From Desulfovibrio sp. (GTDB lineage Bacteria > Desulfobacterota > Desulfovibrionia > Desulfovibrionales > Desulfovibrionaceae), in the NCBI GenBank assembly GCA_030145055.1, contig JAQYWK010000001.1:248001-312000 (forward strand): 64,000 nucleotides of DNA, in the 5' to 3' direction. Made by a program: the position numbers and the translations under genes. How positions within the stretch are numbered: the stretch's first letter is position 1; each line of letters opens with the position of its first letter. Positions 1 to 64,000 of the stretch are shown piece after piece. Below the pieces are notes generated by a model that saw only the letters and a list, made by a program, of their open reading frames with translations, had not been told where the DNA came from and ran no database searches.

Positions 1-1530
1 ATCTAATTTGCCCTGCTTATGATTGGCAACACCCCGATTAGCGTACGCGCTTGCATAGTTTGGATTAACCACCAAAGCTTGCCTGTATAGATTCATAGCA
101 CTGACTTGTTCGCCGCGCTTACTATAAATATTAGCAAGGTTTGTCATAGCCTTGTAATGTGAAGGATCAGCCTTAATTGCGGCTTTGAAATGTTTTGCGG
201 CTTTAGCTGAATCCTTTTTGCGGTCCAGCAGATTCCCATAGTTGTAATGCATATGGTGATTATTCTCAGTCACAGAAAGCGCGCGCTCATATAATGAACC
301 ACTATCTTCCCAATATCCAGCCTGAGTATATGCCCCCGCGAGCAGAACCATAACAACAATTGCCCCCACGCCAACAGCGACTTTAGCAGGAATACGCCAC
401 ACTTTAACCAAATGAGCAACCCCGAAACATATCGCAATATAAAGCCCGACAAACGGGATATAAGCATAACGGTCTGCCATGGACTGATCTCCGACCTGAA
501 TGAGTCCGATAACAGGAACAAGGGTTCCTAGGTACCAAAACCAACCAACCGCAACGAAAGGAGATTTTTTGATATATCTAACGCATAGGGCCGAAATGGC
601 TATAATAAAAACTGCGGCAGAAATGGGTTTCCAAATGGCGATATCTTGCGGATAGGGATAAAACACCGCCAGATCAACGGGGAAAACCAGTTCGCGTAAA
701 TATGAAACCCATGATGTCAGCGCGTTCGCAGCTCTTAGCGCAAACGGGAACGACTCACTGGACTGCATAGCGCCGTCACCCTTCTGAGCCATAAAAGTCA
801 GCACCGAGGAAAGCACGGATAGCAGTACTAGCGGTAATTTTTCGATAGCCAGCTTAATAAATTTTGCAACAGGATTCTTTTTAAGATCAATCCTGCCAAG
901 GGGCCAGAAATCAAGGAGAAGTAGCGCGGCAGGCAAAGTTACAACCATAGGTTTGGCAAGAATTCCAAGTCCGGTAAAGAAAAAAGTAAGCGCGTAGCTA
1001 CTCATATTTTTACTCTTCACCCAGTCCAGCCAGCTTATCATTCCAAGTAGCCAGAAAAGGGTGCAAAGCACGTCTTTACGTTCAGAAACCCACGCTACAG
1101 ACTCAACATGCACGGGATGCACGGCAAAAAGGGCCGCAACAAAAAATGAAGGGAACAAGCCGCCCTCTTCGAGTCCTGCCGTAGCTTTGATCAGGAAAAA
1201 GAAAAGCAGTAGCACATTCACAAGGTGCAAAAATACATTCACCAAATGACGCGCACCGGCAGAGTCACCGAATAGCGAGGTGTCCAACATATGCGAAACA
1301 ACTGTCAGCGGATGGTAATTGGAAAGTTGGAAAGAACTGAAAGCCCATACGACATTCTCAGCCGAAATGCCTTCCATAACTCTCTCATTATCAGTCACAT
1401 AGCTCGTGTCATCGTAGGTAACCAGCTCGAAATCTCCGCACTGGGAATATACAATAAGCACAAGCGCAGTCAGAATAACTGCCGCAACCATACCTTTCTT
1501 GAAATCATTATCCGCTGCAAAACCAAGCAT
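1..1530 (-). CDS. Polytopic membrane protein with C-terminal TPR repeats, partial (3' end outside window)
   Basis: I translated this open frame by hand because it runs off the window edge. It starts at the ATG at 1530 and stays open for 510 codons. The N-terminus has a hydrophobic segment followed by the motif YDDTSYV and then HPVHVESVAWVSERKDV, both typical of TMTC/PMT-like integral membrane proteins with TPR tails. About eight or more hydrophobic segments follow, and TPR units begin near residue 420. Such proteins are thought to be lipid-linked-sugar glycosyltransferases or scaffolds in the cytoplasmic membrane, but the substrate is unknown. It begins 8 bp after the stop of a family 2 glycosyltransferase, so the two are probably co-transcribed and act in the same glycosylation step. 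The C-terminal end of the TPR array is not visible. Confidence 0.85.
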   Translation of the reverse strand, partial: MLGFAADNDFKKGMVAAVILTALVLIVYSQCGDFELVTYDDTSYVTDNERVMEGISAENVVWAFSSFQLSNYHPLTVVSHMLDTSLFGDSAGARHLVNVFLHLVNVLLLFFFLIKATAGLEEGGLFPSFFVAALFAVHPVHVESVAWVSERKDVLCTLFWLLGMISWLDWVKSKNMSSYALTFFFTGLGILAKPMVVTLPAALLLLDFWPLGRIDLKKNPVAKFIKLAIEKLPLVLLSVLSSVLTFMAQKGDGAMQSSESFPFALRAANALTSWVSYLRELVFPVDLAVFYPYPQDIAIWKPISAAVFIIAISALCVRYIKKSPFVAVGWFWYLGTLVPVIGLIQVGDQSMADRYAYIPFVGLYIAICFGVAHLVKVWRIPAKVAVGVGAIVVMVLLAGAYTQAGYWEDSGSLYERALSVTENNHHMHYNYGNLLDRKKDSAKAAKHFKAAIKADPSHYKAMTNLANIYSKRGEQVSAMNLYRQALVVNPNYASAYANRGVANHKQGKLD

Positions 1531-1538
1531 ATGCGGTC

Positions 1539-2300
1539 CTATCTATCCTTACGAGGTTCAATTGACTTGAGAAATTCACACTTCATCCAACCAAGCTTAT
1601 GCAGGGCTGTTTCACAGGAACACCTGACCACTCCAATCCCGTACTTAACGGAACGCTGAAAACTGATGGAAGAAGAATCATCCATGTAACGCGTAGGGCA
1701 AGTCACTTCGCCAATATCAAATCCGGCATAAATAACCTGACAGAGCATCTGGTTATCAAAAACAAAATCATCATCATTTTCGTTAAAAGGGATGCTTTCA
1801 AGCAGTTCGCGAGAAAAAGCGCGGTAGCCCGTGTGATATTCAGAAAGCTTATAGCCGACCATCACATTCTGGAAAAAGGTAAGAAAACGGTTTGCGATAT
1901 ATTTATAGAGAGGCATTCCGCCCTTACGCGCACCAGTTCCTAAAATGCGGGACCCGAGCATACAGTCAAAAACGCCGTTTGCAATGGGTGAAACCATGGC
2001 AGAAATGATCAGCGGTGTGTACTGGTAGTCAGGGTGAACCATGACAACAACATCCGCACCCATTTTAAGAGCAGTTTTGTAGCAAGTTTTTTGATTTCCG
2101 CCGTAACCAGTATTACAAGTATGAACTACGGTTTTAATGCCTAAGCTTTCAGCCTGCGTAACGGTATCATCGCGGCTGCAATCATCCACAAGCAAAATTT
2201 CATCAACAACATCAGCGGGCAATTCATCCAAGGTTTTCTTCAATGTAGACGCGGCGTTATAAGCAGGCATCACCATTACAACTTTTTTACCATTAACCAT
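1539..2300 (-). CDS. Family 2 glycosyltransferase (DPM/DPG-synthase-like)
   Basis: This is a GT-A fold glycosyltransferase of about 253 residues. It opens with VVMVMPAYNAASTL, the donor-binding strand, followed by the acidic patch ILLVDDCSRDDTV and the metal-binding region around VHPDYQY. The organisation matches dolichyl- or polyprenyl-phosphate sugar synthases, which move a sugar from a nucleotide to a lipid phosphate on the cytoplasmic face of the membrane. No C-terminal membrane helices are visible. I chose the ATG at 2300 rather than the ATG at 2339 because AGGAG lies 11 bases upstream of it and homology begins just after it. The downstream TPR membrane protein, 8 bp away, is a plausible partner that uses the lipid-linked sugar. 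Confidence 0.85.
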   Translation of the reverse strand: MVNGKKVVMVMPAYNAASTLKKTLDELPADVVDEILLVDDCSRDDTVTQAESLGIKTVVHTCNTGYGGNQKTCYKTALKMGADVVVMVHPDYQYTPLIISAMVSPIANGVFDCMLGSRILGTGARKGGMPLYKYIANRFLTFFQNVMVGYKLSEYHTGYRAFSRELLESIPFNENDDDFVFDNQMLCQVIYAGFDIGEVTCPTRYMDDSSSISFQRSVKYGIGVVRCSCETALHKLGWMKCEFLKSIEPRKDR

Positions 2301-2527
2301 CAGTTTGTCATCTCCTGTACATAAAACGGCCTTGAGCATCCGAATATCTATTAATATTTAATTTCATAATTATAAAAGTCGTGTTTAACTTTCAGCGACT
2401 TACCACCAAAAGAGCGGGTCAATCAACAGCTATCACCACGGTTGCCTGCCAAGAATCTTTCTAGTATTCACTTTACGAAACTAATAGCTAACACCGATCA
2501 AAATTTTGCAGCATAAGGGAAAGTAAA

Positions 2528-2992
2528 ATGGAAGAAGCAAAAATCAGAGAATATATCCACGCAATCATAATGAAAAAGTGCACTCACAACGAATCCGCAA
2601 GACAGGATGCAATCGGTGAGTTCATTACTTTAACCATGCCCAACATAGATGAAAAAGCGACTAGCAGCATTAAGAGCATGATCCCGACCATTGCGGAATT
2701 ATACGATAAATGGGCAGTAATGTTCATAGACAGGCTTCTTGAAACCGTACCGAGAAACCAGATTGAAGAGCTATGTAGCGGCACAGTTGAAAACGATTCT
2801 GCACTTGTTCTCATATATATAATGTTCATGGAATCAGAGCGCATGGAAAAACAAGTAGCCGATGATATTTCTGAATATGCTCCCACTCAAGATGACGAGC
2901 AGGGAAATATTGCGAGCGATTATATCCGCGCAAAACTCTCGCAAATCGCAGCTGATCAGGAAAAGGATAAAAACGAAACCCCTATCCAGTAG
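2528..2992 (+). CDS. Conserved-looking small acidic protein of unknown function
   Basis: A 154-residue soluble protein preceded by AAGGGA at good spacing. It is predicted mostly helical, with no signal peptide or membrane segment, and the last 30 residues are acidic and polar. I recognise no domain. It stands alone: the neighbour on the left is divergent and the one on the right is convergent, with a hairpin between. Codon use looks like that of the neighbouring genes, so I take it to be a real gene, but I cannot assign a function. Confidence 0.7.
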   Translation: MEEAKIREYIHAIIMKKCTHNESARQDAIGEFITLTMPNIDEKATSSIKSMIPTIAELYDKWAVMFIDRLLETVPRNQIEELCSGTVENDSALVLIYIMFMESERMEKQVADDISEYAPTQDDEQGNIASDYIRAKLSQIAADQEKDKNETPIQ

Positions 2993-3009
2993 CAAATGAA
3001 TAACAGAGG

Positions 3010-3040
3010 TCCGGGAAGCAATAAGTTTCCCGGGCTCTTA
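3010..3040 (+). terminator. Hairpin between convergent genes
   Basis: Arms CCGGGAA (3011-3017) and TTCCCGG (3027-3033) enclose a 9-base loop and are followed by a short mixed T-rich stretch. It lies just after the stop of the small acidic protein. The T-run is weak, so termination is probable but not certain. Confidence 0.5.
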
Positions 3041-4303
3041 TCCTTTTGATTTTATTGCACTTAGAAAACGGGACCGCAAAGTTTCGCTCATAAGCCCTTT
3101 TTTCACGGGCGAAAGTTTTAAAAATCCACCCACAACAGCCCGCATAAAAGATTCACTCCGGCTGTTCGGGTTATCGAAAATAAGATTCTGCAACGTGCCC
3201 CGTTCAAGGGATTGCAAGATAACCCGTTCAAAACTATCTTCAGGATGAATGACTTTCTGCGTACGCTTGTCCATCTGTAAAGATCCGGTCTTGCACTTTA
3301 AAGCACATACCCCGCACCCAAGACAAAGCTTCGTATTTATCTCGGCATACTTCACACCCGCGTTTTCACATAGAGATATGGCATCAATTGGACAAGCTTT
3401 GACGCACAATCCACACCCATTGCAACTTTCAACATCACAACTTGCTATGAAAGATGAAGATACCAGCATCCCCGGATAGCCAGAATATTTTATGCCCTGC
3501 ATCAAATTGCAACAGCATCCGCAGCAATGGCAGATGAATCCGGCATTCTGCTTAACGTTATCAGTTGAAAGCGTGAATCCCATATCTTTGGATCTAGCTA
3601 GAATATCTAACATTTCGCCACGCGGTATCTCGCGCGCAAATTTATTACGAATTAAAAACTGGGCTGCATCTCCCATGGAAGTGCACGTTTCGAGATCCAC
3701 ATCACAACCCTGCTTACCAAGGTGCATCTTTTCATGACGACAAGAACATAAACCTACGGCGAATAAATCCTGCTCCGCGATCAAAGCAGAAGCTTTTTCA
3801 TAATCTAGAATTTCAACATGATCTACTTCGCGGATAGTTTCTTCATGGGGAATCGCGCGCATTACGGAAATTTGTTGCCCGTCACCAAAATTTGCATCAA
3901 TGAAAGAACTATCCCCGAACATGTAGCTTTGAAATAGCTCTGCCCACTTTTTAGAATCAAGATTATCGCCTGTCCGCATCATGGTAAATTCGAAAAAACC
4001 AATCACGAAAGGACTTATCATATATTGATATTCGTCTTTCTCCCACATATCGCAGACCAACCCTTTGGAGCACATATTCTCAAGCATAGGCCGAAGTTTG
4101 CGACCGTCCATACCTGTAATCTCTGCTATGCGCGAAATAGAGGAAGGACGATAAGGCATGCGGACAATAAGATCTGCTTCCCCCGGAGAATAGAGCGATT
4201 TTAGCAGCTTATGCAACGGCTCAGACCAAGGCATACGAACCGTGGTATTATCGACCTTTTGGCCTAACTGCCGATAAATATCTTTACCAATAATATGTCC
4301 CAT
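3038..4303 (-). CDS. Multi-cluster Fe-S protein with N-terminal winged-helix-like region
   Basis: A 421-residue cytoplasmic protein. Residues about 50-100 resemble a winged helix (SSISRIAEITGMDGRKL). The middle has the Cys motif GLCSCRHE, a further spaced pair GCDVDLETC, and the dense cluster CHCCGCCC. The C-terminal third has two ferredoxin motifs, CNGCGLCVKACP and CLGCGVCALKCK; the second lacks the usual proline. The likely role is electron transfer or Fe-S based regulation, but the partner is unknown. It starts 2 bp after the stop of a TauE/SafE permease, so the two are translated together. Sulfur-compound metabolism is a reasonable guess from that pairing and from the probable sulfate-reducing host, but this is inference. 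Confidence 0.8.
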   Translation of the reverse strand: MGHIIGKDIYRQLGQKVDNTTVRMPWSEPLHKLLKSLYSPGEADLIVRMPYRPSSISRIAEITGMDGRKLRPMLENMCSKGLVCDMWEKDEYQYMISPFVIGFFEFTMMRTGDNLDSKKWAELFQSYMFGDSSFIDANFGDGQQISVMRAIPHEETIREVDHVEILDYEKASALIAEQDLFAVGLCSCRHEKMHLGKQGCDVDLETCTSMGDAAQFLIRNKFAREIPRGEMLDILARSKDMGFTLSTDNVKQNAGFICHCCGCCCNLMQGIKYSGYPGMLVSSSFIASCDVESCNGCGLCVKACPIDAISLCENAGVKYAEINTKLCLGCGVCALKCKTGSLQMDKRTQKVIHPEDSFERVILQSLERGTLQNLIFDNPNSRSESFMRAVVGGFLKLSPVKKGLMSETLRSRFLSAIKSKG

Positions 4304-4305
4304 AT

Positions 4306-5241
4306 CTAGAAAAACTCACTGATATACTTACCGGCAGTAAATATAATAATCAGTGTCAGCATCCATTTAATATACTTGGCAGGAAAAAACTTCTGACAGC
4401 GTGCTCCTAAATACATACCTGCCATACCACCAAGACCGAAAAGAATACCAAGTGTCCAATCTGGCGCAATGGACATACTCGGATAATACGGCGCAATTAC
4501 CTGATAAAAGATTACTCCCGCAACAGAGGTTACGAAAGTACCCATGAGCGCGGCCCCGGCAACAGTATAAATAGGTAGCCCAAATAAAGTAACAAAAAAT
4601 GGAGCTATAAACGATCCTCCGCCAATACCGTAAATTCCACCGACAACGCCCACAATCAAAGATAATGAGAGGAGACCGAGTGTCGAACAATCATAAACTT
4701 CGCCATAAAATTCATAGCTTATACGTGAAACAGAAAATTTCAAAACCTTAACGGTTGGAAGCTTTTCTCCGTTTATCTTTGCATTAGTTCGCTCTTTAAC
4801 CATCTGCTGAAATTTTTCTTCTGCAGCTTTGCTTCCACCACTTTCCTTTTTGAGGATGCTGAACGCCAGTTTGACTCCGATCCAAAGCAACACGGCTGCA
4901 GCAAAAAGCTTAAACGCGGCAGGATCCGGCAACCACCGAACACGAACAATAGCCCCGACAAGCACGCCGGGCAATGTTCCGGCAGTAACAATGATAGCCA
5001 ACGGCCACACCATGCGACCTTCACGGATGTACCGCAACACGCCGGAAGGAATGGCTACAATATTAAAAAGCTGATTTGTTCCTGAAACTGACGGGGAGGT
5101 GTAACCGAGAAATGACATCTGAAAAGGCATAAGTAAAAACGCGCCCGAAACGCCTCCCATTGAAGTGAAAAAGGAAACCACAAACGCCACAAGTGGTGGA
5201 ATAAGAGGGTTTACTTCAACTCCGGAGACAGGAAAATACAT
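4306..5241 (-). CDS. TauE/SafE family permease (sulfite/sulfonate exporter-like)
   Basis: A 311-residue polytopic inner-membrane protein with two related halves, each beginning with a glycine-rich helix. The N-terminal half has FFTSMGGVSGAFLLMPFQ and the C-terminal half has GGIYGIGGGSFIAPF, the characteristic repeat of the TauE/SafE family. A charged cytoplasmic loop of roughly 60 residues separates the halves. Family members export sulfite, sulfoacetate or related anions, though specificity cannot be read from sequence. The next gene, an Fe-S protein, follows after 2 bp, which suggests a two-gene operon. The start is the ATG at 5241. Confidence 0.88.
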   Translation of the reverse strand: MYFPVSGVEVNPLIPPLVAFVVSFFTSMGGVSGAFLLMPFQMSFLGYTSPSVSGTNQLFNIVAIPSGVLRYIREGRMVWPLAIIVTAGTLPGVLVGAIVRVRWLPDPAAFKLFAAAVLLWIGVKLAFSILKKESGGSKAAEEKFQQMVKERTNAKINGEKLPTVKVLKFSVSRISYEFYGEVYDCSTLGLLSLSLIVGVVGGIYGIGGGSFIAPFFVTLFGLPIYTVAGAALMGTFVTSVAGVIFYQVIAPYYPSMSIAPDWTLGILFGLGGMAGMYLGARCQKFFPAKYIKWMLTLIIIFTAGKYISEFF

Positions 5242-5302
5242 AGGCTATATCTCACTTTAATTGGGGGCCGCAGTTCTCCAAGAAATTGCACCAATTTCCA
5301 AT

Positions 5303-5533
5303 CTATCTCTGCTTATTAAATTCATCAAGCATACCAGTGAGCTTCCCTAGCAACTCTCCTCGTTCTTGAGCGACTTTTTTCCACTTCTTTTTTTCGCTTT
5401 TCAGAGCTTCAACAGTCTGGAGCAAGTCCTGAATTGTATTCGCCGGATATCCATGCTTCGCAAAATTACCTTTGCGAAGCTCTTCATCGTTTCTCTGGCG
5501 CAAGGCCCGTATTTGACTGGCAGATAATATCAT
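5303..5533 (-). CDS. Small coiled-coil protein, unknown
   Basis: A 76-residue basic protein. The first half contains LRQRNDEELRKGNF and the motif HGYPANTIQDLL; residues 40-70 form a probable coiled coil rich in Lys and Glu. There is no membrane segment. It precedes the TauE/SafE gene in the same direction with a 61-bp gap. I do not recognise a family. Length and frame quality support a real gene, with moderate certainty. Confidence 0.55.
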   Translation of the reverse strand: MILSASQIRALRQRNDEELRKGNFAKHGYPANTIQDLLQTVEALKSEKKKWKKVAQERGELLGKLTGMLDEFNKQR

Positions 5534-5637
5534 ATTTAATCAAAGGTTAAATTTTTACTGTTCACACATGCAAATTAACCTTGCACGGAAACTTCTGCAA
5601 CCCCTTGCATAAAAAACATTTCATACACAATTTATCA

Positions 5638-5677
5638 TAAAAAAAGGTCCGGAAGAGATACCCCTTCCGAACCTTAC
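5638..5677 (-). terminator. Rho-independent terminator of nrdD
   Basis: Read on the minus strand, AAGGTTCGGAAG pairs with CTTCCGGACCTT around a short loop and is followed by a run of T. It lies about 30 bp after the nrdD stop codon, so it ends the nrdD transcript and isolates it from the small gene downstream. Confidence 0.8.
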
Positions 5678-5705
5678 TATCATTAACTTTCTAACCCTAA
5701 AATAA

Positions 5706-7796
5706 TTAGAGTTCCTTAACAATAACTCCGCCTGTCACGCCACACTCACAAGAAGAATGACCGTATTCTGCTCTTTCTCTGTACTCTTCCTGCTTGCCCT
5801 TATTCCAGCGGCTGACAGGACGGTAATAACCAACAATACGTGTGTAGACTTCCGCATCTTTACCGCAGGTTGGGCATTCGAAATGCTCACCATAAAGGTA
5901 TCCGTGATCTTCACAGATTGAGAATGTCGGAGTTACTGAGATATAAGGTATCTTAGTATTCGTCATAGCTTTAATTATGAAATTGCGAAGAGCGGCAGTT
6001 TCGGAAACGGCTTCCCCGAGGAAGGTATGGAACACTGTTCCGCCGTTGTACAAAGTCTGCAACTTATCCTGATGCTCAAGAGCATAAACAACATCTTCTG
6101 TGGCGCCTACAGGCAGCAAAGTTGAGTTGGTGTAGTAAGGAACATCATCACCGGAAGTGTAAATATCCGCGTAAAGATTCTTATCGATCTTAGCTAGGCG
6201 GTAACATGTACCCTCGCCCGGAGTTGCCTCGAGGTTGTACAGATTATCTGTTTCTTCCTGAAATTCGACAACAAGCTCACGCAGATGATTCAGAACACGC
6301 TGCATAAGTCTTACGCCGCCGTCAGTGTCAATGCCCTTACCTAGCAGGTTGTGACATGCTTCATTACCACCGATAAGACCGATAGTGCTAAAGTGACCTT
6401 TAAACCCGTTCTTCAGGTAATGCTGTGAGAATGGGAACATTCCGCTTTCAAAGTTAGAGGAAACAAGTTTGCGTTTGAATTCAAGAGAATCCTTAGCAAG
6501 AGTCGCATACTCAGCAACAAGATCAAGGAAATCTTCTTCGCCCTGAGCAAGATAAGCAAGCTTAGGCAAATTCAAGGTAACAACACCGATGGAACCTGTC
6601 AGATCACCAGCACCGAAAAGACCACCTGTCTTTTTGCGGATTTCGCGAACATCCATCTGAAGACGACAACACATGGAGCGAACATCTTCAGGATTCAGAT
6701 CAGAGTTGATGAAGTTCTGGAAATAAGGTGCGCCGTATTTAGCGGTCATTTCTAATAACAATTCACCAACTTCTGTTTCCCATGGGAAATCAGGAGTTAC
6801 ATTGTATGTAGGAATCGGAAAGGAGAAAATACGTCCGTCAGAATCACCTTCGAGCATTACTTCAACGAAAGCTTTGTTGATCATTTCCATCTCAACGGCG
6901 TAATCACCGTAAGTGGTATCCATGAACTTTCCGCCGATGATCACAGGCTCGCTAGCGATATGTTTCGGAGGAACCATATCAAAAGTAAAGTTTGTAAAAG
7001 GACTCTGTCCGCCCCAGCGGGAAGTGGTATTCAAATTGAAGATAAGCTTCTGAACAATCTGCTTAACTCGGGGATACTCAAGTCCATCATGTCTAACGAA
7101 TGGAGCGAGATATGTATCTACGTTATTGAATGCCTGCGCACCCGCCCATTCATTCTGCAAAGTCCCAAGAAAGTTAACAATCTGCCCAGTAACGGAATCA
7201 AAATGTTTAGCGGGAGAAGAACAGCAACGTCCGGGGATACCGAAACCTTCAATCAAAAGATCACGCAAAGACCACCCAGCGCAGTATCCGGCAAGTCCGA
7301 AAGAAAGGTCATGGATGTGGAAATAGCCATGCTCATGAGCCTGTCTGATTTCCTCAGGATATTTTTCAAGGCAGTAACGAGCCTGAACTGCGCCGGACAT
7401 GTGGAGCATCAATCCCTGAAAGGAATGGCCCATATTTGAGTTTTCGTTAACACGCCAGTCTGAACGGTCAAGATAGCTTTCAATAGTGCCTGTAATGTCG
7501 AGATAAGCTTCGTCCTGCTTACGCAGTTCACGTCTTTTCTCACGATATATAATGTAACGTTCCGCAACGGAATATAAACGACTTTCCATCAGTACTAACT
7601 GAACCATATCCTGAACAGTTTCCTGCTCTGGAACGTCCATGTCAGCAAGCTTCTTCTCAACTTTTTTACCTAAGCGCTTGCCGAGTAAAGGATCTTTAAT
7701 TCCGCTAGCTTTAAGAGCTTTAAAAATTGCTTCAGAAATTCTTTCTGTAGACCAGGACTCAAGTCTTCCGTCACGTTTCAAAATTTGTTTTGGCAT
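5706..7796 (-). CDS. nrdD: Anaerobic (class III) ribonucleoside-triphosphate reductase
   Basis: Reduces ribonucleoside triphosphates to deoxyribonucleotides without oxygen, using a glycyl radical. The 696-residue protein starts with an ATP-cone (MPKQILKRDGRLESW), the allosteric nucleotide-binding domain. The C-terminus carries the radical segment IVGYYRPV, with the radical glycine near residue 656, and Cys pairs CPTC and CECG for the structural zinc. I place the start at ATG 7796, with AGG eight bases upstream; the open frame extends to a TTG just before it. No activase gene (nrdG) is adjacent, so the activating enzyme must be encoded elsewhere. Expression is very likely controlled by the long riboswitch leader at 7847-8160, which is shared with nrdJ in this window. 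Confidence 0.95.
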   Translation of the reverse strand: MPKQILKRDGRLESWSTERISEAIFKALKASGIKDPLLGKRLGKKVEKKLADMDVPEQETVQDMVQLVLMESRLYSVAERYIIYREKRRELRKQDEAYLDITGTIESYLDRSDWRVNENSNMGHSFQGLMLHMSGAVQARYCLEKYPEEIRQAHEHGYFHIHDLSFGLAGYCAGWSLRDLLIEGFGIPGRCCSSPAKHFDSVTGQIVNFLGTLQNEWAGAQAFNNVDTYLAPFVRHDGLEYPRVKQIVQKLIFNLNTTSRWGGQSPFTNFTFDMVPPKHIASEPVIIGGKFMDTTYGDYAVEMEMINKAFVEVMLEGDSDGRIFSFPIPTYNVTPDFPWETEVGELLLEMTAKYGAPYFQNFINSDLNPEDVRSMCCRLQMDVREIRKKTGGLFGAGDLTGSIGVVTLNLPKLAYLAQGEEDFLDLVAEYATLAKDSLEFKRKLVSSNFESGMFPFSQHYLKNGFKGHFSTIGLIGGNEACHNLLGKGIDTDGGVRLMQRVLNHLRELVVEFQEETDNLYNLEATPGEGTCYRLAKIDKNLYADIYTSGDDVPYYTNSTLLPVGATEDVVYALEHQDKLQTLYNGGTVFHTFLGEAVSETAALRNFIIKAMTNTKIPYISVTPTFSICEDHGYLYGEHFECPTCGKDAEVYTRIVGYYRPVSRWNKGKQEEYRERAEYGHSSCECGVTGGVIVKEL

Positions 7797-7846
7797 CAAT
7801 ACTACCTGTTAAGGGGTTGTCCGCACAAACCTTTGCCCACGTTGAA

Positions 7847-8030
7847 AAACTCTAGCGATATCGCAACAAAAAATTGCTGACATGCAAGGCTCCCGCATGG
7901 AGAATAAGGTATGAGCTTGTGGCGCAGGCGGCCCGGTAGGCGCATCCCGCAGGACTTTTTATGGGCCGAATGGCCTTAAGTATCAGAAATACAGGCGCAT
8001 TCGGAAAATGGAAATGCCTGCAAAAAACAG
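7847..8030 (-). ncRNA. Conserved structured leader segment between B12 riboswitch and nrdD
   Basis: This stretch, downstream of the cobalamin aptamer in the nrdD transcript, is paralogous to the segment at 32814-32990 before nrdJ. A 29-nt block at 7906-7934 matches the nrdJ block at 32900-32928 with one mismatch. Predicted hairpins are kept with changed sequence: a helix just after the aptamer (TGTCTG/CAGGCA here, TGTCT/AGACA in nrdJ), CATGC/GCATG here versus ACATG/CATGT, and GCAA/TTGC near the end versus a longer GCAATTTT/AAAATTGC. It probably forms the expression platform or a second sensing domain. It encodes no convincing protein. Confidence 0.65.
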
Positions 8031-8160
8031 ACATGCTTCAGGCAGAGAGGCTGGCTTTTCTTCACCCTGAAAGGGATAAAGCATACAGCGGCAGAACCGC
8101 CCCGGAATCTAACCGGGTTCTCTTTTTAAGGTCCAAAAAAAATAGGACTCCTGAAGTGCA
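8030..8160 (-). promoter_or_regulatory. Cobalamin riboswitch in the nrdD leader
   Basis: On the minus strand the outer helix is CTTCAGG (8150-8156) pairing with CCTGAAG (8036-8042). The core contains GGTTAGATTCCGGGGCGG followed by TGCCGCTGTA, the conserved cobalamin-aptamer core, then a B12-box-like element AGCCAGCCTCTCTGCC at 8041-8056 (consensus AGCCAGGAGACCTGCC). It lies just after a good promoter and about 230 nt before the nrdD start. It should bind adenosylcobalamin and link reductase expression to B12 supply. The direction of control cannot be read from sequence. Confidence 0.85.
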
Positions 8161-8175
8161 AAATCAACTTAGGGG

Positions 8176-8203
8176 AGTTTAACAAACCACCGTTTTTGGT
8201 CAA
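8176..8203 (-). promoter_or_regulatory. Sigma70-type promoter of nrdD leader
   Basis: The -35 TTGACC (8198-8203) and -10 TAAACT (8176-8181) are separated by 16 bp. The nrdJ leader has the same arrangement, and the two promoters share most of the spacer sequence. The predicted start of transcription falls about 10-20 bases before the riboswitch outer helix. Confidence 0.7.
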
Positions 8204-8300
8204 GACTTTCTAGACATTTTCTCAAAAGTTCTCTGAAAACCCTTGCAGGAGTAAGTGTAACAAGAAAGCGAACAAAAGTTTTCAACAGTTGTTCATATCT

Positions 8301-8332
8301 TGTTCATAACCATTTAAGAGACTGTTTTTATG
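8301..8332 (-). promoter_or_regulatory. 32-bp box shared with the nrdJ upstream region
   Basis: This segment matches 32509-32540 upstream of nrdJ at 29 of 32 positions. It lies 97 bp upstream of the -35, against 100 bp for nrdJ. Conservation at the same distance, in otherwise diverged DNA, suggests a binding site for a common regulator, possibly NrdR-like, although I do not see a canonical NrdR box. Confidence 0.55.
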
Positions 8333-8410
8333 ATGTAAATATTCTATTTTGCGCCTCGATTAATCAAATAAATGTCACAGGAGATGTGATAACTTGAGGC
8401 TGTTTTACGA

Positions 8411-8827
8411 TCAAAAAGCGGAATTCATTTTATCCAGACAGCTCAAAAGAGCCTCACGTTCTGGAACTGACAATTCAGCAGTTAACTCATCGATCAAACG
8501 AAGGTGAAGCCTGTCATGTTCCGCAAACATCACTTCCCCTGATTCGGTTAACTCTACTATAATAGAACGGCGGTCGCTTTCGTGCGGTTTGCGGCGCACA
8601 AATCCCTTATCTTCCAATCTATCCACCAAAACCGTTAGTGTCCCTGTAGTTATGCCCATACGTTGTGCGAGTTCTTTCATGCGCATGGGCTTATGGATAC
8701 CAAGCACCTCAAGAGTGTGCATCTGGGGCAAAGTAATCCCTTTCCCGCGCACAATATCATGCTCCCATGAGGACAACTTCTCGTAAAATTCGATAACCGA
8801 ATGATTGAGCTTACTTAAAATCGACAC
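8411..8827 (-). CDS. MarR-family transcriptional regulator
   Basis: A 138-residue winged-helix repressor. The DNA-binding part has MRMKELAQRMGITTGTLT as helix-turn-helix and the wing motif RRKPHESDRRSIIVEL, characteristic of MarR proteins, which bind palindromes as dimers. The start is a GTG at 8827 with GGAG five bases upstream, 12 bp after the stop of the His-rich exporter gene. The two form an operon. Twin palindromes upstream of the exporter (9615-9633 and 9665-9679) are the likely operators, giving autoregulation. The inducer is probably a metal ion, judged from the exporter's His-rich loop. This is an inference. Confidence 0.9.
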   Translation of the reverse strand: MSILSKLNHSVIEFYEKLSSWEHDIVRGKGITLPQMHTLEVLGIHKPMRMKELAQRMGITTGTLTVLVDRLEDKGFVRRKPHESDRRSIIVELTESGEVMFAEHDRLHLRLIDELTAELSVPEREALLSCLDKMNSAF

Positions 8828-8839
8828 AGACGCTCCAAT

Positions 8840-9598
8840 TTATATGATGGTTGTATAGCTGTATATTCCAAAGGCGATAGTCATGACTCCAGCAGTTCGC
8901 ATTACAAGCGGCTCTACCCAGCCCTGCTCAAGTGTGCGGACAAATGCAGCCGCTTTATAAATAGCGTAAATAACTGCGGCAAGCGCTATCCCGGTCCCAA
9001 TTGCATAACTCGCGAAAACGGCAGTACCCTTAAACACATTGCCCGAATCCAGAGCATACTTATACATAATTGCTACAGTCGGACATGGGACAATCATATT
9101 AAAGAACCCCACGGAAAATAGTCCCCAGAATGTAGCGCTTCGTATAGTTGATTTTGATTCAGAATGAGAACTTCCGCACTGGCAACCACAGCTATATGAA
9201 ATCTGATGATGATCATGATCGTGACAATGGTTATGCCCGTGGTCGTGGTGGTGTTCATGATCGTGGTCATGATCATGGCTATGAAGAAGTTCAGGTTTTA
9301 CAATTAAAATACCGCCCAGCACAATCAAAACACCCACTGTAATTATATCTACAATGTAGGTCATCGACGCTGGAATAGTTAAGGAAATAGATCCTAAAGT
9401 GAACCCTATACCAAGACAGGCAAGAGTAGTCCCCATAATAAAGGCTGCGGTCAAAGAAAACACGCGCCCGCCTTTTTTCTCGCCATAAATAAATGGAGCC
9501 AAAATCAACCACGAATGCCCACAAGGATTAATTCCATGAATCAGCCCTAGAAAAAGGCTGCTCTGCAATGCCACTAAAAATATAGTTTCAAATTCCAT
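8840..9598 (-). CDS. TauE/UreH-like membrane protein with His-rich loop, probable metal exporter
   Basis: A 252-residue protein with about six membrane helices. Helix 1 contains the conserved HGINPCGHSW. Residues about 106-132 form a His/Asp loop (HDHDHDHEHHHDHGHNHCH) followed by a Cys stretch CGCQCG. The second half has the family motif FNMIVPCPTVAIMY. Similar proteins with His loops are involved in nickel, cobalt or other transition-metal transport, including RcnA-type exporters. Which metal is handled cannot be told from sequence. It is first in a two-gene unit with a MarR regulator, preceded by AGGAG and twin operators. It differs from the other TauE/SafE protein in the window (4306-5241), which lacks the His loop. 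Confidence 0.8.
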   Translation of the reverse strand: MEFETIFLVALQSSLFLGLIHGINPCGHSWLILAPFIYGEKKGGRVFSLTAAFIMGTTLACLGIGFTLGSISLTIPASMTYIVDIITVGVLIVLGGILIVKPELLHSHDHDHDHEHHHDHGHNHCHDHDHHQISYSCGCQCGSSHSESKSTIRSATFWGLFSVGFFNMIVPCPTVAIMYKYALDSGNVFKGTAVFASYAIGTGIALAAVIYAIYKAAAFVRTLEQGWVEPLVMRTAGVMTIAFGIYSYTTII

Positions 9599-9614
9599 TA
9601 CTTACTCCTAATTA

Positions 9615-9633
9615 TTGTTTGATAGTCAAACAA
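9615..9633 (-). promoter_or_regulatory. Proximal MarR-type operator
   Basis: The palindrome TTGTTTGATAGTCAAACAA lies 17 bp before the exporter start codon, directly upstream of AGGAG. An identical 15-bp core recurs at 9665-9679, with centres 48 bp apart. A single half-site TTTCAAAC lies between them. Confidence 0.75.
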
Positions 9634-9664
9634 CTTGTCTTTCAAACTTCTTTGCACAAGATTA

Positions 9665-9679
9665 GTTTGATAGTCAAAC
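9665..9679 (-). promoter_or_regulatory. Distal MarR-type operator
   Basis: The core GTTTGATAGTCAAAC is identical to that of the proximal site. On the minus strand it includes a TTGACT that could serve as a -35 element. Paired identical sites favour binding of two repressor dimers over the promoter. Confidence 0.7.
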
Positions 9680-9725
9680 AATATTTTAGAAAAAAACATT
9701 GAAAAAACGGAAAAAATAGCCCCCC

Positions 9726-9754
9726 CCTATACTTACATCGTATATAAGTATAGG
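9726..9754 (+). promoter_or_regulatory. Inverted repeat in 5' region of the large surface protein
   Basis: CCTATACTTA (9726-9735) pairs with TAAGTATAGG (9745-9754) around a 9-base loop, followed after a few bases by the ribosome site AGGGG and the ATG at 9773. It could be a leader hairpin or an operator for the gene at 9773. There is no T-run to suggest a terminator. Confidence 0.4.
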
Positions 9755-9772
9755 GCTTTCCTAGGGGTAAAA

Positions 9773-12700
9773 ATGAAAATATACAAATTGATTTTAAGTT
9801 TCACATTAGCAGCTATTTATACATGCACTTTATCAAGTTTTGCTTTTGCAGCTTGGACACCGGATGCACCTACAAAATTAGGTACGAATCTTTCTGGGAT
9901 CGCCATGGATGCGACAGACGGCCTCGTTGCTGTAGGTGATGATGGCAAAGCCTATCATATGACAAAAGCTAAAATGGAGTCGACGACTGCAGCTGATGTG
10001 GACTGGGCTCCGGTTTACCCCCCTGCCTCAACAAATTTCGTAGGAGTCGCTCACGATGGAGCCGCTTTTTGGGCTGCAACTTCAAATGGAACAATCGTCA
10101 CCAGTGCCAACGGTATTACTTGGACTGTCTCGCCGCTTTCAGCAGCAGCTCGCGCAGCTATCACAGGTAAAACAGTCGTTGGCATAGCCTGCCCTGAAGA
10201 CGGCGGCGCTCCCGGAGATGTCGTAGTCGTAACCAATGACGGTGGAGTCGCTTACTATGACAGTAGTGACATAGCGTGGACCAGCGCAGGGGCGAACTTG
10301 GCTGGAGAAACAATTGCAACAAGCTCAAGTATCAAGGGAGTCCGCGCTCTGACCGGAACTAATGACGCATTTGTCGTTTTTGGTGGCGGAGGGGGGGCTA
10401 ACTTGTACAATGTAGCAAGTGGTGGAGTTCTTACAGCTACCCTTACTGTTACAAACTGCCCCATAATTAATGATATTTCTGTCCAGTCAGCCGCATTGTG
10501 GTATGCAGTTGGCGATAGTGCAAAGGTTGTACGGGGAACGACTGGTTTAGGGGGGAGCGGGACTGAAGGCAGTGCGGCCCTCACCATATCAGGAACCGGA
10601 ACCGTTCCAAATTTGTTATCTGTAAAGTACGACAACTCCAACACCTTCGGATATACTGTCGGAGCTGATGGCTCAGTATTCCGTATATCCGGAACAGTGG
10701 TTACTTTTAAAACTCAGGCTGTTTCATCTGCGAATCTTAATGGAGTTGAGCTAGTACAAGCAGGGGCTCTACGACGAGCATTTGCCATCGGTAATGACGG
10801 CGCATCCCTTTATGGTGGAGAAACTTTCTGGGCCGCAGTTTTAACTGGTACAACACAAGATGCTACAGATGCCCCACTGGACCCACAGTCAATTTTAGCT
10901 CTAAGTAGTACATATTATATTCCTAATGGAGTAGACAAAAAACTCTATTACTCCACAGCCCCTACAACTTCATGGACAGGGCTTGCTACCGCAAGTACAC
11001 CAACAGTGGCTGAAGGAGCTATAATAGGTGCTACTGTTACGGCGGTTGATTATGTTGCAACCAAAGTGACTCCTGGCGCAGCTCTTGCCCAAGTTACAGT
11101 TTTTAAAAGTTCTGATGGATCAGCAGCATTAATTACTGCTGCTGTTGGTGTTAATTCTCCCGCCACTGCCGACTACCTTGCCACTCTTGTTAATGGCGGA
11201 ACAACAAACCTCTATTTTGCAGGAGCAGCCGCAACTAAAGACGTTCAATTTATTGATATCACTTCTGTAACAGCAAGCAGTGTTCAGGCTGCAGCTAATG
11301 TTGTTGGTGCGGTAACCGGTCTTGCCGGGACAACAAACGGACTCTACATCATTGATGCAACAGTAGTTAAAGCAATGGCGGCAGGTGGAGGAACATTAGT
11401 GACTCTCCCTAATGCGGCAAATGACTGGGTTACCGCGTCTCAAATTGAAACAGCTGTGGCAACGGCACAGAAATTATTTCAAACATCTGATGGAAATCTA
11501 ATTGTAATCGACGGTGCCCCCGGAGTCTTTCTCGTAGAAGATAGCAGCAATGCAGCGATTGCTACCGCCTTAACCGTAACAAATCTCAACTATCCAGTAG
11601 GAGCAGGTGCTCCAACATCAGTATCTGGCAGCTCTACTGATTTAGTAGTATCTACCGCTACCGATGTATGGCGTTATACTTCAACCGGCTGGGAAAAGTA
11701 CGACAACCTTAGTGTAACCCTTCCTAAGTTGAATAATGTTGACGGGGTGGCCTCATCTGGTGCCAATGTGGTTGCCATGAATCAGGATGGAACAGCTACC
11801 AATAGGGGTATTGGTTATTCTACAGGGTCAACCTTCACGCCCGCGGCACCTGACACTCAGCCAGACGTAGGCAGCACCATCAATACAATATATAATGCCA
11901 CCAGCACTGACATTTATGTCGGTGGGGATAATGGCCTTCTTTATAAAGGTGTTTACAGCTCCAGTACTACTTCCTTCACATGGACACGAGTTACCGAAGG
12001 AATCCTTGGTGCAAAAGCTGTAAATAAAATAACAGGATTTGGAACCACTGTTTTCGCCCTTATTAATGGCGGGACAGAAATGGTTATGTTTGATGGAAGT
12101 ACATGGTCAGCGGTTACTAACAACCCTCCTGTAACTTACACCAACCTAAAAGCTGCTTCGGCGACAACGCTATACGCAACGGCTGCAAACGGAGTTAATT
12201 CCGTTTATAAAATTACGATGGTAGGCTCCACCGCAACTCATACTCCACAAGGACAAACATCTGGAACCATTACTGACCTGACAGCTATTGATGTTTCTGC
12301 AGATGGGCAAACTCTTTATGCAGTAGGTAGCAGCAACAATGCTTACAAACTGACATTACCAGCCACCAACAACTGGACTGTGACTAAAATAACCATGCCC
12401 GGAGTTGCGCCGGCAAGTATGTATGATGTCACTATTCAGGACGCGACTAAGATCTACATGGTAGGAGCTAGCGGCTACGCAGTCTCTTACGATGGAACTA
12501 CAGCAAGCTTACTTACTGCACCAGCAGCTACTATTCTGAACTCTGTTTGGTCCTATGAAACCGATGTTTTTGCAGCCGATTCCAATGGACAAGTACATCA
12601 GTACAGCACGACTTCCAGCTCTTGGACTTCCGGGACAGCTTCAACCGGTAAAAACATTAAAGCTGTCACAGGCTCAGTCTCAAGTGGATTCTTAGTAGCA

Positions 12701-13342
12701 GGTGGGCAGGATGGAGTGCTTTCACGCACAACTATCAGTTCATCTGGCGGCGGCGAAGACTCATCAGAAGCTCAGCCTGGAGTCGGAGAAGACGCTGACT
12801 TAATTACTACAGCTTCAGCCACCACGCCAACCTCTACAACGCTAACAACAACGTATAATACACCAAGTATGACAGTTCTAGGCAAGCAACAGTCTTTCAC
12901 AACGAAAGCTATCACAGCCGCCTCAACGCATAACTTCCTTTATACATTCACTCCTGCCACAAATATGGCTGTGAATGACTTGAAACTATACAAGCTGCTC
13001 TCGGCTACAAGTAGCAATATTCTATTCTCCCGCATGAACTCCGCTCCGGCGTCAGCAACTGACGGGGTATACTGGATAACGAATGCAGCTTCGACCGTTA
13101 TAGTTTCCGGAGAAACTCTCACTGCAGGTACTGTTTATACTGTAAACTTCGGGATTAAAGATAATGGCAGTTATGACACAAGTGCAACCGCTGGGGTTAT
13201 TCAAGATCCAGTAGTTCTTGGATCATCATCAAGTGGTTCCTCAGGGTGTATATTTAATCCGGCACAGGGAATCAGCATTGAATGGTTATTGATGTTCTTA
13301 GTTCCCTTTGTTGCTATTATTCGCACTCGTTTTAAAAGATAG
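9773..13342 (+). CDS. Large exported beta-propeller-like surface protein with C-terminal GC-x-x-NP anchor
   Basis: A 1189-residue protein. The N-terminus is a Sec signal peptide (residues 1-27, ending SFAFAA). The body has recurring short motifs of the form VGDDGxxY, VGADGSVF and SSDGxxW, like beta-propeller blades of YCF48 or sortilin type. The low-complexity Thr/Ala/Ser/Gly composition suits a secreted fibre. Near the end is IKDNGSYDTSATAGVIQDP, matching the choice-of-anchor U type region, then a Ser/Gly linker, GCIFNPAQ with Cys near residue 1159, a hydrophobic helix and the basic tail RTRFKR. The same ending occurs in the proteins at 17951 and 21098. The likely location is the outer surface. 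No catalytic motif is visible. It is flanked by a 5' hairpin and a strong terminator, so it is probably monocistronic. Confidence 0.8.
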   Translation: MKIYKLILSFTLAAIYTCTLSSFAFAAWTPDAPTKLGTNLSGIAMDATDGLVAVGDDGKAYHMTKAKMESTTAADVDWAPVYPPASTNFVGVAHDGAAFWAATSNGTIVTSANGITWTVSPLSAAARAAITGKTVVGIACPEDGGAPGDVVVVTNDGGVAYYDSSDIAWTSAGANLAGETIATSSSIKGVRALTGTNDAFVVFGGGGGANLYNVASGGVLTATLTVTNCPIINDISVQSAALWYAVGDSAKVVRGTTGLGGSGTEGSAALTISGTGTVPNLLSVKYDNSNTFGYTVGADGSVFRISGTVVTFKTQAVSSANLNGVELVQAGALRRAFAIGNDGASLYGGETFWAAVLTGTTQDATDAPLDPQSILALSSTYYIPNGVDKKLYYSTAPTTSWTGLATASTPTVAEGAIIGATVTAVDYVATKVTPGAALAQVTVFKSSDGSAALITAAVGVNSPATADYLATLVNGGTTNLYFAGAAATKDVQFIDITSVTASSVQAAANVVGAVTGLAGTTNGLYIIDATVVKAMAAGGGTLVTLPNAANDWVTASQIETAVATAQKLFQTSDGNLIVIDGAPGVFLVEDSSNAAIATALTVTNLNYPVGAGAPTSVSGSSTDLVVSTATDVWRYTSTGWEKYDNLSVTLPKLNNVDGVASSGANVVAMNQDGTATNRGIGYSTGSTFTPAAPDTQPDVGSTINTIYNATSTDIYVGGDNGLLYKGVYSSSTTSFTWTRVTEGILGAKAVNKITGFGTTVFALINGGTEMVMFDGSTWSAVTNNPPVTYTNLKAASATTLYATAANGVNSVYKITMVGSTATHTPQGQTSGTITDLTAIDVSADGQTLYAVGSSNNAYKLTLPATNNWTVTKITMPGVAPASMYDVTIQDATKIYMVGASGYAVSYDGTTASLLTAPAATILNSVWSYETDVFAADSNGQVHQYSTTSSSWTSGTASTGKNIKAVTGSVSSGFLVAGGQDGVLSRTTISSSGGGEDSSEAQPGVGEDADLITTASATTPTSTTLTTTYNTPSMTVLGKQQSFTTKAITAASTHNFLYTFTPATNMAVNDLKLYKLLSATSSNILFSRMNSAPASATDGVYWITNAASTVIVSGETLTAGTVYTVNFGIKDNGSYDTSATAGVIQDPVVLGSSSSGSSGCIFNPAQGISIEWLLMFLVPFVAIIRTRFKR

Positions 13343-13363
13343 GCCAACCAAATCATAAAACCT

Positions 13364-13408
13364 AATAAGCCCCCTCTTCGTATTACGAAGAGGGGGCTTA
13401 TTTTTTTA
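13364..13408 (+). terminator. Strong terminator after the surface protein
   Basis: A 16-17 bp stem built on GCCCCCTCTTCG and its complement, with a 5-base loop followed by TTATTTTTTT. The stem is nearly perfect and A-rich on its left side, so it may also end the convergent amidohydrolase-like transcript. Confidence 0.92.
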
Positions 13409-13428
13409 TACTCTTACCTCTATGACTC

Positions 13429-14571
13429 TCACTTCAACTGAACCCCATAAACCCTTTCAGCATTCTTATAAGCTATCTTTTCAGCCACATCACGCGGCAA
13501 TTGCCCCAACACAACGCGCTGCAAGAAAACCATCACAAGATATTCTCTCCATAACTTTTTCATATGAGCGTCTGTGGCGACCAAAAGTTGATCCTGAAAC
13601 TTAATAAGAAAATCTCGCCACTTAGGCTTTAACTTCAAACCTTCGAGCATAGAACTTCCAATTTTATCAATCTTATCGGGGTCCTGAAAATCATCCATCA
13701 AAATGGTTTTTTTGGATATAGTCATATAGACATTAGGATGGCGCTTGAGAAAATCGGTCACTTGCTCCACGGAACCAAAAGCCATATGCGGTATGATGAA
13801 AATTTGTTCGGGCCAGTCAGCATAAAGTTTATGAAAACGTGGGAAATCACGTTCAGGTGCATAAACTTCAAAATGTGTCATAAGCGGAGTCTTTGTTTCA
13901 GAAAGACGCTTTAGAAGCGTCTTCGTGCCTTGAAGAGATGGATCGGTATATCTCTCACCGGAAGTATAAGACTTACCAGAGCTTTTATCTCCGTGTGTAT
14001 AAAGAATCTCGCCCACAAACTTATAATCGTGAGCATCAATTCCTTCTATGGTTGCATCATTATAAGCGTCACTCAAATCACGTTTATGACGAAAAAACTT
14101 AGGAGAACCAAGTACGATTAAGTCCGGATTCTTCTTTGCAAGCTTCAAAACAGCCTTTTCGTTCTGCCCTAGCCTCTTTCTACTTCGGGCAAACAGCGCA
14201 AGTTTATCAGTCTTTGCCTCACGTACAAGCGTAATAGCCGCTCCCATGTCCACAGTCTCATCAATCTGAGACATGGCATCAAAAAAAGGACCATCATAGT
14301 AAGCAACCCCTGAGGGGATACCCTGACCTACCTTATACATGCAACGGGCAAAAACCTTGTCCGCCTTTATCCATTTAGCCTTGTCGGTAGGAACTATGCC
14401 CGCTTCCAGCTGACCAAGCATTTTACTACCCAGCTTGCCTTCAATACAGTCGTACATCTCTGGACTAAGGTTTTGATATGCTTCAAAATCCACAGCCCAG
14501 CAATTTGAAGACATCAACAACACCGCAATAAACATAAATAGAACCATTTGCATAATTGAAACCCTGCTCAT
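13429..14571 (-). CDS. Exported amidohydrolase-like (metal-dependent hydrolase fold) protein
   Basis: A 380-residue protein with a signal peptide (residues 1-26, ending SSNCWA). The central and C-terminal parts read as a TIM-barrel amidohydrolase of the amidohydrolase-2 type, with TPLMTHFEVYAPE, IFIIPHMAF and LLVATDAH giving a Thr-His, a Pro-His and a terminal Asp, the usual late metal ligands. The classical N-terminal HxH pair is not visible; the equivalent place reads YYDGPFFDAM. It may therefore bind metal differently or be inactive. It lies 21 bp after fumC and is probably co-transcribed. Function in the periplasm is unknown. Confidence 0.7.
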   Translation of the reverse strand: MSRVSIMQMVLFMFIAVLLMSSNCWAVDFEAYQNLSPEMYDCIEGKLGSKMLGQLEAGIVPTDKAKWIKADKVFARCMYKVGQGIPSGVAYYDGPFFDAMSQIDETVDMGAAITLVREAKTDKLALFARSRKRLGQNEKAVLKLAKKNPDLIVLGSPKFFRHKRDLSDAYNDATIEGIDAHDYKFVGEILYTHGDKSSGKSYTSGERYTDPSLQGTKTLLKRLSETKTPLMTHFEVYAPERDFPRFHKLYADWPEQIFIIPHMAFGSVEQVTDFLKRHPNVYMTISKKTILMDDFQDPDKIDKIGSSMLEGLKLKPKWRDFLIKFQDQLLVATDAHMKKLWREYLVMVFLQRVVLGQLPRDVAEKIAYKNAERVYGVQLK

Positions 14572-14592
14572 AAATAGTATTTTTGCACCAAC

Positions 14593-15990
14593 TTACCACC
14601 TCGGCTTTGCCATCTTCATAGGCTGAACAATTTCATCAAACCGTTCCGCACTTATCAGCCCCATCTTAATGCAGGTATCCTTCAAGGTTCCACCATCCAC
14701 AAAAGCCAGATGCGCGGCCTCGGCGGCTTTATCATAGCCAATTTCAGGGCTAAGTGCGGTTACAAGCATTAGCGAATTTTCAAGATAATATTTGATGCGG
14801 TCAAGATCAGGCTTAAGTCCGACAAGAGCATGTTCGGTAAAGCTATCGGCACTATCTGAAATAAGGTTAATTGAAGTAATCAAGTTAAATATCATCACGG
14901 GCTTGAACACATTCAGCTCAAAATTACCCTGCGAACCCGCAAATGCTACCGCTGAATCTAGCCCCATAACTTGCACCGCAACCATGGTCATAGCTTCGCA
15001 TTGAGTAGGATTAATTTTACCCGGCATAATCGATGATCCCGGCTCATTTGCGGGCAAAATAAGTTCACCTATCCCGCAACGTGGGCCAGATGCCAGCCAC
15101 CTTATATCATTTGCGATTTTCATAAGAGAGCATGCAATTCCGCGCACCGCGGCGCTTGTGGCTACCACCACATCATGGGCGGATAAGGCCGCAAAATAAT
15201 TATCGGCAGGACAAAATTTAATTCCAGTCATATCGGAAAGATGCTCAATCGCAAGTTTCGCAAAACCGGGTGCGGCATTCAGCCCAGTCCCGACGGCTGT
15301 TCCTCCTAGGGCCAACTCACGCAATTCATCCGCCGTTTTATCAATCCGTTTGATTCCATCTTCAATCAAAGCGGCATAGCCTGAAAATTCATCACCAAGA
15401 GTCATGGGAACTGCGTCTTGCAAATGAGTGCGACCGATCTTAACAACGTCCTTCCAAAGCTCTGCCTTAGTTTGGAGTTCCATGACCATTTTCTCTAATG
15501 AGGGTAAAAGCTTACCTCTGACAGACAGCGCTGCAGCAATATGCATTGCAGCAGGAAAAGTATCATTAGAAGACTGAGACATATTAACATGATCATTGGG
15601 ATGAATCGGATGTTTACTTCCCATTACGCCACCTGAAATCTCAATAGCGCGATTGGAAATAACCTCATTCACGTTCATATTTGTCTGCGTACCGCTACCA
15701 GTCTGCCATACATGGAGGGGAAAATGCTCATTAAACTTACCAGCAATAACCTCTTCAGCCGCATGAATAACGAGCTTACCTTCATCGGGAAGAAGCTTGC
15801 CGAGTTGCATGTTGCTAAGCGCCGCAGCTTTCTTGATCATAGCAAGAGCTCGCACAACCTCAAGGGGCATTATATCTGAACCTATACTGAAATTTTTCAA
15901 TGATCTCTGGGTTTGCGCCCCCCAATACTTATCCATAGCGACATCAACCGAGCCCATACTATCGCTTTCTTTTCTTATTCCATTTTTCAT
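14593..15990 (-). CDS. fumC: Class II fumarate hydratase
   Basis: Reversibly hydrates fumarate to L-malate in the cytoplasm. The 465-residue protein matches the normal family length and shows the three conserved blocks: [15 protein letters not shown] near residue 97, [20 protein letters not shown] near 187, and the superfamily signature [13 protein letters not shown] near 318. This class has no Fe-S cluster, so it tolerates oxygen. The start ATG at 15990 has AGGGGACAAA in front. An amidohydrolase-like gene follows after 21 bp. Aspartase is closely related, but the spacing and motifs favour fumarase. Confidence 0.93.
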
Positions 15991-16095
15991 TTTGTCCCCT
16001 TTTTTAACAGCACATATAATGAACTAACTGTTTTTATATCACAACTAATTCAAGATAGACATAAGAAGGGGGTATCAACAGCGACAGCCTGCCCC

Positions 16096-16123
16096 TTGAC
16101 AGCTGGTACGACATGTGCATATT
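16096..16123 (+). promoter_or_regulatory. Candidate promoter of the nuclease-like gene
   Basis: TTGACA at 16096-16101 and CATATT at 16118-16123 are spaced 16 bp apart, about 70 bp before the ATG at 16195. The -35 is perfect and the -10 is moderate. A TATAAT further right is too far from this -35. Confidence 0.35.
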
Positions 16124-16194
16124 TTTATTATAATGGCACATTTTGCCCACATCTATAAAGGCGAACTAGGGACAAACTTACTACGGAGTCCGGG

Positions 16195-17490
16195 ATGGAA
16201 AAGTGCAACCACAAAAAGCTTTTCAACGAGTATGAACTTTCATCGCTACTCACGAACAAAATAAAGGGTATTAAATCTCAGGTGGAATCCATCAACGAGA
16301 AAGTCTTTCTCCATACCCCTGCAGAAAAAATTGTATCCCGGTTAGTTCTGGAAAACTTACCGGACCAGTTGAAGCTGTATGAACACTTTATACGTGTGCG
16401 CCACCCTATGAAATGTACAACTGATAGCTCGGACAGCTATATTAAAAATACAAACGACCACCCCAATCATTGCCTGATAGATAGCATAAAGGTTCGCATT
16501 GAGATTCCTTTCTCTGGGGATGACAGCCTTTGGCTGTCACGACCTACCATTTTCAACGTAGATGGAGGACCGGATTTCTGCGTTAAAAATAGAAAAATAG
16601 CCAAAGAATACATCCAGACAATGTTTTCTGAGAATGATCAGATTAAATCAGAATTCTTACAAAACCTCAGCGAAATTAAAAGATATCTCAATTGGCAGGA
16701 TATGGACATTCAACAATACAGAGAAGAACTTCGTAAAATAGTCGAAGAAACTGTCGCGAAGCGATTGGCCAAACTCAAGAAGCAGGAATCGCTCAGTACA
16801 AACCTTAACATAGATATGAAACCCAGAAACAGGTCGGCGGACTTTTGCCCGATCAACATACGTAAAAAAATATCTCATCCATATGACAACAATAACGAAA
16901 AAGAGACTGAGCCAAGTATATCCGAAGATGACTTTATCAATATAATCAGATTAGTCAGACATATTGGGCGAAGCTGTGAAAGAACCCCTCACGTATTTAG
17001 AGTACACAAGGAAAGAGAACTGCGCGACATCATAAGTTCGTCCTTAAACACTCAGTTCGAGGACTGTATGTCAAATGATCTTTTTGTGAAGGAAGGGAAT
17101 ACAGCAATATCCATTTCACAAAACGGAAAATGCGCTTTTCTGGGAACTTGCAAAATATGGAGTAGTGAGAACCAATTTCAAAAAACTATCGATCATTTCC
17201 TAGAATCTGATTTCTGGAACGACGGCAAAGCAACTCTAATCATATTTAACAAAACCATAAAAGATTTTCCTAAATTGCTAAGCGTTGCAAAGAAGATAAT
17301 TATGAAACACCCCAAATTCATGTCATATGATAAAAAATTTGATGAAAATGAATGGAATTTCACCATGAGAACCATGAACGACAGTGCATGCAGAATAAAT
17401 TTACAAGCAATGATCTTCAACCTCTACGCAGAGCAAACAAACGCACACCTACGCCTAACTGGGCAAGAAATGGATTTCTTCAAGTCTTAA
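16195..17490 (+). CDS. Protein with a degenerate PD-(D/E)XK nuclease-like C-terminal domain
   Basis: A 431-residue cytoplasmic protein, preceded by GGAG at good spacing. The N-terminal two thirds are charged and helical, with a coiled-coil-like run near residues 150-200. The C-terminal third follows the pattern of a PD-(D/E)XK family in which TDI, then ECKFW, then a helix with IDQLL, and later HPNF are conserved. Here the series reads GNTAISI, LGTCKIW, IDHFL, and KHPKF. The catalytic Asp is replaced by Ala and the catalytic Glu by Thr, while the Lys is kept. It may thus be a non-cutting DNA-binding relative, or a defence-associated protein. The family assignment is from memory of motif order. 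It is more AT-rich than its neighbours and may have been acquired. Confidence 0.6.
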   Translation: MEKCNHKKLFNEYELSSLLTNKIKGIKSQVESINEKVFLHTPAEKIVSRLVLENLPDQLKLYEHFIRVRHPMKCTTDSSDSYIKNTNDHPNHCLIDSIKVRIEIPFSGDDSLWLSRPTIFNVDGGPDFCVKNRKIAKEYIQTMFSENDQIKSEFLQNLSEIKRYLNWQDMDIQQYREELRKIVEETVAKRLAKLKKQESLSTNLNIDMKPRNRSADFCPINIRKKISHPYDNNNEKETEPSISEDDFINIIRLVRHIGRSCERTPHVFRVHKERELRDIISSSLNTQFEDCMSNDLFVKEGNTAISISQNGKCAFLGTCKIWSSENQFQKTIDHFLESDFWNDGKATLIIFNKTIKDFPKLLSVAKKIIMKHPKFMSYDKKFDENEWNFTMRTMNDSACRINLQAMIFNLYAEQTNAHLRLTGQEMDFFKS

Positions 17491-17524
17491 CATCAGTCTA
17501 TAAACGACAGCTCTTATTCCCACG

Positions 17525-17635
17525 CTAACAGCCGTGGAACGATTTAAAGAAGCCGAAAATATGAAGCTGACCGGGGATCTTGTTAGTGAATGATTGAGTC
17601 ACAAACAACCCAAGTTTAACTCCAAGTCCACTCAC
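17525..17635 (-). CDS. Possible 36-residue small protein
   Basis: A GTG at 17635 sits six bases after a clear AGGAG and opens a 36-residue frame with a hydrophobic, Phe-rich middle and the ending FKSFHGC. The good ribosome site is the only support. It could also be a remnant of a larger gene. The surrounding intergenic DNA from 17491 to 17950 holds nothing else I recognise. Confidence 0.25.
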   Translation of the reverse strand: MSGLGVKLGLFVTQSFTNKIPGQLHIFGFFKSFHGC

Positions 17636-17950
17636 ATTATTCTCCTAAATTGTGAACCTTCCCAGCCCCTTATATGCGTAGTATCAAGCTTAATATTTCA
17701 GAACGCCAATTAAACCACACTGCCATTTCTTACAATAAAGTCAATATATTCAAATTGTTATAATCACTTTCACGTGAATTAACGTGCAAACACTTTGACA
17801 ATTCCCGCGCTCAAGATGATTAATTTCACTATTCATTTAGTATATGAACGCGAACGTTATATGCCTGAAATGATGCCCATAAAATCAGTCGCAATTTTTT
17901 TTGAAACATATTTTAAGCACTCATACTCAGCTATTTGCAGGAGCACATAA
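17636..17950. other. Intergenic stretch before the FG-GAP protein
   Basis: About 315 bases of AT-rich DNA without a supported gene. It ends with AGGAG eight bases before the TTG start at 17951. I see no clear promoter, repeat or hairpin terminator. Confidence 0.5.
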
Positions 17951-20900
17951 TTGAAGAACCCAACCCGTTTATTCTTCTTCCTTCTTTTCGGCTTATTTAG
18001 TTTTTCGAATATATCCATTGCGGCATTGCCTGCGCACACGGAGACTGTCGCAAGTTCCGCTAAAAATTCTACCGCGACATCCGTAGACAAATCCGACTGG
18101 GATAAATTACCGCAAGATGCCGCGTCCAAGATTCAGCAAAATCTACACAAAGCTATGTGCGAATTTGAAACACTTGATAGCGGAACTGTCGTTGCATCCA
18201 CAGTGGACGGAGACATGAGCCTCAGCACCGACACTAACGCTACACGCTTTAAAAGTGGCGACAGCTGGTTTTCACTTTCGCTCGATTCCGTAGGGCGCAA
18301 GGGTGCTATGAAAAAAGCCCTCTCCCCTACCCTTAACTCTGCTGGCGCAAAACTTAATCTTGTGCGCAAAGACCTAACCGAATGGTACGTCAACCACGGC
18401 AGCAACCTTGAGCACGGCCTTGTTATCAATAAAAAGCCCGCAGGTACGGGCCACCTTAATTTTTCATTTACCACTTCCGGTAACCTTGCCCCTGAGCAAA
18501 ATGGAAAGGACATCTCCTTTGTTGGTGATAAAACTATAAACTACGGCGGCATCAAAGCATGGGACGTAGCAGGTAAGCAGCTTGTCTGCTCCATGTCAGT
18601 TGATCAGGGCCAACTTATTTGGGCTGTGGATGATAGCGAGGCGGCATATCCGGTTACTGTTGACCCTAAAATCATTCTTAAGAAAAAGATCTTAAGACCG
18701 GAGACTGCGCCTGATTTTGGCCGCAGCGTCGACATTTCCGAAGATTTTGCCATTGTGGGAGCTCCTTTCGGGGATGATAAAGGAACTGTATATATTTTTT
18801 CTAAAGATACAGGTTGGGGCTTAGTAAAAAAGATTACAGGGACTATTGACTACGCTAGATTTGGCTACGGCGTAGCCATTTCCAACGACCTTGCCATTGT
18901 GGGGGCTCCGTATGAAGGCAGCAGCAACAATGGAGCTGCATATATTTTTACAAAGAATACTAACTGGGACTCACCAAAAAGGATTACGGGAACAGAGGCG
19001 GGGGCTGATCTTTTTGGCTGGAGCGTATCCATTTCCAAAGATTTTGCCATTGTGGGGGCTCTTCAAGAGGATGATGACAGAGGAGCTGCATATATTTTTG
19101 CAAAGAATACGAACTGGGACTCACCAAAAAGGATTACAGCAACAGGGCAAAGGAAAGAGGATTCTTATTTTGGCGAGTGCGTATCCATTTCCAACGACCT
19201 TGCCATTGTAGGGGCCCCGGGTGAGGAGAATGACAGAGGAGCTGCATATCTTTTTACAAAGAATACAGACTGGAACTCAGCAAAAAGGATTACGGGAACA
19301 GGGGCGGGGGAGATACACTTTGGCAACAGCGTATCCATTTCCGACGACCTTGCCATTGTAGGAGCTTCTTATGAGGATAATGCTGCAGGAGCCGCATATA
19401 TTTTTGCAAAGAATACTAACTGGGACTCACCAAAAAGGATTACAGCAACAGGACAAAGGAAAAATAATTCTTATTTTGGCAACAGCGTATCCATTTCCGA
19501 CGACCTTGCCATTGTAGGGGCCAAGGGTGAGGAGAATGACAGAGGAGCTGCATATATTTTTTCTAAGAATACGGACTGGACCTTAGAAAAAAGAATTACG
19601 GGGCCGAGAGAAACTGGGGCTCAATTTGGCTACAGAGCATCCATTTCCGGCAACCTTGCCATCGTAGGGGCATATGGTGGCATAGGTAAGAGAACAAACG
19701 CAGCATATATTTATATATACGTAGATCCTACCAAAATAGTAGTGCCCGCACCAAACCAACCAGCTGTTAATTTACTGGAAATAGAGACCAATAGCAAAAA
19801 ACCGAAAACCACTGCAGAGGTTAAATCTACATATAAAAACGTCCCGTTGAATTCTGTGCTGGACGAGAATGTGTATAAATTTACAGCCTCGGTAGCACCC
19901 GGTTCAGTTGCTTACTTCTGCTTTAACAGCTCCTGTTTAGGCGAACGCAAAGCCGAAGAAGTGGAGATGGTCAAGCTTTTTACGGATCAATCCAGTAAAA
20001 ATTTTACTTACAGTATAAATAAATCTCCAGTTCGAGAAGGTTATTTTTGGATTACCGACGAAGGTAACAGCGGACAATATGTAGACCCCAAAATGATTCT
20101 TACCAAAGACAGAATATACACCATAAACTATTCCGTAAAAGATAATGGTGCATATGATCTTGATAGCACTCTTGGACAAATTTGCGACCCTGTTGTGCTC
20201 GGAACCTCATCTAGTGGAGGCAGCGATAAAACCGGCTGTGTAATGAATCCGAAGGCAGACTTCTCTATGGAACTGCTAGGACTATTGATCGTAGCTTTAG
20301 GTGGTATCTGTTTGCGAATGCGTCGTAAAATCAAATTTAAAAATTATTTCCCCTGCGCTTTTCTACTTCTTGTTTTGCTTTCCCCTACAATCAGCACGGC
20401 TTCCACGGTTGCATCCCCCACACATACAGCTAAAAATTCTACCGCGACATCCGCGAACAAATCCGGCTGGGATAAATTACCGCAAGATGCCGCGTCCAAG
20501 ATTCAGAAGAATCTACACAAAGCAATGTGCAAATTTGAAACACTTGAAAGCGGAACTGTCGTCGCATCCACAGTGGGCGGAGACATGAGCCTCAGCACGA
20601 ACACTAACGCGACCCGCTTTAAAAGTGGCGACAGCTGGTTTTCACTTTCACTCGATTCCGTGGGCCGTAAGGGCGCAATGAAAAAAGCCCCCTCCCCTAC
20701 CCTTAACTCTGCTGGCGCAAAGCTTAATCTTGTGCGCAAAGATTTGACCGAATGGTACGTCAACCACGGCAGCAACCTTGAGCACGGCCTTGTTATCAAT
20801 AAAAAGCCAGCAGGTACGGGCCACCTAATTTTTTCATTTACCACTTCCGGTAACCTTGCCCCTAAGCAAAATGGAAAGGACATCTCCTTTGTTGGTGATA

Positions 20901-20989
20901 AGACTATAAACTACGGCAGCATCAAAGCATGGGACGTGGCAGGCAAACAACTTGTGTGCTCCATGTCATGTGTGCTCCATGTCAGTTGA
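17951..20989 (+). CDS. Fused ORF: FG-GAP surface protein read through into a partial second copy
   Basis: The ORF begins at TTG 17951, eight bases after AGGAG, with a signal peptide ending ISIAALPA. Residues about 35-240 form an N-terminal domain. Residues about 250-600 hold seven or more repeats of the form GAAYIF...FGxSVSISxDLAIVGA, an FG-GAP/integrin-like beta-propeller. Residues about 640-760 carry the SVKDNGAYDLDSTLGQI anchor-type region, then GCVMNPKADF with Cys763 and a membrane helix. Instead of stopping, the frame continues from Met790 into a second signal-peptide-like stretch and a near copy of residues 37-237, then ends early because of a 16-bp duplication. The first 800 residues are the functional unit. 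The extension is almost certainly a recombination product. Location: exported and membrane or outer-surface bound. Confidence 0.75.
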   Translation: MKNPTRLFFFLLFGLFSFSNISIAALPAHTETVASSAKNSTATSVDKSDWDKLPQDAASKIQQNLHKAMCEFETLDSGTVVASTVDGDMSLSTDTNATRFKSGDSWFSLSLDSVGRKGAMKKALSPTLNSAGAKLNLVRKDLTEWYVNHGSNLEHGLVINKKPAGTGHLNFSFTTSGNLAPEQNGKDISFVGDKTINYGGIKAWDVAGKQLVCSMSVDQGQLIWAVDDSEAAYPVTVDPKIILKKKILRPETAPDFGRSVDISEDFAIVGAPFGDDKGTVYIFSKDTGWGLVKKITGTIDYARFGYGVAISNDLAIVGAPYEGSSNNGAAYIFTKNTNWDSPKRITGTEAGADLFGWSVSISKDFAIVGALQEDDDRGAAYIFAKNTNWDSPKRITATGQRKEDSYFGECVSISNDLAIVGAPGEENDRGAAYLFTKNTDWNSAKRITGTGAGEIHFGNSVSISDDLAIVGASYEDNAAGAAYIFAKNTNWDSPKRITATGQRKNNSYFGNSVSISDDLAIVGAKGEENDRGAAYIFSKNTDWTLEKRITGPRETGAQFGYRASISGNLAIVGAYGGIGKRTNAAYIYIYVDPTKIVVPAPNQPAVNLLEIETNSKKPKTTAEVKSTYKNVPLNSVLDENVYKFTASVAPGSVAYFCFNSSCLGERKAEEVEMVKLFTDQSSKNFTYSINKSPVREGYFWITDEGNSGQYVDPKMILTKDRIYTINYSVKDNGAYDLDSTLGQICDPVVLGTSSSGGSDKTGCVMNPKADFSMELLGLLIVALGGICLRMRRKIKFKNYFPCAFLLLVLLSPTISTASTVASPTHTAKNSTATSANKSGWDKLPQDAASKIQKNLHKAMCKFETLESGTVVASTVGGDMSLSTNTNATRFKSGDSWFSLSLDSVGRKGAMKKAPSPTLNSAGAKLNLVRKDLTEWYVNHGSNLEHGLVINKKPAGTGHLIFSFTTSGNLAPKQNGKDISFVGDKTINYGSIKAWDVAGKQLVCSMSCVLHVS
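18059..18662 (+). repeat. Direct repeat, copy 1 (N-terminal domain)
   Basis: This 604-bp segment is repeated at 20429-21048 with high identity and no indel except a 16-bp duplication in the second copy (620 bp). It encodes the domain containing the motif GWDKLPQDAASKIQ and its variant DWDKLPQDAASKIQ. Confidence 0.9.
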
Positions 20990-21048
20990 TCAGGGGCAAC
21001 TTATTTGGGCTGTAGATGATAGCGAGGCGGAATATCCGGTTACGGTTG
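20429..21048 (+). repeat. Direct repeat, copy 2
   Basis: The partner of 18059-18662. Differences are scattered single bases, such as acgcgac for acgctac, with several non-synonymous changes, so it is not a sequencing-level duplicate. Confidence 0.9.
20953..20984 (+). repeat. 16-bp tandem duplication causing a frameshift
   Basis: TGTGTGCTCCATGTCA occurs twice in immediate succession (20953-20968 and 20969-20984). Copy 1 at the equivalent place near 18590 has it once. Sixteen is not a multiple of three, so the reading frame breaks here. Confidence 0.95.
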
Positions 21049-21097
21049 TACAAAATTTCAAGGTAGATAAAAATAGCAAACAAGTAGGACTACTTTC

Positions 21098-22849
21098 ATG
21101 AATATACAAGTTTTTAAAAAAAATCAGCACGCGATTAAGTTATATTCATTTGTGCTTGCCTCACTTATTATTTTAAGCCTTTCTACACAGGCCTATGCAG
21201 CTTCAGACGGCGCTTATAAGTGGACCTTTGATACTACCACAGGGCAATCTATACTCTCTGTACCAGCAATAGGCAGCGATGGAACGATTTATTTTGGATC
21301 TATCGATCTGAATCTATACTCTTTAAATCCAGATGGTAGCAAGAATTGGAATTTTCGTTCTCTTGACGGTTCAATTGTGGATACTCCTATTCTAATAGGA
21401 AATGATGGTGTTATTTATTATGGAGCTCAGAGTGAGTTTTATGCTTTAAATCCAAATGGTACCTATAAGTGGTCGTATAATGCTGGTTCTATAGGGAGCT
21501 CTACAATAGGCCATGATGGAACGATTTATTTGGGATCTTTTCCCTTTCTTTATGCTTTAAATCCAGATGGTACCGTTAAGTGGGATTATACTGTTGGCAG
21601 TACGGTCTATAATCTAGCAATCGGCAGTGACGGAACTATTTATTTTGGATCTGCTGATAACAAGCTTTATGCTTTAAATCCAAATGGTATCTATAAGTGG
21701 GATTATACTGCTGGCGATGATGTCAAAGATCTAGCAATCGGCAGTGACGGAACTATTTATTTTGGATCTGCTAACAAGCTTTATGCTTTAAATCCAGATG
21801 GTACCTATAAGTGGGATTATACTGCTGGCAGTACTGTCCATCATCCAGCAATCGGCAGTGACGGAACTATTTATTTTGGATCTGCTAACAAGCTTTATGC
21901 TTTAAATCCAGATGGTACCTATAAGTGGAATTATACTACTGGCGCTGGTATAGGGAGCTCTACAATAGGCCGCGACGGTACAATATATTTTGGATCTGCT
22001 GATAACAAGCTTTATGCTTTAAATCCAGATGGTACCGATAAGTGGGATTATACTGCAGGCGGTACTGTCTATCATCCAGCAATCGGCAGTGACGGAACTA
22101 TTTATTTTGGAGACAGTAATGGTGTTTTTTATGCTTTAGTTGGTAGCTCTGGAGGGCTAGCAGAGAGCCCATGGCCTAAAGTTGGAAAGAATTTGCAAAA
22201 TACAGGACGGAAGACTTTTAATGCGGTTGAAACAAGTGCGACTCAAGCTCCAGGAGTTGTAGCGACGGTCAATGCTGTGACTAGCAATGATTTAACAAAT
22301 ACTGAATTGAATACGAAATATTCTTCTGGAGACTTTGAACCAAAAAGCTCTGTAGAGTTATTCAATGCAAAAATTAATTCAAATGGAGCTTGTGGAACTT
22401 TTAAATTTAGATCTACGGCTATTCCGACAGGTATAGTTTCTGATTTAACTTTGATGAAATTTTATAATACCACTGGAAAATCACGAGAGTACAAAACTTA
22501 CGCTGCTTCTGGGCCAGAATACACGATTGATGGAACATGGTGGCTCGCTGATGCGGATGAGAAGCATATGGGGCCAAGTGATCTGACATCACTTGGAAGT
22601 AATTATTTTGTTTATTTTGTAATTAAAGATAATGGTGACTTCGACGAAAATAGAGCTCTTGGTGAAATAACAGACCCTGTTGCGGTGGGGGTAAGCTCTG
22701 ATAGTAGTTCTGATAGTGGCTCTGATAGTAGTTCTGATAGTAGTTCTGGTTGTGTCATGAATCCGAAGGCAGACTTTTCTATAGAGCTGCTAGGGCTGTT
22801 AATCGTAGCTTTGGGTGGTATCTATTTGCGACAAAGAAGGGCTATTTAA
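21098..22849 (+). CDS. Exported PQQ-like beta-propeller protein with C-terminal GC-x-x-NP anchor
   Basis: A 583-residue protein. It has a signal peptide (residues 1-34, ending TQAYAA) and then eight or more blades of about 38 residues built on GSDGTIYFGSADNKLYALNP and WDYTAG, the PQQ-like or Gly-rich outer-membrane propeller pattern. The last blade has AESPWPKVGKNLQNTGR. Residues about 400-535 form an anchor-type domain containing FVIKDNGDFDENRALGEI. The end is a Ser/Asp linker, GCVMNPKADF with Cys552, a hydrophobic helix and the tail RQRRAI. The last 30 residues and their DNA nearly match the protein at 17951, showing recent common origin. The ATG overlaps a potential stop of the upstream pseudogene frame. 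Ligand and partner are unknown. Confidence 0.82.
   Translation: MNIQVFKKNQHAIKLYSFVLASLIILSLSTQAYAASDGAYKWTFDTTTGQSILSVPAIGSDGTIYFGSIDLNLYSLNPDGSKNWNFRSLDGSIVDTPILIGNDGVIYYGAQSEFYALNPNGTYKWSYNAGSIGSSTIGHDGTIYLGSFPFLYALNPDGTVKWDYTVGSTVYNLAIGSDGTIYFGSADNKLYALNPNGIYKWDYTAGDDVKDLAIGSDGTIYFGSANKLYALNPDGTYKWDYTAGSTVHHPAIGSDGTIYFGSANKLYALNPDGTYKWNYTTGAGIGSSTIGRDGTIYFGSADNKLYALNPDGTDKWDYTAGGTVYHPAIGSDGTIYFGDSNGVFYALVGSSGGLAESPWPKVGKNLQNTGRKTFNAVETSATQAPGVVATVNAVTSNDLTNTELNTKYSSGDFEPKSSVELFNAKINSNGACGTFKFRSTAIPTGIVSDLTLMKFYNTTGKSREYKTYAASGPEYTIDGTWWLADADEKHMGPSDLTSLGSNYFVYFVIKDNGDFDENRALGEITDPVAVGVSSDSSSDSGSDSSSDSSSGCVMNPKADFSIELLGLLIVALGGIYLRQRRAI
21490..22130 (+). repeat. Tandem near-identical propeller repeats
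   Basis: Units of about 114-117 bp (38-39 codons) recur about five to six times. Recurrent phrases are GCAATCGGCAGTGACGGAAC and TTTATGCTTTAAATCCAGAT. DNA identity between blades is much higher than protein function requires, so the array is probably recombining and may vary in number. Confidence 0.85.
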
Positions 22850-22874
22850 TAAATTTCACAGGCAAACGGTCTTA

Positions 22875-24830
22875 TCATGACAATTTTTTAAGCTGCTCAA
22901 GAGCCTTTTCAAGATCAGAACAAAGATCAGTACGATCAGGAATATTTGCCAAAACAAATTCTGTTGTCGCGTAAATAATTTTCCATCGAGGTCGAATTGG
23001 AAGAGTCTCTTCACTTAAATAACGGTCGAATGTCTGGGTGCGTGAGTAACCGTCTTTTTCCAGATAAACATTCCATAGCCCAGACTGGGCCGCCAACTCA
23101 GCCTTGCTCAATCCAGTGCCGGATTCCCAGCATTCGAGTGAAGTGCTCATGATCCATGCTGCAAGCTGACGTTTATTCCGTGGTTTTTCTTCCGAGCGTA
23201 GCACTATCGTATATATAAGATCATCTTCAAGGTCTAGAGGAGTCATAACAATTGAGGTGGACAGGTCGCGCCCAGAGGCTGTGCTTATCTGAGAATCACC
23301 TTGTTTGAATATCTTGTCCTTTCTTGTAGAGGACTGTGAAATATCCCGCAGAAATTTTTCGATTTCGGCACAGTTCTGTTCGCTTAAAATCTTTATCAAC
23401 GGCTGCCCCACAATATCCTCAGCCCGACAACCTGTAAGCGTGCTAAATGCGCGATTGCAAAAAGTTATTTTACAATCACAATTAACGGCCAACATAGCTT
23501 CATTTACAGAATCCAACATTTTTGAAAGGCGTATCTGCGTCACAATCTGATTCTGCTCAGTTATTTTACTCTCTTTTAGTTCTCCCGATACTTTTTCAGC
23601 TTTCGATAAAGCCTCCGCAGACCTAACGGACACGTACAGTGAGTATGAAAGAATGAAAATAAATACTCCACAGAGAGCATAGTCCACAGAGCTGACAATA
23701 TTAAGATCAAAAAGAATTTCATGAAACTCAGAAAACCCAAGGGCAATATAGCCAGGTGCCAAGAATAGAACTCCCTTTCTGCCCCGAAGAAGATCTTTAA
23801 AAAAGACCGCAAAAAAGTATAAGTAAGCGGTTCTTGTGATTAAGAAGTATGAAAAAGATACAGTAGAGAATGCACAGGGAGGAGTTGAAACAATAAATAG
23901 AATATAAATCCCGCCTATTATCCCATATATCCAATTAATAACATTTCCATATTTCTGCGGAAAAAGTGAGTGATAAAATATAAGCAGTAAAGGAATCGTA
24001 AAGCCACTGAGTAAAAGGCATAATTTTATATACCAACTCCAATCTATCGAGGCCAATGTAGTAAGCAGAAAAGCCGAAGGAGGATTGGAAATTGTTGCAA
24101 TACACCAAACAAAACAAAAGAGACTGAAGTATAAATTTTCCCTAGAAGATCTCCGCATCAGGAATATAACCAAATGATAGAGCCCCATAATTAAAAGGGC
24201 TCCGCCGACAATGGCGCTAGAAATACGGCGGTAATTAATCAAATCCTGAATCTGATCGCGGGTTCCGATAAGAATGCTGGAGTTAATGCCCCCTTCTTTA
24301 TTATGATAGTTAGATAGCTCCAGAACAATATCAACATACCTGCCCGCCTTGGGGAAGTTCGGCGTAAGCAAATGTTTTCGTGGAATTTCTAAATCAATAT
24401 TACTTCCAAGAGTTCCCGAGTCAGCAACTATATGACCATCTACCCAAACGCGGCACACAGAAAGCATTCCGGAAATATACAAGGATTCCACACCTGATTC
24501 AGGTGCAAGATTAACTCGCAGATGATAGATTCCCTGCCCTTGTGCTGTCAGCGGAACACCTTGCACAGTATTTCCACGCCAGATTGAAGGAATAGGAAAG
24601 AAGTCTCTATCCGTATTGCGTAAAAGTAGGCTAGGCGAGTCTGAAGAATCTAGGGAATGCTGATAAAACTCCCATTCCCCATCAAGTGGAGCTGGGCCAA
24701 GCTGAGCAAAATCCCAGCCGGAGAGATCTAAATACCCTTTAACGGCTTTAAATTGGTTGTCACTAGCTGGTTGAACACATCCACTGAGTGAAAGTATGAA
24801 TATTATTAAAAATAAACGAATAAAGTTCAT
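22875..24830 (-). CDS. Lipoprotein-signal 7TM-DISM sensor with PAS and unknown C-terminal output domain
   Basis: A 651-residue membrane signalling protein. It begins with a lipoprotein signal (lipobox LSGC, Cys18). Residues about 30-185 form a periplasmic carbohydrate-binding-like 7TMR-DISMED2 domain (GEWEFYQHSL, TAQGQGIYHLRV). About seven helices follow at 205-405, then a coiled coil and a PAS domain near 435-545 (FCNRAFSTLTGCRAEDIVG). The last 90 residues are neither a kinase, a GGDEF nor an HTH of familiar type. They read as a helical module with LAAWIMSTSLECWE, TGLSKAELAAQSGLW and RTQTFDRYLS. I think it is an uncharacterised output or DNA-binding-like domain. The gene is convergent with the surface protein at 21098. 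Confidence 0.8.
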   Translation of the reverse strand: MNFIRLFLIIFILSLSGCVQPASDNQFKAVKGYLDLSGWDFAQLGPAPLDGEWEFYQHSLDSSDSPSLLLRNTDRDFFPIPSIWRGNTVQGVPLTAQGQGIYHLRVNLAPESGVESLYISGMLSVCRVWVDGHIVADSGTLGSNIDLEIPRKHLLTPNFPKAGRYVDIVLELSNYHNKEGGINSSILIGTRDQIQDLINYRRISSAIVGGALLIMGLYHLVIFLMRRSSRENLYFSLFCFVWCIATISNPPSAFLLTTLASIDWSWYIKLCLLLSGFTIPLLLIFYHSLFPQKYGNVINWIYGIIGGIYILFIVSTPPCAFSTVSFSYFLITRTAYLYFFAVFFKDLLRGRKGVLFLAPGYIALGFSEFHEILFDLNIVSSVDYALCGVFIFILSYSLYVSVRSAEALSKAEKVSGELKESKITEQNQIVTQIRLSKMLDSVNEAMLAVNCDCKITFCNRAFSTLTGCRAEDIVGQPLIKILSEQNCAEIEKFLRDISQSSTRKDKIFKQGDSQISTASGRDLSTSIVMTPLDLEDDLIYTIVLRSEEKPRNKRQLAAWIMSTSLECWESGTGLSKAELAAQSGLWNVYLEKDGYSRTQTFDRYLSEETLPIRPRWKIIYATTEFVLANIPDRTDLCSDLEKALEQLKKLS

Positions 24831-24918
24831 CTTATAGGGTTTTAAAAGCTTAATCTATCACTCTGAATGTAAAGAGATATGGGTGACAGCTGAAACTTTA
24901 CCTGTTTATTTATAACCA
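24831..24918. other. Intergenic region upstream of the 7TM sensor
   Basis: This short stretch contains the promoter area of the sensor gene. No element is clear enough to name. The DNA from here to 25345 carries only two doubtful small frames, annotated separately. Confidence 0.4.
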
Positions 24919-25092
24919 TTAGAAGGAGTAGTAATATGTTGCAAAATAACTCCAATTTGTCAAAATAATCGTAAAAAATAATAATATGGCAAGCGGACCA
25001 AAAACCCACCCATAATTTGATTTACGCTTAGCTTCTTTACCGGAACCATACGACTGAGGAAAAGCGGAAAGCCCGTCAATATCCTTGCGCAC
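24919..25092 (-). pseudogene. Remnant of a small single-pass membrane protein
   Basis: A frame of 57 codons from GTG 25092 has coherent protein-like content: a polar part with GLSAFPQSYGSGKEAKRK and then a membrane helix (GPLAILLFFTIILTNW) and a Tyr-rich tail. It lacks a ribosome site, and a stop lies a few codons upstream, so it looks like the 3' end of a lost gene. It may alternatively be a small gene with a weak start. Confidence 0.35.
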
Positions 25093-25194
25093 AGTATCGG
25101 AATCAGCACACCACTATTTCATATAGCATATTGCTTGTTTATCAAAAGTTCTGTTATCATCTTAATTCTGGCTCATTACTAAAGCAGGAGACAG

Positions 25195-25290
25195 ATGTGG
25201 AATTTTATTAGTATAGTGGAAAACAGTAGACCCATTCCTGATAGAATGTCAGTTGCAGATAGACAGCCCAGAACTAAACGAAAGCAATAA
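25195..25290 (+). CDS. Possible 31-residue small protein
   Basis: An ATG at 25195 follows AGGAG by four bases and opens a 31-codon frame beginning MWNFISIVENSRPIPDRM with a basic tail KRKQ. No family is recognised. The ribosome site is good, but length is too short for certainty. Confidence 0.3.
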   Translation: MWNFISIVENSRPIPDRMSVADRQPRTKRKQ

Positions 25291-25345
25291 GACAACGTGG
25301 ATTAATTTACAGTAAACAAAAATTCATCTTCTAATAAAGGAACGT

Positions 25346-26440
25346 ATGTCTAAATTATTTGAACCTACCGCGATTAACAGGCTGAATATTAAAAACCGCT
25401 TTGTCAGATCTGCAACATACGAAGCTATGGCGGGACTTGATGGAAAAGTTCAAGATCAATTGCTGGGCTACATGGCAGATCTTGCTCAGGGCGGCGTAGG
25501 TTTGATTATCAGCGGGCATGCACATGTTGTGCTTGAAGGTCAGGCTGGTCCCAGACAGATGGGAATATACTCTGATGATATGATCGAAGGTTTGAAAAAG
25601 ATGACCACGACCATCCATGAAAATGGAAGTCTAATTGCAGCGCAGCTTGCTCATGCAGGGAAAAAAGGCATTGGCTGTGACCGTTACCCCCCTCTAGGAC
25701 CATCAGATGACTTTGAGGAAAAAGTTCTGGTAGCTTCCGCAATGACCGCCAAAGACATAGCCAGAACCGCAAAAGCATTTGGAGAAGCAGCAGCAAGAGC
25801 CGTCAAATCAGGTTTTGATGCTGTCCAAGTCCACTCAGCACACGGATATTTGCTTAGCCAATTTTTATCCCCACACTACAATAAACGCGCAGACGAATAC
25901 GGCGGCACACTCGAAAACCGCGCAAGATTTCTGCTCCAAGTTTGTGACAAAGTTAGAGAATATGTCGGCGAGTCTTTTCCGGTATTAGTCAAGATTAATT
26001 CAGAGGATTTTATTAAAAACGGAATGACAGAAGAAGAGACAATCAAAGTATGCAGCATGCTTGAAGAGCACAAAGTAGATGCCATAGAGATCAGCGGTGG
26101 AACCTTTGAATCCGGCAAACTGATGCCATCAAGGCCCGGCACATCAAAATCAGAAGATCGCGAATTTTATTACGAAGAAACTGCCAAACTCTTAAAGAAA
26201 ACAGTAAATATTCCACTAATTATCGTGGGCGGGTTCCTGTCTTTTAATGTTGCAGAAAAAGCTGTGAACTCGGGGCTGGCAGACTACATTGCGCTTTCAA
26301 GGCCACTAATCAGAGAACCAAATCTCATAAAAAGATGGGCAGAAGGTGACAGGGAAAAAGCTACATGCATTTCATGTAATAAATGTTTCGGAACTCTCTC
26401 AATGGAAGAGGGACTGCACTGCGCGGCTAAAAAGGATTAG
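25346..26440 (+). CDS. NADH:flavin oxidoreductase, old yellow enzyme family
   Basis: A 364-residue FMN-dependent TIM-barrel enzyme. It opens with LFEPTAINRLNIKNRFVRSA, a typical OYE start. Catalytic and FMN contacts are visible as AAQLAHAGKKG, VQVHSAHGYLLSQFLSPHYN and the substrate loop NKRADEYGG, with GGTFESG and LIIVGGF near the phosphate site. The C-terminus carries CISCNKC. It lacks the extra FAD and Fe-S domains of dienoyl-CoA reductases, so it is the short form. Likely role: NAD(P)H-dependent reduction of activated alkenes or nitro-compounds in the cytoplasm, with substrate unknown. AAGGAAC precedes the ATG. It stands alone. Confidence 0.9.
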   Translation: MSKLFEPTAINRLNIKNRFVRSATYEAMAGLDGKVQDQLLGYMADLAQGGVGLIISGHAHVVLEGQAGPRQMGIYSDDMIEGLKKMTTTIHENGSLIAAQLAHAGKKGIGCDRYPPLGPSDDFEEKVLVASAMTAKDIARTAKAFGEAAARAVKSGFDAVQVHSAHGYLLSQFLSPHYNKRADEYGGTLENRARFLLQVCDKVREYVGESFPVLVKINSEDFIKNGMTEEETIKVCSMLEEHKVDAIEISGGTFESGKLMPSRPGTSKSEDREFYYEETAKLLKKTVNIPLIIVGGFLSFNVAEKAVNSGLADYIALSRPLIREPNLIKRWAEGDREKATCISCNKCFGTLSMEEGLHCAAKKD

Positions 26441-26443
26441 AGT

Positions 26444-26683
26444 TCATTCATTAAATCTTGCCTTAACCACGGGTGTCTTGGGATTGTTCTTGGAAAAAAT
26501 GACATAAGTGTTGTCTTGTATTAGCGGAGTTTCCGATGCGGCAAAGACTTCCTCTTCTCCTGGAAACAATCGGCTGACCAATGGAGGCCACTCGCCTACA
26601 GCAAAAACAATTTGCCCTGCGAAGACCTGCCCAATAGCTAAATGCATGAACAGCGCAGTAACTATTAAAACTTCTTTAAACAT
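26444..26683 (-). pseudogene. Decayed periplasmic solute-binding protein (family 3-like) with internal deletion
   Basis: The 79-residue frame has a signal peptide (ending GQVFAG), the start of a solute-binding protein (IVFAVGEWPPL), then jumps to a block like the late part of the family (TPLIQDNTYVIFSKNNP). Intact members are about 250 residues, so most of the middle is missing in frame and the end is cut. It is probably non-functional. It overlaps no other gene and is convergent with the old yellow enzyme gene, 3 bp away. Confidence 0.6.
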
Positions 26684-26693
26684 ATTAAGTCTT

Positions 26694-26733
26694 TAAAAAA
26701 AAGTAACAATCTAACTTAATGATTGTTACTTTT
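26694..26733 (-). terminator. Terminator of ablAB
   Basis: On the minus strand AAAGTAACAATC and GATTGTTACTTT form a 12-bp stem with a 9-base loop, followed by a run of T. It lies about 105 bp downstream of the ablB stop. Confidence 0.75.
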
Positions 26734-26839
26734 CCATTATCACAGGGCGAATCTTGTTGCGAGTAAAAACCCAGGCGTACGGTTTTTACGTGGAGAGTAT
26801 GGTATACGCACAGTAATTCTTACGAATTATATCCTGTAA

Positions 26840-27673
26840 TCAAAGAGACTTATACCAAACATTCATAGATTCAAGGCTACCACTAATGTTAGTGTTATTT
26901 ATCAAGCGTCCGCCATATTCATAGCCCCCCTTGGAGAACAATGAATTGATTCCGTAGGAACACCCGCGGGCTATAGTGAACAGACATTTAATGCCTGTCT
27001 CGTCGCAATCTTTTTCAAGAGCACGGAGCAAGGCTCCGGCAATGCCCATTGCGCGGAAATCAGGATTAACGGCAAAATCAGTCATCTCCGCGCTCAGGCC
27101 GTCCTTACTGACCTCTGCAGAGGCGGCTCCGACGAGTTGATCGCCCTCAAATACACCTATAAAGCGGGAACCCTCATCCATTTCCTGACGGACAAATTCA
27201 GGGTCAGTGATCGGAAATGGATAGGTTTCAAAGGTCTGTCCGTAAAGATTTGCAAGCAAGCAAGCATCTTCGGGAAGCAACCTACGCATATTCAAGCTGA
27301 TGGGAAGGGTCGAGACGTTTCCCTTCCCGTGTTTGCTTTTAGCAACGGAAAGGACATTATCAAGTTCATCCATGTTACCTAGCTCTCTCCGCCAAGGATA
27401 GCGATACAGGCTAAGAAAAACACCATCTTCGCCGTCAAACATATTCGGAACTTCCGCTTCCTTTTCAAATCCGCGAGACAGAAAAGAAGCGGCATGCGAT
27501 TCGGGAATTTTTGCAAAAATCTTAGACACGTCCTTACTCGCGGCAATATTTGTCAATTCATCAACAATGGTTAGCCCGTCTTCTGGTGCTAACAGCATCA
27601 GATAGATGCGGTCATTAAAAGGACCCACCTGGAGAATACTCTGCCCAATCTTAACGACGGAATCATGCAACAT
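26840..27673 (-). CDS. ablB: Beta-lysine N-acetyltransferase
   Basis: Transfers an acetyl group from acetyl-CoA to the epsilon-amino group of beta-lysine, forming the compatible solute N-epsilon-acetyl-beta-lysine. The 277-residue protein has a GNAT domain in its C-terminal half. [18 protein letters not shown] near residue 215 is the acetyl-CoA pyrophosphate loop (RxxGxA), and the N-terminal part is the AblB-specific extension. It overlaps the end of ablA by 11 bp, which gives tight translational coupling, and the pairing is diagnostic. It is expected to be made under salt stress. Confidence 0.88.
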
Positions 27674-28976
27674 GAGAATTGCGCTCCATCCTTTCAGTAT
27701 CTTCAGGAGTCAGGCTAAGAGTCTCATCCCAATCGGAAATAAGCTTTTGAACACCGATGGCCTTTTCTTCGGCATCATCTTCTTTGAGCTGGAGATTACA
27801 GTCGGTACAGTTCCTATCACAATAGTTACACTCGTAGGACTCAGGCTCAGTATATGTTGTGATAACACCTTCGTAATTTCGAAGCACAACTTTGTTACTA
27901 GCCCATGAAATTATATAGTTCGGCATGACCGGAATCTTACCACCGCCGCCCGGAGCATCAATAACATAAGTCGGCACGGCAAAGCCACTGGTATGCCCGC
28001 GCAAGCTTTCCATAATTTCAATGCCTTTTCCGACAGGTGTCCTGAAATGGCTTAGCCCTTCGGAAAGATCACACTGGTATAAGTAGTAAGGACGAACGCG
28101 ACTCTTAACGAGCTTATGATTTAATGTTTTGATCAATCTAGGACAGTCATTAACACCTGCCAACAGTACACTTTGATTACCTAAAGGAATTCCTGCATCA
28201 GCAAGTTTGGTGAGAGCTCTTCTAGATGAATCGGTCACTTCGCGGGGATGATTAAAATGAGTATTGACCCACAGCGGATGATGTTTCTTAAGCATGTTCA
28301 CCAGCTTATCGGTGATTCGGTACGGCAATACCACAGGCATGCGGGTTCCAATGCGCACAACTTCCACATGCTCAATCTCACGAATCTGAGTGAGAAGCCA
28401 ATCAAGCTTCTCATCGGATAGCATAAGTGGGTCTCCACCAGAAAGAAGCACGTCGCGCACCTGCGGAGTGTTGCGAATATATTCTATTCCCTGCTCAAGC
28501 TGGGATTTGGAAGGGATTGAATCTTGATCGCCAACCTTGCGCTTACGGGTACAATGCCTGCAATACATGGAACAAAGATTACTTACATGGAAAAGTACTC
28601 TGTCCGGGTAACGGTGGGTAATTCCGGGAACAGGGCTATCTTCATCCTCATGTAACGGATCAGTCATATCACAACGTTCTATTACGAGCTCTTTAGGACT
28701 TGGGAATGACTGTAGGAAGACAGGATCATTTTTATAATCCTCCACATCAATCAGTGAAAGGTAATAAGGAGTTATGCCCAGAGGGAACTTTCTCAAGGTC
28801 AACTCATGCTTTTTTCTTTCGCGGTCACTGAATGTAATTCCAAGGGCTTTTTCAAAACTGGAAACAGTCTTGATGGTGTTACGAATATGCCACTTCCAAT
28901 CGGTCCAATCCGACTTCGAAGATTCAAAATCAATAACACCAGCCAATTCTTCCTGTCGCTCTGTATAAACAGTCAT
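27663..28976 (-). CDS. ablA: Lysine 2,3-aminomutase
   Basis: Converts L-lysine to L-beta-lysine using S-adenosylmethionine, a 4Fe-4S cluster and pyridoxal phosphate. The 437-residue radical-SAM protein has the cluster motif CSMYCRHC near residue 130, followed by TRKRKVGD, the PLP region and [15 protein letters not shown] near residue 325. The C-terminus has Cys motifs [12 protein letters not shown], found in this family for zinc. With ablB it forms the osmolyte operon known from methanogens and marine bacteria. EpmB is a shorter relative acting on EF-P and can be excluded by length and by ablB. The start is ATG 28976 with AGGA upstream. Confidence 0.93.
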
Positions 28977-29227
28977 AACGTCCTGTGAGTTTTTTATTTA
29001 AAAATCTGAAACAATAATCCCATTAAACGAGTCAACACAATACTAGAAAACAATTTTAAAAACTGTATCCCTAAGATTATTTTTTGAAAGTTATTCAAGG
29101 GTAATTGTACTAAGGCATTAAAAGACAAATCGCAGTTAGCCTTTAGAGAGACTATAAGAACAGAATGAAGATTCTTCTACAAGGTGACCGATGAGGTATG
29201 CAATGGGTATATGGCATACCCTATGAG

Positions 29228-30445
29228 TTAAGAGCTGACCTGATGTTTAAGATAGGAAATAAGAGAAATGCTATTGCCGCGCAGTCCAAGTTTACGACGA
29301 ATATTTTTACGATGGGTACGAACCGTTTCAGGTGAGATCGCTAACAATTCCGCAATATGCTCGCTCCCCTTTCCTGCTTCAATATAGCGACATATTTCAA
29401 CTTCGCGAGGGGACAACTGCAGCAGCAAATCTTCGAACTGATCCCCGCTTTCACCGGCCAGAGCGGAGAGACGCTCCTTAATAAACTTGCCAAAACTTCT
29501 ACGCATCTGAGGGAGAGGCTCTTTAATCATTCTATCCAGTGCGGGACAGATTTGCTCACGAACCTGCTGAGAAAAATCTTCGTGCATATCACGCTTCTCT
29601 TCTTGCACAGATTCAATGACCGTACGCAAAGCCACATTCATCCCATCCACCTGCTCGCGCGTTTCTTCAAGCCCGGTCTCAAGACGTTGTATATCTGTCA
29701 TGTCACGCAAAACCAGATGAAAAACATAATCGGACTGCAAGCGGACTTTGTGCAAAGTCAGCTCTACAAGGATTTCTTTACCGATACTATTTCTTGCTGT
29801 TAGCAACTCCTCAAAAGGGACCGGAAGTTCAGTGGTGCAATTCTCTAGATATTCCCTGACAGCAACAGAGGAAGCCGCACTGAAAATATTTAAACAACTA
29901 TTGCCGGATAAAGTTGATCTCCGTCCGAAAGCCTTCTCTGAGGCAGGATTTGAAGTAAGTATTCTAAAGGAAGAATCGGTGAGTATTGTAGAGTCGTGCG
30001 CAACCTCAAATAGGGCGTTAAAAAGAGAAACACTGTCATCAAGAGCCGCGATATTATCCTCAATGCGCTCTTCATACGTTTCATGGAGTTCAACAAACGG
30101 GGCGTTGTTGGTAACCACAGCTACATACCCTTCTGAACAGTATGGACCACAAAGAGGAATAAGGCGAAACGAATAGCTCCCCTCCCCGTCTCCATAAGGT
30201 ATTTCATGAACGTTTTCAGCTGGATATAATTTCAAAAAATCTTGAATATTTGAAACATCAACTCCCAGCATATTCCAGAGACTGCGCTCATAAAGAGGAC
30301 CATCAAAGAATTCCATCGCAGGAGGATTAGCGGAGCAGATAAAACCTGCGCCGTCAGTAAATAGAATAAAATCCGAAAAAGATTCAAATACTTCTGAGAT
30401 TTGCTCAGACAATCTATCTAAACTGCTATGATCATCTAAACTCAA
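29228..30445 (-). CDS. PAS-domain transcriptional regulator with LuxR-type HTH
   Basis: A 405-residue cytoplasmic regulator. Two PAS domains lie near residues 12-115 (FILFTDGAGFICSANPPAMEF) and 140-255 (DSSFRILTSNPASEKAFGRR), followed by a helical linker. The C-terminal LuxR-type helix-turn-helix reads LSPREVEICRYIEAGKGSEHIA then SPETVRTHRKNIRRKL. The start is TTG 30445 with GGGGTG upstream. No partner kinase is adjacent, so it probably senses a signal directly through a PAS ligand. It lies upstream of ablAB on the same strand with about 250 bp between, so it might control osmolyte synthesis, but that is speculative. Confidence 0.85.
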   Translation of the reverse strand: MSLDDHSSLDRLSEQISEVFESFSDFILFTDGAGFICSANPPAMEFFDGPLYERSLWNMLGVDVSNIQDFLKLYPAENVHEIPYGDGEGSYSFRLIPLCGPYCSEGYVAVVTNNAPFVELHETYEERIEDNIAALDDSVSLFNALFEVAHDSTILTDSSFRILTSNPASEKAFGRRSTLSGNSCLNIFSAASSVAVREYLENCTTELPVPFEELLTARNSIGKEILVELTLHKVRLQSDYVFHLVLRDMTDIQRLETGLEETREQVDGMNVALRTVIESVQEEKRDMHEDFSQQVREQICPALDRMIKEPLPQMRRSFGKFIKERLSALAGESGDQFEDLLLQLSPREVEICRYIEAGKGSEHIAELLAISPETVRTHRKNIRRKLGLRGNSISLISYLKHQVSS

Positions 30446-30602
30446 GGAAACACCCCATCTGGTAAATCAAACTAATTTAAGTCGTCACTTCTTTCTTCGC
30501 TTATTACGAGTTTAGCAGGAACGACTTTGGTTAACAACTTTATTACTCGCACCCTAAAACATGCGTAACCTCGCTTTTCCAGGGTATATATCCTTACGAA
30601 TA

Positions 30603-31574
30603 TCAGACATGATTCCGCAACATGAGTTCTGCGGGATATGGATGCAGATAATGCTGCTTTTCCAAATACTCTTTTCCATACTTTCTTACATAGTGGTTGA
30701 TCATGGTCATAGGGACAACAAGTGGAACAAGTTCTTTTTTATACTGCCCAATAAGTTCAAGCAATTCGACTTTTTCAGATGAGGTTAAATCCTTTTTAAA
30801 ATACCCTACGGCATGAGAAAGGACATTTACATTTTTATTCACAGTGTGTTTGTAAGAAAGAGCTTTGAAAAGCATCTCAAAATATTGCTGAAATAGCTCA
30901 TCAATCTTTGCCGTGCCGGCTTGAGCTACAAGTTTACCCATAGCACGATAGACAACCTCATTGTGGGCCATAATCAGCATCTTGTGTCGTGTGTGAAACT
31001 CTACAAGCTTACCAACCGTCCGCCCGTTTGCCATGGCTTCTCGCCAACGCTTTAGGGTAAACACACGTGATATGAAATTTTCTCTTAATCGAGGATCATG
31101 CAGGCGACCATCGTCTTCGAATGGTAAATGAGGAAAGTGATCCATAACCATACGTGCCCACATCCCATTACCTTCGAGTCGAGGCATACCCTTTTCATTA
31201 TAAACTTTCACACGAGTCATTCCGCTTGAAGGAGAACCATACTTAAAAACATATCCGCAAAGACCTTGTTGTTCGAGTTGCTGCAGGCGCATAGCTCCCC
31301 ACTTCTGCATTCGATCAGTCCAGTCTTCTCCAGACTTGCGGCCAACAAGCCGTGGAGCATTAAGGTCGCCAACAAGCCTGACAGCTTCACGAGGAATAGG
31401 CATACCCGTTTCAACTTCAGGGCAAACAGGGACCCACTCCACATATTTACCCAACGTATCGCGAAGAAAGCGATCAAGCTTTTGAGAGCCATCATATCTT
31501 ACTTTATGCCCAAGGAGGCACTTAGCTATTCCTAGCTTGATTTTACCGTCCGTTTCATTTCCTTGCATAACCAT
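30603..31574 (-). CDS. DUF523 and DUF1722 domain protein (YbgA-like)
   Basis: A 323-residue protein joining two domains of unknown function. DUF523 occupies residues about 10-150, with LGIAKCLLGHKVRYDG, PVCPEVETGMPIPREA and GSPSSG. DUF1722 follows at about 195-310 with LVEFHTRHKMLIMAHN, matching the YbgA family. The fusion is widespread. Suggested roles include DNA repair and tRNA or nucleotide chemistry, but none is settled. GAGGTGG precedes the ATG at 31574. It appears monocistronic. Confidence 0.82.
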   Translation of the reverse strand: MVMQGNETDGKIKLGIAKCLLGHKVRYDGSQKLDRFLRDTLGKYVEWVPVCPEVETGMPIPREAVRLVGDLNAPRLVGRKSGEDWTDRMQKWGAMRLQQLEQQGLCGYVFKYGSPSSGMTRVKVYNEKGMPRLEGNGMWARMVMDHFPHLPFEDDGRLHDPRLRENFISRVFTLKRWREAMANGRTVGKLVEFHTRHKMLIMAHNEVVYRAMGKLVAQAGTAKIDELFQQYFEMLFKALSYKHTVNKNVNVLSHAVGYFKKDLTSSEKVELLELIGQYKKELVPLVVPMTMINHYVRKYGKEYLEKQHYLHPYPAELMLRNHV

Positions 31575-31955
31575 AATACCACCTCAGCTGCTCCTGTTTG
31601 CAGAAATACTAACCGATAATACATCACAAATAAATGCTAGTTCCTTCCCTTAGAACACACATCAGTTAATTTTAATATGGGATTATACAAAACACCAACG
31701 TTAACTATTAATTTTAGGGAACTCACTATAGCAACGGCCCCACTGTATCCTATTTTCATAACCATAAACCTCATAACCATAAACCTCATAGTCATAAACC
31801 TCATAGTCATAATAAAAAACAGTACTTGCCAGACCTGTACAGCACGTCTAAATGTACTGAAGCAATTTCGCGCCATCAGCGGTGCACGTCACGCGATGCC
31901 TACAAACAAATATTGGCTAAATAAATTGAACGAAACCAGTTAGGGGTATTTTTTA
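31575..31955. other. Intergenic stretch with short tandem repeat
   Basis: About 380 bp of AT-rich DNA between divergent genes. It holds a 15-bp tandem repeat at 31758-31812 and the ribosome site of the next gene (AGGGG before 31956). I see no convincing gene. Confidence 0.5.
31758..31812. repeat. 15-bp tandem repeat, about 3.7 copies
   Basis: ATAACCATAAACCTC occurs twice (31758-31772 and 31773-31787), then ATAGTCATAAACCTC once, then a partial copy. It lies in the divergent promoter region and could be a polymorphic spacer or a binding-site array. Confidence 0.8.
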
Positions 31956-32399
31956 ATGAATCAATCTGAAGAGAATCAAAAACTGATACTCAATTACGTA
32001 AAAAAGAACTGCGCACGTACGGGACTACAGACACATCACATGCCGGAAGTAACTGAAGCAGTTGTTGGCGGCCTTACCAACCATTTGAATGTGTTGAAAA
32101 GACCCCTGTGCCCTTGCCAGTTCTATTCCGATAAAGAAGAAGCGGTGAAGGAACGTACTTGGCTCTGTCCTTGCGATGATATGAAACAATACAAATACTG
32201 CCACTGCCTGCTCTTTGTTAATTCAGAAGGAAATCCTATCACTGAATACCTTCCTAAAGATCATGATGGACTAACCACCTACGGCCTTGTTACTGATCCT
32301 GCTCCTGAAAAAGGACGTAAAGGACAACGCATACCTGCCGAAGCAAACACAGCTGAAAATGTTTCAGTAAGAGAAGCGGAAGTCTCACCCGCTGCTTAA
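31956..32399 (+). CDS. Ferredoxin-thioredoxin reductase catalytic subunit-like protein
   Basis: A 147-residue protein with the exact Cys pattern of the catalytic subunit: CPC (52-54), 16 residues, CPC (71-73), 8 residues, CHC (82-84). These hold the 4Fe-4S cluster and the active-site disulfide that pass electrons from ferredoxin to thioredoxin. No variable subunit is adjacent, as in many anaerobes. The C-terminal 45 residues are a polar tail. It lies directly upstream of the nrdJ leader on the same strand, so its product may keep the thioredoxin pool reduced for ribonucleotide reductase. The start ATG has AGGGG about nine bases upstream. Confidence 0.88.
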   Translation: MNQSEENQKLILNYVKKNCARTGLQTHHMPEVTEAVVGGLTNHLNVLKRPLCPCQFYSDKEEAVKERTWLCPCDDMKQYKYCHCLLFVNSEGNPITEYLPKDHDGLTTYGLVTDPAPEKGRKGQRIPAEANTAENVSVREAEVSPAA

Positions 32400-32508
32400 G
32401 TAACATATTTGTTCAGATTGGCGACATTGCTCTTCCTGAGGCAATGCGCCAACCCGTTAATTTTTAGCAAAAAACATACAGCAATTTATAAGTAAACTTT
32501 AATATTTC

Positions 32509-32540
32509 CATAAAAACAGCCTCTTAAACGTTTATGAACA
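32509..32540 (+). promoter_or_regulatory. 32-bp box shared with the nrdD upstream region
   Basis: Matches 8301-8332 (read on the minus strand) at 29 of 32 positions and lies 100 bp before the -35. It is the most conserved part of the upstream regions and a likely regulator site. Confidence 0.55.
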
Positions 32541-32640
32541 CTAAAAACGACGACCTGTGGATAACTATCACCCACTTCTATGCCATCCCTACTCTCCCAT
32601 GGGCTAAAGAGAATTACTCATGAAAAAGTCTATAAAGGCC

Positions 32641-32668
32641 TTGACCCAAAACGCTGATTTGTTAGACT
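32641..32668 (+). promoter_or_regulatory. Sigma70-type promoter of the nrdJ leader
   Basis: TTGACC (32641-32646) and TAGACT (32663-32668) are separated by 16 bp. The layout is the same as for nrdD. Confidence 0.7.
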
Positions 32669-32685
32669 CATTTCCGTTGATTTTG

Positions 32686-32813
32686 AACTTCAGGAGTCTG
32701 ATTTTATTCAGACCGTGAAAAAGGTAACCCGGTTAGATTCCGGGGCGGTCCTGCCGCTGTAAACTTTATCCATAATAAGATGAAGAAAAGCCAGCTCCCA
32801 TCCTGAAGCGTGT
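32686..32813 (+). promoter_or_regulatory. Cobalamin riboswitch in the nrdJ leader
   Basis: The outer helix is CTTCAGG (32688-32694) with CCTGAAG (32802-32808). The core GGTTAGATTCCGGGGCGG continues as TGCCGCTGTAA (32731-32762), and AGCCAG of the B12 box is at 32789-32794. It is about 230 nt before nrdJ. The gene behind it uses adenosylcobalamin as cofactor, so the switch may activate or may simply report B12. Confidence 0.85.
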
Positions 32814-32990
32814 CTCCATTATGTAGACATTTACCATCTACCGAATGTGCCTATTTAAAGGTCATTCGGTCCAATAAAATCCTGCAGAACGAGCCTTCTG
32901 GGCCGCCTGCGACACAAGCTCATACCTTTTCTCCACATGGATCCTTGCATGTTCGCAATTTTAAAATTGCCATATCGCTAGCGTCTTGTA
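32814..32990 (+). ncRNA. Conserved structured leader segment between B12 riboswitch and nrdJ
   Basis: The paralogue of 7847-8030. It contains the 29-nt block at 32900-32928 (one mismatch to the nrdD leader) and hairpins TGTCT/AGACA, CCGAATG/CATTCGG, CAGAA/TTCTG, ACATG/CATGT and GCAATTTT/AAAATTGC. Several of these have different bases but conserved pairing in nrdD. It may set ribosome access or termination, or be a second ligand domain. Confidence 0.65.
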
Positions 32991-33036
32991 CTGTGGACGA
33001 GGCTGGGCAGACAATCACTTCAAAGGATCTCTTTTA

Positions 33037-35721
33037 ATGACCGAACAATCCGTTATCACCCGTGAATCCGCTAAGATGGCCCTTGAAGAACACACCCGTT
33101 TTCAAGAAACCGTTAGCTCCAAAAAATATCAAATCCGCGATCACAAAGGACGCCTTCAAGAGCACTCTTTTGCTGATGTTAAACACAGGCTTTGCCGTGA
33201 ATATTTAAAACAATCCAAATTTGATAATAAGGAAAACGAACAGGTCTGTGAAATGCTCCAATCCGGACGTTTCATACCTGCAGGTTCCATTCTCTCCGGG
33301 CTAGGTAACGACTTTATAAAATGCTCCCTCAGCAACTGCTATTTAGCTAAGATCGAATCAGATTCCCTAGAAGGTATCTTTGAAGCTCAGAAGAAGCTTG
33401 CCCGTACCTATTCCTACCGTGGAGGTAGCGGAGTCGATATAACCATACTGCGTCCTTCGGGCGACCCTGTAAATAATGCAGCGGTCACGTCTTCAGGCGC
33501 AGTAAGCTTCATGCCACTTTTCAGTGAACTAACGAATACCATAGGGCAAAATGGCAGACGCGGCGCGCTAATGATATCTATGGATATTAGACACCCTGAC
33601 ACCCGTCGTTTCATCTGGTGCAAAAGCAAGCCTGAAGAAATCTTCGGAGTGGATTCCCTCACGGGTAAAACTCAGGATGTATTCGGGGCAAATATCAGCG
33701 TCAAAATCACCGATGCTTTCATGCAGGCAGTAGAAGATGATGCGGACTGGACCTTTACTTTCCCCGACAGAGCCAAAGTAACAGGTAAGATCTATGATAC
33801 ATCCAGATTACAGCTTCTACCCGAGGTCTATGAGGCCCTTGATCCGCGCGTAGGGGATCGTCTTGTAGCAGAAATAGTCTACAAAGTAATTGCAGTTGAG
33901 CCTAAAAAACATTTGATCAAGGTCCAGCCGCATCTCCCAGAAAACGATGAGCAGGCTGCTTTTTCTGACGAGACACTGACCTTCACCCTTACCAGACGCC
34001 GCAACGAAACATCCGACATATTCGACGACATAAAATCCGTATATAATGATCTCTGGGACGGAGATTACAGCCGCTGGGAAGAGCTGAACCTTCCTTTCAA
34101 AGCATATGACACTGTCAGCGCACGTTCACTGCTCGAAGAAATAAGTACTTCAGCATGGCAGTCCGGCGATCCTGGAATTTTGTATCAGGACACTACACAG
34201 CGCAATACTCCAGGCACATACATTGATCCTCTGCGCCTCAAGCCAATGTCCACCAATCCATGCGGCGAGCAAAGCCTCGGCTACTGGAACAATTGCCTGC
34301 TCGGAGCGATGGTTTTGTATCGCTATGTGACCAATCCATTTACCAAAGAAGCTAAATTCGATGTGGACCTATTCCACAACGACCTAGCACGGACAATGGC
34401 CTTTATGGACACTATGTCAGACCTTAACCAAGACAAGCATCCTCTTCAGAAACACCGCGACGCAGATAAGTACGGTAAGAGAATTGGCATAGAATTCACG
34501 GGACTAGGCGACATGCTGGCTATGATGGGCATGCGTTACGGCAGTGAAGAATCCATATCCTTTGTAAAAAATATTCTGCGCGATAAAGCAATAACCGAAA
34601 TATCCATCAGTGCGGATATTGCCGGACGCTTAGGAGTTGTTGAGGCTTTAAAAGATCCAGCGGCCAGAACGCGTTTTCTGGAATGTCCGTACATAACAAA
34701 TCTCGATCTGCCTAAAAAATTACAGACAAAGATCATGAAAAATGGACTTCGCCATACGGCCTTTAATACCGTTGGGCCTTCAGGTTCCATTTCCATCATG
34801 TCGGATAACTGTACCTCTGGAATCGAACCTGCGTTCCTTTTCAGTTACACCAGAGAAACCCGCCTTGAAGCTGGTAAAGTTTTTGAATTCATTCACATGC
34901 CTCCACTAAAATGGATGGTCGAAACCAATCAGGAAGAGTTGTTTGGAAAATATACAGCCACGCAGCTCAAAGAAAAACTGAATTACGTGCAGTCCGATGA
35001 ACTCGATTACATGGACCGCATTCGTATGCAGTCTGCTATTCAGGAATACACAGACAGCTCAATTTCCTCGACCATCAACCTTTCCGAAGAGACTCCTAAG
35101 GAAACCATATTCCAGATTTACCTTGAAGCATGGAAACACAACCTCAAAGGTGTAACTGTCTTCCGTAATGGTTGTAAAAAAGGTGTACTGAGCAAGAAAG
35201 AAGATAAGAAAGAGACCAAACCGACCATGCGGGGCCAAAACCCGACCCTATTTGAAAGGGAACTTGGCGATATAGAACGGGCCGAGCGGCATAGAGTTAC
35301 GTGGAAAGGATCTAAGATGTACATGATTGTATCCTTAGACGACGCCGGTAACCCAATTGAAATATTTGTTAAACTTCCTAAGGAAGCGGGAATGACCGGT
35401 TCAGGAATATACAACGAGCAGGTCTTTCAAGAGAAATACTCTCTATGGGAAACCATCACACGTTTAACTAGTATGTTACTGCGCGTAGGCATGCCCATCG
35501 ACCGGATTCTGTCGCAACTTGATCGCTCCAGCTACAATATAATTGATGCATCTGCGATCATTTCCCGCATCCTGCGCCAATACATATCATTAGATATGGA
35601 TGATCAGACCATCGTATCCAAAGGACTCGGAAGCCCTTGCCCTGAGTGCGGTCAAAATGCCTATGTCCCCGAAGGCGGATGCAAAATCTGCAAAGCGTGC
35701 GGATACACCACCTGCGGATAA
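33037..35721 (+). CDS. nrdJ: Adenosylcobalamin-dependent (class II) ribonucleotide reductase
   Basis: Reduces ribonucleotides using a radical generated from adenosylcobalamin, with thioredoxin as reductant, with or without oxygen. The 894-residue protein has the substrate-cysteine segment SLSNCYL, the radical-loop motif NPCGEQSLG near residue 410, and GPSGSISIMSDNCTSGIEPAF near residue 590. The C-terminal region is a TSCPD-type domain followed by a zinc-ribbon CPECG...CKICKACGYTTCG with redox Cys residues. There is no N-terminal ATP-cone. I take ATG 33037 as start, with AAAGGA upstream; the open frame extends to a TTG in the leader. It is preceded by the riboswitch leader and followed by a strong terminator. 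Confidence 0.95.
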   Translation: MTEQSVITRESAKMALEEHTRFQETVSSKKYQIRDHKGRLQEHSFADVKHRLCREYLKQSKFDNKENEQVCEMLQSGRFIPAGSILSGLGNDFIKCSLSNCYLAKIESDSLEGIFEAQKKLARTYSYRGGSGVDITILRPSGDPVNNAAVTSSGAVSFMPLFSELTNTIGQNGRRGALMISMDIRHPDTRRFIWCKSKPEEIFGVDSLTGKTQDVFGANISVKITDAFMQAVEDDADWTFTFPDRAKVTGKIYDTSRLQLLPEVYEALDPRVGDRLVAEIVYKVIAVEPKKHLIKVQPHLPENDEQAAFSDETLTFTLTRRRNETSDIFDDIKSVYNDLWDGDYSRWEELNLPFKAYDTVSARSLLEEISTSAWQSGDPGILYQDTTQRNTPGTYIDPLRLKPMSTNPCGEQSLGYWNNCLLGAMVLYRYVTNPFTKEAKFDVDLFHNDLARTMAFMDTMSDLNQDKHPLQKHRDADKYGKRIGIEFTGLGDMLAMMGMRYGSEESISFVKNILRDKAITEISISADIAGRLGVVEALKDPAARTRFLECPYITNLDLPKKLQTKIMKNGLRHTAFNTVGPSGSISIMSDNCTSGIEPAFLFSYTRETRLEAGKVFEFIHMPPLKWMVETNQEELFGKYTATQLKEKLNYVQSDELDYMDRIRMQSAIQEYTDSSISSTINLSEETPKETIFQIYLEAWKHNLKGVTVFRNGCKKGVLSKKEDKKETKPTMRGQNPTLFERELGDIERAERHRVTWKGSKMYMIVSLDDAGNPIEIFVKLPKEAGMTGSGIYNEQVFQEKYSLWETITRLTSMLLRVGMPIDRILSQLDRSSYNIIDASAIISRILRQYISLDMDDQTIVSKGLGSPCPECGQNAYVPEGGCKICKACGYTTCG

Positions 35722-35784
35722 ACTAGTTTCTAAATATGAAGAAACATAATTTCTTCATCATCATTATACTATGATTTATATGCG

Positions 35785-35828
35785 AAAAGCCGGACGGTGA
35801 TTTAATCACTGTCCGGCTTTTCGTTATT
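35785..35828 (+). terminator. Terminator of nrdJ
   Basis: AAAAGCCGGAC and GTCCGGCTTTT form the core of a long stem (35785-35822) followed by CGTTATTTG. The A-run on the left may let it also end the convergent gene at 35851. Confidence 0.88.
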
Positions 35829-35850
35829 TGTGAGAACGGTAGAAATATGA

Positions 35851-36276
35851 TTAAGAGTCAGTATCCGTTTCAGGTAACGGATTCGCAAGTGAATGTGCTA
35901 TCATTGCATCAAGCAGATGTTCAGTATTTGCTGCCTCTTCGTCAGAACCCATCTCTTTTAATCCTGCAAACGCTTCTTGAACCATATTTAGTCCTTCTTC
36001 ACGGCTACCTGAAACATAAAGAAGCTGCCCAAGAAGTTCGCCGATAGGGCAAATGTAGGACAAATCTCCAAGTTCCTTAACAAGTGAATAGGCCTCCACC
36101 AGCATGAGCAAAGCCTCTTCCTTATTATTTCTGGAAATTTCAACTTGTGCCATCTCAAAAAGAGTTTGGCCACGACCTTTAGAATCATTATTATCTTTGA
36201 ATTCCTTAAGATGCTCTTTGAGCTGCTTAAGTGCTTCCTCAGCCTGATCATTTTGCGTAGAATTATTCGTAGACAT
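35851..36276 (-). CDS. Small TPR-like protein
   Basis: A 141-residue acidic helical protein with two to three TPR-like units (about residues 25-115), with GRGQTLFEMAQVEISRNNKEE and later EGLNMVQEAFAGLKEMG. It has no signal peptide. Such proteins usually mediate contacts within complexes. It is convergent with nrdJ and followed upstream by a GntR regulator. The partner is unknown. Confidence 0.65.
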   Translation of the reverse strand: MSTNNSTQNDQAEEALKQLKEHLKEFKDNNDSKGRGQTLFEMAQVEISRNNKEEALLMLVEAYSLVKELGDLSYICPIGELLGQLLYVSGSREEGLNMVQEAFAGLKEMGSDEEAANTEHLLDAMIAHSLANPLPETDTDS

Positions 36277-36408
36277 TACTTATTATATCTCCATGTTTGA
36301 AATAATATTTAATTGAAGAGTTACTTTGGTCACTCTCAATAACTGTGTCAAATTTTAATTATCTTTCATAAAAATATAACTGAATCAATAAAAACTAGCA
36401 CATCACAG

Positions 36409-37188
36409 TTAAATTCCACTTGACCGTTTAAATGGAATATTAGAAGCCACAGGCTCATCCGTTTTGTGCACGTCCACGCCGAATTTAGCCATACGCTTGC
36501 CTGAATCCGCATAGTGTTTTCGGATGGTCTTTTCAAGTATTGGCCCATCACCTGATTTCAAAGCATCAAGAATAGCGAGGTGCCGTTCATATACCTGCTG
36601 AGGAGAAAAGAGTTTGATCCAGTACTTGTAGAGCAAGAATTTTGAAATACCTTGGCAAGAATGACGGCACAAATCCAAGAGCAAATCATTATCAATACGC
36701 GAGAAGAGAACACTGTGGAAAGTACTATCAAGTTTAGTCAAAGAATCTAGGCTCTCGCCTGTTTCTGCAACTTGACGCATTTTCTGGATGATTTCTTCCA
36801 GTTTGTCGATGTCATGAGGGGTGTATAAATCTAGTGCTTCTGTTACAGCTGCAGCTTCGAGAACGCCCCCCGTGAAGTAGCTGTTAATGATTTGTTTAGA
36901 CGTTAGAGCTGAGACATATTTGCCCTTTTGAGGTTCGGACTGGATCAACCCTTCTCTTGTCAACATCTGTAGAGCTTCACGAATGGGAGCGCGACTTATA
37001 CCAAGCTTTTTAGCTAACAATACTTCTTTGACTTGATCACCGGGAGAGAGCTCTCCTTCAAGAAGAGACTGCTTGATATAGTCTGAGACCAGTTCACTAT
37101 ATGTGAGCTTCGTAATGCCCTTCAAGGGTTCTCCAGCTTCAAGATGGTCAATGGTGCCTGTGAATATATTAGTATTTATCAGTGTCAT
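36409..37188 (-). CDS. GntR-family regulator, FCD subfamily
   Basis: A 259-residue repressor. The winged helix-turn-helix lies near residues 30-95 (SRAPIREALQMLTREGLI and QSEPQKGKYV). The FCD ligand-binding domain occupies about 105-230, with LDSTFHSVLF and later HLAILDALKSGD; its His and Asp residues usually bind a metal and an organic acid. Members control sugar-acid or amino-acid catabolism. It lies about 250 bp after gap on the same strand but is not in obvious operon contact. The effector is unknown. Confidence 0.88.
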   Translation of the reverse strand: MTLINTNIFTGTIDHLEAGEPLKGITKLTYSELVSDYIKQSLLEGELSPGDQVKEVLLAKKLGISRAPIREALQMLTREGLIQSEPQKGKYVSALTSKQIINSYFTGGVLEAAAVTEALDLYTPHDIDKLEEIIQKMRQVAETGESLDSLTKLDSTFHSVLFSRIDNDLLLDLCRHSCQGISKFLLYKYWIKLFSPQQVYERHLAILDALKSGDGPILEKTIRKHYADSGKRMAKFGVDVHKTDEPVASNIPFKRSSGI

Positions 37189-37441
37189 GAAAATTCAGTC
37201 AAGTCTTTGCTTGTTAATATACATGGTGAAAACGCGCAGTCAGATATGAGTCAATTGTATTCTGCCTTTGCCCTGACAGTTGCTTTGCATTCGTTTTTCT
37301 TACTCTTGTAATTCAGAATTGCAACGAAAAAAGTGGCACAACGATGCGGTTAATATAGTCGGATTATACATTGTACAGTATTTCGTCGCAACAAGAGATA
37401 AAAAACGATTTCCTACTGTTTATTCTGGAAAATCTTTTACA

Positions 37442-38425
37442 TTATTGTCGAGCCATTGTGTGCAGTAGACGAAGGAGTTGGTGAGAAAAACCTGCTTCAT
37501 TATCATACCAAGCCAATAAACGAAGCATTGTGCCATCTAAAATATAAGTCATTTCTTCGTCGACCACAGAGCCGTAGCTTGAGCCAGTAAAATCTGACGA
37601 GACTAGCGGTTCTGTGCAATACGCCATATGTTCATCTGCCGCCTCACGAAGAACGGTATGCACTTGCTCCGTTGTTGTAGGAGTTTTAAGTTCACAGACG
37701 AGATCGATAAGGGCAACACTCGCAACGGGAATACGAAGAGCCGATCCAGAGAGCTTCCCCTTCAATTCAGGAATGACCTTTTCGATGGTTTTATGTGTCC
37801 CCACAGGAGTTGGAACAATATTAATTGCACATGCCCTTCCGCGACGGATATCGGCATGACTTCCATCCAACACTCGCTGCCTCAACGTGTAGGGGTGAAC
37901 GGTCGTCATGTTTCCATGAACAATACCGAATCCTTTTTCAATATGCTGAATAGGAAGGGCAAGACAGTTTGTCGTGCACGAACCATTAGAAATAATGGTG
38001 TGATCTTTTGTCATGAGATTATCATTAACACCCATAACAACGGTTATATCCGCATCCTCAGCCGGAGCAGCGATAACTACCCGCTTTGCCCCTCTTTGAA
38101 TATGGCGTTCAGCAAATTCCCTTTTGGTGAATATGCCGGTTGATTCAATAACATAGTCGATGTCAGCGATGCTCCAATCCCATTCTTCTGCCGAAAGCTG
38201 TGAATATCGGACGGTTGAATTTCCAACCAACAACTGGTCTGAATCCAACAATTCTACTCCAGAGAAACTTCCGTGTATCGAGTCGTACTTTAAGAGATGG
38301 ACAGCGTCGTTGATTGGCATAATGTCATTAACTGCTTTCAGTGACAAAAGTGGATCGTGGGCAAGAAGGCGTGCCAAATATCGACCAATTCTTCCGAACC
38401 CATTGATTGCTATGCGCAAAGCCAT
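37442..38425 (-). CDS. gap: Divergent glyceraldehyde-3-phosphate dehydrogenase-like protein
   Basis: A 327-residue protein of the GAPDH fold. It has the NAD-binding start INGFGRIGRYLARLL and the catalytic SNGSCTTNCLAL with the nucleophilic Cys, plus TTVHPYT and PTPVGTHKTIEKVIPEL. The terminal block is WYDNEAGFS. Several usually strict positions differ: SNASCTTNCLAP has become SNGSCTTNCLAL, and the TGAA-like phosphate loop reads VGTHK. It could be a specialised GAPDH, an erythrose-4-phosphate dehydrogenase relative, or a paralogue with altered substrate. AAGGAAG precedes the ATG at 38425. Confidence 0.85.
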   Translation of the reverse strand: MALRIAINGFGRIGRYLARLLAHDPLLSLKAVNDIMPINDAVHLLKYDSIHGSFSGVELLDSDQLLVGNSTVRYSQLSAEEWDWSIADIDYVIESTGIFTKREFAERHIQRGAKRVVIAAPAEDADITVVMGVNDNLMTKDHTIISNGSCTTNCLALPIQHIEKGFGIVHGNMTTVHPYTLRQRVLDGSHADIRRGRACAINIVPTPVGTHKTIEKVIPELKGKLSGSALRIPVASVALIDLVCELKTPTTTEQVHTVLREAADEHMAYCTEPLVSSDFTGSSYGSVVDEEMTYILDGTMLRLLAWYDNEAGFSHQLLRLLHTMARQ

Positions 38426-38570
38426 GGTTAAACTTCCTTGATTATTTTTTGCTGATTCTATGCATTATATGAGCTTTTGAGGTAATGTAGCTGCGTGAAT
38501 GCATATAGAGAATTTAGCAACAGTTAATCAAGACAAAAGCTACTGACCTTCGATATTATATATTTTATCC

Positions 38571-38624
38571 ATAAAAAAAACCGCTCCTGAATACTCGTAA
38601 ATTAAGTATTTCAGAAGCGGTTTT
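38571..38624 (-). terminator. Terminator downstream of the cassette-like gene
   Basis: On the minus strand, AAAACCGCTTCTGAAATACT pairs imperfectly with AGTATTCAGGAGCGGTTTT (one or two mismatches) and is followed by TTTT. It ends transcripts from the 38750-39076 gene before they reach gap. Confidence 0.75.
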
Positions 38625-38667
38625 AACTTTCGGTTTTATTACTCAGTAAAGATCTTTATTACTCGCC

Positions 38668-38756
38668 CACACCTCGTTAAGCGGATAAAAATGGTTGGCT
38701 ATAATCGCGAAGCGATGGTCAACTGTTTTTATTCCGTTCAAACGACTTGTTAGGTG
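38668..38756 (-). repeat. attC-like imperfect palindrome (integron recombination site)
   Basis: Read on the minus strand it starts with ACCTAAC, which fits RYYYAAC, then AAGTC and GTTTGAACGGA, then a central ATCGCTTCGCGAT hairpin, then TCCGCTTAACGAG. The whole segment folds as a long imperfect palindrome with AT-rich arms. The stop TAA of the gene at 38750 lies inside ACCTAAC, as in integron gene cassettes. The distal R' side (GTTRRRY) is degenerate here, ending in GAGGTGTGG, so the site may be decayed. Confidence 0.5.
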
Positions 38757-39076
38757 TTTTTAAATAGATAATTGATTTCTACATTAGAAACGCTATGAAC
38801 TTCAATTAAAGTGAAGCCTTTATGTTGGATAGTACAAATTTTGATAGTCTTCCCATCTTCCCCCTCTTCTTTTACGTATACGCATGAAGCGTGCCTTCTA
38901 CTTGATGGATTATACTCATTATCGCCAGTGAACTGATTTATCTTTCCATCTTTGATTATAGTAATCTGAGTTTCTTCTTGATCTTCACTTCTATCAAATA
39001 ATACTGTTGCAAATTGCTGACTAGCACTCTCTTCAAAGTCAATATCTTCATAATCTAATTTTTTTAATATAGTCAT
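38750..39076 (-). CDS. Small orphan protein, possible gene cassette
   Basis: A 108-residue acidic protein without membrane segments or signal. I recognise no family. Its stop codon is built into the attC-like palindrome that follows at once, and it is framed by intergenic DNA that does not match its neighbours, which suits a mobile cassette. There is no strong ribosome site. Confidence 0.6.
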   Translation of the reverse strand: MTILKKLDYEDIDFEESASQQFATVLFDRSEDQEETQITIIKDGKINQFTGDNEYNPSSRRHASCVYVKEEGEDGKTIKICTIQHKGFTLIEVHSVSNVEINYLFKNT

Positions 39077-39165
39077 TATTACCCTCTATCTATAAATTGA
39101 ATTAACGTGACCTCTACCGGTCAAACCTAGAGAAATCTGGCCTTTTGACGTCACAAATAAGCAGC

Positions 39166-41001
39166 TTATTCAACCGTAACACTCTTAGCCAAATTCCTGG
39201 GCTGATCAACATCCTTACCTAAATAATCCGCAGTTTCGTATGCGAATAATTGCAAGGCAGGTAAGGCCATGAACGCATTTAAGGGGCCCCAGACTTCAGG
39301 TAAAATCCAGCGGTGTTCAACATCAAGCTCTACGCCTGGGTTAGTCAGCGCTATGATTTCTCCGCCTCTGGCCTGAACTTCTACTAGGTTGGATTTAACT
39401 TTAGGGAATAGTTCGTCTTTAAGCGCCATCGCGAAAGTCGGGAACTTAGGATCAATCAGCGCGATAGGACCGTGCTTCATTTCTCCGGCAGCGTAACCTT
39501 CTGCGTGGATATATGAAATTTCCTTAAGCTTCAAGGCTCCTTCCAAAGCAAGCGGGAAGTATTGTCCGCGCCCTAGGTAGAAAAAGCTGTTTGCTTCTGA
39601 ATATTCGCGGGAAAGCTCTTTCGCTCTGGCGCGCATGGCAGGGAGTTCCGCATCAAGGATTGAAGGAAGATTGCGTAAATCCTGAACCGCGCGACTGTAG
39701 GTCTCTTCGTCAAGCACGCCTTTGCGTTTACCCCAGTATAAAGCCAACAAAAGTAGCGCGGTAAGCTGACTACACATGGCTTTGGTGGACGCTACACTGA
39801 TCTCAGGTCCGGCCTGCGTGTACATGATGTAATCAGATTCACGGGCAACGCTTGAACCTACCACGTTGCAAAGTCCGAGGATTGGAAGACCCTTCTGCTT
39901 TGCGAGCTTAATGCCAGCCAAAGTGTCGGCGGTTTCGCCGGACTGACTGATGGCGAGTGCGAGAGATCCTTTGCTAAGCAGTGGATCGCGGTAACGGAAT
40001 TCTGATGCAATCTCGACATCAACAGGAATTTTAGCCCACTGCTCGATGAGATATTTACCCCAAAGACCAGCGTGATATGAAGTCCCGCAAGCTATGATGT
40101 GAAGCCTTTCAGGTGGCTCCATAGCTGAAATTTCAGGTAGAACAACTTCACCGATATCAGTGGAAGAGTTTATATTGATGCGACCAGCAAGACAGTCTGA
40201 AATGACCTTCGGCTGTTCGAAAATTTCTTTGATCATAAAATGTTTATGTCCGCCCTTCTGCGCGGCCTGAACATCCCAGTTTATGGTCTGTACTTCTTTT
40301 TCAACGGGAGCCAGATTTTCAGCTCTGAAAACTTCCCATGAGGAGGATGTGATTTTTACAAGCTCACCATCTTCGATGAAAACTACTTTGCGGGTATAAG
40401 GAAGGAATGCAGGGATATCGGAAGCAACAAAGTTTTCACCGACACCTACTCCCATGACCATAGGACTTGAAACGCGCGCCGCGTATACAGTTCCCGGTTC
40501 ATCAACCGCTACGAGAGCAATAGCGTAAGCCCCCTCAACCTGATTAAGTGCCCATGAGACAGCTTTAAGCATAGTATCATTATGCTTACGACCTTCTGCA
40601 ATGAGGTTTACCAGTACTTCGGAGTCTGTATCTGAACGGAACTCGTACCCTTTGGTCACTAACTCAGCTTTGATTTCCTGATAATTCTCGATAATTCCAT
40701 TGTGAATCATGGCAATATTTTTATCATGATCAAGATGCGGATGAGCATTCTTTTCGACAGGAACGCCGTGAGTGGCCCAGCGGGTATGCCCGACCCCAAA
40801 TGTGGAATTGGTTACATTGATATGAGATAGCTTTTCATCGAGAGCGGCAAGCTTACCTTCTGCGCGAACAAGATCAATTTCCTTGTTCTGTACAGTTGCA
40901 ACACCCGCAGAATCATATCCGCGATACTCAAGTCGTCTTAATCCTTCGACAATTAAAGGCACAGCGGGACGATGCCCTGCATATCCAATGATTCCACACA
41001 T
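39166..41001 (-). CDS. glmS: Glutamine--fructose-6-phosphate aminotransferase (isomerizing)
   Basis: Makes glucosamine-6-phosphate, the first step toward UDP-GlcNAc for peptidoglycan and lipopolysaccharide. The 611-residue protein has an N-terminal glutaminase domain beginning MCGIIGYAGHR, with Cys2 as nucleophile, and GHTRWATHG. Two SIS isomerase domains follow, with ACGTSYHAG, ISQSGETADTLA and the C-terminal DQPRNLAKSVTVE. Length is typical. The gap to rdgB upstream is 48 bp, which leaves no room for a glmS ribozyme. It likely shares an operon with rdgB. Confidence 0.97.
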   Translation of the reverse strand: MCGIIGYAGHRPAVPLIVEGLRRLEYRGYDSAGVATVQNKEIDLVRAEGKLAALDEKLSHINVTNSTFGVGHTRWATHGVPVEKNAHPHLDHDKNIAMIHNGIIENYQEIKAELVTKGYEFRSDTDSEVLVNLIAEGRKHNDTMLKAVSWALNQVEGAYAIALVAVDEPGTVYAARVSSPMVMGVGVGENFVASDIPAFLPYTRKVVFIEDGELVKITSSSWEVFRAENLAPVEKEVQTINWDVQAAQKGGHKHFMIKEIFEQPKVISDCLAGRININSSTDIGEVVLPEISAMEPPERLHIIACGTSYHAGLWGKYLIEQWAKIPVDVEIASEFRYRDPLLSKGSLALAISQSGETADTLAGIKLAKQKGLPILGLCNVVGSSVARESDYIMYTQAGPEISVASTKAMCSQLTALLLLALYWGKRKGVLDEETYSRAVQDLRNLPSILDAELPAMRARAKELSREYSEANSFFYLGRGQYFPLALEGALKLKEISYIHAEGYAAGEMKHGPIALIDPKFPTFAMALKDELFPKVKSNLVEVQARGGEIIALTNPGVELDVEHRWILPEVWGPLNAFMALPALQLFAYETADYLGKDVDQPRNLAKSVTVE

Positions 41002-41049
41002 ATATTAATAACTCCTGATTAATCTATTGCCCGAGCATTCTATAAAAAC

Positions 41050-41658
41050 CTAGCCGCCGACTTTCTTCTGGAAATCAGGCCACTGAGCCATCAGCGCTCT
41101 TAAAGCCTTGCCCCTGTGCGAACGGGAATTCTTTGTTTCGCGGGTCATTTCAGCAGAAACACATCCAAGTTCTGGATCGAAAAATAATGGATCGTAACCA
41201 AAACCTTCAGCTCCGGAAAGCTCAAAGGCTATTCGGCCATCCCATTCTCCGCGACTTTGAATGCGAATATTATTCGGCGTAGCGGCAACCATCACACAGA
41301 CAAATCTAGCTGTGCGCTTGGCTTCCTCAACTCCGTCTAACTCTTCGAGAAGCTTAAGGTTATTCTTTGCGGGAGTTGCATCCTCTCCGCTATATCTTGC
41401 GGAATATACGCCCGGACGGCCACCAAGAGCATCAACCTCAAGACCGGAATCATCCGCAACAGCAATAAGCCCTGTCAGGTTTGCAACGGTCTGCGCTTTG
41501 ATTATGGAATTTTCCAGAAAGGTTTCGCCCGGCTCGGGAATTTCCCCGATTTCGGGATACTCATCAAGCCCTTTTACGGTAAGACCAAAATCTTTAAGAA
41601 GCTCTTTAAACTCAGCTATTTTGCCTTTGTTACTTGTGGCAAGAACTACTGTTTTCAA
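41050..41658 (-). CDS. rdgB: XTP/dITP diphosphatase (non-canonical purine NTP pyrophosphatase)
   Basis: Hydrolyses ITP, dITP and XTP to monophosphates, keeping deaminated purines out of DNA and RNA. The 202-residue protein shows the family start VVLATSNKGKIAEFKELL, the catalytic VADDSGLEVDALGG, GVYSARYSG and the terminal KNSRSHRGKALRAL. The start is TTG 41658, with GGGAG six bases upstream. It is followed at 48 bp by glmS. Confidence 0.95.
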   Translation of the reverse strand: MKTVVLATSNKGKIAEFKELLKDFGLTVKGLDEYPEIGEIPEPGETFLENSIIKAQTVANLTGLIAVADDSGLEVDALGGRPGVYSARYSGEDATPAKNNLKLLEELDGVEEAKRTARFVCVMVAATPNNIRIQSRGEWDGRIAFELSGAEGFGYDPLFFDPELGCVSAEMTRETKNSRSHRGKALRALMAQWPDFQKKVGG

Positions 41659-41758
41659 ACCAGTCTCCCATGAAATATATTAAAAACTACAGATGAAATC
41701 ATCCGCACCATTTCGTTCACCAAAATATGATGAGAGACTATTACTCGTTAGCTGCTTT

Positions 41759-43210
41759 TTACGCAACTGCCATAGCCGTAGGCAAAAGCAAAGAGACACT
41801 AGTCCCCTCACCCTCGCAGCTTACCAGCTCAATATCACCGCCAAAGTCTTCCATTATCTTTTTAACCATCGGTAATCCAAGCCCATTTCCATTTAATTTT
41901 GTAGAATAAAATGGATCAAACACCCGCACCCGCATTTCAGAAGGAATTCCCGGACCGTCATCACTAACTTTAAGCCAGACTCGTCCATCTTCAACTCCAG
42001 TTGAAACCTTAATGCGACCACCGTCAACCAAAGCTTCCATAGAATTTATTACCAGATTTATAAGGCACTGTTTTACTTGTTCCGGCACGCCTTGGCCTAC
42101 AGGATTACGAGGGTCCAATTCCAACTCAATCTTAATACCCTTTTTCTCGCACTCATGTGAAAGTAGCTTTAAGGCTCCCTCAACCTCTTTATTCACATCA
42201 AACTCGACAATCTCTACGTCTTGAGCTCTCACAAAATTAAGTATATTTTTTAGTAGCTTATCCAGACGACTAGCCTCTTCAAAAATTATTTCAACCTTCT
42301 GATGCCCGTCATGATCGATACTTTTATTTTTCATTAGAACTTTTGCGAATCCACCCATAGCCACCAAAGGATTCCTAATCTCATGCGCTACATACGCGGC
42401 AAGCTCTCCGACAGTCGCCATACGCTCAGACTGCCGTAATCGTTGTTCCATTAAAGTTCTGTTTGTGATGTTCCGGCGCATTACAACAATCTGAACAACA
42501 TTACCGCTTTGTTCGTCTGAAATAGGGTAAACATAAATTCTATAAAAACGCATTTTACCTTCAGAATCCGCCTCAGAAAGGAGAAATTCTTTGCGCTTGC
42601 CGGGAGTCATAGCCTCAACATCAACAACTCCATCTTTAATGGGGCATACTGTTGCAAGGGACTCATAATAAACTAAGGGATTCTTATACCTAATATCTCT
42701 GACATCTTCTCCAACCAAATCGGAAAAATGTTTATTACAATCCATAATCATTCCATTGGAGCCAATAATCAGAATATCTTCCGGCAACTGGTCAACAACA
42801 CACTTAAACAGGGCCTGCGTCTGCATGAGATCTACCTTGCAAGCAATCCATAAACGGTCTGTAGCGTGAAGTTTCAGAAAAAATCTGGCGGCAGGAAGCT
42901 CTACAAGAGTAATGGATGCGGGCAAAGTACGTCGAAGTTTGCTTACGCGCGAACAATCGCCTGAAAGCTCGAAGACCATGGTTATTTCGGGATGCGCAGC
43001 AAGCATATCCTCAACCTGATCATATATTGGAATCTCAAAGTCAGTGGAAGGAAGCCCATTGCCATCAACAAGCACTCCGGCAATTAAATTTATATCCTCC
43101 ACATCCCGTTTGCTGTCTTTCAGCAACTGAATAAGTGAAGTTATCACTATTGAGTTGCCTAAAATACCGATACAATCGCAATGATCTTCGCGCAGTAGGC
43201 TTTCAAACAT
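41759..43210 (-). CDS. PAS sensor histidine kinase with Rossmann-like N-terminal domain
   Basis: A 483-residue cytoplasmic kinase with no membrane segment. Residues 1-140 contain CIGILGNSIVITSLIQLL and alternate strands and helices like a nucleotide-binding fold. A PAS domain lies near 150-240 (DILIIGSNGMIMDCNKHFSDLVG). HisKA is near 260-320, with phospho-His in AYVAHEIRNPLVAMGGF. The HATPase domain has NLVINSMEAL, SDDGPGIPSE and GNGLGLPMVK. No response regulator is adjacent. The N-terminal domain may bind NAD or another small molecule, so the kinase could report a metabolic state; this is inference. Confidence 0.87.
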   Translation of the reverse strand: MFESLLREDHCDCIGILGNSIVITSLIQLLKDSKRDVEDINLIAGVLVDGNGLPSTDFEIPIYDQVEDMLAAHPEITMVFELSGDCSRVSKLRRTLPASITLVELPAARFFLKLHATDRLWIACKVDLMQTQALFKCVVDQLPEDILIIGSNGMIMDCNKHFSDLVGEDVRDIRYKNPLVYYESLATVCPIKDGVVDVEAMTPGKRKEFLLSEADSEGKMRFYRIYVYPISDEQSGNVVQIVVMRRNITNRTLMEQRLRQSERMATVGELAAYVAHEIRNPLVAMGGFAKVLMKNKSIDHDGHQKVEIIFEEASRLDKLLKNILNFVRAQDVEIVEFDVNKEVEGALKLLSHECEKKGIKIELELDPRNPVGQGVPEQVKQCLINLVINSMEALVDGGRIKVSTGVEDGRVWLKVSDDGPGIPSEMRVRVFDPFYSTKLNGNGLGLPMVKKIMEDFGGDIELVSCEGEGTSVSLLLPTAMAVA

Positions 43211-43404
43211 ACTTTCTCCATTTCTATCTAATATAGAGTCCGAGCCAAGAATAAACTATTTTCCTAAAAAAGCACAATCAGGATTCGCCTAATTTCCACC
43301 TTTGCAGATATAAAAGAATGGGGTAACCATTGCGACACAAGAGATCATGGGCGCTTCACCCCGTAATCTTTACAAATTAAATTTTCCCAAATGGAATAAA
43401 AATT

Positions 43405-44730
43405 ATGCCCACAAAAAAAATAAAAGTTTTTACTATAAGCCTCGGTTGCCCGAAAAATAGAGTCGATACCGAAAGAATGCTCGGAGCGCTGGGCGACAAC
43501 ATGGTCGCGGCGGACACGCCTGAAAGTGCAAATCTTGTGCTGATCAATACCTGCGGATTCATTCAGCCTGCGGTTGAAGAATCGGTGCAATCCATACTGG
43601 AAGCCGCAGATGCCATCGCAGACATCAACCCGAAGCCTATTTTAGCCGTAGCTGGATGCCTCGTCAGCAGATACGGTAAATTAGAAAAAGAAATGCCTGA
43701 AGTTGACCTCTGGCTTTCTACATTCGACCTCGACACGTGGCCGAAGCTAGCTTCTGAAGCACTTAAAACCAAGCTCCCTGAAGAACATCAGCGCGCACTG
43801 AGCACCAGCCCCTCCTTTGCATACCTTAAAGTAAGCGAAGGCTGTTCTCACTCTTGTAATTTTTGCACAATTCCTTCAATTCGCGGCCCACAAGTCAGTT
43901 TCGATTCCGCCGGGTTAGTCACCGAAGCTAAGCAAATTCTAGAGCAGGGTGTGCCGGAGATAATCATCGTGGGTCAAGACTCTACAGCATATGGCGCTGA
44001 TCTCAATAATCCCGATATAAATTTGCGCAGTCTCATCGAGCAGCTATTACCTCTCGAAGGTCTGGAATGGCTCAGATTGATGTACCTGTATCCAGCAGGG
44101 CTGACCGATTCCATGCTAGAATTTCTAGCTAAAGCGGATAAACCTCTTCTACCATATTTCGACGTGCCGATTCAGCATGCGCATCCTGAGATTCTTACAG
44201 CAATGGGCCGCCCGTTTGCACGTGACCCGCGCAAGGTAATCGACAGAATCCGCAAACATATTCCAGACGCAATACTACGCACCAGCATAATCGTCGGATA
44301 TCCCGGTGAAACTGAAGAACATTTCAATACGCTTCTAGATTTCGTTAAAGAAACAAAATTCAATCACCTTGGAGTATTTGCATATCAAGCCGAGGAAGGC
44401 ACTCCGGCTGGAGATATGGAACAGCTCCCCGAAGAACTGCGCGAAGAAAGACGCAGGATTATAATGGAAGTGCAAGCCGATATCAGCCGCGATTTCTTGG
44501 TTGAAAAAGTAGGCGAAAAGATTCAAGTTTTAGTGGAAGCACCAAGCGCTGAGTGGCCGGGATTATTTACCGGAAGAGTCTGGTTTCAAGCTCCGGAAGT
44601 AGACGGAATTACATACATCAGTGCACCAGAAGACGGTATTAAACTTGCGCCGGGCATGATGGTTGAAGCCGAAATAGACAACGTTACGGACTATGACCTT
44701 GTCACACTGGTAATACCGCAAGAAAAATAG
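43405..44730 (+). CDS. rimO: Ribosomal protein S12 methylthiotransferase
   Basis: Adds a methylthio group to the conserved Asp of ribosomal protein S12 by radical SAM chemistry. The 441-residue enzyme has the N-terminal UPF0004 domain (SLGCPKNRVDTERM, with Cys residues for a second cluster), the radical SAM motif CSHSCNFC near residue 149, and a C-terminal TRAM domain. RimO and the related MiaB are told apart by the LGCPKN start and the SHSC core. Neighbours are not functionally related. Confidence 0.96.
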   Translation: MPTKKIKVFTISLGCPKNRVDTERMLGALGDNMVAADTPESANLVLINTCGFIQPAVEESVQSILEAADAIADINPKPILAVAGCLVSRYGKLEKEMPEVDLWLSTFDLDTWPKLASEALKTKLPEEHQRALSTSPSFAYLKVSEGCSHSCNFCTIPSIRGPQVSFDSAGLVTEAKQILEQGVPEIIIVGQDSTAYGADLNNPDINLRSLIEQLLPLEGLEWLRLMYLYPAGLTDSMLEFLAKADKPLLPYFDVPIQHAHPEILTAMGRPFARDPRKVIDRIRKHIPDAILRTSIIVGYPGETEEHFNTLLDFVKETKFNHLGVFAYQAEEGTPAGDMEQLPEELREERRRIIMEVQADISRDFLVEKVGEKIQVLVEAPSAEWPGLFTGRVWFQAPEVDGITYISAPEDGIKLAPGMMVEAEIDNVTDYDLVTLVIPQEK

Positions 44731-44868
44731 ATTATATTAATCGTTTGACTGGATATCTTTGAGTCAGTTACTCAACGCTAATCTAGGTGAATTAAGATAA
44801 ATTAAGCAGATTTAAAGTTAAGTTAAAAATAAAATAGTAAATATGGATACCGCATCAGGAGAGTTATC

Positions 44869-45183
44869 ATGTCTGAGTTTTCAAACGTAACAGTTACCAA
44901 AAAGGCCAACGTTTATTTTGACGGAAAAGTAACCAGCCGCAAGGTCTCCTTCGCGGACGGATCATTCAAAACTCTGGGCATTATGCTTCCCGGTGATTAC
45001 GAATTCGGAACGGAAAAAGCGGAAGTTATGGAGATTATGCAGGGCAGCATGAAAGTGCTCCTTGCCGAAGCGAAAGACTGGCAGACAATATCAGCCGGTG
45101 AAAGTTTCGATGTCCCCGCCAACTCAAAATTCAAACTTGTCGTCGAAGAACTTGCGGACTACTGCTGTTCTTACATTGATTAA
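44869..45183 (+). CDS. ppnP: Pyrimidine/purine nucleoside phosphorylase
   Basis: A 104-residue cupin (DUF1255) with the motifs [29 protein letters not shown] and [13 protein letters not shown]. It phosphorolyses nucleosides to base and ribose-1-phosphate. AGGAG stands before the ATG, and a strong terminator follows directly, so it is a single-gene unit. Family length is normal. Confidence 0.93.
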
Positions 45184-45208
45184 TTTTACTTTATCTCGCG
45201 CATCAAAT

Positions 45209-45246
45209 AAGCCCCTGACGGATATCCGTCAGGGGCTTTGTTTTTG
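45209..45246 (+). terminator. Terminator of ppnP
   Basis: AAGCCCCTGACGGAT and ATCCGTCAGGGGCTT form a 15-bp stem, with a run of T directly after. It overlaps the end of the Rhs remnant on the other strand. Confidence 0.92.
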
Positions 45247-45248
45247 GA

Positions 45249-45334
45249 AAATCCCCGCCAGCGAAACCAATAGGGTCGGGAGTGATGAATCTGCCGGTGG
45301 CAGGACCGTATTCGCGATATCCGAAGTGGATTAA
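45249..45334 (-). pseudogene. Rhs core fragment (orphan)
   Basis: Translating the minus strand gives HFGYREYGPATGRFITPDP then IGFAGGDF, the hyperconserved Rhs core motif. It has no start codon of its own and ends within the ppnP terminator hairpin. It is a displaced core relic, with a close DNA copy at about 46628-46717. Confidence 0.75.
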
Positions 45335-45374
45335 GACACTTCTTTAAAGTTGTATGTAAGGTTTGTTTTACTAT

Positions 45375-46061
45375 TCACCTATTAGGCGTGGTTAATTCTT
45401 TTCGGGATACAAAAATCTTAAAAACAAGATAGCAATTTGCAAGAAGTAATGCCGCACGAAGCACTCCCTCAGGTAAAGCCGAGCTCATTATACAAATTGC
45501 AAAATATATTGATAAAAAAAGAATGATAATAAAAAAAATTAACAGAGTAATCCAATAGTAGTATTTTTTCTTAAAATACAGCAGTAAACTGATACTTATT
45601 ACATAAAATGCCACAGCATAAACAGGGATAATCTGCTTTTCATAGGGAACATGCATGCATACAACAAGTATAAAGTAGCTGAGGCATGGAATCATCAATA
45701 AAAACTTATTTATTGGAATATGTATTGGTTTAAATTTGGTAAATCCATAAATCATAATCACAACGGAAAAAGAAAATACCGATGTATTAAAAATTATATC
45801 ATTGGCAAAGTTTTCACTAATATATAAAAGGGATATAAGAAATATACTTAAAAATATTGCCTGTATAGTTACTATAAATGAAAAAACTCTTCTGAACCAA
45901 ATAGAAGAATCCATTCCATAAAAGTAACAAACGGTGGCTACTACATATGCAGTGATATGAATATAAATATCCCAAATAGGTGTATTTGAATTAGTTATTG
46001 CACTCATAATTGTATAATAAGTAAAGAACGAATACGATATAATACTTCCAATTTTCCACAT
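45375..46061 (-). CDS. Polytopic membrane protein, possible immunity or cargo protein
   Basis: A 228-residue protein with six to seven hydrophobic helices and few charged residues. It is unusually AT-rich compared with its neighbours, a sign of transfer. I recognise no family. It lies between two Rhs core fragments on the same strand, just after an Rhs C-terminal tip. In Rhs loci, that place normally holds the immunity gene for the toxin tip. Membrane immunity proteins exist for pore-forming or lipid-directed toxins, but here this is inference. Confidence 0.6.
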   Translation of the reverse strand: MWKIGSIISYSFFTYYTIMSAITNSNTPIWDIYIHITAYVVATVCYFYGMDSSIWFRRVFSFIVTIQAIFLSIFLISLLYISENFANDIIFNTSVFSFSVVIMIYGFTKFKPIHIPINKFLLMIPCLSYFILVVCMHVPYEKQIIPVYAVAFYVISISLLLYFKKKYYYWITLLIFFIIILFLSIYFAICIMSSALPEGVLRAALLLANCYLVFKIFVSRKELTTPNR

Positions 46062-46137
46062 ATTATATTTCGGGGGCCTTATCGACCCCCATCTCTTTTT
46101 TTTAATCTTTTTTGAATGAGTTTATAATACTTCTACC

Positions 46138-46734
46138 TCACATTCCCATATGGCTTAAATCTTCACTTTCTCGACTTAGTAGTGCAGAGTATGAGGCAAA
46201 GCTGCCCATAGATGAGAGCTTTTCCTTCATATATTTATTAAGCTCTTTCTGTTCACGGGGATTCAACTTTCTAATCTTTGAAGTGTAGCCCTTCTTCTTA
46301 TCTTCACTTTTTGATTTACTCTCTTCGGCATTATCTTGCTTGTCCTCATTATCTTCTTTTGAAGAAGACTCTTCGTCTTGATCCTCTTTGGAACGAGGTT
46401 TGTCGCCCTTCGCTCTTTTGTCATTCGCAGAGGAATCAGTGAATCTTTCAATCCTTGCGTTTTCAGTAAACTCCCCATAAACTTTTCTGCCATTAAATCC
46501 CTGTCCCCCCATCTTATCCAATGTCATTCCTGGAGTCGAGAATCCAGCTGAACGCCCTTCCCAATTAAGCCCCGTCCGATCCACAAAATTAATCGGATCA
46601 TCCAAACAATAGCCATAAACATCCACATCCCCGCCAGCTAAACCGATTGGGTCGGGTGTTATGAATCTGCCGACGCGAGGATCGTATTCACGATATCCGA
46701 AGTGGACTAAACCAATGTCGTTAGATCTTGCCAT
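46138..46734 (-). pseudogene. Rhs C-terminal fragment with variable tip
   Basis: The 198-codon frame begins at an ATG that is an accident of a frameshift. The first 50 residues are the Rhs core end: LVHFGYREYDPRVGRFITPD, GLAGGDVDVYGYCLDDP and NFVDRTGL. The remaining ~140 residues form a highly charged variable tip with runs of Lys/Asp/Glu/Ser and no known toxin motif. An upstream core fragment GKIVETYLWQDLTTLV sits out of frame at 46707-46772, so the original gene lost its large N-terminal part and has a deletion between the two core blocks. Confidence 0.7.
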
Positions 46735-46781
46735 AGGTAAGTTTCAACAATTTTACCGTTCACCGCCTTGAATGCCCGTTA

Positions 46782-47074
46782 TCATCTCTCTCTCGATATC
46801 AAACTTAGCGAAACTTCATCCGTCCCCGGAATCATAAAAGGCTTCGACTGAAACTGCGGCACAGCGTCCATATCCACAGAATCCCGTTCAAGTTCATCAT
46901 GGATGGATTCGCCCGTCCCTGATTAAGGACGTCTGCGCTGATTCCTCGCTACTTCGGACATCAATTCTTTACCATATGGCGTGTTGTGTAGATCCTTAAC
47001 CAACTCCAATTCAGGGTTACTCAACATAAAATTGGTGTGGACCTGAATCAGCCGACTCAGGTCCGGCCTGAAAT
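46782..47074 (-). pseudogene. Unidentified gene remnant with internal stop
   Basis: One frame of the minus strand reads as coherent protein. It begins LYFRPDLSRLIQVHTNF and ends at a TAA (46923-46925), then continues in the same frame as GESIHDELERDSVDMDAV and ends at a TGA (46782-46784). It lacks a start, with a stop just upstream. It is a decayed gene or part of the former Rhs locus, and I do not recognise the family. Confidence 0.45.
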
Positions 47075-47080
47075 AAAGTC

Positions 47081-47118
47081 AAAAAAAATCCCCCGACACA
47101 TGATGCGTCGGGGGATTT
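47081..47118 (-). terminator. Terminator of the 47144-47644 gene
   Basis: AAATCCCCCGAC and GTCGGGGGATTT make a 12-bp stem with loop GCATCATGT on the minus strand, followed by a T-run. Confidence 0.88.
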
Positions 47119-47143
47119 AATAAAAATTATATAAATTCGGAAA

Positions 47144-47644
47144 TTACATATCGAGAATTTCAATTTCACGATTCTTAAAAGCAGGGTCCTTCATATATAC
47201 AGCCATTGCTTTAGATCCACGATCAAAATTATGTACGATTTTGGCTACCAATTTTTTTCGCGTGCACTGCCGCATTTGCGGGGTGAACTTCATTCCCCCT
47301 TTGCTTTCTAAAATAACCTTATATTTTAGACTAGTATCATTTGTAATCAAGCCTTTATCGCCACTAATAGTTATTCCTTCTGTCACAATAACAAGCGTAG
47401 CTTTATCCACGACTTTCTTATTGTTTTGAAAACATCTGTTCAATTTATGTACTTCCGCGGTACTGAAATCCAAACTTTTATCCGAAAGACCTAGAAAAAA
47501 TTTATATCCGGCATTCAGTGAAGGTTTTGATAAACCCCTATTGTTAACAAAGAAAAGGCCGGACCCAATTAAGGCGAATACTGCCAGACTGATTATAAAA
47601 TATTTTACTTTCGGAGCCACTTTCTTAGGAACTTCTTTCGCCAT
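47144..47644 (-). CDS. Single-pass membrane protein of unknown function
   Basis: A 166-residue protein: a basic N-terminal tail of 14 residues, one membrane helix at about 15-33 (YFIISLAVFALIGSGLFFV) and a soluble domain of about 130 residues outside. The domain has two Cys (in RCFQNN and RQCTRKK) that may form a disulfide, and ends with EIEILDM. There is no signal cleavage site, so it is probably anchored. No family is recognised. It is the last gene before the Rhs debris. Confidence 0.65.
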   Translation of the reverse strand: MAKEVPKKVAPKVKYFIISLAVFALIGSGLFFVNNRGLSKPSLNAGYKFFLGLSDKSLDFSTAEVHKLNRCFQNNKKVVDKATLVIVTEGITISGDKGLITNDTSLKYKVILESKGGMKFTPQMRQCTRKKLVAKIVHNFDRGSKAMAVYMKDPAFKNREIEILDM

Positions 47645-47736
47645 GTAGACACCTGTTATATTGATAATTATTCCCTAGGAAACAGTTCCCTAAGATATCC
47701 TTAATAAAACAAGAGTCAACCAGAATTATATTCGCA

Positions 47737-49578
47737 TTAACTCCCAGAGCGGCATCGCACAATTTTTACATCAGACTGTTCTTTTTTTTCATAAGCAGCG
47801 GAGGCTTCGACCGCAGCAGACCATGAACTGAAATCACCGAAACGGACGCAATACCAAGGCCTGCTATTAAAGGAAGGAACTGTCACAACATAAGCAGAAT
47901 AGCCCAGCTTTGCCAGATTTCGCCTTACCTCGGCAGCAGATGATTCGCGCCGATTTGAACTAACTTGCACCGCGTAGCGCACTGGCTCAAGACCAGCTTT
48001 AATTTTAGTTGCTGATCCAGTGAATCTTTTTAACTGTGCAACTCTCCCTTTTGGCTTAAAAGTTTTTTTGCGAACATCAAAAAATTGCCAAGCAAGGGGG
48101 CCGTCAAGGGGTCTTGAATATATTAAATAGCTACCCTCTCCATCCGAAGAAAAATTAAAAATATCATCTTCCTGCACCTTCATTGTGGTGACAGTTTTAC
48201 CAGACAGACGGTCAATAACTTTAAGCTGAACACCAGGGTAAATACCTCCCTCTTCCATAGCAAAGGAGATTGTTGAATTTGCGTAAAAAACCGCAACACC
48301 CTTAGGTGATTCTGGCTTAGTCAGAGGTTTCAACCCTGTATAAGCGGGAGATTCAGTACGAACAGGAAGCGGCAGACTCATCACAGGATCGCCGTAAAAA
48401 ACCAAGTCGTAAACGGAGGATAAATCCTCTCCGCGGCGTAAATTCTGCGCGAACTGCGCCCGAGCCTCAGAAAGAGCATCCGCAATGCGGTACTTCCCGC
48501 TGAAATATGCCTTATGAAATTCAATCAGAACTTTAGTCGTGCCATCAAAATCTACATGGGAAATTCGACCGTCATCAAGTTCAGCACTGATTTTACCGGA
48601 GTTGCCGCTGCCAGTCATAGCAGCAAGTCCGGCCCCTCTTGAAAGTACTATAGCCTCAGCAGGACTTGGAAAAGTTGAATTCTGGGCAAAAGAAACATCG
48701 CGGTCAGGATTCAGAATCACGGGCAAACCGGGCTTGTAATCCAGCCCCAGAATTTCCGTAGTGGTCACAGTTCCGTTACCGATGCGGAATCCGTCTGAAA
48801 CGGACTCAAGAGCCAACCATTGAACAGAGGCATCATCTTCCGCCAAGCTCTGCCTGAGCCTCGCAGGCTGACACCCTCCAGCGCCACCCAGATAACGAAT
48901 AGCTTCCGGTCCGGCCATGCCTTCCTCTTGAAGGCTGAAAAATAGAAGCTCGGGATCGGAAAGGTAATTACCTGAAAAACCATCTCCACCTATAAATGAT
49001 ACAGGCCAAGCAGGACGAAAAGCACGATCCTCGTACCAACGTTCATACTTTTCAGCGACAATTTCGGCTTCGGAAACGTTGCTTGCCGGAATCCTGCCTA
49101 CGGTGAGCATATTTTCGGGAGAATCAGCCACGCCGCCGTATCCGTAATCTGAAAAATGGACTGAGCCGGAATTTTGCGGTCTAAATTCTGTAATCGGAAT
49201 AATGGACCTATTACCAAGCAAAAGCACAGACATGATCGAACCATCTTTGTTAAGCTCTGTAATTTTATTCTGAATAACTCTAGCAAGCTTAGTCTGCGAC
49301 AAAGCGGTACCGTTACCAGCGCTGACCTTAAGAATGAGAGAGCCTACACCTTCATATTCTTTATGAAGGTATGAAAACATACGGGCAGCTCGCTCGAACT
49401 CTTCAGTGCAAACAATAATACTTTTCTTTTTCTCGGTAACTAGCGCAGAAGAAATCTTAACCGGAGCAAGTGGAACAGCTTCTACCCGTGGAGCGAAAAC
49501 TTTCATTTTACATCCACCTAGGCAAAGTACAAAAAGCATCACCAAAAGCACGAAGAATATTCGGTTAATATTTCTCAT
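47737..49578 (-). CDS. SPOR-domain lipoprotein with C25 (gingipain-like) region
   Basis: A 613-residue lipoprotein (lipobox LGGC in the first 30 residues). Residues about 110-410 resemble the C25 cysteine peptidase fold: VLLLGNRSIIPI, YGGVADSPENMLTVGRIP and, later, VYDLVFYGDPVM. No clear catalytic His or Cys is present at the usual places, so it may be inactive or structural. The last 80 residues form a SPOR domain (RYAVQVSSNRRESSAA to WYCVRFGDF), which binds denuded peptidoglycan at division sites. The start is ATG 49578, overlapping the heptosyltransferase stop by one base. A TTG just upstream is less likely. Confidence 0.72.
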   Translation of the reverse strand: MRNINRIFFVLLVMLFVLCLGGCKMKVFAPRVEAVPLAPVKISSALVTEKKKSIIVCTEEFERAARMFSYLHKEYEGVGSLILKVSAGNGTALSQTKLARVIQNKITELNKDGSIMSVLLLGNRSIIPITEFRPQNSGSVHFSDYGYGGVADSPENMLTVGRIPASNVSEAEIVAEKYERWYEDRAFRPAWPVSFIGGDGFSGNYLSDPELLFFSLQEEGMAGPEAIRYLGGAGGCQPARLRQSLAEDDASVQWLALESVSDGFRIGNGTVTTTEILGLDYKPGLPVILNPDRDVSFAQNSTFPSPAEAIVLSRGAGLAAMTGSGNSGKISAELDDGRISHVDFDGTTKVLIEFHKAYFSGKYRIADALSEARAQFAQNLRRGEDLSSVYDLVFYGDPVMSLPLPVRTESPAYTGLKPLTKPESPKGVAVFYANSTISFAMEEGGIYPGVQLKVIDRLSGKTVTTMKVQEDDIFNFSSDGEGSYLIYSRPLDGPLAWQFFDVRKKTFKPKGRVAQLKRFTGSATKIKAGLEPVRYAVQVSSNRRESSAAEVRRNLAKLGYSAYVVTVPSFNSRPWYCVRFGDFSSWSAAVEASAAYEKKEQSDVKIVRCRSGS

Positions 49579-50633
49579 CAACTTTCCGCTCTCCCAATCT
49601 CAATCTTTTTAAGAAGCTCATCCCAAACCCTTTCTACAGTAATATCCAGCATACATTTATGATGCTTTTTCGAACATTTTTTCCCGCCATGAAGACCGCA
49701 AGGCCTGCACTTAAGATCACTTTGAGATTCAAGTACTGTGGAATTTTCACCGCGCGGGAAAAATCCGAATCGGCGAACGGTAGGCCCGAAAAGAGCGACG
49801 AGAGGTACATTTTGAATCCAGGCAATATGCATTGGACCGGAATCATTAGTAAGATACGCATCCACATTTTTTATATAGGCCGCAAGCTCTGGAAGTGAAA
49901 GTTTACCGGAAAGATCTAAGACATCATCTTTTCTACCGGACTGTTCTGCGATGCGCGCGCATATATCTTCTTCACCAGGACCACCAAAGAGAACGACCTT
50001 GAATCCTGCGTCTACTGATTTCTTGATGGTTTCTGCAAAATTTTGTACCGGCCACTTCTTTGTTTCCCAAGTTGAACCGGGATGAATTCCAATTACTGGA
50101 GTTACTGAAATTTCATCGAAAAATTCTGTAGCCTTCTCTATTGCCGCTTCCGGCAAGTTAAGTTCAGCAACTGGAGCTAGACAGCCTATTCCAAGAGGCA
50201 AACCGAGAGTCATCAAACGCTCAACTTCCTCAAGTCGATCAAACTTACGTTTAACCCTGTTTGTGTAGGCAAACGAACTAAACCATGGTTCATCATACCC
50301 GACGCGGTCCTGAATCTTTGTTGCCCGGCTCACTAAAGCAGAACGAAAGCTAGTATGAGCAGAGATCCATAGATCGAACCCTTGCGCGCCAAGTTTCCGC
50401 CCAAAACTATAGGCCGCACCCAAACCTTTCTGTCCGCCACGCTTGTCAAAGCCATGAACCGCAGTCAGTTCCTTTTGCGCTTCAAATAAAGGTTCCACAC
50501 CCTTTCGCACAAAAAGATGAATCTCAGCATCAGGGTAACGCAGAGACAGTGCTTTTATAAATGGCAAGGTGAGTACAGCATCTCCAAGAAATGCGGTTTG
50601 CCATAGAGCTATTTTTTTATAATTATCTTTCAT
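49578..50633 (-). CDS. ADP-heptose:lipopolysaccharide heptosyltransferase (GT9)
   Basis: Adds heptose to the lipopolysaccharide core on the cytoplasmic side of the inner membrane. The 351-residue protein has FLGDAVLTLPFIKAL at the start, the GT9 motif GIHPGSTWETKKWP and the donor site LTNDSGPMHIA in the C-terminal half, as in WaaF/RfaF. Cys-rich CRPCGLHGGKKCSKKHHKC lies near the end. It is followed directly, with one-base overlap, by the SPOR lipoprotein gene. WaaC or WaaQ relatives cannot be excluded. Confidence 0.88.
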   Translation of the reverse strand: MKDNYKKIALWQTAFLGDAVLTLPFIKALSLRYPDAEIHLFVRKGVEPLFEAQKELTAVHGFDKRGGQKGLGAAYSFGRKLGAQGFDLWISAHTSFRSALVSRATKIQDRVGYDEPWFSSFAYTNRVKRKFDRLEEVERLMTLGLPLGIGCLAPVAELNLPEAAIEKATEFFDEISVTPVIGIHPGSTWETKKWPVQNFAETIKKSVDAGFKVVLFGGPGEEDICARIAEQSGRKDDVLDLSGKLSLPELAAYIKNVDAYLTNDSGPMHIAWIQNVPLVALFGPTVRRFGFFPRGENSTVLESQSDLKCRPCGLHGGKKCSKKHHKCMLDITVERVWDELLKKIEIGRAES

Positions 50634-50666
50634 TAAGAATGAGTATTAAAGTTTAATTTTTATCTT

Positions 50667-51065
50667 TTAATTGAAAATCATTTTACCGGAAAAAACACTG
50701 ATGATCAGTACTATCGCGACTGCGATAAGAACAAGAACTTCAGGAAACGGAGTCATTCTACCGAGTTTCGCTCCCACCTGCTTCTCAATACTGAAAAATC
50801 TAAAAGCTGCCCCCACAAGAACGAGCATCCCGGAAAACAAAGCAAAAAGACTAAGCAATCCAAGATCCTTAGACATGAGAGGATTCGCATCAGGAAGAAA
50901 ATGCCTCATATAAAGGCCTACTTTCTCCAGCACAAAACCAAATCCCAAAAGTCCAAGAGCGGTACGGCACCATGCAAGAAAAGTTCTCTCATTAGCAAGA
51001 AGTGTTCTGATAACAGCAAGGCTATTAGTATCGAGCGAAAGAGCTTCTTTTTCTTCACCTTTCAT
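50667..51065 (-). CDS. DUF202 membrane protein (YidH-like)
   Basis: A 132-residue inner-membrane protein with three helices. The N-terminal LANERTFLAWCRTALGLLGFG is the characteristic DUF202 motif. The function is unknown. It sits 33 bp upstream of the heptosyltransferase on the same strand and is probably co-transcribed. Confidence 0.85.
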   Translation of the reverse strand: MKGEEKEALSLDTNSLAVIRTLLANERTFLAWCRTALGLLGFGFVLEKVGLYMRHFLPDANPLMSKDLGLLSLFALFSGMLVLVGAAFRFFSIEKQVGAKLGRMTPFPEVLVLIAVAIVLIISVFSGKMIFN

Positions 51066-51194
51066 ATAATAACTCCGTAATTGCTATTGTGTGATCTTGA
51101 TCTGAAAGATATATCGCTATAGTCTGTAACGAGACGATGGGCAACAAGGTCGCCCTGCTAACCCTAAAGCCAGATACAGCAAAAAGGATATCTC

Positions 51195-51434
51195 ATGAAA
51201 TACATAATGTTTGAAGACTTTTCAGGTGATCCTCTTCCGATTATGTTCCCGAACCGTATCGCTTTTCTTGAATTTAGAGAACAAATTCCATACACCAATG
51301 TTCTTTCAGCTGGATATGTGCAGATCCGTGAGGATGGTATTGCCTGTCATGGAGAAAGTCGGGAATTAAACACAAGAATCAGGCCTGAAGATGCAGCAAT
51401 CATCAGAGAAAAACTGGATGCACCTGAATCATAG
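51195..51434 (+). CDS. Small conserved-looking protein, unknown
   Basis: A 79-residue soluble protein (MKYIMFEDFSGDPLPIMFP) with a clear AAGGA upstream. It has alternating strand-like segments and a polar C-terminus. No family is recognised. It is divergent from the DUF202 gene and convergent with glpX. Confidence 0.6.
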   Translation: MKYIMFEDFSGDPLPIMFPNRIAFLEFREQIPYTNVLSAGYVQIREDGIACHGESRELNTRIRPEDAAIIREKLDAPES

Positions 51435-51473
51435 AATGACTGTAATACGATTTGAACATAGTCCAGATAAAAA

Positions 51474-51512
51474 AGCGGCTCTGAAAACATTATGTATCAG
51501 AGCCGCTTACTA
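51474..51512 (-). terminator. Terminator of glpX
   Basis: On the minus strand AAGCGGCTCTGA and TCAGAGCCGCTT form a 12-bp stem with a 12-base loop, followed by TTTT. It lies about 40 bp after the glpX stop and may serve the small gene from the other side. Confidence 0.85.
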
Positions 51513-51548
51513 TTTCAGCAGATGCAATATAAGAACAAGCGCCCTATA

Positions 51549-52532
51549 TTAATCGTATTTAACTGCACTAATCTTCATGAGCTTATCCCATGTGTGAACA
51601 GCTTCAATCTGACGGACAGTTCCTGTTTTACCACGCATTACAAGTGAAGTTGTTTCCGCTCCGTACCCCAAGTAACGGACTCCGCGCAAAAATGTTCCAC
51701 CGGAAATACCTGTAGCGGAAAAGAAGATATCATCACTCTTAACAAGGTCGTTAACAGTCATTATATCGCGCAGATCGTAACCCTTCTCTTCCATTGCACG
51801 AGTTTCGCTTTTATCCTGCGGATCAAATTTAGCGAACATTTCGCCGCCCATAATTCTGATCGCACACGCGGCAAGTACACCTTCAGGTGTTCCGCCAGTG
51901 CCCATCATCACATCAACAGGACAACGAGGATCGACAACCATGAGCGCTCCGGCAACATCACCATCGGTGTGTAGCTGAATTCTTGCTCCGGCATCGCGAA
52001 TTTCCTGAATGAGACCATGATGACGTGGTTTTTCGAGAACGAAAACTACTAAATCATCAACATCTTTATTAAGAGCTTTTGCGATCTTCTGAAGGTTATC
52101 CTTAACAGGTGCGTTAATATCAACCATATTTCTCGCAGCAGTAGGAACAACCAATTTCTGCATGTAATAACTTGGACCGGGGTCAAGCATCATTCCTGTA
52201 GGAGCTACGCCTACAACTGAAATTGCATTGGGACGACCGTAAGCAAGGAGGTTGGTTCCTTCGACAGGATCAACAGCAACGTCCATACCCGGACCTTCGC
52301 CAACTCCAAGCCTTTCTCCGTTATATAGCATGGGAGCGTGATCTTTCTCGCCCTCACCGATAACAACAGTTCCGCTGATTTCGAGGCTGTTGAAGCTGAG
52401 ACGCATTGCATCTACAGCAGCCTGATCACCTGCGTTTTTGTCACCACGGCCAAGCCATCTAGCAGAAGCCAGTGCGGCAGCTTCGGTTACCCGAACAAGA
52501 TCAAGAGCTAAATTTCTCTGGGGAGCTTCCAT
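51549..52532 (-). CDS. glpX: Class II fructose-1,6-bisphosphatase
   Basis: Hydrolyses fructose-1,6-bisphosphate in gluconeogenesis. The 327-residue protein has VVIGEGEKDHAPMLYNGE, the metal site DVAVDPVEGTN, and GTGGTPEGV and RYLGYGAETTSLVM as in the family. Manganese or magnesium is the expected cofactor. Bifunctional sedoheptulose activity is known in relatives. It is monocistronic with its own terminator. Confidence 0.95.
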   Translation of the reverse strand: MEAPQRNLALDLVRVTEAAALASARWLGRGDKNAGDQAAVDAMRLSFNSLEISGTVVIGEGEKDHAPMLYNGERLGVGEGPGMDVAVDPVEGTNLLAYGRPNAISVVGVAPTGMMLDPGPSYYMQKLVVPTAARNMVDINAPVKDNLQKIAKALNKDVDDLVVFVLEKPRHHGLIQEIRDAGARIQLHTDGDVAGALMVVDPRCPVDVMMGTGGTPEGVLAACAIRIMGGEMFAKFDPQDKSETRAMEEKGYDLRDIMTVNDLVKSDDIFFSATGISGGTFLRGVRYLGYGAETTSLVMRGKTGTVRQIEAVHTWDKLMKISAVKYD

Positions 52533-52822
52533 TCGCCTATCTCCAAATGAGTGATTGTTTATTCAAATTCCGCCAATAATATTTATTGGGAATTACATAA
52601 AAAGTGGACTCAGTCCAGCATTCATAACACCCCTTCCAAAAGCAAAAAATCATCGTTCTAAATAACAAATTTAACATATATATATATACGAGGTTGATTT
52701 TTAGCCAATGCAAGTTTATTAAGAGAACATCTAAACTTTGTATAGAGACTTCCTTAACGCACCTTATAAAGCAGAACTTTCTGAAATAATTAACAAAAAC
52801 AAATACCCACTAAGAAATAAAA

Positions 52823-54583
52823 ATGCGCAAAATTTTCTTTCAAAATCTCGTGATGGCACTTTTCCTTGCAGGGCTTCTGGTTTCAGTTACCCCTGCCAGC
52901 GCATTCGGGGCGAGTACAAAAGACGAATTCACTATTGCGTGGAAACAATTTCATGCGCTGTCTAAAAATGCTAAAAAATCAAAATACCGTTCAGAGTGGG
53001 ATAAAGTAGCTAAAAAATTTCGAAATGTTTTTAAAAAATCTCCACGCGGACAATATGCGCCTAAATCACTGTATTATTTAGGTAGAGCATACGAAGAATT
53101 AGGTAACCGCAGTGGATTGAAAAAAGATTTCAGAACTTCAGTTGATTATTACGGAAGAATGATTTCGAATTTCTCGTCACATGCATGGGCTGATGACAGT
53201 ATATTCAGACGGGCCGAAATAAGATTAAAAAAATTAAAAGAAAAAGACCTCGCTTACTCAGACTATCTTAACATCGTGCATCGCTATTCCAAGTCTGACA
53301 TGTATTCCAAAGCTCGAGCTAGGCTTGACTCCATGGACAGACAGGGAGCATCTCCCAAGCAGGCAAAGCGTAAAAAACCTTCTGGAACTATTGTTCCAGC
53401 ATCCGCCCCGGAAGTAAAAAAATCATCCAAAAACCGCGCAAAACTTCTCTCTGTCCGCTACACTAGTAGTGACACATACACACGCGTTGTTTTGGATCTC
53501 GATGAGGAAGTTCGTTTTCGCTACCAGCTTTTGAACCCAAATCAGAGTGTTAGCCGTCCGCACAGATTATACATAGACCTTGAAAATACAATACTCGGTA
53601 ATGACGTTCATAAGGACACCATAGTCGCCGATGGCATTTTAAAAGATATCAGATCAGGGCAACGTGATCCGCGCACAACTCGTGTGGTTCTAGATTTTAA
53701 TTCCATGCAGGATTACAAAATCTTCCCGCTGGAAAATCCCTTCAGATTGGTTGTGGATGTTCAGGCACCGGAAAAAGGTAAAGTGGCCGTAAAGAATAGT
53801 CCCGCACGGAAAACTACAAGGAAAAACAGTTCTTCAAGCACAAAATATGTTCCACCCAAAAACAGCAAAGCTATGGCCGGAGACTTACTTGAACAGCTAG
53901 GACTAACTTTTAAAACAATCATGATTGATCCGGGTCACGGTGGTAAAGATCCCGGTGCAAACGCAAACGGCATAAAAGAAAAGAATATTAATCTTCGTTT
54001 TGCGAAAATTTTAGCAGCAAAGCTCAAAAAAGCTGGATTCAACGTTCTTTACACAAGAACAACGGATGTATTCATCCCTCTTGAAGAACGTACAGGTATG
54101 GCAAATATCAAAAAAGCAGATATGTTTATCTCGATTCATTGCAATGCTCATCGCAGTAAAAAGATTAACGGCCTTGAGACCTATACTCTTAACCTTGCAC
54201 GTAACCGCAACGCAGTTCGCGTAGCTGCCCGTGAAAACGCTATTTCCGCAAAACGTATCAGCGACCTTCAAGTTATTTTAACAGACCTCATGCTGAACTC
54301 TAAGATGAAAGAAAGTAAAGACTTAGCTAATAATATCCATTCAAGGTCGTTAAAGAATATCCGCAGAAAATGGGCTGTAAAAGATCAGGGCGTCCGAGAA
54401 GCTCCATTCTATGTACTCATGGGAGCCAAAATGCCGTCTGTGCTTCTCGAACTTGGATACGTGACAAATAAAACCGAATCATCGAGACTCAAGTCCGACA
54501 AATATCTTGCATACATTGCAGACGGAATAGTAAAGGGAGTTCTGGAATACAAGAAACAGATCGAAAGGTATGCTAGCCTTTAA
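52823..54583 (+). CDS. N-acetylmuramoyl-L-alanine amidase with TPR and AMIN domains
   Basis: A periplasmic cell-wall amidase that cleaves the amide bond between muramic acid and the stem peptide, usually for daughter-cell separation. The 586-residue protein has a signal peptide (ending ASAFGA), a helical TPR-like region at about 40-175, an AMIN domain near 205-315 and Amidase_3 near 365-580. Zinc ligands and the catalytic residue are visible as MIDPGHGGKDPGAN, SIHCNAH and LLELGYVTN. Resembles AmiC. A HAD-type gene follows after 40 bp in the same direction. Confidence 0.92.
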   Translation: MRKIFFQNLVMALFLAGLLVSVTPASAFGASTKDEFTIAWKQFHALSKNAKKSKYRSEWDKVAKKFRNVFKKSPRGQYAPKSLYYLGRAYEELGNRSGLKKDFRTSVDYYGRMISNFSSHAWADDSIFRRAEIRLKKLKEKDLAYSDYLNIVHRYSKSDMYSKARARLDSMDRQGASPKQAKRKKPSGTIVPASAPEVKKSSKNRAKLLSVRYTSSDTYTRVVLDLDEEVRFRYQLLNPNQSVSRPHRLYIDLENTILGNDVHKDTIVADGILKDIRSGQRDPRTTRVVLDFNSMQDYKIFPLENPFRLVVDVQAPEKGKVAVKNSPARKTTRKNSSSSTKYVPPKNSKAMAGDLLEQLGLTFKTIMIDPGHGGKDPGANANGIKEKNINLRFAKILAAKLKKAGFNVLYTRTTDVFIPLEERTGMANIKKADMFISIHCNAHRSKKINGLETYTLNLARNRNAVRVAARENAISAKRISDLQVILTDLMLNSKMKESKDLANNIHSRSLKNIRRKWAVKDQGVREAPFYVLMGAKMPSVLLELGYVTNKTESSRLKSDKYLAYIADGIVKGVLEYKKQIERYASL

Positions 54584-54623
54584 ATATTAAGATTTTAATA
54601 ACGCACAAATTGAGGTTCTAAGA

Positions 54624-55094
54624 ATGATCAGTCTTAATATTCCAGGATTCGGACCGCTTAACATTGAACATCTCGTTTTAGACTACAATGGAACAATCGC
54701 CCTTGATGGAAATTTAATGCCCGGTATCGGTAAAACTCTTCAAGAATTATCTGTAGACATTGAAGTTCATGTACTCACAGCCGACACTTTCGGACAATGC
54801 GAAGAAAGTCTAGAAGGACTTCCCGTATCTATACACGTAATAAGCGGCCCTGCTGAAGATCAATCCAAACTCGACTACGTACGTTCACTTGGTGCTGAAA
54901 AGTGTGCCTGCGTAGGCAACGGACACAACGACGCCCTAATGCTAAAAGAAGCAGCTCTCGGTATCGCTATTTCAGGGCCGGAATGCCTATCTATGGCAGC
55001 AGCCAGATCCGCAGACATCTCGAGCGCAGAAATAGCTCACGCCTTAGGACTTTTCACGCACCCTATCAGGCTTATGACCACTCTCAGGTTCTAA
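54624..55094 (+). CDS. HAD-family phosphatase (soluble P-type ATPase-like)
   Basis: A 156-residue HAD-fold protein resembling the soluble P-type ATPase domain proteins. Motif I is LDYNGTIA, with Asp as nucleophile; motif III/IV reads CVGNGHNDALML, as in P-type ATPase phosphorylation domains (GDGxND). There is no membrane part. It may dephosphorylate a small substrate. GAGG precedes the ATG. It lies downstream of the amidase and 7 bp from the convergent zinc-ribbon gene. Confidence 0.85.
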   Translation: MISLNIPGFGPLNIEHLVLDYNGTIALDGNLMPGIGKTLQELSVDIEVHVLTADTFGQCEESLEGLPVSIHVISGPAEDQSKLDYVRSLGAEKCACVGNGHNDALMLKEAALGIAISGPECLSMAAARSADISSAEIAHALGLFTHPIRLMTTLRF

Positions 55095-55101
55095 TTGTAG
55101 A

Positions 55102-55335
55102 TCAGTTGTTAGTTTTAGTGCCCGAATAGGTAAAAGCTTTCTTGTCCATGGTATAGTAACTGCCACGGTCAATCCCAAAAGATTTACCGCAAGGACAAAA
55201 TATTTTCCCATCCCTCTCCTCTAAGTTCCAGATTTTTTTAATCCTTTCCTTATGACAGCGGTGCACCTCACCCTTACCTATTTTATAATACTTCAGTAGC
55301 TTTCGCCTGCATGCGGCACATTTCAAAACAAGCAT
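55102..55335 (-). CDS. Small zinc-ribbon-like protein
   Basis: A 77-residue basic protein with Cys pairs in the arrangement CAAC, then RCHKER, and CPCGKSFG, consistent with a metal-bound ribbon. No family is recognised. It follows the REC-GGDEF-like gene by 8 bp, so it belongs to the same transcript. It may be an adaptor, but no evidence shows this. Confidence 0.6.
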   Translation of the reverse strand: MLVLKCAACRRKLLKYYKIGKGEVHRCHKERIKKIWNLEERDGKIFCPCGKSFGIDRGSYYTMDKKAFTYSGTKTNN

Positions 55336-55343
55336 AAATATTC

Positions 55344-56597
55344 TTATACAAAGCGGGAAGAATCCGCTCCGGTAGTCTGCATTTTTGCGAGAACTGCAGT
55401 CACTTTCGACATAGCTGTATCCAGGTCGGTATCCCCTTCTCTCGTTACAGCAAAAGAAGCAGTCCCTTTGAACCTTTTACCAGCTTGCCCTACAGCAGTT
55501 TTAGAGAAACTAAGCTGTGCGGCAAGAAGATCATTCTTCAATACATCCGGATCCTCAGCTAAAATTAGAAATCCATCACCACAACGAGCGGAAAGCAACC
55601 AACCAAGAGACTGTTGTTCTAAATTAGCCGCAGCTTTTTTTAAAGCCGCAAACCCTGCGTCCCATCCAAATTTACCGTTTATATCAGCCATATTATCTAC
55701 GTTAAATGCCGCTATAATCGGAGCTTTACCCTGCTTTGCAAGACTTTCAAAAAGATCACGTCCCTTCTCAAGGAAAACATTTAAATTACCAAATCCAGTC
55801 AGAGGGTCGCGGCTGTATGCATCTTTAATAGACGAAACGCGTTCCAAATCATTTAAATTATTGGTCACGCGCCATGAAAACTCTTCAACCTCAAATGGCT
55901 TTTTAAGGAAATCATTTGCGCCGCATTTGAGAAATTTAGCGGTGATAGCACCAGAATCGTGGGCAGAAACACCAAGTATTGCAAGCTGATCCCGGTAATG
56001 AGTTTTGCGGACTTTAGTTACGAGTTCAAAACCATCCATCTCAGGCATTTCATAATCAGTAAGAAGCAATTTAACATCTGGGTTCGCTTGAATTATTTTT
56101 AGAGCTTTTGCTCCATCGTCAGCACCGAATACAGTAAAATTGAGTCGCTCCAAAAGCTTGCACATGATCTTTCGAGCTGTGCCATTATCCTCAGCGACAA
56201 CCACCTTAATATCACGGTTTGAATGAATCCGCCTGATCAAATCCACCATATCATCGAGGTCACTACGGTTTGATTTGTTGAAATAATCAAGCACATTTTT
56301 TTCGATAAATCTGTTGCGTATTTTTTCATCAAAAGATGAAGTCAAAACTATGCAAGGAATATGGCGAGAAAGGACATAATCGACAGCTTCGCCATCTGGT
56401 CCGCCTTTGATATTCAGATTGAGCACTGCAATAAAAATATCGCTATTGTTTTTCAATATATCTTCAACCTGATCAAAAGAAGAAGCTACTTCGACATCAA
56501 AAGGGGTGATGCTCTCGACATGTTCGGTTATAACTCGCGCCTGAGTCTGGCTACTTTCGACAACAAGGACGGTGTTTTTAATTGAGCTTTCAGCCAT
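55344..56597 (-). CDS. Double-receiver protein with degenerate GGDEF domain
   Basis: A 417-residue cytoplasmic signalling protein. The first receiver (residues 8-120) has lost the phospho-acceptor, reading VLNLNIKGGPDG with Asn. The second (130-255) is intact: VVVAEDNGTARK, LLLTDYEMPEMDG and FLKKPFE. The C-terminal part follows a GGDEF scheme (DPLTGFGNLNVFLEKG, NVDNMADINGKFGW), but the active-site loop is RCGDGF instead of GG[DE]EF, so diguanylate cyclase activity is doubtful. It may act as a c-di-GMP sensor or pseudo-enzyme scaffold. GGAG stands before the ATG at 56597. Confidence 0.85.
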   Translation of the reverse strand: MAESSIKNTVLVVESSQTQARVITEHVESITPFDVEVASSFDQVEDILKNNSDIFIAVLNLNIKGGPDGEAVDYVLSRHIPCIVLTSSFDEKIRNRFIEKNVLDYFNKSNRSDLDDMVDLIRRIHSNRDIKVVVAEDNGTARKIMCKLLERLNFTVFGADDGAKALKIIQANPDVKLLLTDYEMPEMDGFELVTKVRKTHYRDQLAILGVSAHDSGAITAKFLKCGANDFLKKPFEVEEFSWRVTNNLNDLERVSSIKDAYSRDPLTGFGNLNVFLEKGRDLFESLAKQGKAPIIAAFNVDNMADINGKFGWDAGFAALKKAAANLEQQSLGWLLSARCGDGFLILAEDPDVLKNDLLAAQLSFSKTAVGQAGKRFKGTASFAVTREGDTDLDTAMSKVTAVLAKMQTTGADSSRFV

Positions 56598-56688
56598 TCA
56601 ATGTCTCCGGTTCGTATTAGTTAAAATTCCTATTATTAAGGCTAATTTTGATAAAAAAATACAAAATAGCAAGAAAAACTTTTACCCA

Positions 56689-56985
56689 TCAATTATCTAT
56701 TATTTCGCCTTCATATTCATCAAAAATATCATCTATGCTAACGTTCTCTCTTATTTCTATCTTTTCAGAGTCAGGAGTGGCTAGGGCCTCATTTATACTA
56801 TTTCCTTCGGACAGATGCTCATCAAGAGACTCCGTCCCTGTGCTGTTGGTCCCTGCATTCTGAATCTCATCAACATTGGCAGCAACGACAGCAACGCCCA
56901 CAGCGCCAGCCATAACCCACAGACACCCGCTAGAAAAGTAAGAAAATAAAAGAATGCATAAAGCTGTAATCAACGCTTTTTTCAC
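56689..56985 (-). CDS. Small lipoprotein, unknown
   Basis: A 98-residue lipoprotein: basic start, hydrophobic helix and lipobox SSGC near residue 21, then a Gly/Ala/Val stretch and an acidic polar tail ending EYEGEIIDN. The start is a GTG at 56985 within GTGA, overlapping the manC stop by 4 bp, which means translational coupling. The function is unknown. Confidence 0.65.
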   Translation of the reverse strand: MKKALITALCILLFSYFSSGCLWVMAGAVGVAVVAANVDEIQNAGTNSTGTESLDEHLSEGNSINEALATPDSEKIEIRENVSIDDIFDEYEGEIIDN

Positions 56986-58412
56986 GACTTTGGATTATCT
57001 CCAGATCGTCCGTAAGCATCTTCGAAGCGCGAGATATCATCTTCACCAAGATAGCTGCCTGTCTGAACCTCGATAAGCTCGAGATCAATTTTTCCGGGGT
57101 TAGTAAGCCTATGCTTCACCCCGATAGGAATATAAGTAGACTGATCCTCTCGGAGCATCGTTTCTTCTTCACCAATTAGCACGCTAGCTGTACCGCTTAC
57201 AACAACCCAGTGCTCAGCCCTGTGATGATGCATCTGAAGCGAAAGTATACCACCGGGCTTAACGATTATCCGCTTAACCTGAAATCTAGCACTGGAATCA
57301 ACAAGCTCATAGGATCCCCACGGCCGAAAGACTTTCCTATGAACGGAAGCCTCAGCTCTTCCGTCTCGGCTCAGCTTTTCAACCAGTTTTTTTACATCCT
57401 GAGTACAACTGCGATCCGCAACAAGAACAGCATCCTTGGTTTCGACCACCACCATATTATCGACTCCTACAACGCCGATAACTCTCCCGGATGAATACAT
57501 AAAACTATTAGTAACACCCTCATCAAGGACATCTCCGATGATCACATTGCCATTCGCATCATCTGGCATCTCCCGCATCAGAGAATCCCACGAGCCAATA
57601 TCTGACCAGCCACTATCTAAAGGAACGACAACTCGGTTTTTCACTTGTTCCATCACCGCATAATCAACTGATTTTGCGGGACATGAGAGAAAGCTTTCTT
57701 CATCCAACCTTACAAAATCTAAATCTGACTGCGCTTTTTCAACAGAATCGAGACATGCATCATATATATCAGACTCAAGCTCTTTAAGAGCGTCTAAAAA
57801 CACGCTGGCCTTGAAAAGAAAGACTCCGCCATTCCAAAAATACTCACCGGAATCAAGATAGATTTGAGCGGTTTTAAAATCAGGCTTTTCCACAAAATCA
57901 GTAACAGGACAAACGCCCTGACCGGGGAAATAATCACCATGTTTAATATAGCCATAACCCGTTTCAGGAGAGATTGGGACTATTCCGAAAAGAACAAAAT
58001 CGCCTTTGTTCGCATTTTCTACTCCGCGCTGGACTGCATCATAAAAAGCAACTGAATTCTGAAATATGTGATCAGACGGCATAACGAGCATAAGCCCGTC
58101 CGGATTTTGTGCCTGAACGCGAAACGCAGCCACGGCAATTGCCGGCGCAGAATTTCTTCCTTCAGGTTCAAGAAAAATTGTATCAGGAGAAACATCAATC
58201 TGGCGTAACTGTTCCGCCACCATAAACCTGTAACACTCATTACAAACAACAATTGGGTCGCCAGACTCCGCGACAGAGCACCCGCGCCTTACAGTCGTTT
58301 GCAATAGCGATCCATCACCCATGAAATCCAGCAATTGCTTGGGGTGTAGCTTACGTGAAAGCGGCCATAAACGAGTCCCGCTTCCCCCAGAAAGAATAAC
58401 AGGTATAATCAT
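56982..58412 (-). CDS. manC: Mannose-1-phosphate guanylyltransferase / mannose-6-phosphate isomerase
   Basis: Bifunctional enzyme making GDP-mannose for surface polysaccharides. The 476-residue protein opens with the nucleotidyltransferase signature GGSGTRLWPLSRKLHPKQ and ends with the type II phosphomannose isomerase cupin (RPWGSYE, LSLQMHHHRAEHWVVVSG). ManC, AlgA and CpsB are the same family. It is divergent from the MucR-type gene across a 620-bp AT-rich region and overlaps a small lipoprotein gene downstream. Confidence 0.95.
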   Translation of the reverse strand: MIIPVILSGGSGTRLWPLSRKLHPKQLLDFMGDGSLLQTTVRRGCSVAESGDPIVVCNECYRFMVAEQLRQIDVSPDTIFLEPEGRNSAPAIAVAAFRVQAQNPDGLMLVMPSDHIFQNSVAFYDAVQRGVENANKGDFVLFGIVPISPETGYGYIKHGDYFPGQGVCPVTDFVEKPDFKTAQIYLDSGEYFWNGGVFLFKASVFLDALKELESDIYDACLDSVEKAQSDLDFVRLDEESFLSCPAKSVDYAVMEQVKNRVVVPLDSGWSDIGSWDSLMREMPDDANGNVIIGDVLDEGVTNSFMYSSGRVIGVVGVDNMVVVETKDAVLVADRSCTQDVKKLVEKLSRDGRAEASVHRKVFRPWGSYELVDSSARFQVKRIIVKPGGILSLQMHHHRAEHWVVVSGTASVLIGEEETMLREDQSTYIPIGVKHRLTNPGKIDLELIEVQTGSYLGEDDISRFEDAYGRSGDNPKS

Positions 58413-59036
58413 CGTATCTCCCTACCTTCGACTATCCAAAAAAACTATACTCATACTACTAAAAAACAAACACAAAAGCATACTCGACAATTAACCCACA
58501 AAATACAAACTTTATCTAATAATCAAATCAACACTTAAAATACGATATTTATTAGCCTAGAATATTTTAAATTAATTTCAACAAAGCAAAAACAATACAA
58601 ACTACTTAGCACCACTCTCCTGTGAAGTTAAGAAACTCATTCATTGTTATTACTTTTTTAACAAACGCTCGCAAAGATGAGAGCACTCACATTTTTCATT
58701 TAAAATAACTTTAATTCTATTCCGTAATTATTGTTATGCAAGAATTTGGCGTATACTCAGCATAATTCATACTCATTTTACATAATATTAAACATACTAT
58801 AACTAGTATGATCCAAATATTGCACATATCTTGCTAAAAAAAATATTTAAATAATGTTAAAATAAATCCGCTAACACTTATTACCTTAAAACATTTCAAA
58901 ACAACATCTATTATAAAGAGTAACAATAAAAAAGTGCAAATTCATCTAATACATTTGACAGTAATTACAATCTACCTTATTCCCTATATATCCAAGACGG
59001 CCATTAGTCTAAAAATAATCCCCATAGGAGACTCAC
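58413..59036. other. Long AT-rich divergent intergenic region
   Basis: About 620 bp with no supported gene on either strand. It is conspicuously AT-rich with many T-A steps and runs of A or T. It lies between manC and the MucR-type gene. MucR/Ros proteins bind AT-rich DNA with T-A steps, so this may hold autoregulatory and polysaccharide control sites. Confidence 0.5.
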
Positions 59037-59423
59037 ATGGATGATTACCTTAAAGAAGCTTTGGAAATAGTCAAAGCACAGGCCAGCGTTAGAACCATGA
59101 ATGAAGATGAAATAACTTCCATGGTCCGCAAGCTCTCTGCTGGTATTAAGGACATTGCTGAAAACGCTCTTCCAGCTAAGGAAGATTCTCCTGCATGCGA
59201 TCCTAAGAAATCAATTAAAGAGAAATCAATCGTTTGTTGTGAATGCGGAAAAGCTTTTAAAATAATTACCAAAAAGCACCTTTTATCACATGACCTTACT
59301 CCGGACGAATACCGGGAAAAACACGGTCTCAAAAAGAAAACACCTCTTGTTTGTAAATCTTTACAGCGCGAACGTCGTAAAAAGATGAAAGAGATGCAGC
59401 TTTGGACAAAACGCGGTAAATAG
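59037..59423 (+). CDS. MucR/Ros-family zinc-finger transcriptional regulator
   Basis: A 128-residue DNA-binding protein. The zinc finger reads CCECGKAF, then 9 residues, His and a short spacer to H (LLSHDLTPDEYREKHGL), the Ros/MucR type. The C-terminus is strongly basic (ERRKKMKEMQLWTKRGK). MucR regulates exopolysaccharide and surface genes by bridging AT-rich DNA. It is divergent from manC across the AT-rich region and is followed by a hairpin terminator. It could regulate manC and the sugar genes downstream. Confidence 0.88.
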   Translation: MDDYLKEALEIVKAQASVRTMNEDEITSMVRKLSAGIKDIAENALPAKEDSPACDPKKSIKEKSIVCCECGKAFKIITKKHLLSHDLTPDEYREKHGLKKKTPLVCKSLQRERRKKMKEMQLWTKRGK

Positions 59424-59446
59424 CCCGTTTTTAAAAAATCCAGCTT

Positions 59447-59482
59447 AAAAAGAGCCATTCACGATTGTGGATGGCTCTTTCA
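59447..59482 (+). terminator. Terminator of the MucR-type gene
   Basis: AAAGAGCCATTCAC pairs with GTGGATGGCTCTTT (one mismatch), with a 3-base loop. The T-run is short. Confidence 0.7.
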
Positions 59483-59580
59483 AATGCTTCCCTCCGCGAC
59501 TATTCTGTTATAGTATTCTTCTAAAGGACATTCACAAGCAACGTCTTAAAATATTCATTAGATTTAAAAAAAACTACAAC

Positions 59581-60417
59581 ATGAATAGAAGAACTTTTCT
59601 AAAAACCTTATGCACAGTAGCAACGGCAACCACACTCTATGGATTGCCGGAAATTGTTCATGCAGATGCACCCAGCCCCTCAGACAAAGACCTGAAAGAC
59701 TACCTCCATAACATGGCCAACTTTGATATGGCCCATAGAGGAGACATAATCCTCAAAGGCAAACAACTTGCGATCCTTAAGTCCACTTTAAAAAAACTGC
59801 GCCAAACTCAACGCACGGTCGGGTTTGGAAATTTCGCTGTCATCAGTTTTGATGATGGACTTAGCTTTGCCCGCAGATATTCTTCCATTGGCGCATTCAC
59901 CAAAGATGAAATAGAGTTCATGGATTATACTTTTCACTTTGACGCAGCTAATTACGGTTTTTTCGGAGAAAGACCGATATCAAACTTAACCAGCCGCGTA
60001 TCAAAGAAAGATCTTATAAAAATACCGAGAAGTGGGAACTATCTATATCGCGGACAGCCACACGAGACGTACAAATCAATAAAACATCTTCTTGGAAAGA
60101 AAGTTTACCTGACATCGGGTGTGCGCGGCATCATGAAGCAGTTCATTTTATTTTATTCTAAGGCCGCCTCCAATAACGGAAACCTTTCACTTGCATCACG
60201 GTCACTCGCTCCCCCCGGGTACTCATTTCACGGAATAGGAGATTTCGATGTGGGCGAGACAGGGTTAGGATCTGCAAATTTCAGTGTAAGCTTTGCTAAA
60301 ACTGAAACATGTGCGCGGCTACGTAAGCAAGGATATCTGAAACTTCGCTACCCCGAAGAGAATATGCTCGGAGTACGTTATGAACCTTGGCACATAAAAG
60401 TTAATGAAGTTAAATGA
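59581..60417 (+). CDS. Exported D-alanyl-D-alanine carboxypeptidase-like protein (VanY, M15B)
   Basis: Trims the terminal D-Ala from peptidoglycan stem peptides in the periplasm. The 278-residue protein begins with a twin-arginine-type signal (MNRRTFLKTL). M15B motifs follow: TSGVRGIM, SFHGIGDFDVG (zinc His and Asp) and RYEPWHIK (zinc His and the catalytic Glu). I chose ATG 59581 rather than the longer TTG frame from 59467, because the RRTFLK signal begins there. It is a single gene between mucR and fliM. Tat export suggests folding before export. Confidence 0.88.
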   Translation: MNRRTFLKTLCTVATATTLYGLPEIVHADAPSPSDKDLKDYLHNMANFDMAHRGDIILKGKQLAILKSTLKKLRQTQRTVGFGNFAVISFDDGLSFARRYSSIGAFTKDEIEFMDYTFHFDAANYGFFGERPISNLTSRVSKKDLIKIPRSGNYLYRGQPHETYKSIKHLLGKKVYLTSGVRGIMKQFILFYSKAASNNGNLSLASRSLAPPGYSFHGIGDFDVGETGLGSANFSVSFAKTETCARLRKQGYLKLRYPEENMLGVRYEPWHIKVNEVK

Positions 60418-60601
60418 TAACAGCACTTAGCTGCCGTACTAAAGATTATCTCAAATAATACGATATAATATATAGTACAAAAAACAGTCACACTTGCACC
60501 ATTTCTAGAGGGTAAACGGTGGCTTTCATTTACTTTGTCGTATAAAGAAGTTAATTAATAGTGATTAGCAATTGTAAAACTCTAACACGGAACACATAAG
60601 A

Positions 60602-61582
60602 ATGAGCAAAATCCTTCAACAGGATGAAGTCGATGCACTGCTCAGAGGTCTCTCCGGCGGAGAGGTTGAAGCTGAGCAAGATATACCGGATGATGATTCC
60701 GGCGTAGTTTCGTTCGACCTTGCGAATCAAGACCGCATTATCCGTGGTCGTATGCCAGTTCTTGAAATTGTTAATGATCGTTTCGCGCGCTTAGCAACCA
60801 ATAATCTAGCCAATACCATGCGCAAAAGGGTCGATATTAACCCAATTTCTATCGACATGTCTAAATTCGGGGACTTTATGAGGTCCCTACCTGTACCGAC
60901 TTCACTCTCTATTTTTAAAATGGATCCACTTCGCGGAAATGCCATTCTGGTCGTTGATTCACGCCTAGTCTTTGCACTTGTGGAAAGCTTTTTCGGAGGT
61001 TCCGGATCTCAGCCAAAGGTTGAGGGGCGTGACTTCACTCCAATCGAGCAGGCAATCGTAGACCGCGTTGTAAAAATTGCCCTTTCAAACCTCGAAGACT
61101 CATGGCGCCCGGTTCACGAAGTTCATCTAGAGCTTATCCGCTCTGAAGTTAACCCTCAGTTCGCGGCTATCGTTCCACCTTCAGATGTTGTTATCGTCAT
61201 CACATTTGAAGTAGAACTGGAAAATGCAATCGGCTCACTTATCGTCTGCCTGCCATACTCTACTCTCGAGCCTATCCGTTCAAAACTCCATGCATCTTTC
61301 CAGTCCGAAAGACTCGAAATTGACCATGTCTGGGTAAGCAGATTTAAAGAAAGACTTCTTGAAACGCCTGTAGAACTGATGGTTCGTCTAGGCAGAACAA
61401 AAATCACAGGACGCCAGCTTGTAAACCTTCAAGAAGGAGATCTTCTACTTCTCGATACTGATGAAGAAGACAAACTCGAATGCGAAGTGGAAGGAATTCT
61501 TAAATATTACGGACTTCCTGGAAAAGTTAAGGCAAACCGCGCAATCCAAATCACTAGTGCCATTGAACCTAAAATGACCTAG
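60602..61582 (+). CDS. fliM: Flagellar motor switch protein FliM
   Basis: Part of the C-ring, which binds phospho-CheY and sets rotation direction. The 326-residue protein starts with the conserved EIDALL-like CheY-binding peptide, here LQQDEVDALLRGL. It continues with the FliM core (DRIIRGRMPVLEIVNDRFAR, PTSLSIFKMDPLRG, VESFFGGSG) and ends with the SPOA/FliN-like domain. It stands apart from any other flagellar gene here. The upstream spacing of about 180 bp holds its own promoter region. Confidence 0.95.
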   Translation: MSKILQQDEVDALLRGLSGGEVEAEQDIPDDDSGVVSFDLANQDRIIRGRMPVLEIVNDRFARLATNNLANTMRKRVDINPISIDMSKFGDFMRSLPVPTSLSIFKMDPLRGNAILVVDSRLVFALVESFFGGSGSQPKVEGRDFTPIEQAIVDRVVKIALSNLEDSWRPVHEVHLELIRSEVNPQFAAIVPPSDVVIVITFEVELENAIGSLIVCLPYSTLEPIRSKLHASFQSERLEIDHVWVSRFKERLLETPVELMVRLGRTKITGRQLVNLQEGDLLLLDTDEEDKLECEVEGILKYYGLPGKVKANRAIQITSAIEPKMT

Positions 61583-61711
61583 GTATACTCCTACGTGTTG
61601 ATGCCCTCTTGACTCTCATCCCGCCCATACCTACAATCAGTCAGTTATTTTAAAAATTGAATGTATTTTTAGGTATTTGTTTTCAATACTACTCGCAAAT
61701 AAAAGGCTGAA

Positions 61712-62470
61712 ATGACCAGCATCACAGGATTAGTCCTTACATATAATGGTGAAAGACTGCTAGATGAAGCTCTTGCCAGCCTATCATTCTGCTCTGAAAT
61801 TCTACTCATAGACTCAGGCTCGTCTGACGCAACTCTTGATATAGCAAAAAAATACAATGCTAGAGTAATTCACAATGATTGGAATGGCGCTATCGAACAG
61901 CATAAGTTCGCGGTAAAACAGATCAAAACCCCATGGGTTGTTACGATTGATCAGGATGAAATAGTCTCTACTGAACTTAGAGATAGCATCGTGAAGAACC
62001 TCGAAAATCCGACCAATGATATAGACGGGTTCTACTGCCCGCGTAAATCATGGTATTTCAATCGGTTCATACTCCATAGTGGATGGTACCCTGACAAACT
62101 TTTCCGCATCTACAAGCCTGAAGGAATCAGCATAGGTGGCATCAGACCTCATGAAGAGCTTCGCCCGATAACGAAGGCCGGAGAACTAAAAGGGGATATA
62201 ATTCATTACCCCTACGAAAATTTTAATCAGCACCTAGAAAAGATTAATTACTACACCCAAGATGCGGCCGAAGACCTTTATTCGCGTGGTAAACGAGGTT
62301 CTCTCGGCAGCGCTATAAGTCATGGAATAGGTAAATTTTTAAAACAATACATACTCAAGCAGGGTTTTCTAGATGGCCGTGCAGGGTTCATAATCGCTGT
62401 GCACGGCTTCTTTTACACCTTTCAAAAATATATCCGGCTTGCTGAACTAGAACTGAAGGATAAAAAATGA
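61712..62470 (+). CDS. Family 2 glycosyltransferase (WaaE/KdtX-like)
   Basis: A 252-residue glycosyltransferase with VLTYNGERLLDEALASL at the start, the acidic region LLIDSGSSDATLDIA, IDQDEIVSTELRDSI and the typical WaaE block RKSWYFNRFILHSGWYPDK followed by the RIYKPEG region. Such proteins add a hexose to the lipopolysaccharide inner core. The stop overlaps the next start by 4 bp, so it belongs to the following sugar operon. Confidence 0.88.
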   Translation: MTSITGLVLTYNGERLLDEALASLSFCSEILLIDSGSSDATLDIAKKYNARVIHNDWNGAIEQHKFAVKQIKTPWVVTIDQDEIVSTELRDSIVKNLENPTNDIDGFYCPRKSWYFNRFILHSGWYPDKLFRIYKPEGISIGGIRPHEELRPITKAGELKGDIIHYPYENFNQHLEKINYYTQDAAEDLYSRGKRGSLGSAISHGIGKFLKQYILKQGFLDGRAGFIIAVHGFFYTFQKYIRLAELELKDKK

Positions 62471-62883
62471 TTAATGAAGATAAACCACATATTATCAATC
62501 TTCCAAAAATAGAAGATAATCGCGGCAACCTGACTTTCATTGAAAACAGCCGTCATATTCCCTTTGATATCAAAAGAGTTTATTATCTCTATGACGTCCC
62601 TGGCGGAGAGTCGCGCGGCGGGCACGCTCATAAAGAATTAAGGCAATACATCATTGCCGCATCAGGCAGCTTTGATGTAGTATTGGATGATGGAAAAACT
62701 AAAACAACGTTTTCACTTAATCGCTCATACTATGGCCTTTACGTTCCAAAAATGACTTGGCGTGAACTGGAAAATTTTTCATCTGGCTCTGTATGCCTTG
62801 TCCTAGCATCGGAATATTACGATCCGGCTGATTACTACTACACCTATGAAGACTTCATGAAGGCGGTAAGAACTAATGACTAA
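62467..62883 (+). CDS. fdtA: TDP-4-oxo-6-deoxyglucose 3,4-oxoisomerase (FdtA/QdtA-like)
   Basis: Isomerises the 4-keto sugar nucleotide to the 3-keto form needed for 3-amino-3,6-dideoxyhexoses. The 138-residue cupin has EDNRGNLTFIE, then SRGGHAHKELRQYIIAASG, in which the His residues form the active site. WxcM-type enzymes share this region. It overlaps the next gene, an aminotransferase, by 8 bp, and the order isomerase-aminotransferase is diagnostic for the pathway. Confidence 0.88.
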   Translation: MINEDKPHIINLPKIEDNRGNLTFIENSRHIPFDIKRVYYLYDVPGGESRGGHAHKELRQYIIAASGSFDVVLDDGKTKTTFSLNRSYYGLYVPKMTWRELENFSSGSVCLVLASEYYDPADYYYTYEDFMKAVRTND

Positions 62884-63970
62884 AATCAAATTTCTAGATG
62901 TAGGCTGGACCTACACAACCCTTGCAGCCAGGTTTGATGGCGCGGCAAAAAGAGTTTTCGAGTCAGGCTGGTATATCCTAGGTGATGAATTAAAAGCATT
63001 CGAAAATGAATTCGCATCGTATACCGGAGCCAAGCACTGCATTGGAACCGGCAACGGCCTGGATTCCTTAGAGCTAGCCCTACGAGCCGCAGGAGTCGGA
63101 CCTGGCGACGATGTTATGGTTCCCTCAAACACATTCATTGCCACGTGGCTTGCCGTAACCCGCACAGGGGCAAACATAGTCCCCGTTGAGCCCATTGAGG
63201 CCACCTACAACATGGATCCTGCCAAACTTGAGCAGGCCATGACCAAAAACACTAAAGCAATCATTCCGGTTCATCTTTACGGTCAGCCCGCAGATATGGA
63301 CCCAATAATGGCTTTTGCTGAAGCACATTCTCTATTCGTACTAACAGACGCGGCGCAAGCTCACGGCTCTTTCTATAAAGGAAGAATGAGCGGAACTTTA
63401 GGCCACGCTGCAGCTTTCAGTTTTTACCCCGGTAAAAATCTAGGAGCTTTCGGCGACGGTGGAGCAATCACGACGACCGACGAAACAATCGCCAATAAAA
63501 TCCGCAATATCGGAAACTACGGTTCATCGGAAAAGTATGTCCACGACTCTTTAGGATTCAATAGCAGACTGGATGAAATGCAGGCAGCTTTCCTTCGAAT
63601 CAAGCTTGAATTGCTCGATGACTGGAACTGGCGCAGAAGAAATATCGCAGATATTTACTTAAAAGGATTAAAAGATACTCCTTTAATTTTACCAGTAGTA
63701 GAAGAATGGGCACAACCAGTTTGGCACCTATTCGTAGTTCGCTGTAAAAGCAGAAACGCTTTAATAACTCACCTAAAAGAAAGCGGCATAGAAACGGGCA
63801 TTCACTACCCAACGCCGCCACACAAACAGGGTGCATACAAACATATGTCCCACCTTTCACTGCCAATTAGTGAAGCAATTCACCGCGAAGTAGTATCCCT
63901 ACCAATTGGGCCGCACATAACAGCAGGCCAAGCCGAATACGTAGTAAACGCAATCAAAGAATTCTACTAA
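62876..63970 (+). CDS. fdtB: Sugar nucleotide 3-aminotransferase (FdtB/QdtB-like, DegT family)
   Basis: Transfers an amino group, probably from glutamate, to the 3-keto sugar nucleotide made by FdtA. The 364-residue PLP enzyme has VPSNTFIATWLAVTRTG, TDAAQAHGSFYKGR and the PLP lysine in FYPGKNLGAFGDGGA, typical of the DegT/DnrJ/EryC1 family. C-terminal GIHYPTPPHKQGAY is the usual end. It may be followed by an acyltransferase outside the window. Length is typical. Confidence 0.92.
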   Translation: MTKIKFLDVGWTYTTLAARFDGAAKRVFESGWYILGDELKAFENEFASYTGAKHCIGTGNGLDSLELALRAAGVGPGDDVMVPSNTFIATWLAVTRTGANIVPVEPIEATYNMDPAKLEQAMTKNTKAIIPVHLYGQPADMDPIMAFAEAHSLFVLTDAAQAHGSFYKGRMSGTLGHAAAFSFYPGKNLGAFGDGGAITTTDETIANKIRNIGNYGSSEKYVHDSLGFNSRLDEMQAAFLRIKLELLDDWNWRRRNIADIYLKGLKDTPLILPVVEEWAQPVWHLFVVRCKSRNALITHLKESGIETGIHYPTPPHKQGAYKHMSHLSLPISEAIHREVVSLPIGPHITAGQAEYVVNAIKEFY

Positions 63971-64000
63971 ACAGAACCAATTACGCAATTCACAAAAATA

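Follow-up and report, generated by a model that had tools for sequence, protein, structure and literature searches.

A cobalamin-type leader cassette shared by nrdJ and nrdD-1 in a Desulfovibrio genus, with a putative Shine-Dalgarno-masking contact in most nrdD-1 leaders that is missing from nrdJ

The window analysed here is a stretch of 64,000 nucleotides (G000:C1:248001-312000) from a Desulfovibrio genome of 3.9 Mb which is 99.99% complete. It contains two ribonucleotide reductase genes, nrdJ and nrdD (here nrdD-1), and each of them is preceded by a match to the cobalamin riboswitch family RF00174 of Rfam, with 42.0 bits at 32675-32820 on the forward strand before nrdJ and 40.2 bits at 8169-8024 on the reverse strand before nrdD, compared to a gathering score of 31.5. 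In total, four RF00174 matches were identified in the genome. One of the two higher-scoring switches is located at L002 1501-1703 (G000:C7), before a gene whose beginning resembles metE. A B12 switch at nrdJ had been proposed in a sequence-only reading for positions 32814-32990; the switch is real, and its position is shifted, since that span takes in no more than the final 7 bases of the RF00174 match, and otherwise consists mainly of the expression platform or "extra domain" 3' of the aptamer. The nrdJ gene and the parts of its leader are the following:

32641 to 32668, forward strand: promoter-like site of the nrdJ leader, TTGACC - 16 - TAGACT (one found, 1.4 expected in shuffles, and by itself weak).
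32675 to 32820, forward strand: cobalamin riboswitch aptamer of nrdJ (RF00174, 42.0 bits).
32728 to 32744, forward strand: P5/L5 hairpin of the aptamer, with the loop GUUAGAUUC (from the sequence).
32788 to 32799, forward strand: AAGCCAG and an altered J6/3, with CUCC replacing the RAGA-type junction (from the alignment).
32810 to 32830, forward strand: hairpin X, directly 3' of the aptamer, its 5' strand without complementarity to the nrdJ Shine-Dalgarno sequence (duplex and folding tests).
32840 to 32870, forward strand: hairpin Y (from the sequence, with a counterpart in the nrdD alignment).
32884 to 32910, forward strand: hairpin E, core of the "extra domain" (covariation; match to model R1 at 32875-32920, 61.8 bits).
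33022 to 33029, forward strand: Shine-Dalgarno sequence (SD) of nrdJ, AAAGGAUC (from the sequence; AAAGGA in 10 of 12 nrdJ leaders).
33037 to 35721, forward strand: nrdJ, coding for a predicted divergent class II (adenosylcobalamin-type) ribonucleotide reductase of 894 amino acids (TIGR02504, PF02867, TSCPD, 1xje).

The corresponding features of nrdD are encoded on the other strand:

8176 to 8203, reverse strand: promoter-like site of the nrdD leader, TTGACC - 16 - TAAACT (scan for promoter-like sites).
8024 to 8169, reverse strand: cobalamin riboswitch aptamer of nrdD-1 (RF00174, 40.2 bits).
8014 to 8034, reverse strand: hairpin X, its 5' strand able to pair with the nrdD SD, with two G-U pairs here (duplex and folding tests).
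7966 to 8004, reverse strand: hairpin Y (nrdD alignment and sequence).
7924 to 7950, reverse strand: hairpin E (covariation; match to R1 at 7914-7959, 66.5 bits).
7801 to 7809, reverse strand: SD of nrdD, ACAGGUAGU (from the sequence; CAGGUA in 14 of 16 nrdD-1 leaders).
5706 to 7796, reverse strand: nrdD-1, class III ribonucleotide reductase (family profiles; ATG at 7796, the mechanical open reading frame starting from TTG at 7799).

That nrdD carries the same leader as nrdJ, as claimed earlier, was confirmed: the two leaders can be aligned over the whole distance between promoter and start codon, with a mean column identity of 82% over the aligned fragments given, and judged by this alignment they are paralogous. 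The TTGAC of the promoter-like site is kept in 12/12 nrdJ and 16/16 nrdD leaders. An element of the type CATAAAAACAGYCTCTTAAA..TTATGAACA is common to both leaders upstream of the promoters (32508-32540, forward strand, and 8301-8332, reverse strand). A motif like it was found in four of 42 leaders scanned (L115, L116, L127, L141), and the element is possibly a regulator site.

For the window NrdJ, the TIGR02504 score of 402.1 bits is marginal compared to the cut-off of 399.95, and three relatives score just under it. The comparison with the solved B12-dependent reductase 1xje gave an E value of 3.4e-53, in which the active-site motif STNPCGE was aligned (NPCGE). A domain search revealed no ATP-cone match in the window NrdJ. 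By family and active-site match, the enzyme is classified as class II and adenosylcobalamin-type, in agreement with the earlier reading. A misnamed nrdJ which really codes for a B12-independent enzyme would dissolve the paradox described below, and is not favoured because the class II features are present. The nrdD product was identified as NrdD, class III, with 537.8 bits to TIGR02487.

Outside the genus, TIGR02504 matches of more than 700 bits were obtained in 19 of the 23 genomes searched; the remaining ones showed split matches (G025, G030), a match of 406 bits (G026) or none (G022). The window NrdJ is 27-32% identical to the two high-scoring NrdJ proteins from outside the genus which were compared. 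An 80%-identical relative was identified in G026 (L181), from another family of the order, and no Rfam match was found in the approximately 830 bases upstream of its gene. The identity to the enzyme of the Bacteroides phage DAC22 is 33%, a likeness about equal to that between the window NrdJ (33037-35721) and bacterial NrdJ proteins from outside the genus (23-35%), L181 aside. A horizontal origin of this NrdJ type is possible. Directly before the nrdJ leader, at 31956-32399, a gene with a ferredoxin-thioredoxin reductase beta-chain domain (PF02943) is located, for which a link as an electron donor is possible.

In the window genome, a single PF02867 protein and a single match to NrdD were identified. 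The PF02867 search, which gave a signal in E. coli and in ten further controls, revealed no second protein here, and an undetected class I enzyme or another class II enzyme was rejected on this basis. All reductases found in the window genome are therefore located behind a B12 switch, so that dNTP synthesis would come to a halt if both were fully repressed, and at least one of them must stay on in the presence of B12. In the published model for Desulfovibrio, as given in the available text, B12 represses NrdD, and NrdJ is used instead (PMC545781). This model alone explains neither the window genome nor five further genomes of the genus which carry a switched nrdD-1 and are devoid of nrdJ.

Among the 17 genomes of the genus, nrdJ is present in 12, nrdD-1 in 16 and nrdD-2, a second nrdD of about 74% identity, in 14 genomes; nrdD-1 is absent only from G009, a metagenome-assembled genome which is 84% complete. 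An RF00174 match precedes nrdJ in 12/12 cases, all above the gathering score, and nrdD-1 in 16/16 cases, 13 of them above it, the other three scoring 29.5 (G005), 28.9 (G006) and 22.1 bits (G014). No RF00174 match was found before any of the 14 nrdD-2 genes of these 17 genomes; the DNA upstream of nrdD-2 is coding sequence in the five leaders examined, and matches to TIGR02495 (NrdG) adjoin the gene. Given its recurrence throughout the genus, the location of the switch before the reductase genes is not a matter of chance. Outside the genus, none of the NrdJ loci scanned showed the switch as an nrdJ leader, neither the 20 from the order nor the 68 scanned from a further set of 79 (0/88 in total, with up to 1.5 kb of upstream sequence, or less where a contig ended). 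In L040, which belongs to the 68, a switch ends about 1.1 kb before nrdJ. In other genera, nrdD is preceded by a canonical switch, scoring 59-109 bits, at the five loci examined (L020, L023-L026), and in L023-L026 a gene which by its sequence reads like nrdG lies between the two.

NrdJ and nrdD-1 occur without nrdD-2 in the window genome, G012 and G008. The loss of nrdD-2 beside nrdG left a C-terminal remnant in G012 (L190 2429-2705), and only nrdG is left in the window genome (L189). A switched nrdD-1 without a TIGR02504 match at an E value of 1e-5 was identified in five genomes which are 99-100% complete, namely G001 (L133), G004 (L139), G005 (L129), G006 (L131) and G015 (L136). The absence of this match implies that NrdJ is missing from these genomes and, as judged from the E. 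coli control, NrdA as well.

The RF00174 core is present in both window leaders, with the GAACC junction, GCCGCUGU and the AGCCAG half of the B12 box, and the aptamer of the cassette is truncated. Single deviations from the core occur, such as GGUAACC in the window nrdJ. Among the nrdJ leaders, GGGAACC is exact in 8/12 and CUGCCGCUGU in 10/12, and AAGCCAG is kept in 12/12; CGGGGCGG and CUGAAG are kept in 12/12 nrdJ and 15/16 nrdD leaders. Since these core motifs are kept while the spacers vary, a function of the nrdJ aptamer is favoured.

The J6/3 junction lines the ligand pocket of cobalamin aptamers and bears on the selectivity for adenosyl or for methyl and hydroxo forms, and corrinoid preference cannot be read from a sequence. 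A RAGA-type J6/3 (GGAGACC or GAAGACC) was found in 0/28 nrd leaders, 22 of which show CNNC in a manual alignment, compared to AAGA in six, AAAA in one (L023) and AAUA in one (L040) of eight other switches from the same genome and order. With J6/3 changed in 28/28, a corrinoid is no more than a putative ligand of the nrd leaders. In a different explanation, which is compatible with the others and which we regard as improbable, the rebuilt aptamer would sense another corrinoid or a signal of nucleotide supply and control both reductases. Such a change of ligand would be in line with the difference in J6/3 to the canonical switches and with the persistence of the switch on nrdD-1 in the five genomes without a TIGR02504 match, while the retention of CGGGGCGG and CUGAAG and of RF00174 scores above the cut-off in 12/12 nrdJ and 13/16 nrdD leaders argues against it.

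The second conserved part of the leaders is hairpin E, present in 28/28 leaders and in most of them of the form GCRGG-4 nt-GCC-UWCY-GGGC-2 nt-CCUGC. Over 27 distinct rows of the alignment, 96.3% of the cells pair, and four of eight pairs are changed on both sides; the pairing values were reached by 0 to 4 of 500 shuffles, a result which is weakened by the relatedness of the sequences. A conserved extra domain before both genes, as the sequence-only reading had noticed, is therefore present and covarying. Among 297 genomes of the order, the covariance model R1 of E gave E values below 1e-7 at the 28 source leaders only. Weaker matches (E values from 3.3e-5 up) were obtained in 28 further genomes, and none of the 13 weaker loci examined showed a relative of NrdJ or NrdD (E value of 1e-3); at four of the six examined from genus g21 (L209, L213, L214, L220), one repeated sequence within an opposite-strand open reading frame of about 300 codons was matched. 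The idea of E as a widely used RNA was dropped, since the strong matches are confined to the genus and the weaker ones examined look accidental. At E values below 0.01, E was not found at 14 nrdD-2 and 19 canonical nrdJ loci, at L181 or at the five nrdD loci of other genera. Thus, E is a lineage-specific part of this platform.

In the search of the nrdJ leader, no Rfam family came near its cut-off for the extra domain, and a known second aptamer, as in a tandem riboswitch, was rejected on this basis; a new family remains conceivable. A GUCC:GGAC helix closing the E domain pairs in 16/16 nrdD leaders with one one-sided change, and because this change is single and one-sided, the covariation says little; by eye, the helix is weakened in the six nrdJ leaders of A3. 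A docking of the E loop on the SD was rejected, because the controls with swapped genes and shuffled sequences failed. For the own and the swapped gene, the values were -3.57 and -3.37 with nrdJ loops and -3.51 and -3.28 with nrdD loops, and equally low values were reached by 43/300 and 38/300 shuffles. The earlier proposal of a reversal of the switch by the extra domain is not supported, and the gene-specific difference that could be identified lies elsewhere, in the strand following the aptamer and in the SD.

This difference was identified from the duplex energy between the SD and the 15 bases after the aptamer P2 strand, which form the 5' side of hairpin X. For nrdD-1, the mean over 16/16 leaders is -7.46 kcal/mol, compared to -4.11 (sd 0.45) for shuffled X strands, with 0/300 as low, and for nrdJ the mean over 12/12 leaders is -2.66 kcal/mol, compared to -3.9 (sd 0.54), with 299/300 as low, shuffle numbers which ignore the relatedness of the leaders. 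In 11/11 genomes with both genes, the match is stronger in nrdD than in nrdJ. When the 3' strand of X was blocked in silico, the mean probability that the SD pairs with the 5' strand of X was 0.42 for nrdD and 0.01 for nrdJ, the assignment of X being poor in G003, which has no X, and in G004, G010 and G016, whose X hairpins are longer. Hairpin X is the best or tied-best partner of the SD in 9/16 nrdD and 0/12 nrdJ leaders. The match is also good in the five nrdJ-less genomes, the value of -11.7 in G015 being the strongest of the 16 nrdD-1 leaders. In most genomes, nrdD-1 thus has a plausible OFF platform of the classical type, and nrdJ is without its key contact.

A second contact, the L5-L13 kissing loop of the riboswitch family, was searched for in the loop L5 of the aptamer, which pairs by 6-9 bp with a stretch just 3' of X in 7/16 nrdD leaders. 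In shuffle tests over six of these seven, fractions of 0.003 to 0.09 were obtained; in the seventh, G003, the tested region did not reach this stretch, and the value obtained (0.10) belongs to a second UUCAAA located directly 5' of E. The values of 0.11 to 0.66 for the other nine nrdD leaders and of 0.02 to 0.95 for nrdJ revealed nothing consistent.

Taken together, the explanation which we prefer, though still tentatively and with somewhat less than even confidence in it as a whole, is that both leaders are copies, with exchange between them, of one lineage-specific cassette consisting of the promoter, the truncated aptamer, the hairpins X, Y and E and the SD. In nrdD-1, this cassette would act as a translational OFF switch, in which binding of the ligand opens hairpin X, driven in a good part of the relatives by a kissing loop between L5 and a loop just after X. 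The opened 5' strand of X, of the UACCUG type, would then pair with the nrdD SD (CAGGUA), and NrdD would not be made. In nrdJ, the same cassette would be combined with another SD (AAAGGA) and a non-matching X strand, and because its SD is unmatched by the X strand, B12 could not shut nrdJ by this route. The net logic would be that NrdD goes down and NrdJ is on when B12 is present, and that NrdD is on when it is absent; most likely, the usual isozyme swap survives the shared leader. The retained nrdJ aptamer would probably serve a modest tuning, by a step not visible in the sequence. In support of this explanation, one group of nrdJ platforms falls among those of nrdD in the platform tree, and the published OFF model for Desulfovibrio nrdD agrees with it (PMC545781). 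The cassette with its distribution, hairpin E and the X:SD difference are observations, and the ligand, the direction of control and the remaining task of the nrdJ aptamer are inferred. Among the options which the sequence-only reading had offered, the one that B12 tunes NrdJ against NrdD fits best.

Several findings count against this model. In the window itself, the X:SD match of nrdD is weak (-5.4, two G-U pairs, probability 0.15), and hairpin X is terminator-like instead, without a clear kissing loop. The match of the G012 nrdD is likewise weak (probability 0.11), and the nrdD leaders of G003 and G002 are without one. Other CCUG strands could pair with the nrdD SD, the 3' strand of P2 in several leaders, and the L5 partner UUCAAA is duplicated just before E in 8/16 nrdD leaders, so that it is not unique. 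The pairing of the window nrdJ SD with the aptamer in whole-leader folding (probability 0.61) and the changed J6/3 also speak against it. Further, the nrdD-1 switch in the five near-complete genomes without a TIGR02504 match is unaccounted for by the swap logic, and a simple escape of nrdJ would not require the conserved core of its aptamer.

This conserved core in 12 nrdJ leaders is in line with a B12-ON switch at nrdJ, in which binding of the ligand would free or strengthen expression. Such a switch makes physiological sense, and an activating corrinoid riboswitch exists, that of A. halodurans cobT (PMC10653944). In whole-leader folding, the nrdJ SD pairs with the aptamer with a probability of 0.61 in the window and 0.94 in G014. 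However, a probability above 0.5 was obtained for just these 2/12 nrdJ leaders and also for 2/16 nrdD leaders (G012, G011), the mean being 0.19 in both groups alike, and on the sense strand of the nrdJ leader there is no terminator on which an antiterminator could act, since both of its terminator-like sites are on the opposite strand. An ON design in which the unliganded aptamer sequesters the SD was therefore rejected for the gene groups, though not for the window nrdJ alone. For the earlier suggestion of an ON switch, whole-leader folding gave no consistent sign, although the value of 0.61 in the window nrdJ would fit such a design. We consider an ON switch at nrdJ doubtful.

If both genes were instead under ordinary OFF control, B12 would lower nrdJ as well, though only partly and through transcription, Rho or decay in place of a masked SD, and the amount of enzyme would be raised when the cofactor is scarce. 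The promoter, the aptamer and E are common to both genes, and the switch of Veillonella parvula mutA, measured as fold repression, offers a precedent in the available text (PMC9600662). Against this, X does not mask the SD in nrdJ, no terminator-like site is present on the sense strand of its leader (in the window nrdD leader, two of four are, one of them being hairpin X), and strong co-repression would be lethal, no unswitched reductase having been found in the window genome. We consider ordinary OFF control of both genes unlikely.

The nrdJ switch could also be a passenger without influence on expression, carried along when its leader recombined with that of nrdD, a possibility to which the tree of the platforms is relevant. 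In this tree (FastTree, midpoint-rooted), six nrdJ platforms group with the nrdD platform of G012 with a support of 0.98, and, as drawn, the nrdD platform of the window is also located beside the nrdJ group. Such grouping and the absence of X:SD coupling in nrdJ would agree with a passenger; it is nevertheless judged very unlikely, with CGGGGCGG, AAGCCAG and CUGAAG kept in 12/12 nrdJ leaders while the spacers vary, and E present in all 12 with compensatory changes over the 28 leaders. As a further and rather improbable possibility, the cassette would represent a new RNA regulator of ribonucleotide reductases with two domains, in which the J6/3-rebuilt aptamer is joined by E as a second sensing or docking domain and opposite outputs, nrdD off and nrdJ on, are set by the SD and X strand of each gene.

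What appears to be new in the preferred explanation, as read from the leaders, is a cobalamin-type cassette common to two competing reductases, in which nrdJ is freed of the SD-masking contact kept by nrdD-1 in most genomes. Genomes with a switch at every reductase found cannot apply the textbook OFF rule throughout, and they offer a direct test of one leader serving opposite isozymes. If the reading of X and SD is true, the sign of the switch would be set by a few bases near the aptamer and the start codon, and not by the aptamer. In addition, the cassette offers a lineage-specific hairpin and, as an object for binding tests, an aptamer whose ligand junction has been rebuilt.

Veillonella parvula mutA codes for methylmalonyl-CoA mutase and is a B12-using gene. 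A cobalamin switch is likewise located before it; the enzyme is another one, and from the available text there is apparently no leader in common with a B12-independent isozyme (PMC9600662). A report of a cobalamin riboswitch before nrdJ was not found in the literature searched, which mostly did not include subscription papers and of which the sources were available in part. In Streptomyces lividans, nrdJ is listed with the NrdJ RNA motif (RF03034) upstream of it (PMC8079986), a structured RNA in the same place which, in contrast to the one described here, is not a cobalamin aptamer; it is not among the seven Rfam matches obtained up to an E value of 10 in the nrdJ leader (32500-33060).

That aptamers of this class can serve in ON switches is known from the activating corrinoid riboswitch of A. 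halodurans cobT, in which an intrinsic terminator is relieved by antitermination (PMC10653944, available text). In contrast to it, the nrdJ leader is without a sense-strand terminator-like site, so that a mutual exclusivity of P13 and terminator is not given. For P. acnes, switches were described on nrdAB and nrdDG and none on the nrdRJ operon in the available text (PMC3848588). The system is similar in that cobalamin switches are located on B12-independent reductases with NrdJ alongside, and differs in that nrdJ is switched here and nrdRJ is unswitched there. The closest comparison is to Desulfovibrio vulgaris and Desulfuromonas, where a B12-element precedes nrdDG, as described in the part of the paper available (PMC545781). 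Both systems share a core aptamer above the cut-off, a reductase as the target and the OFF logic proposed there for nrdD; unlike in those organisms, the element is here also located before nrdJ, its aptamer is truncated, J6/3 is changed, E is added and nrdD-1 is apart from nrdG.
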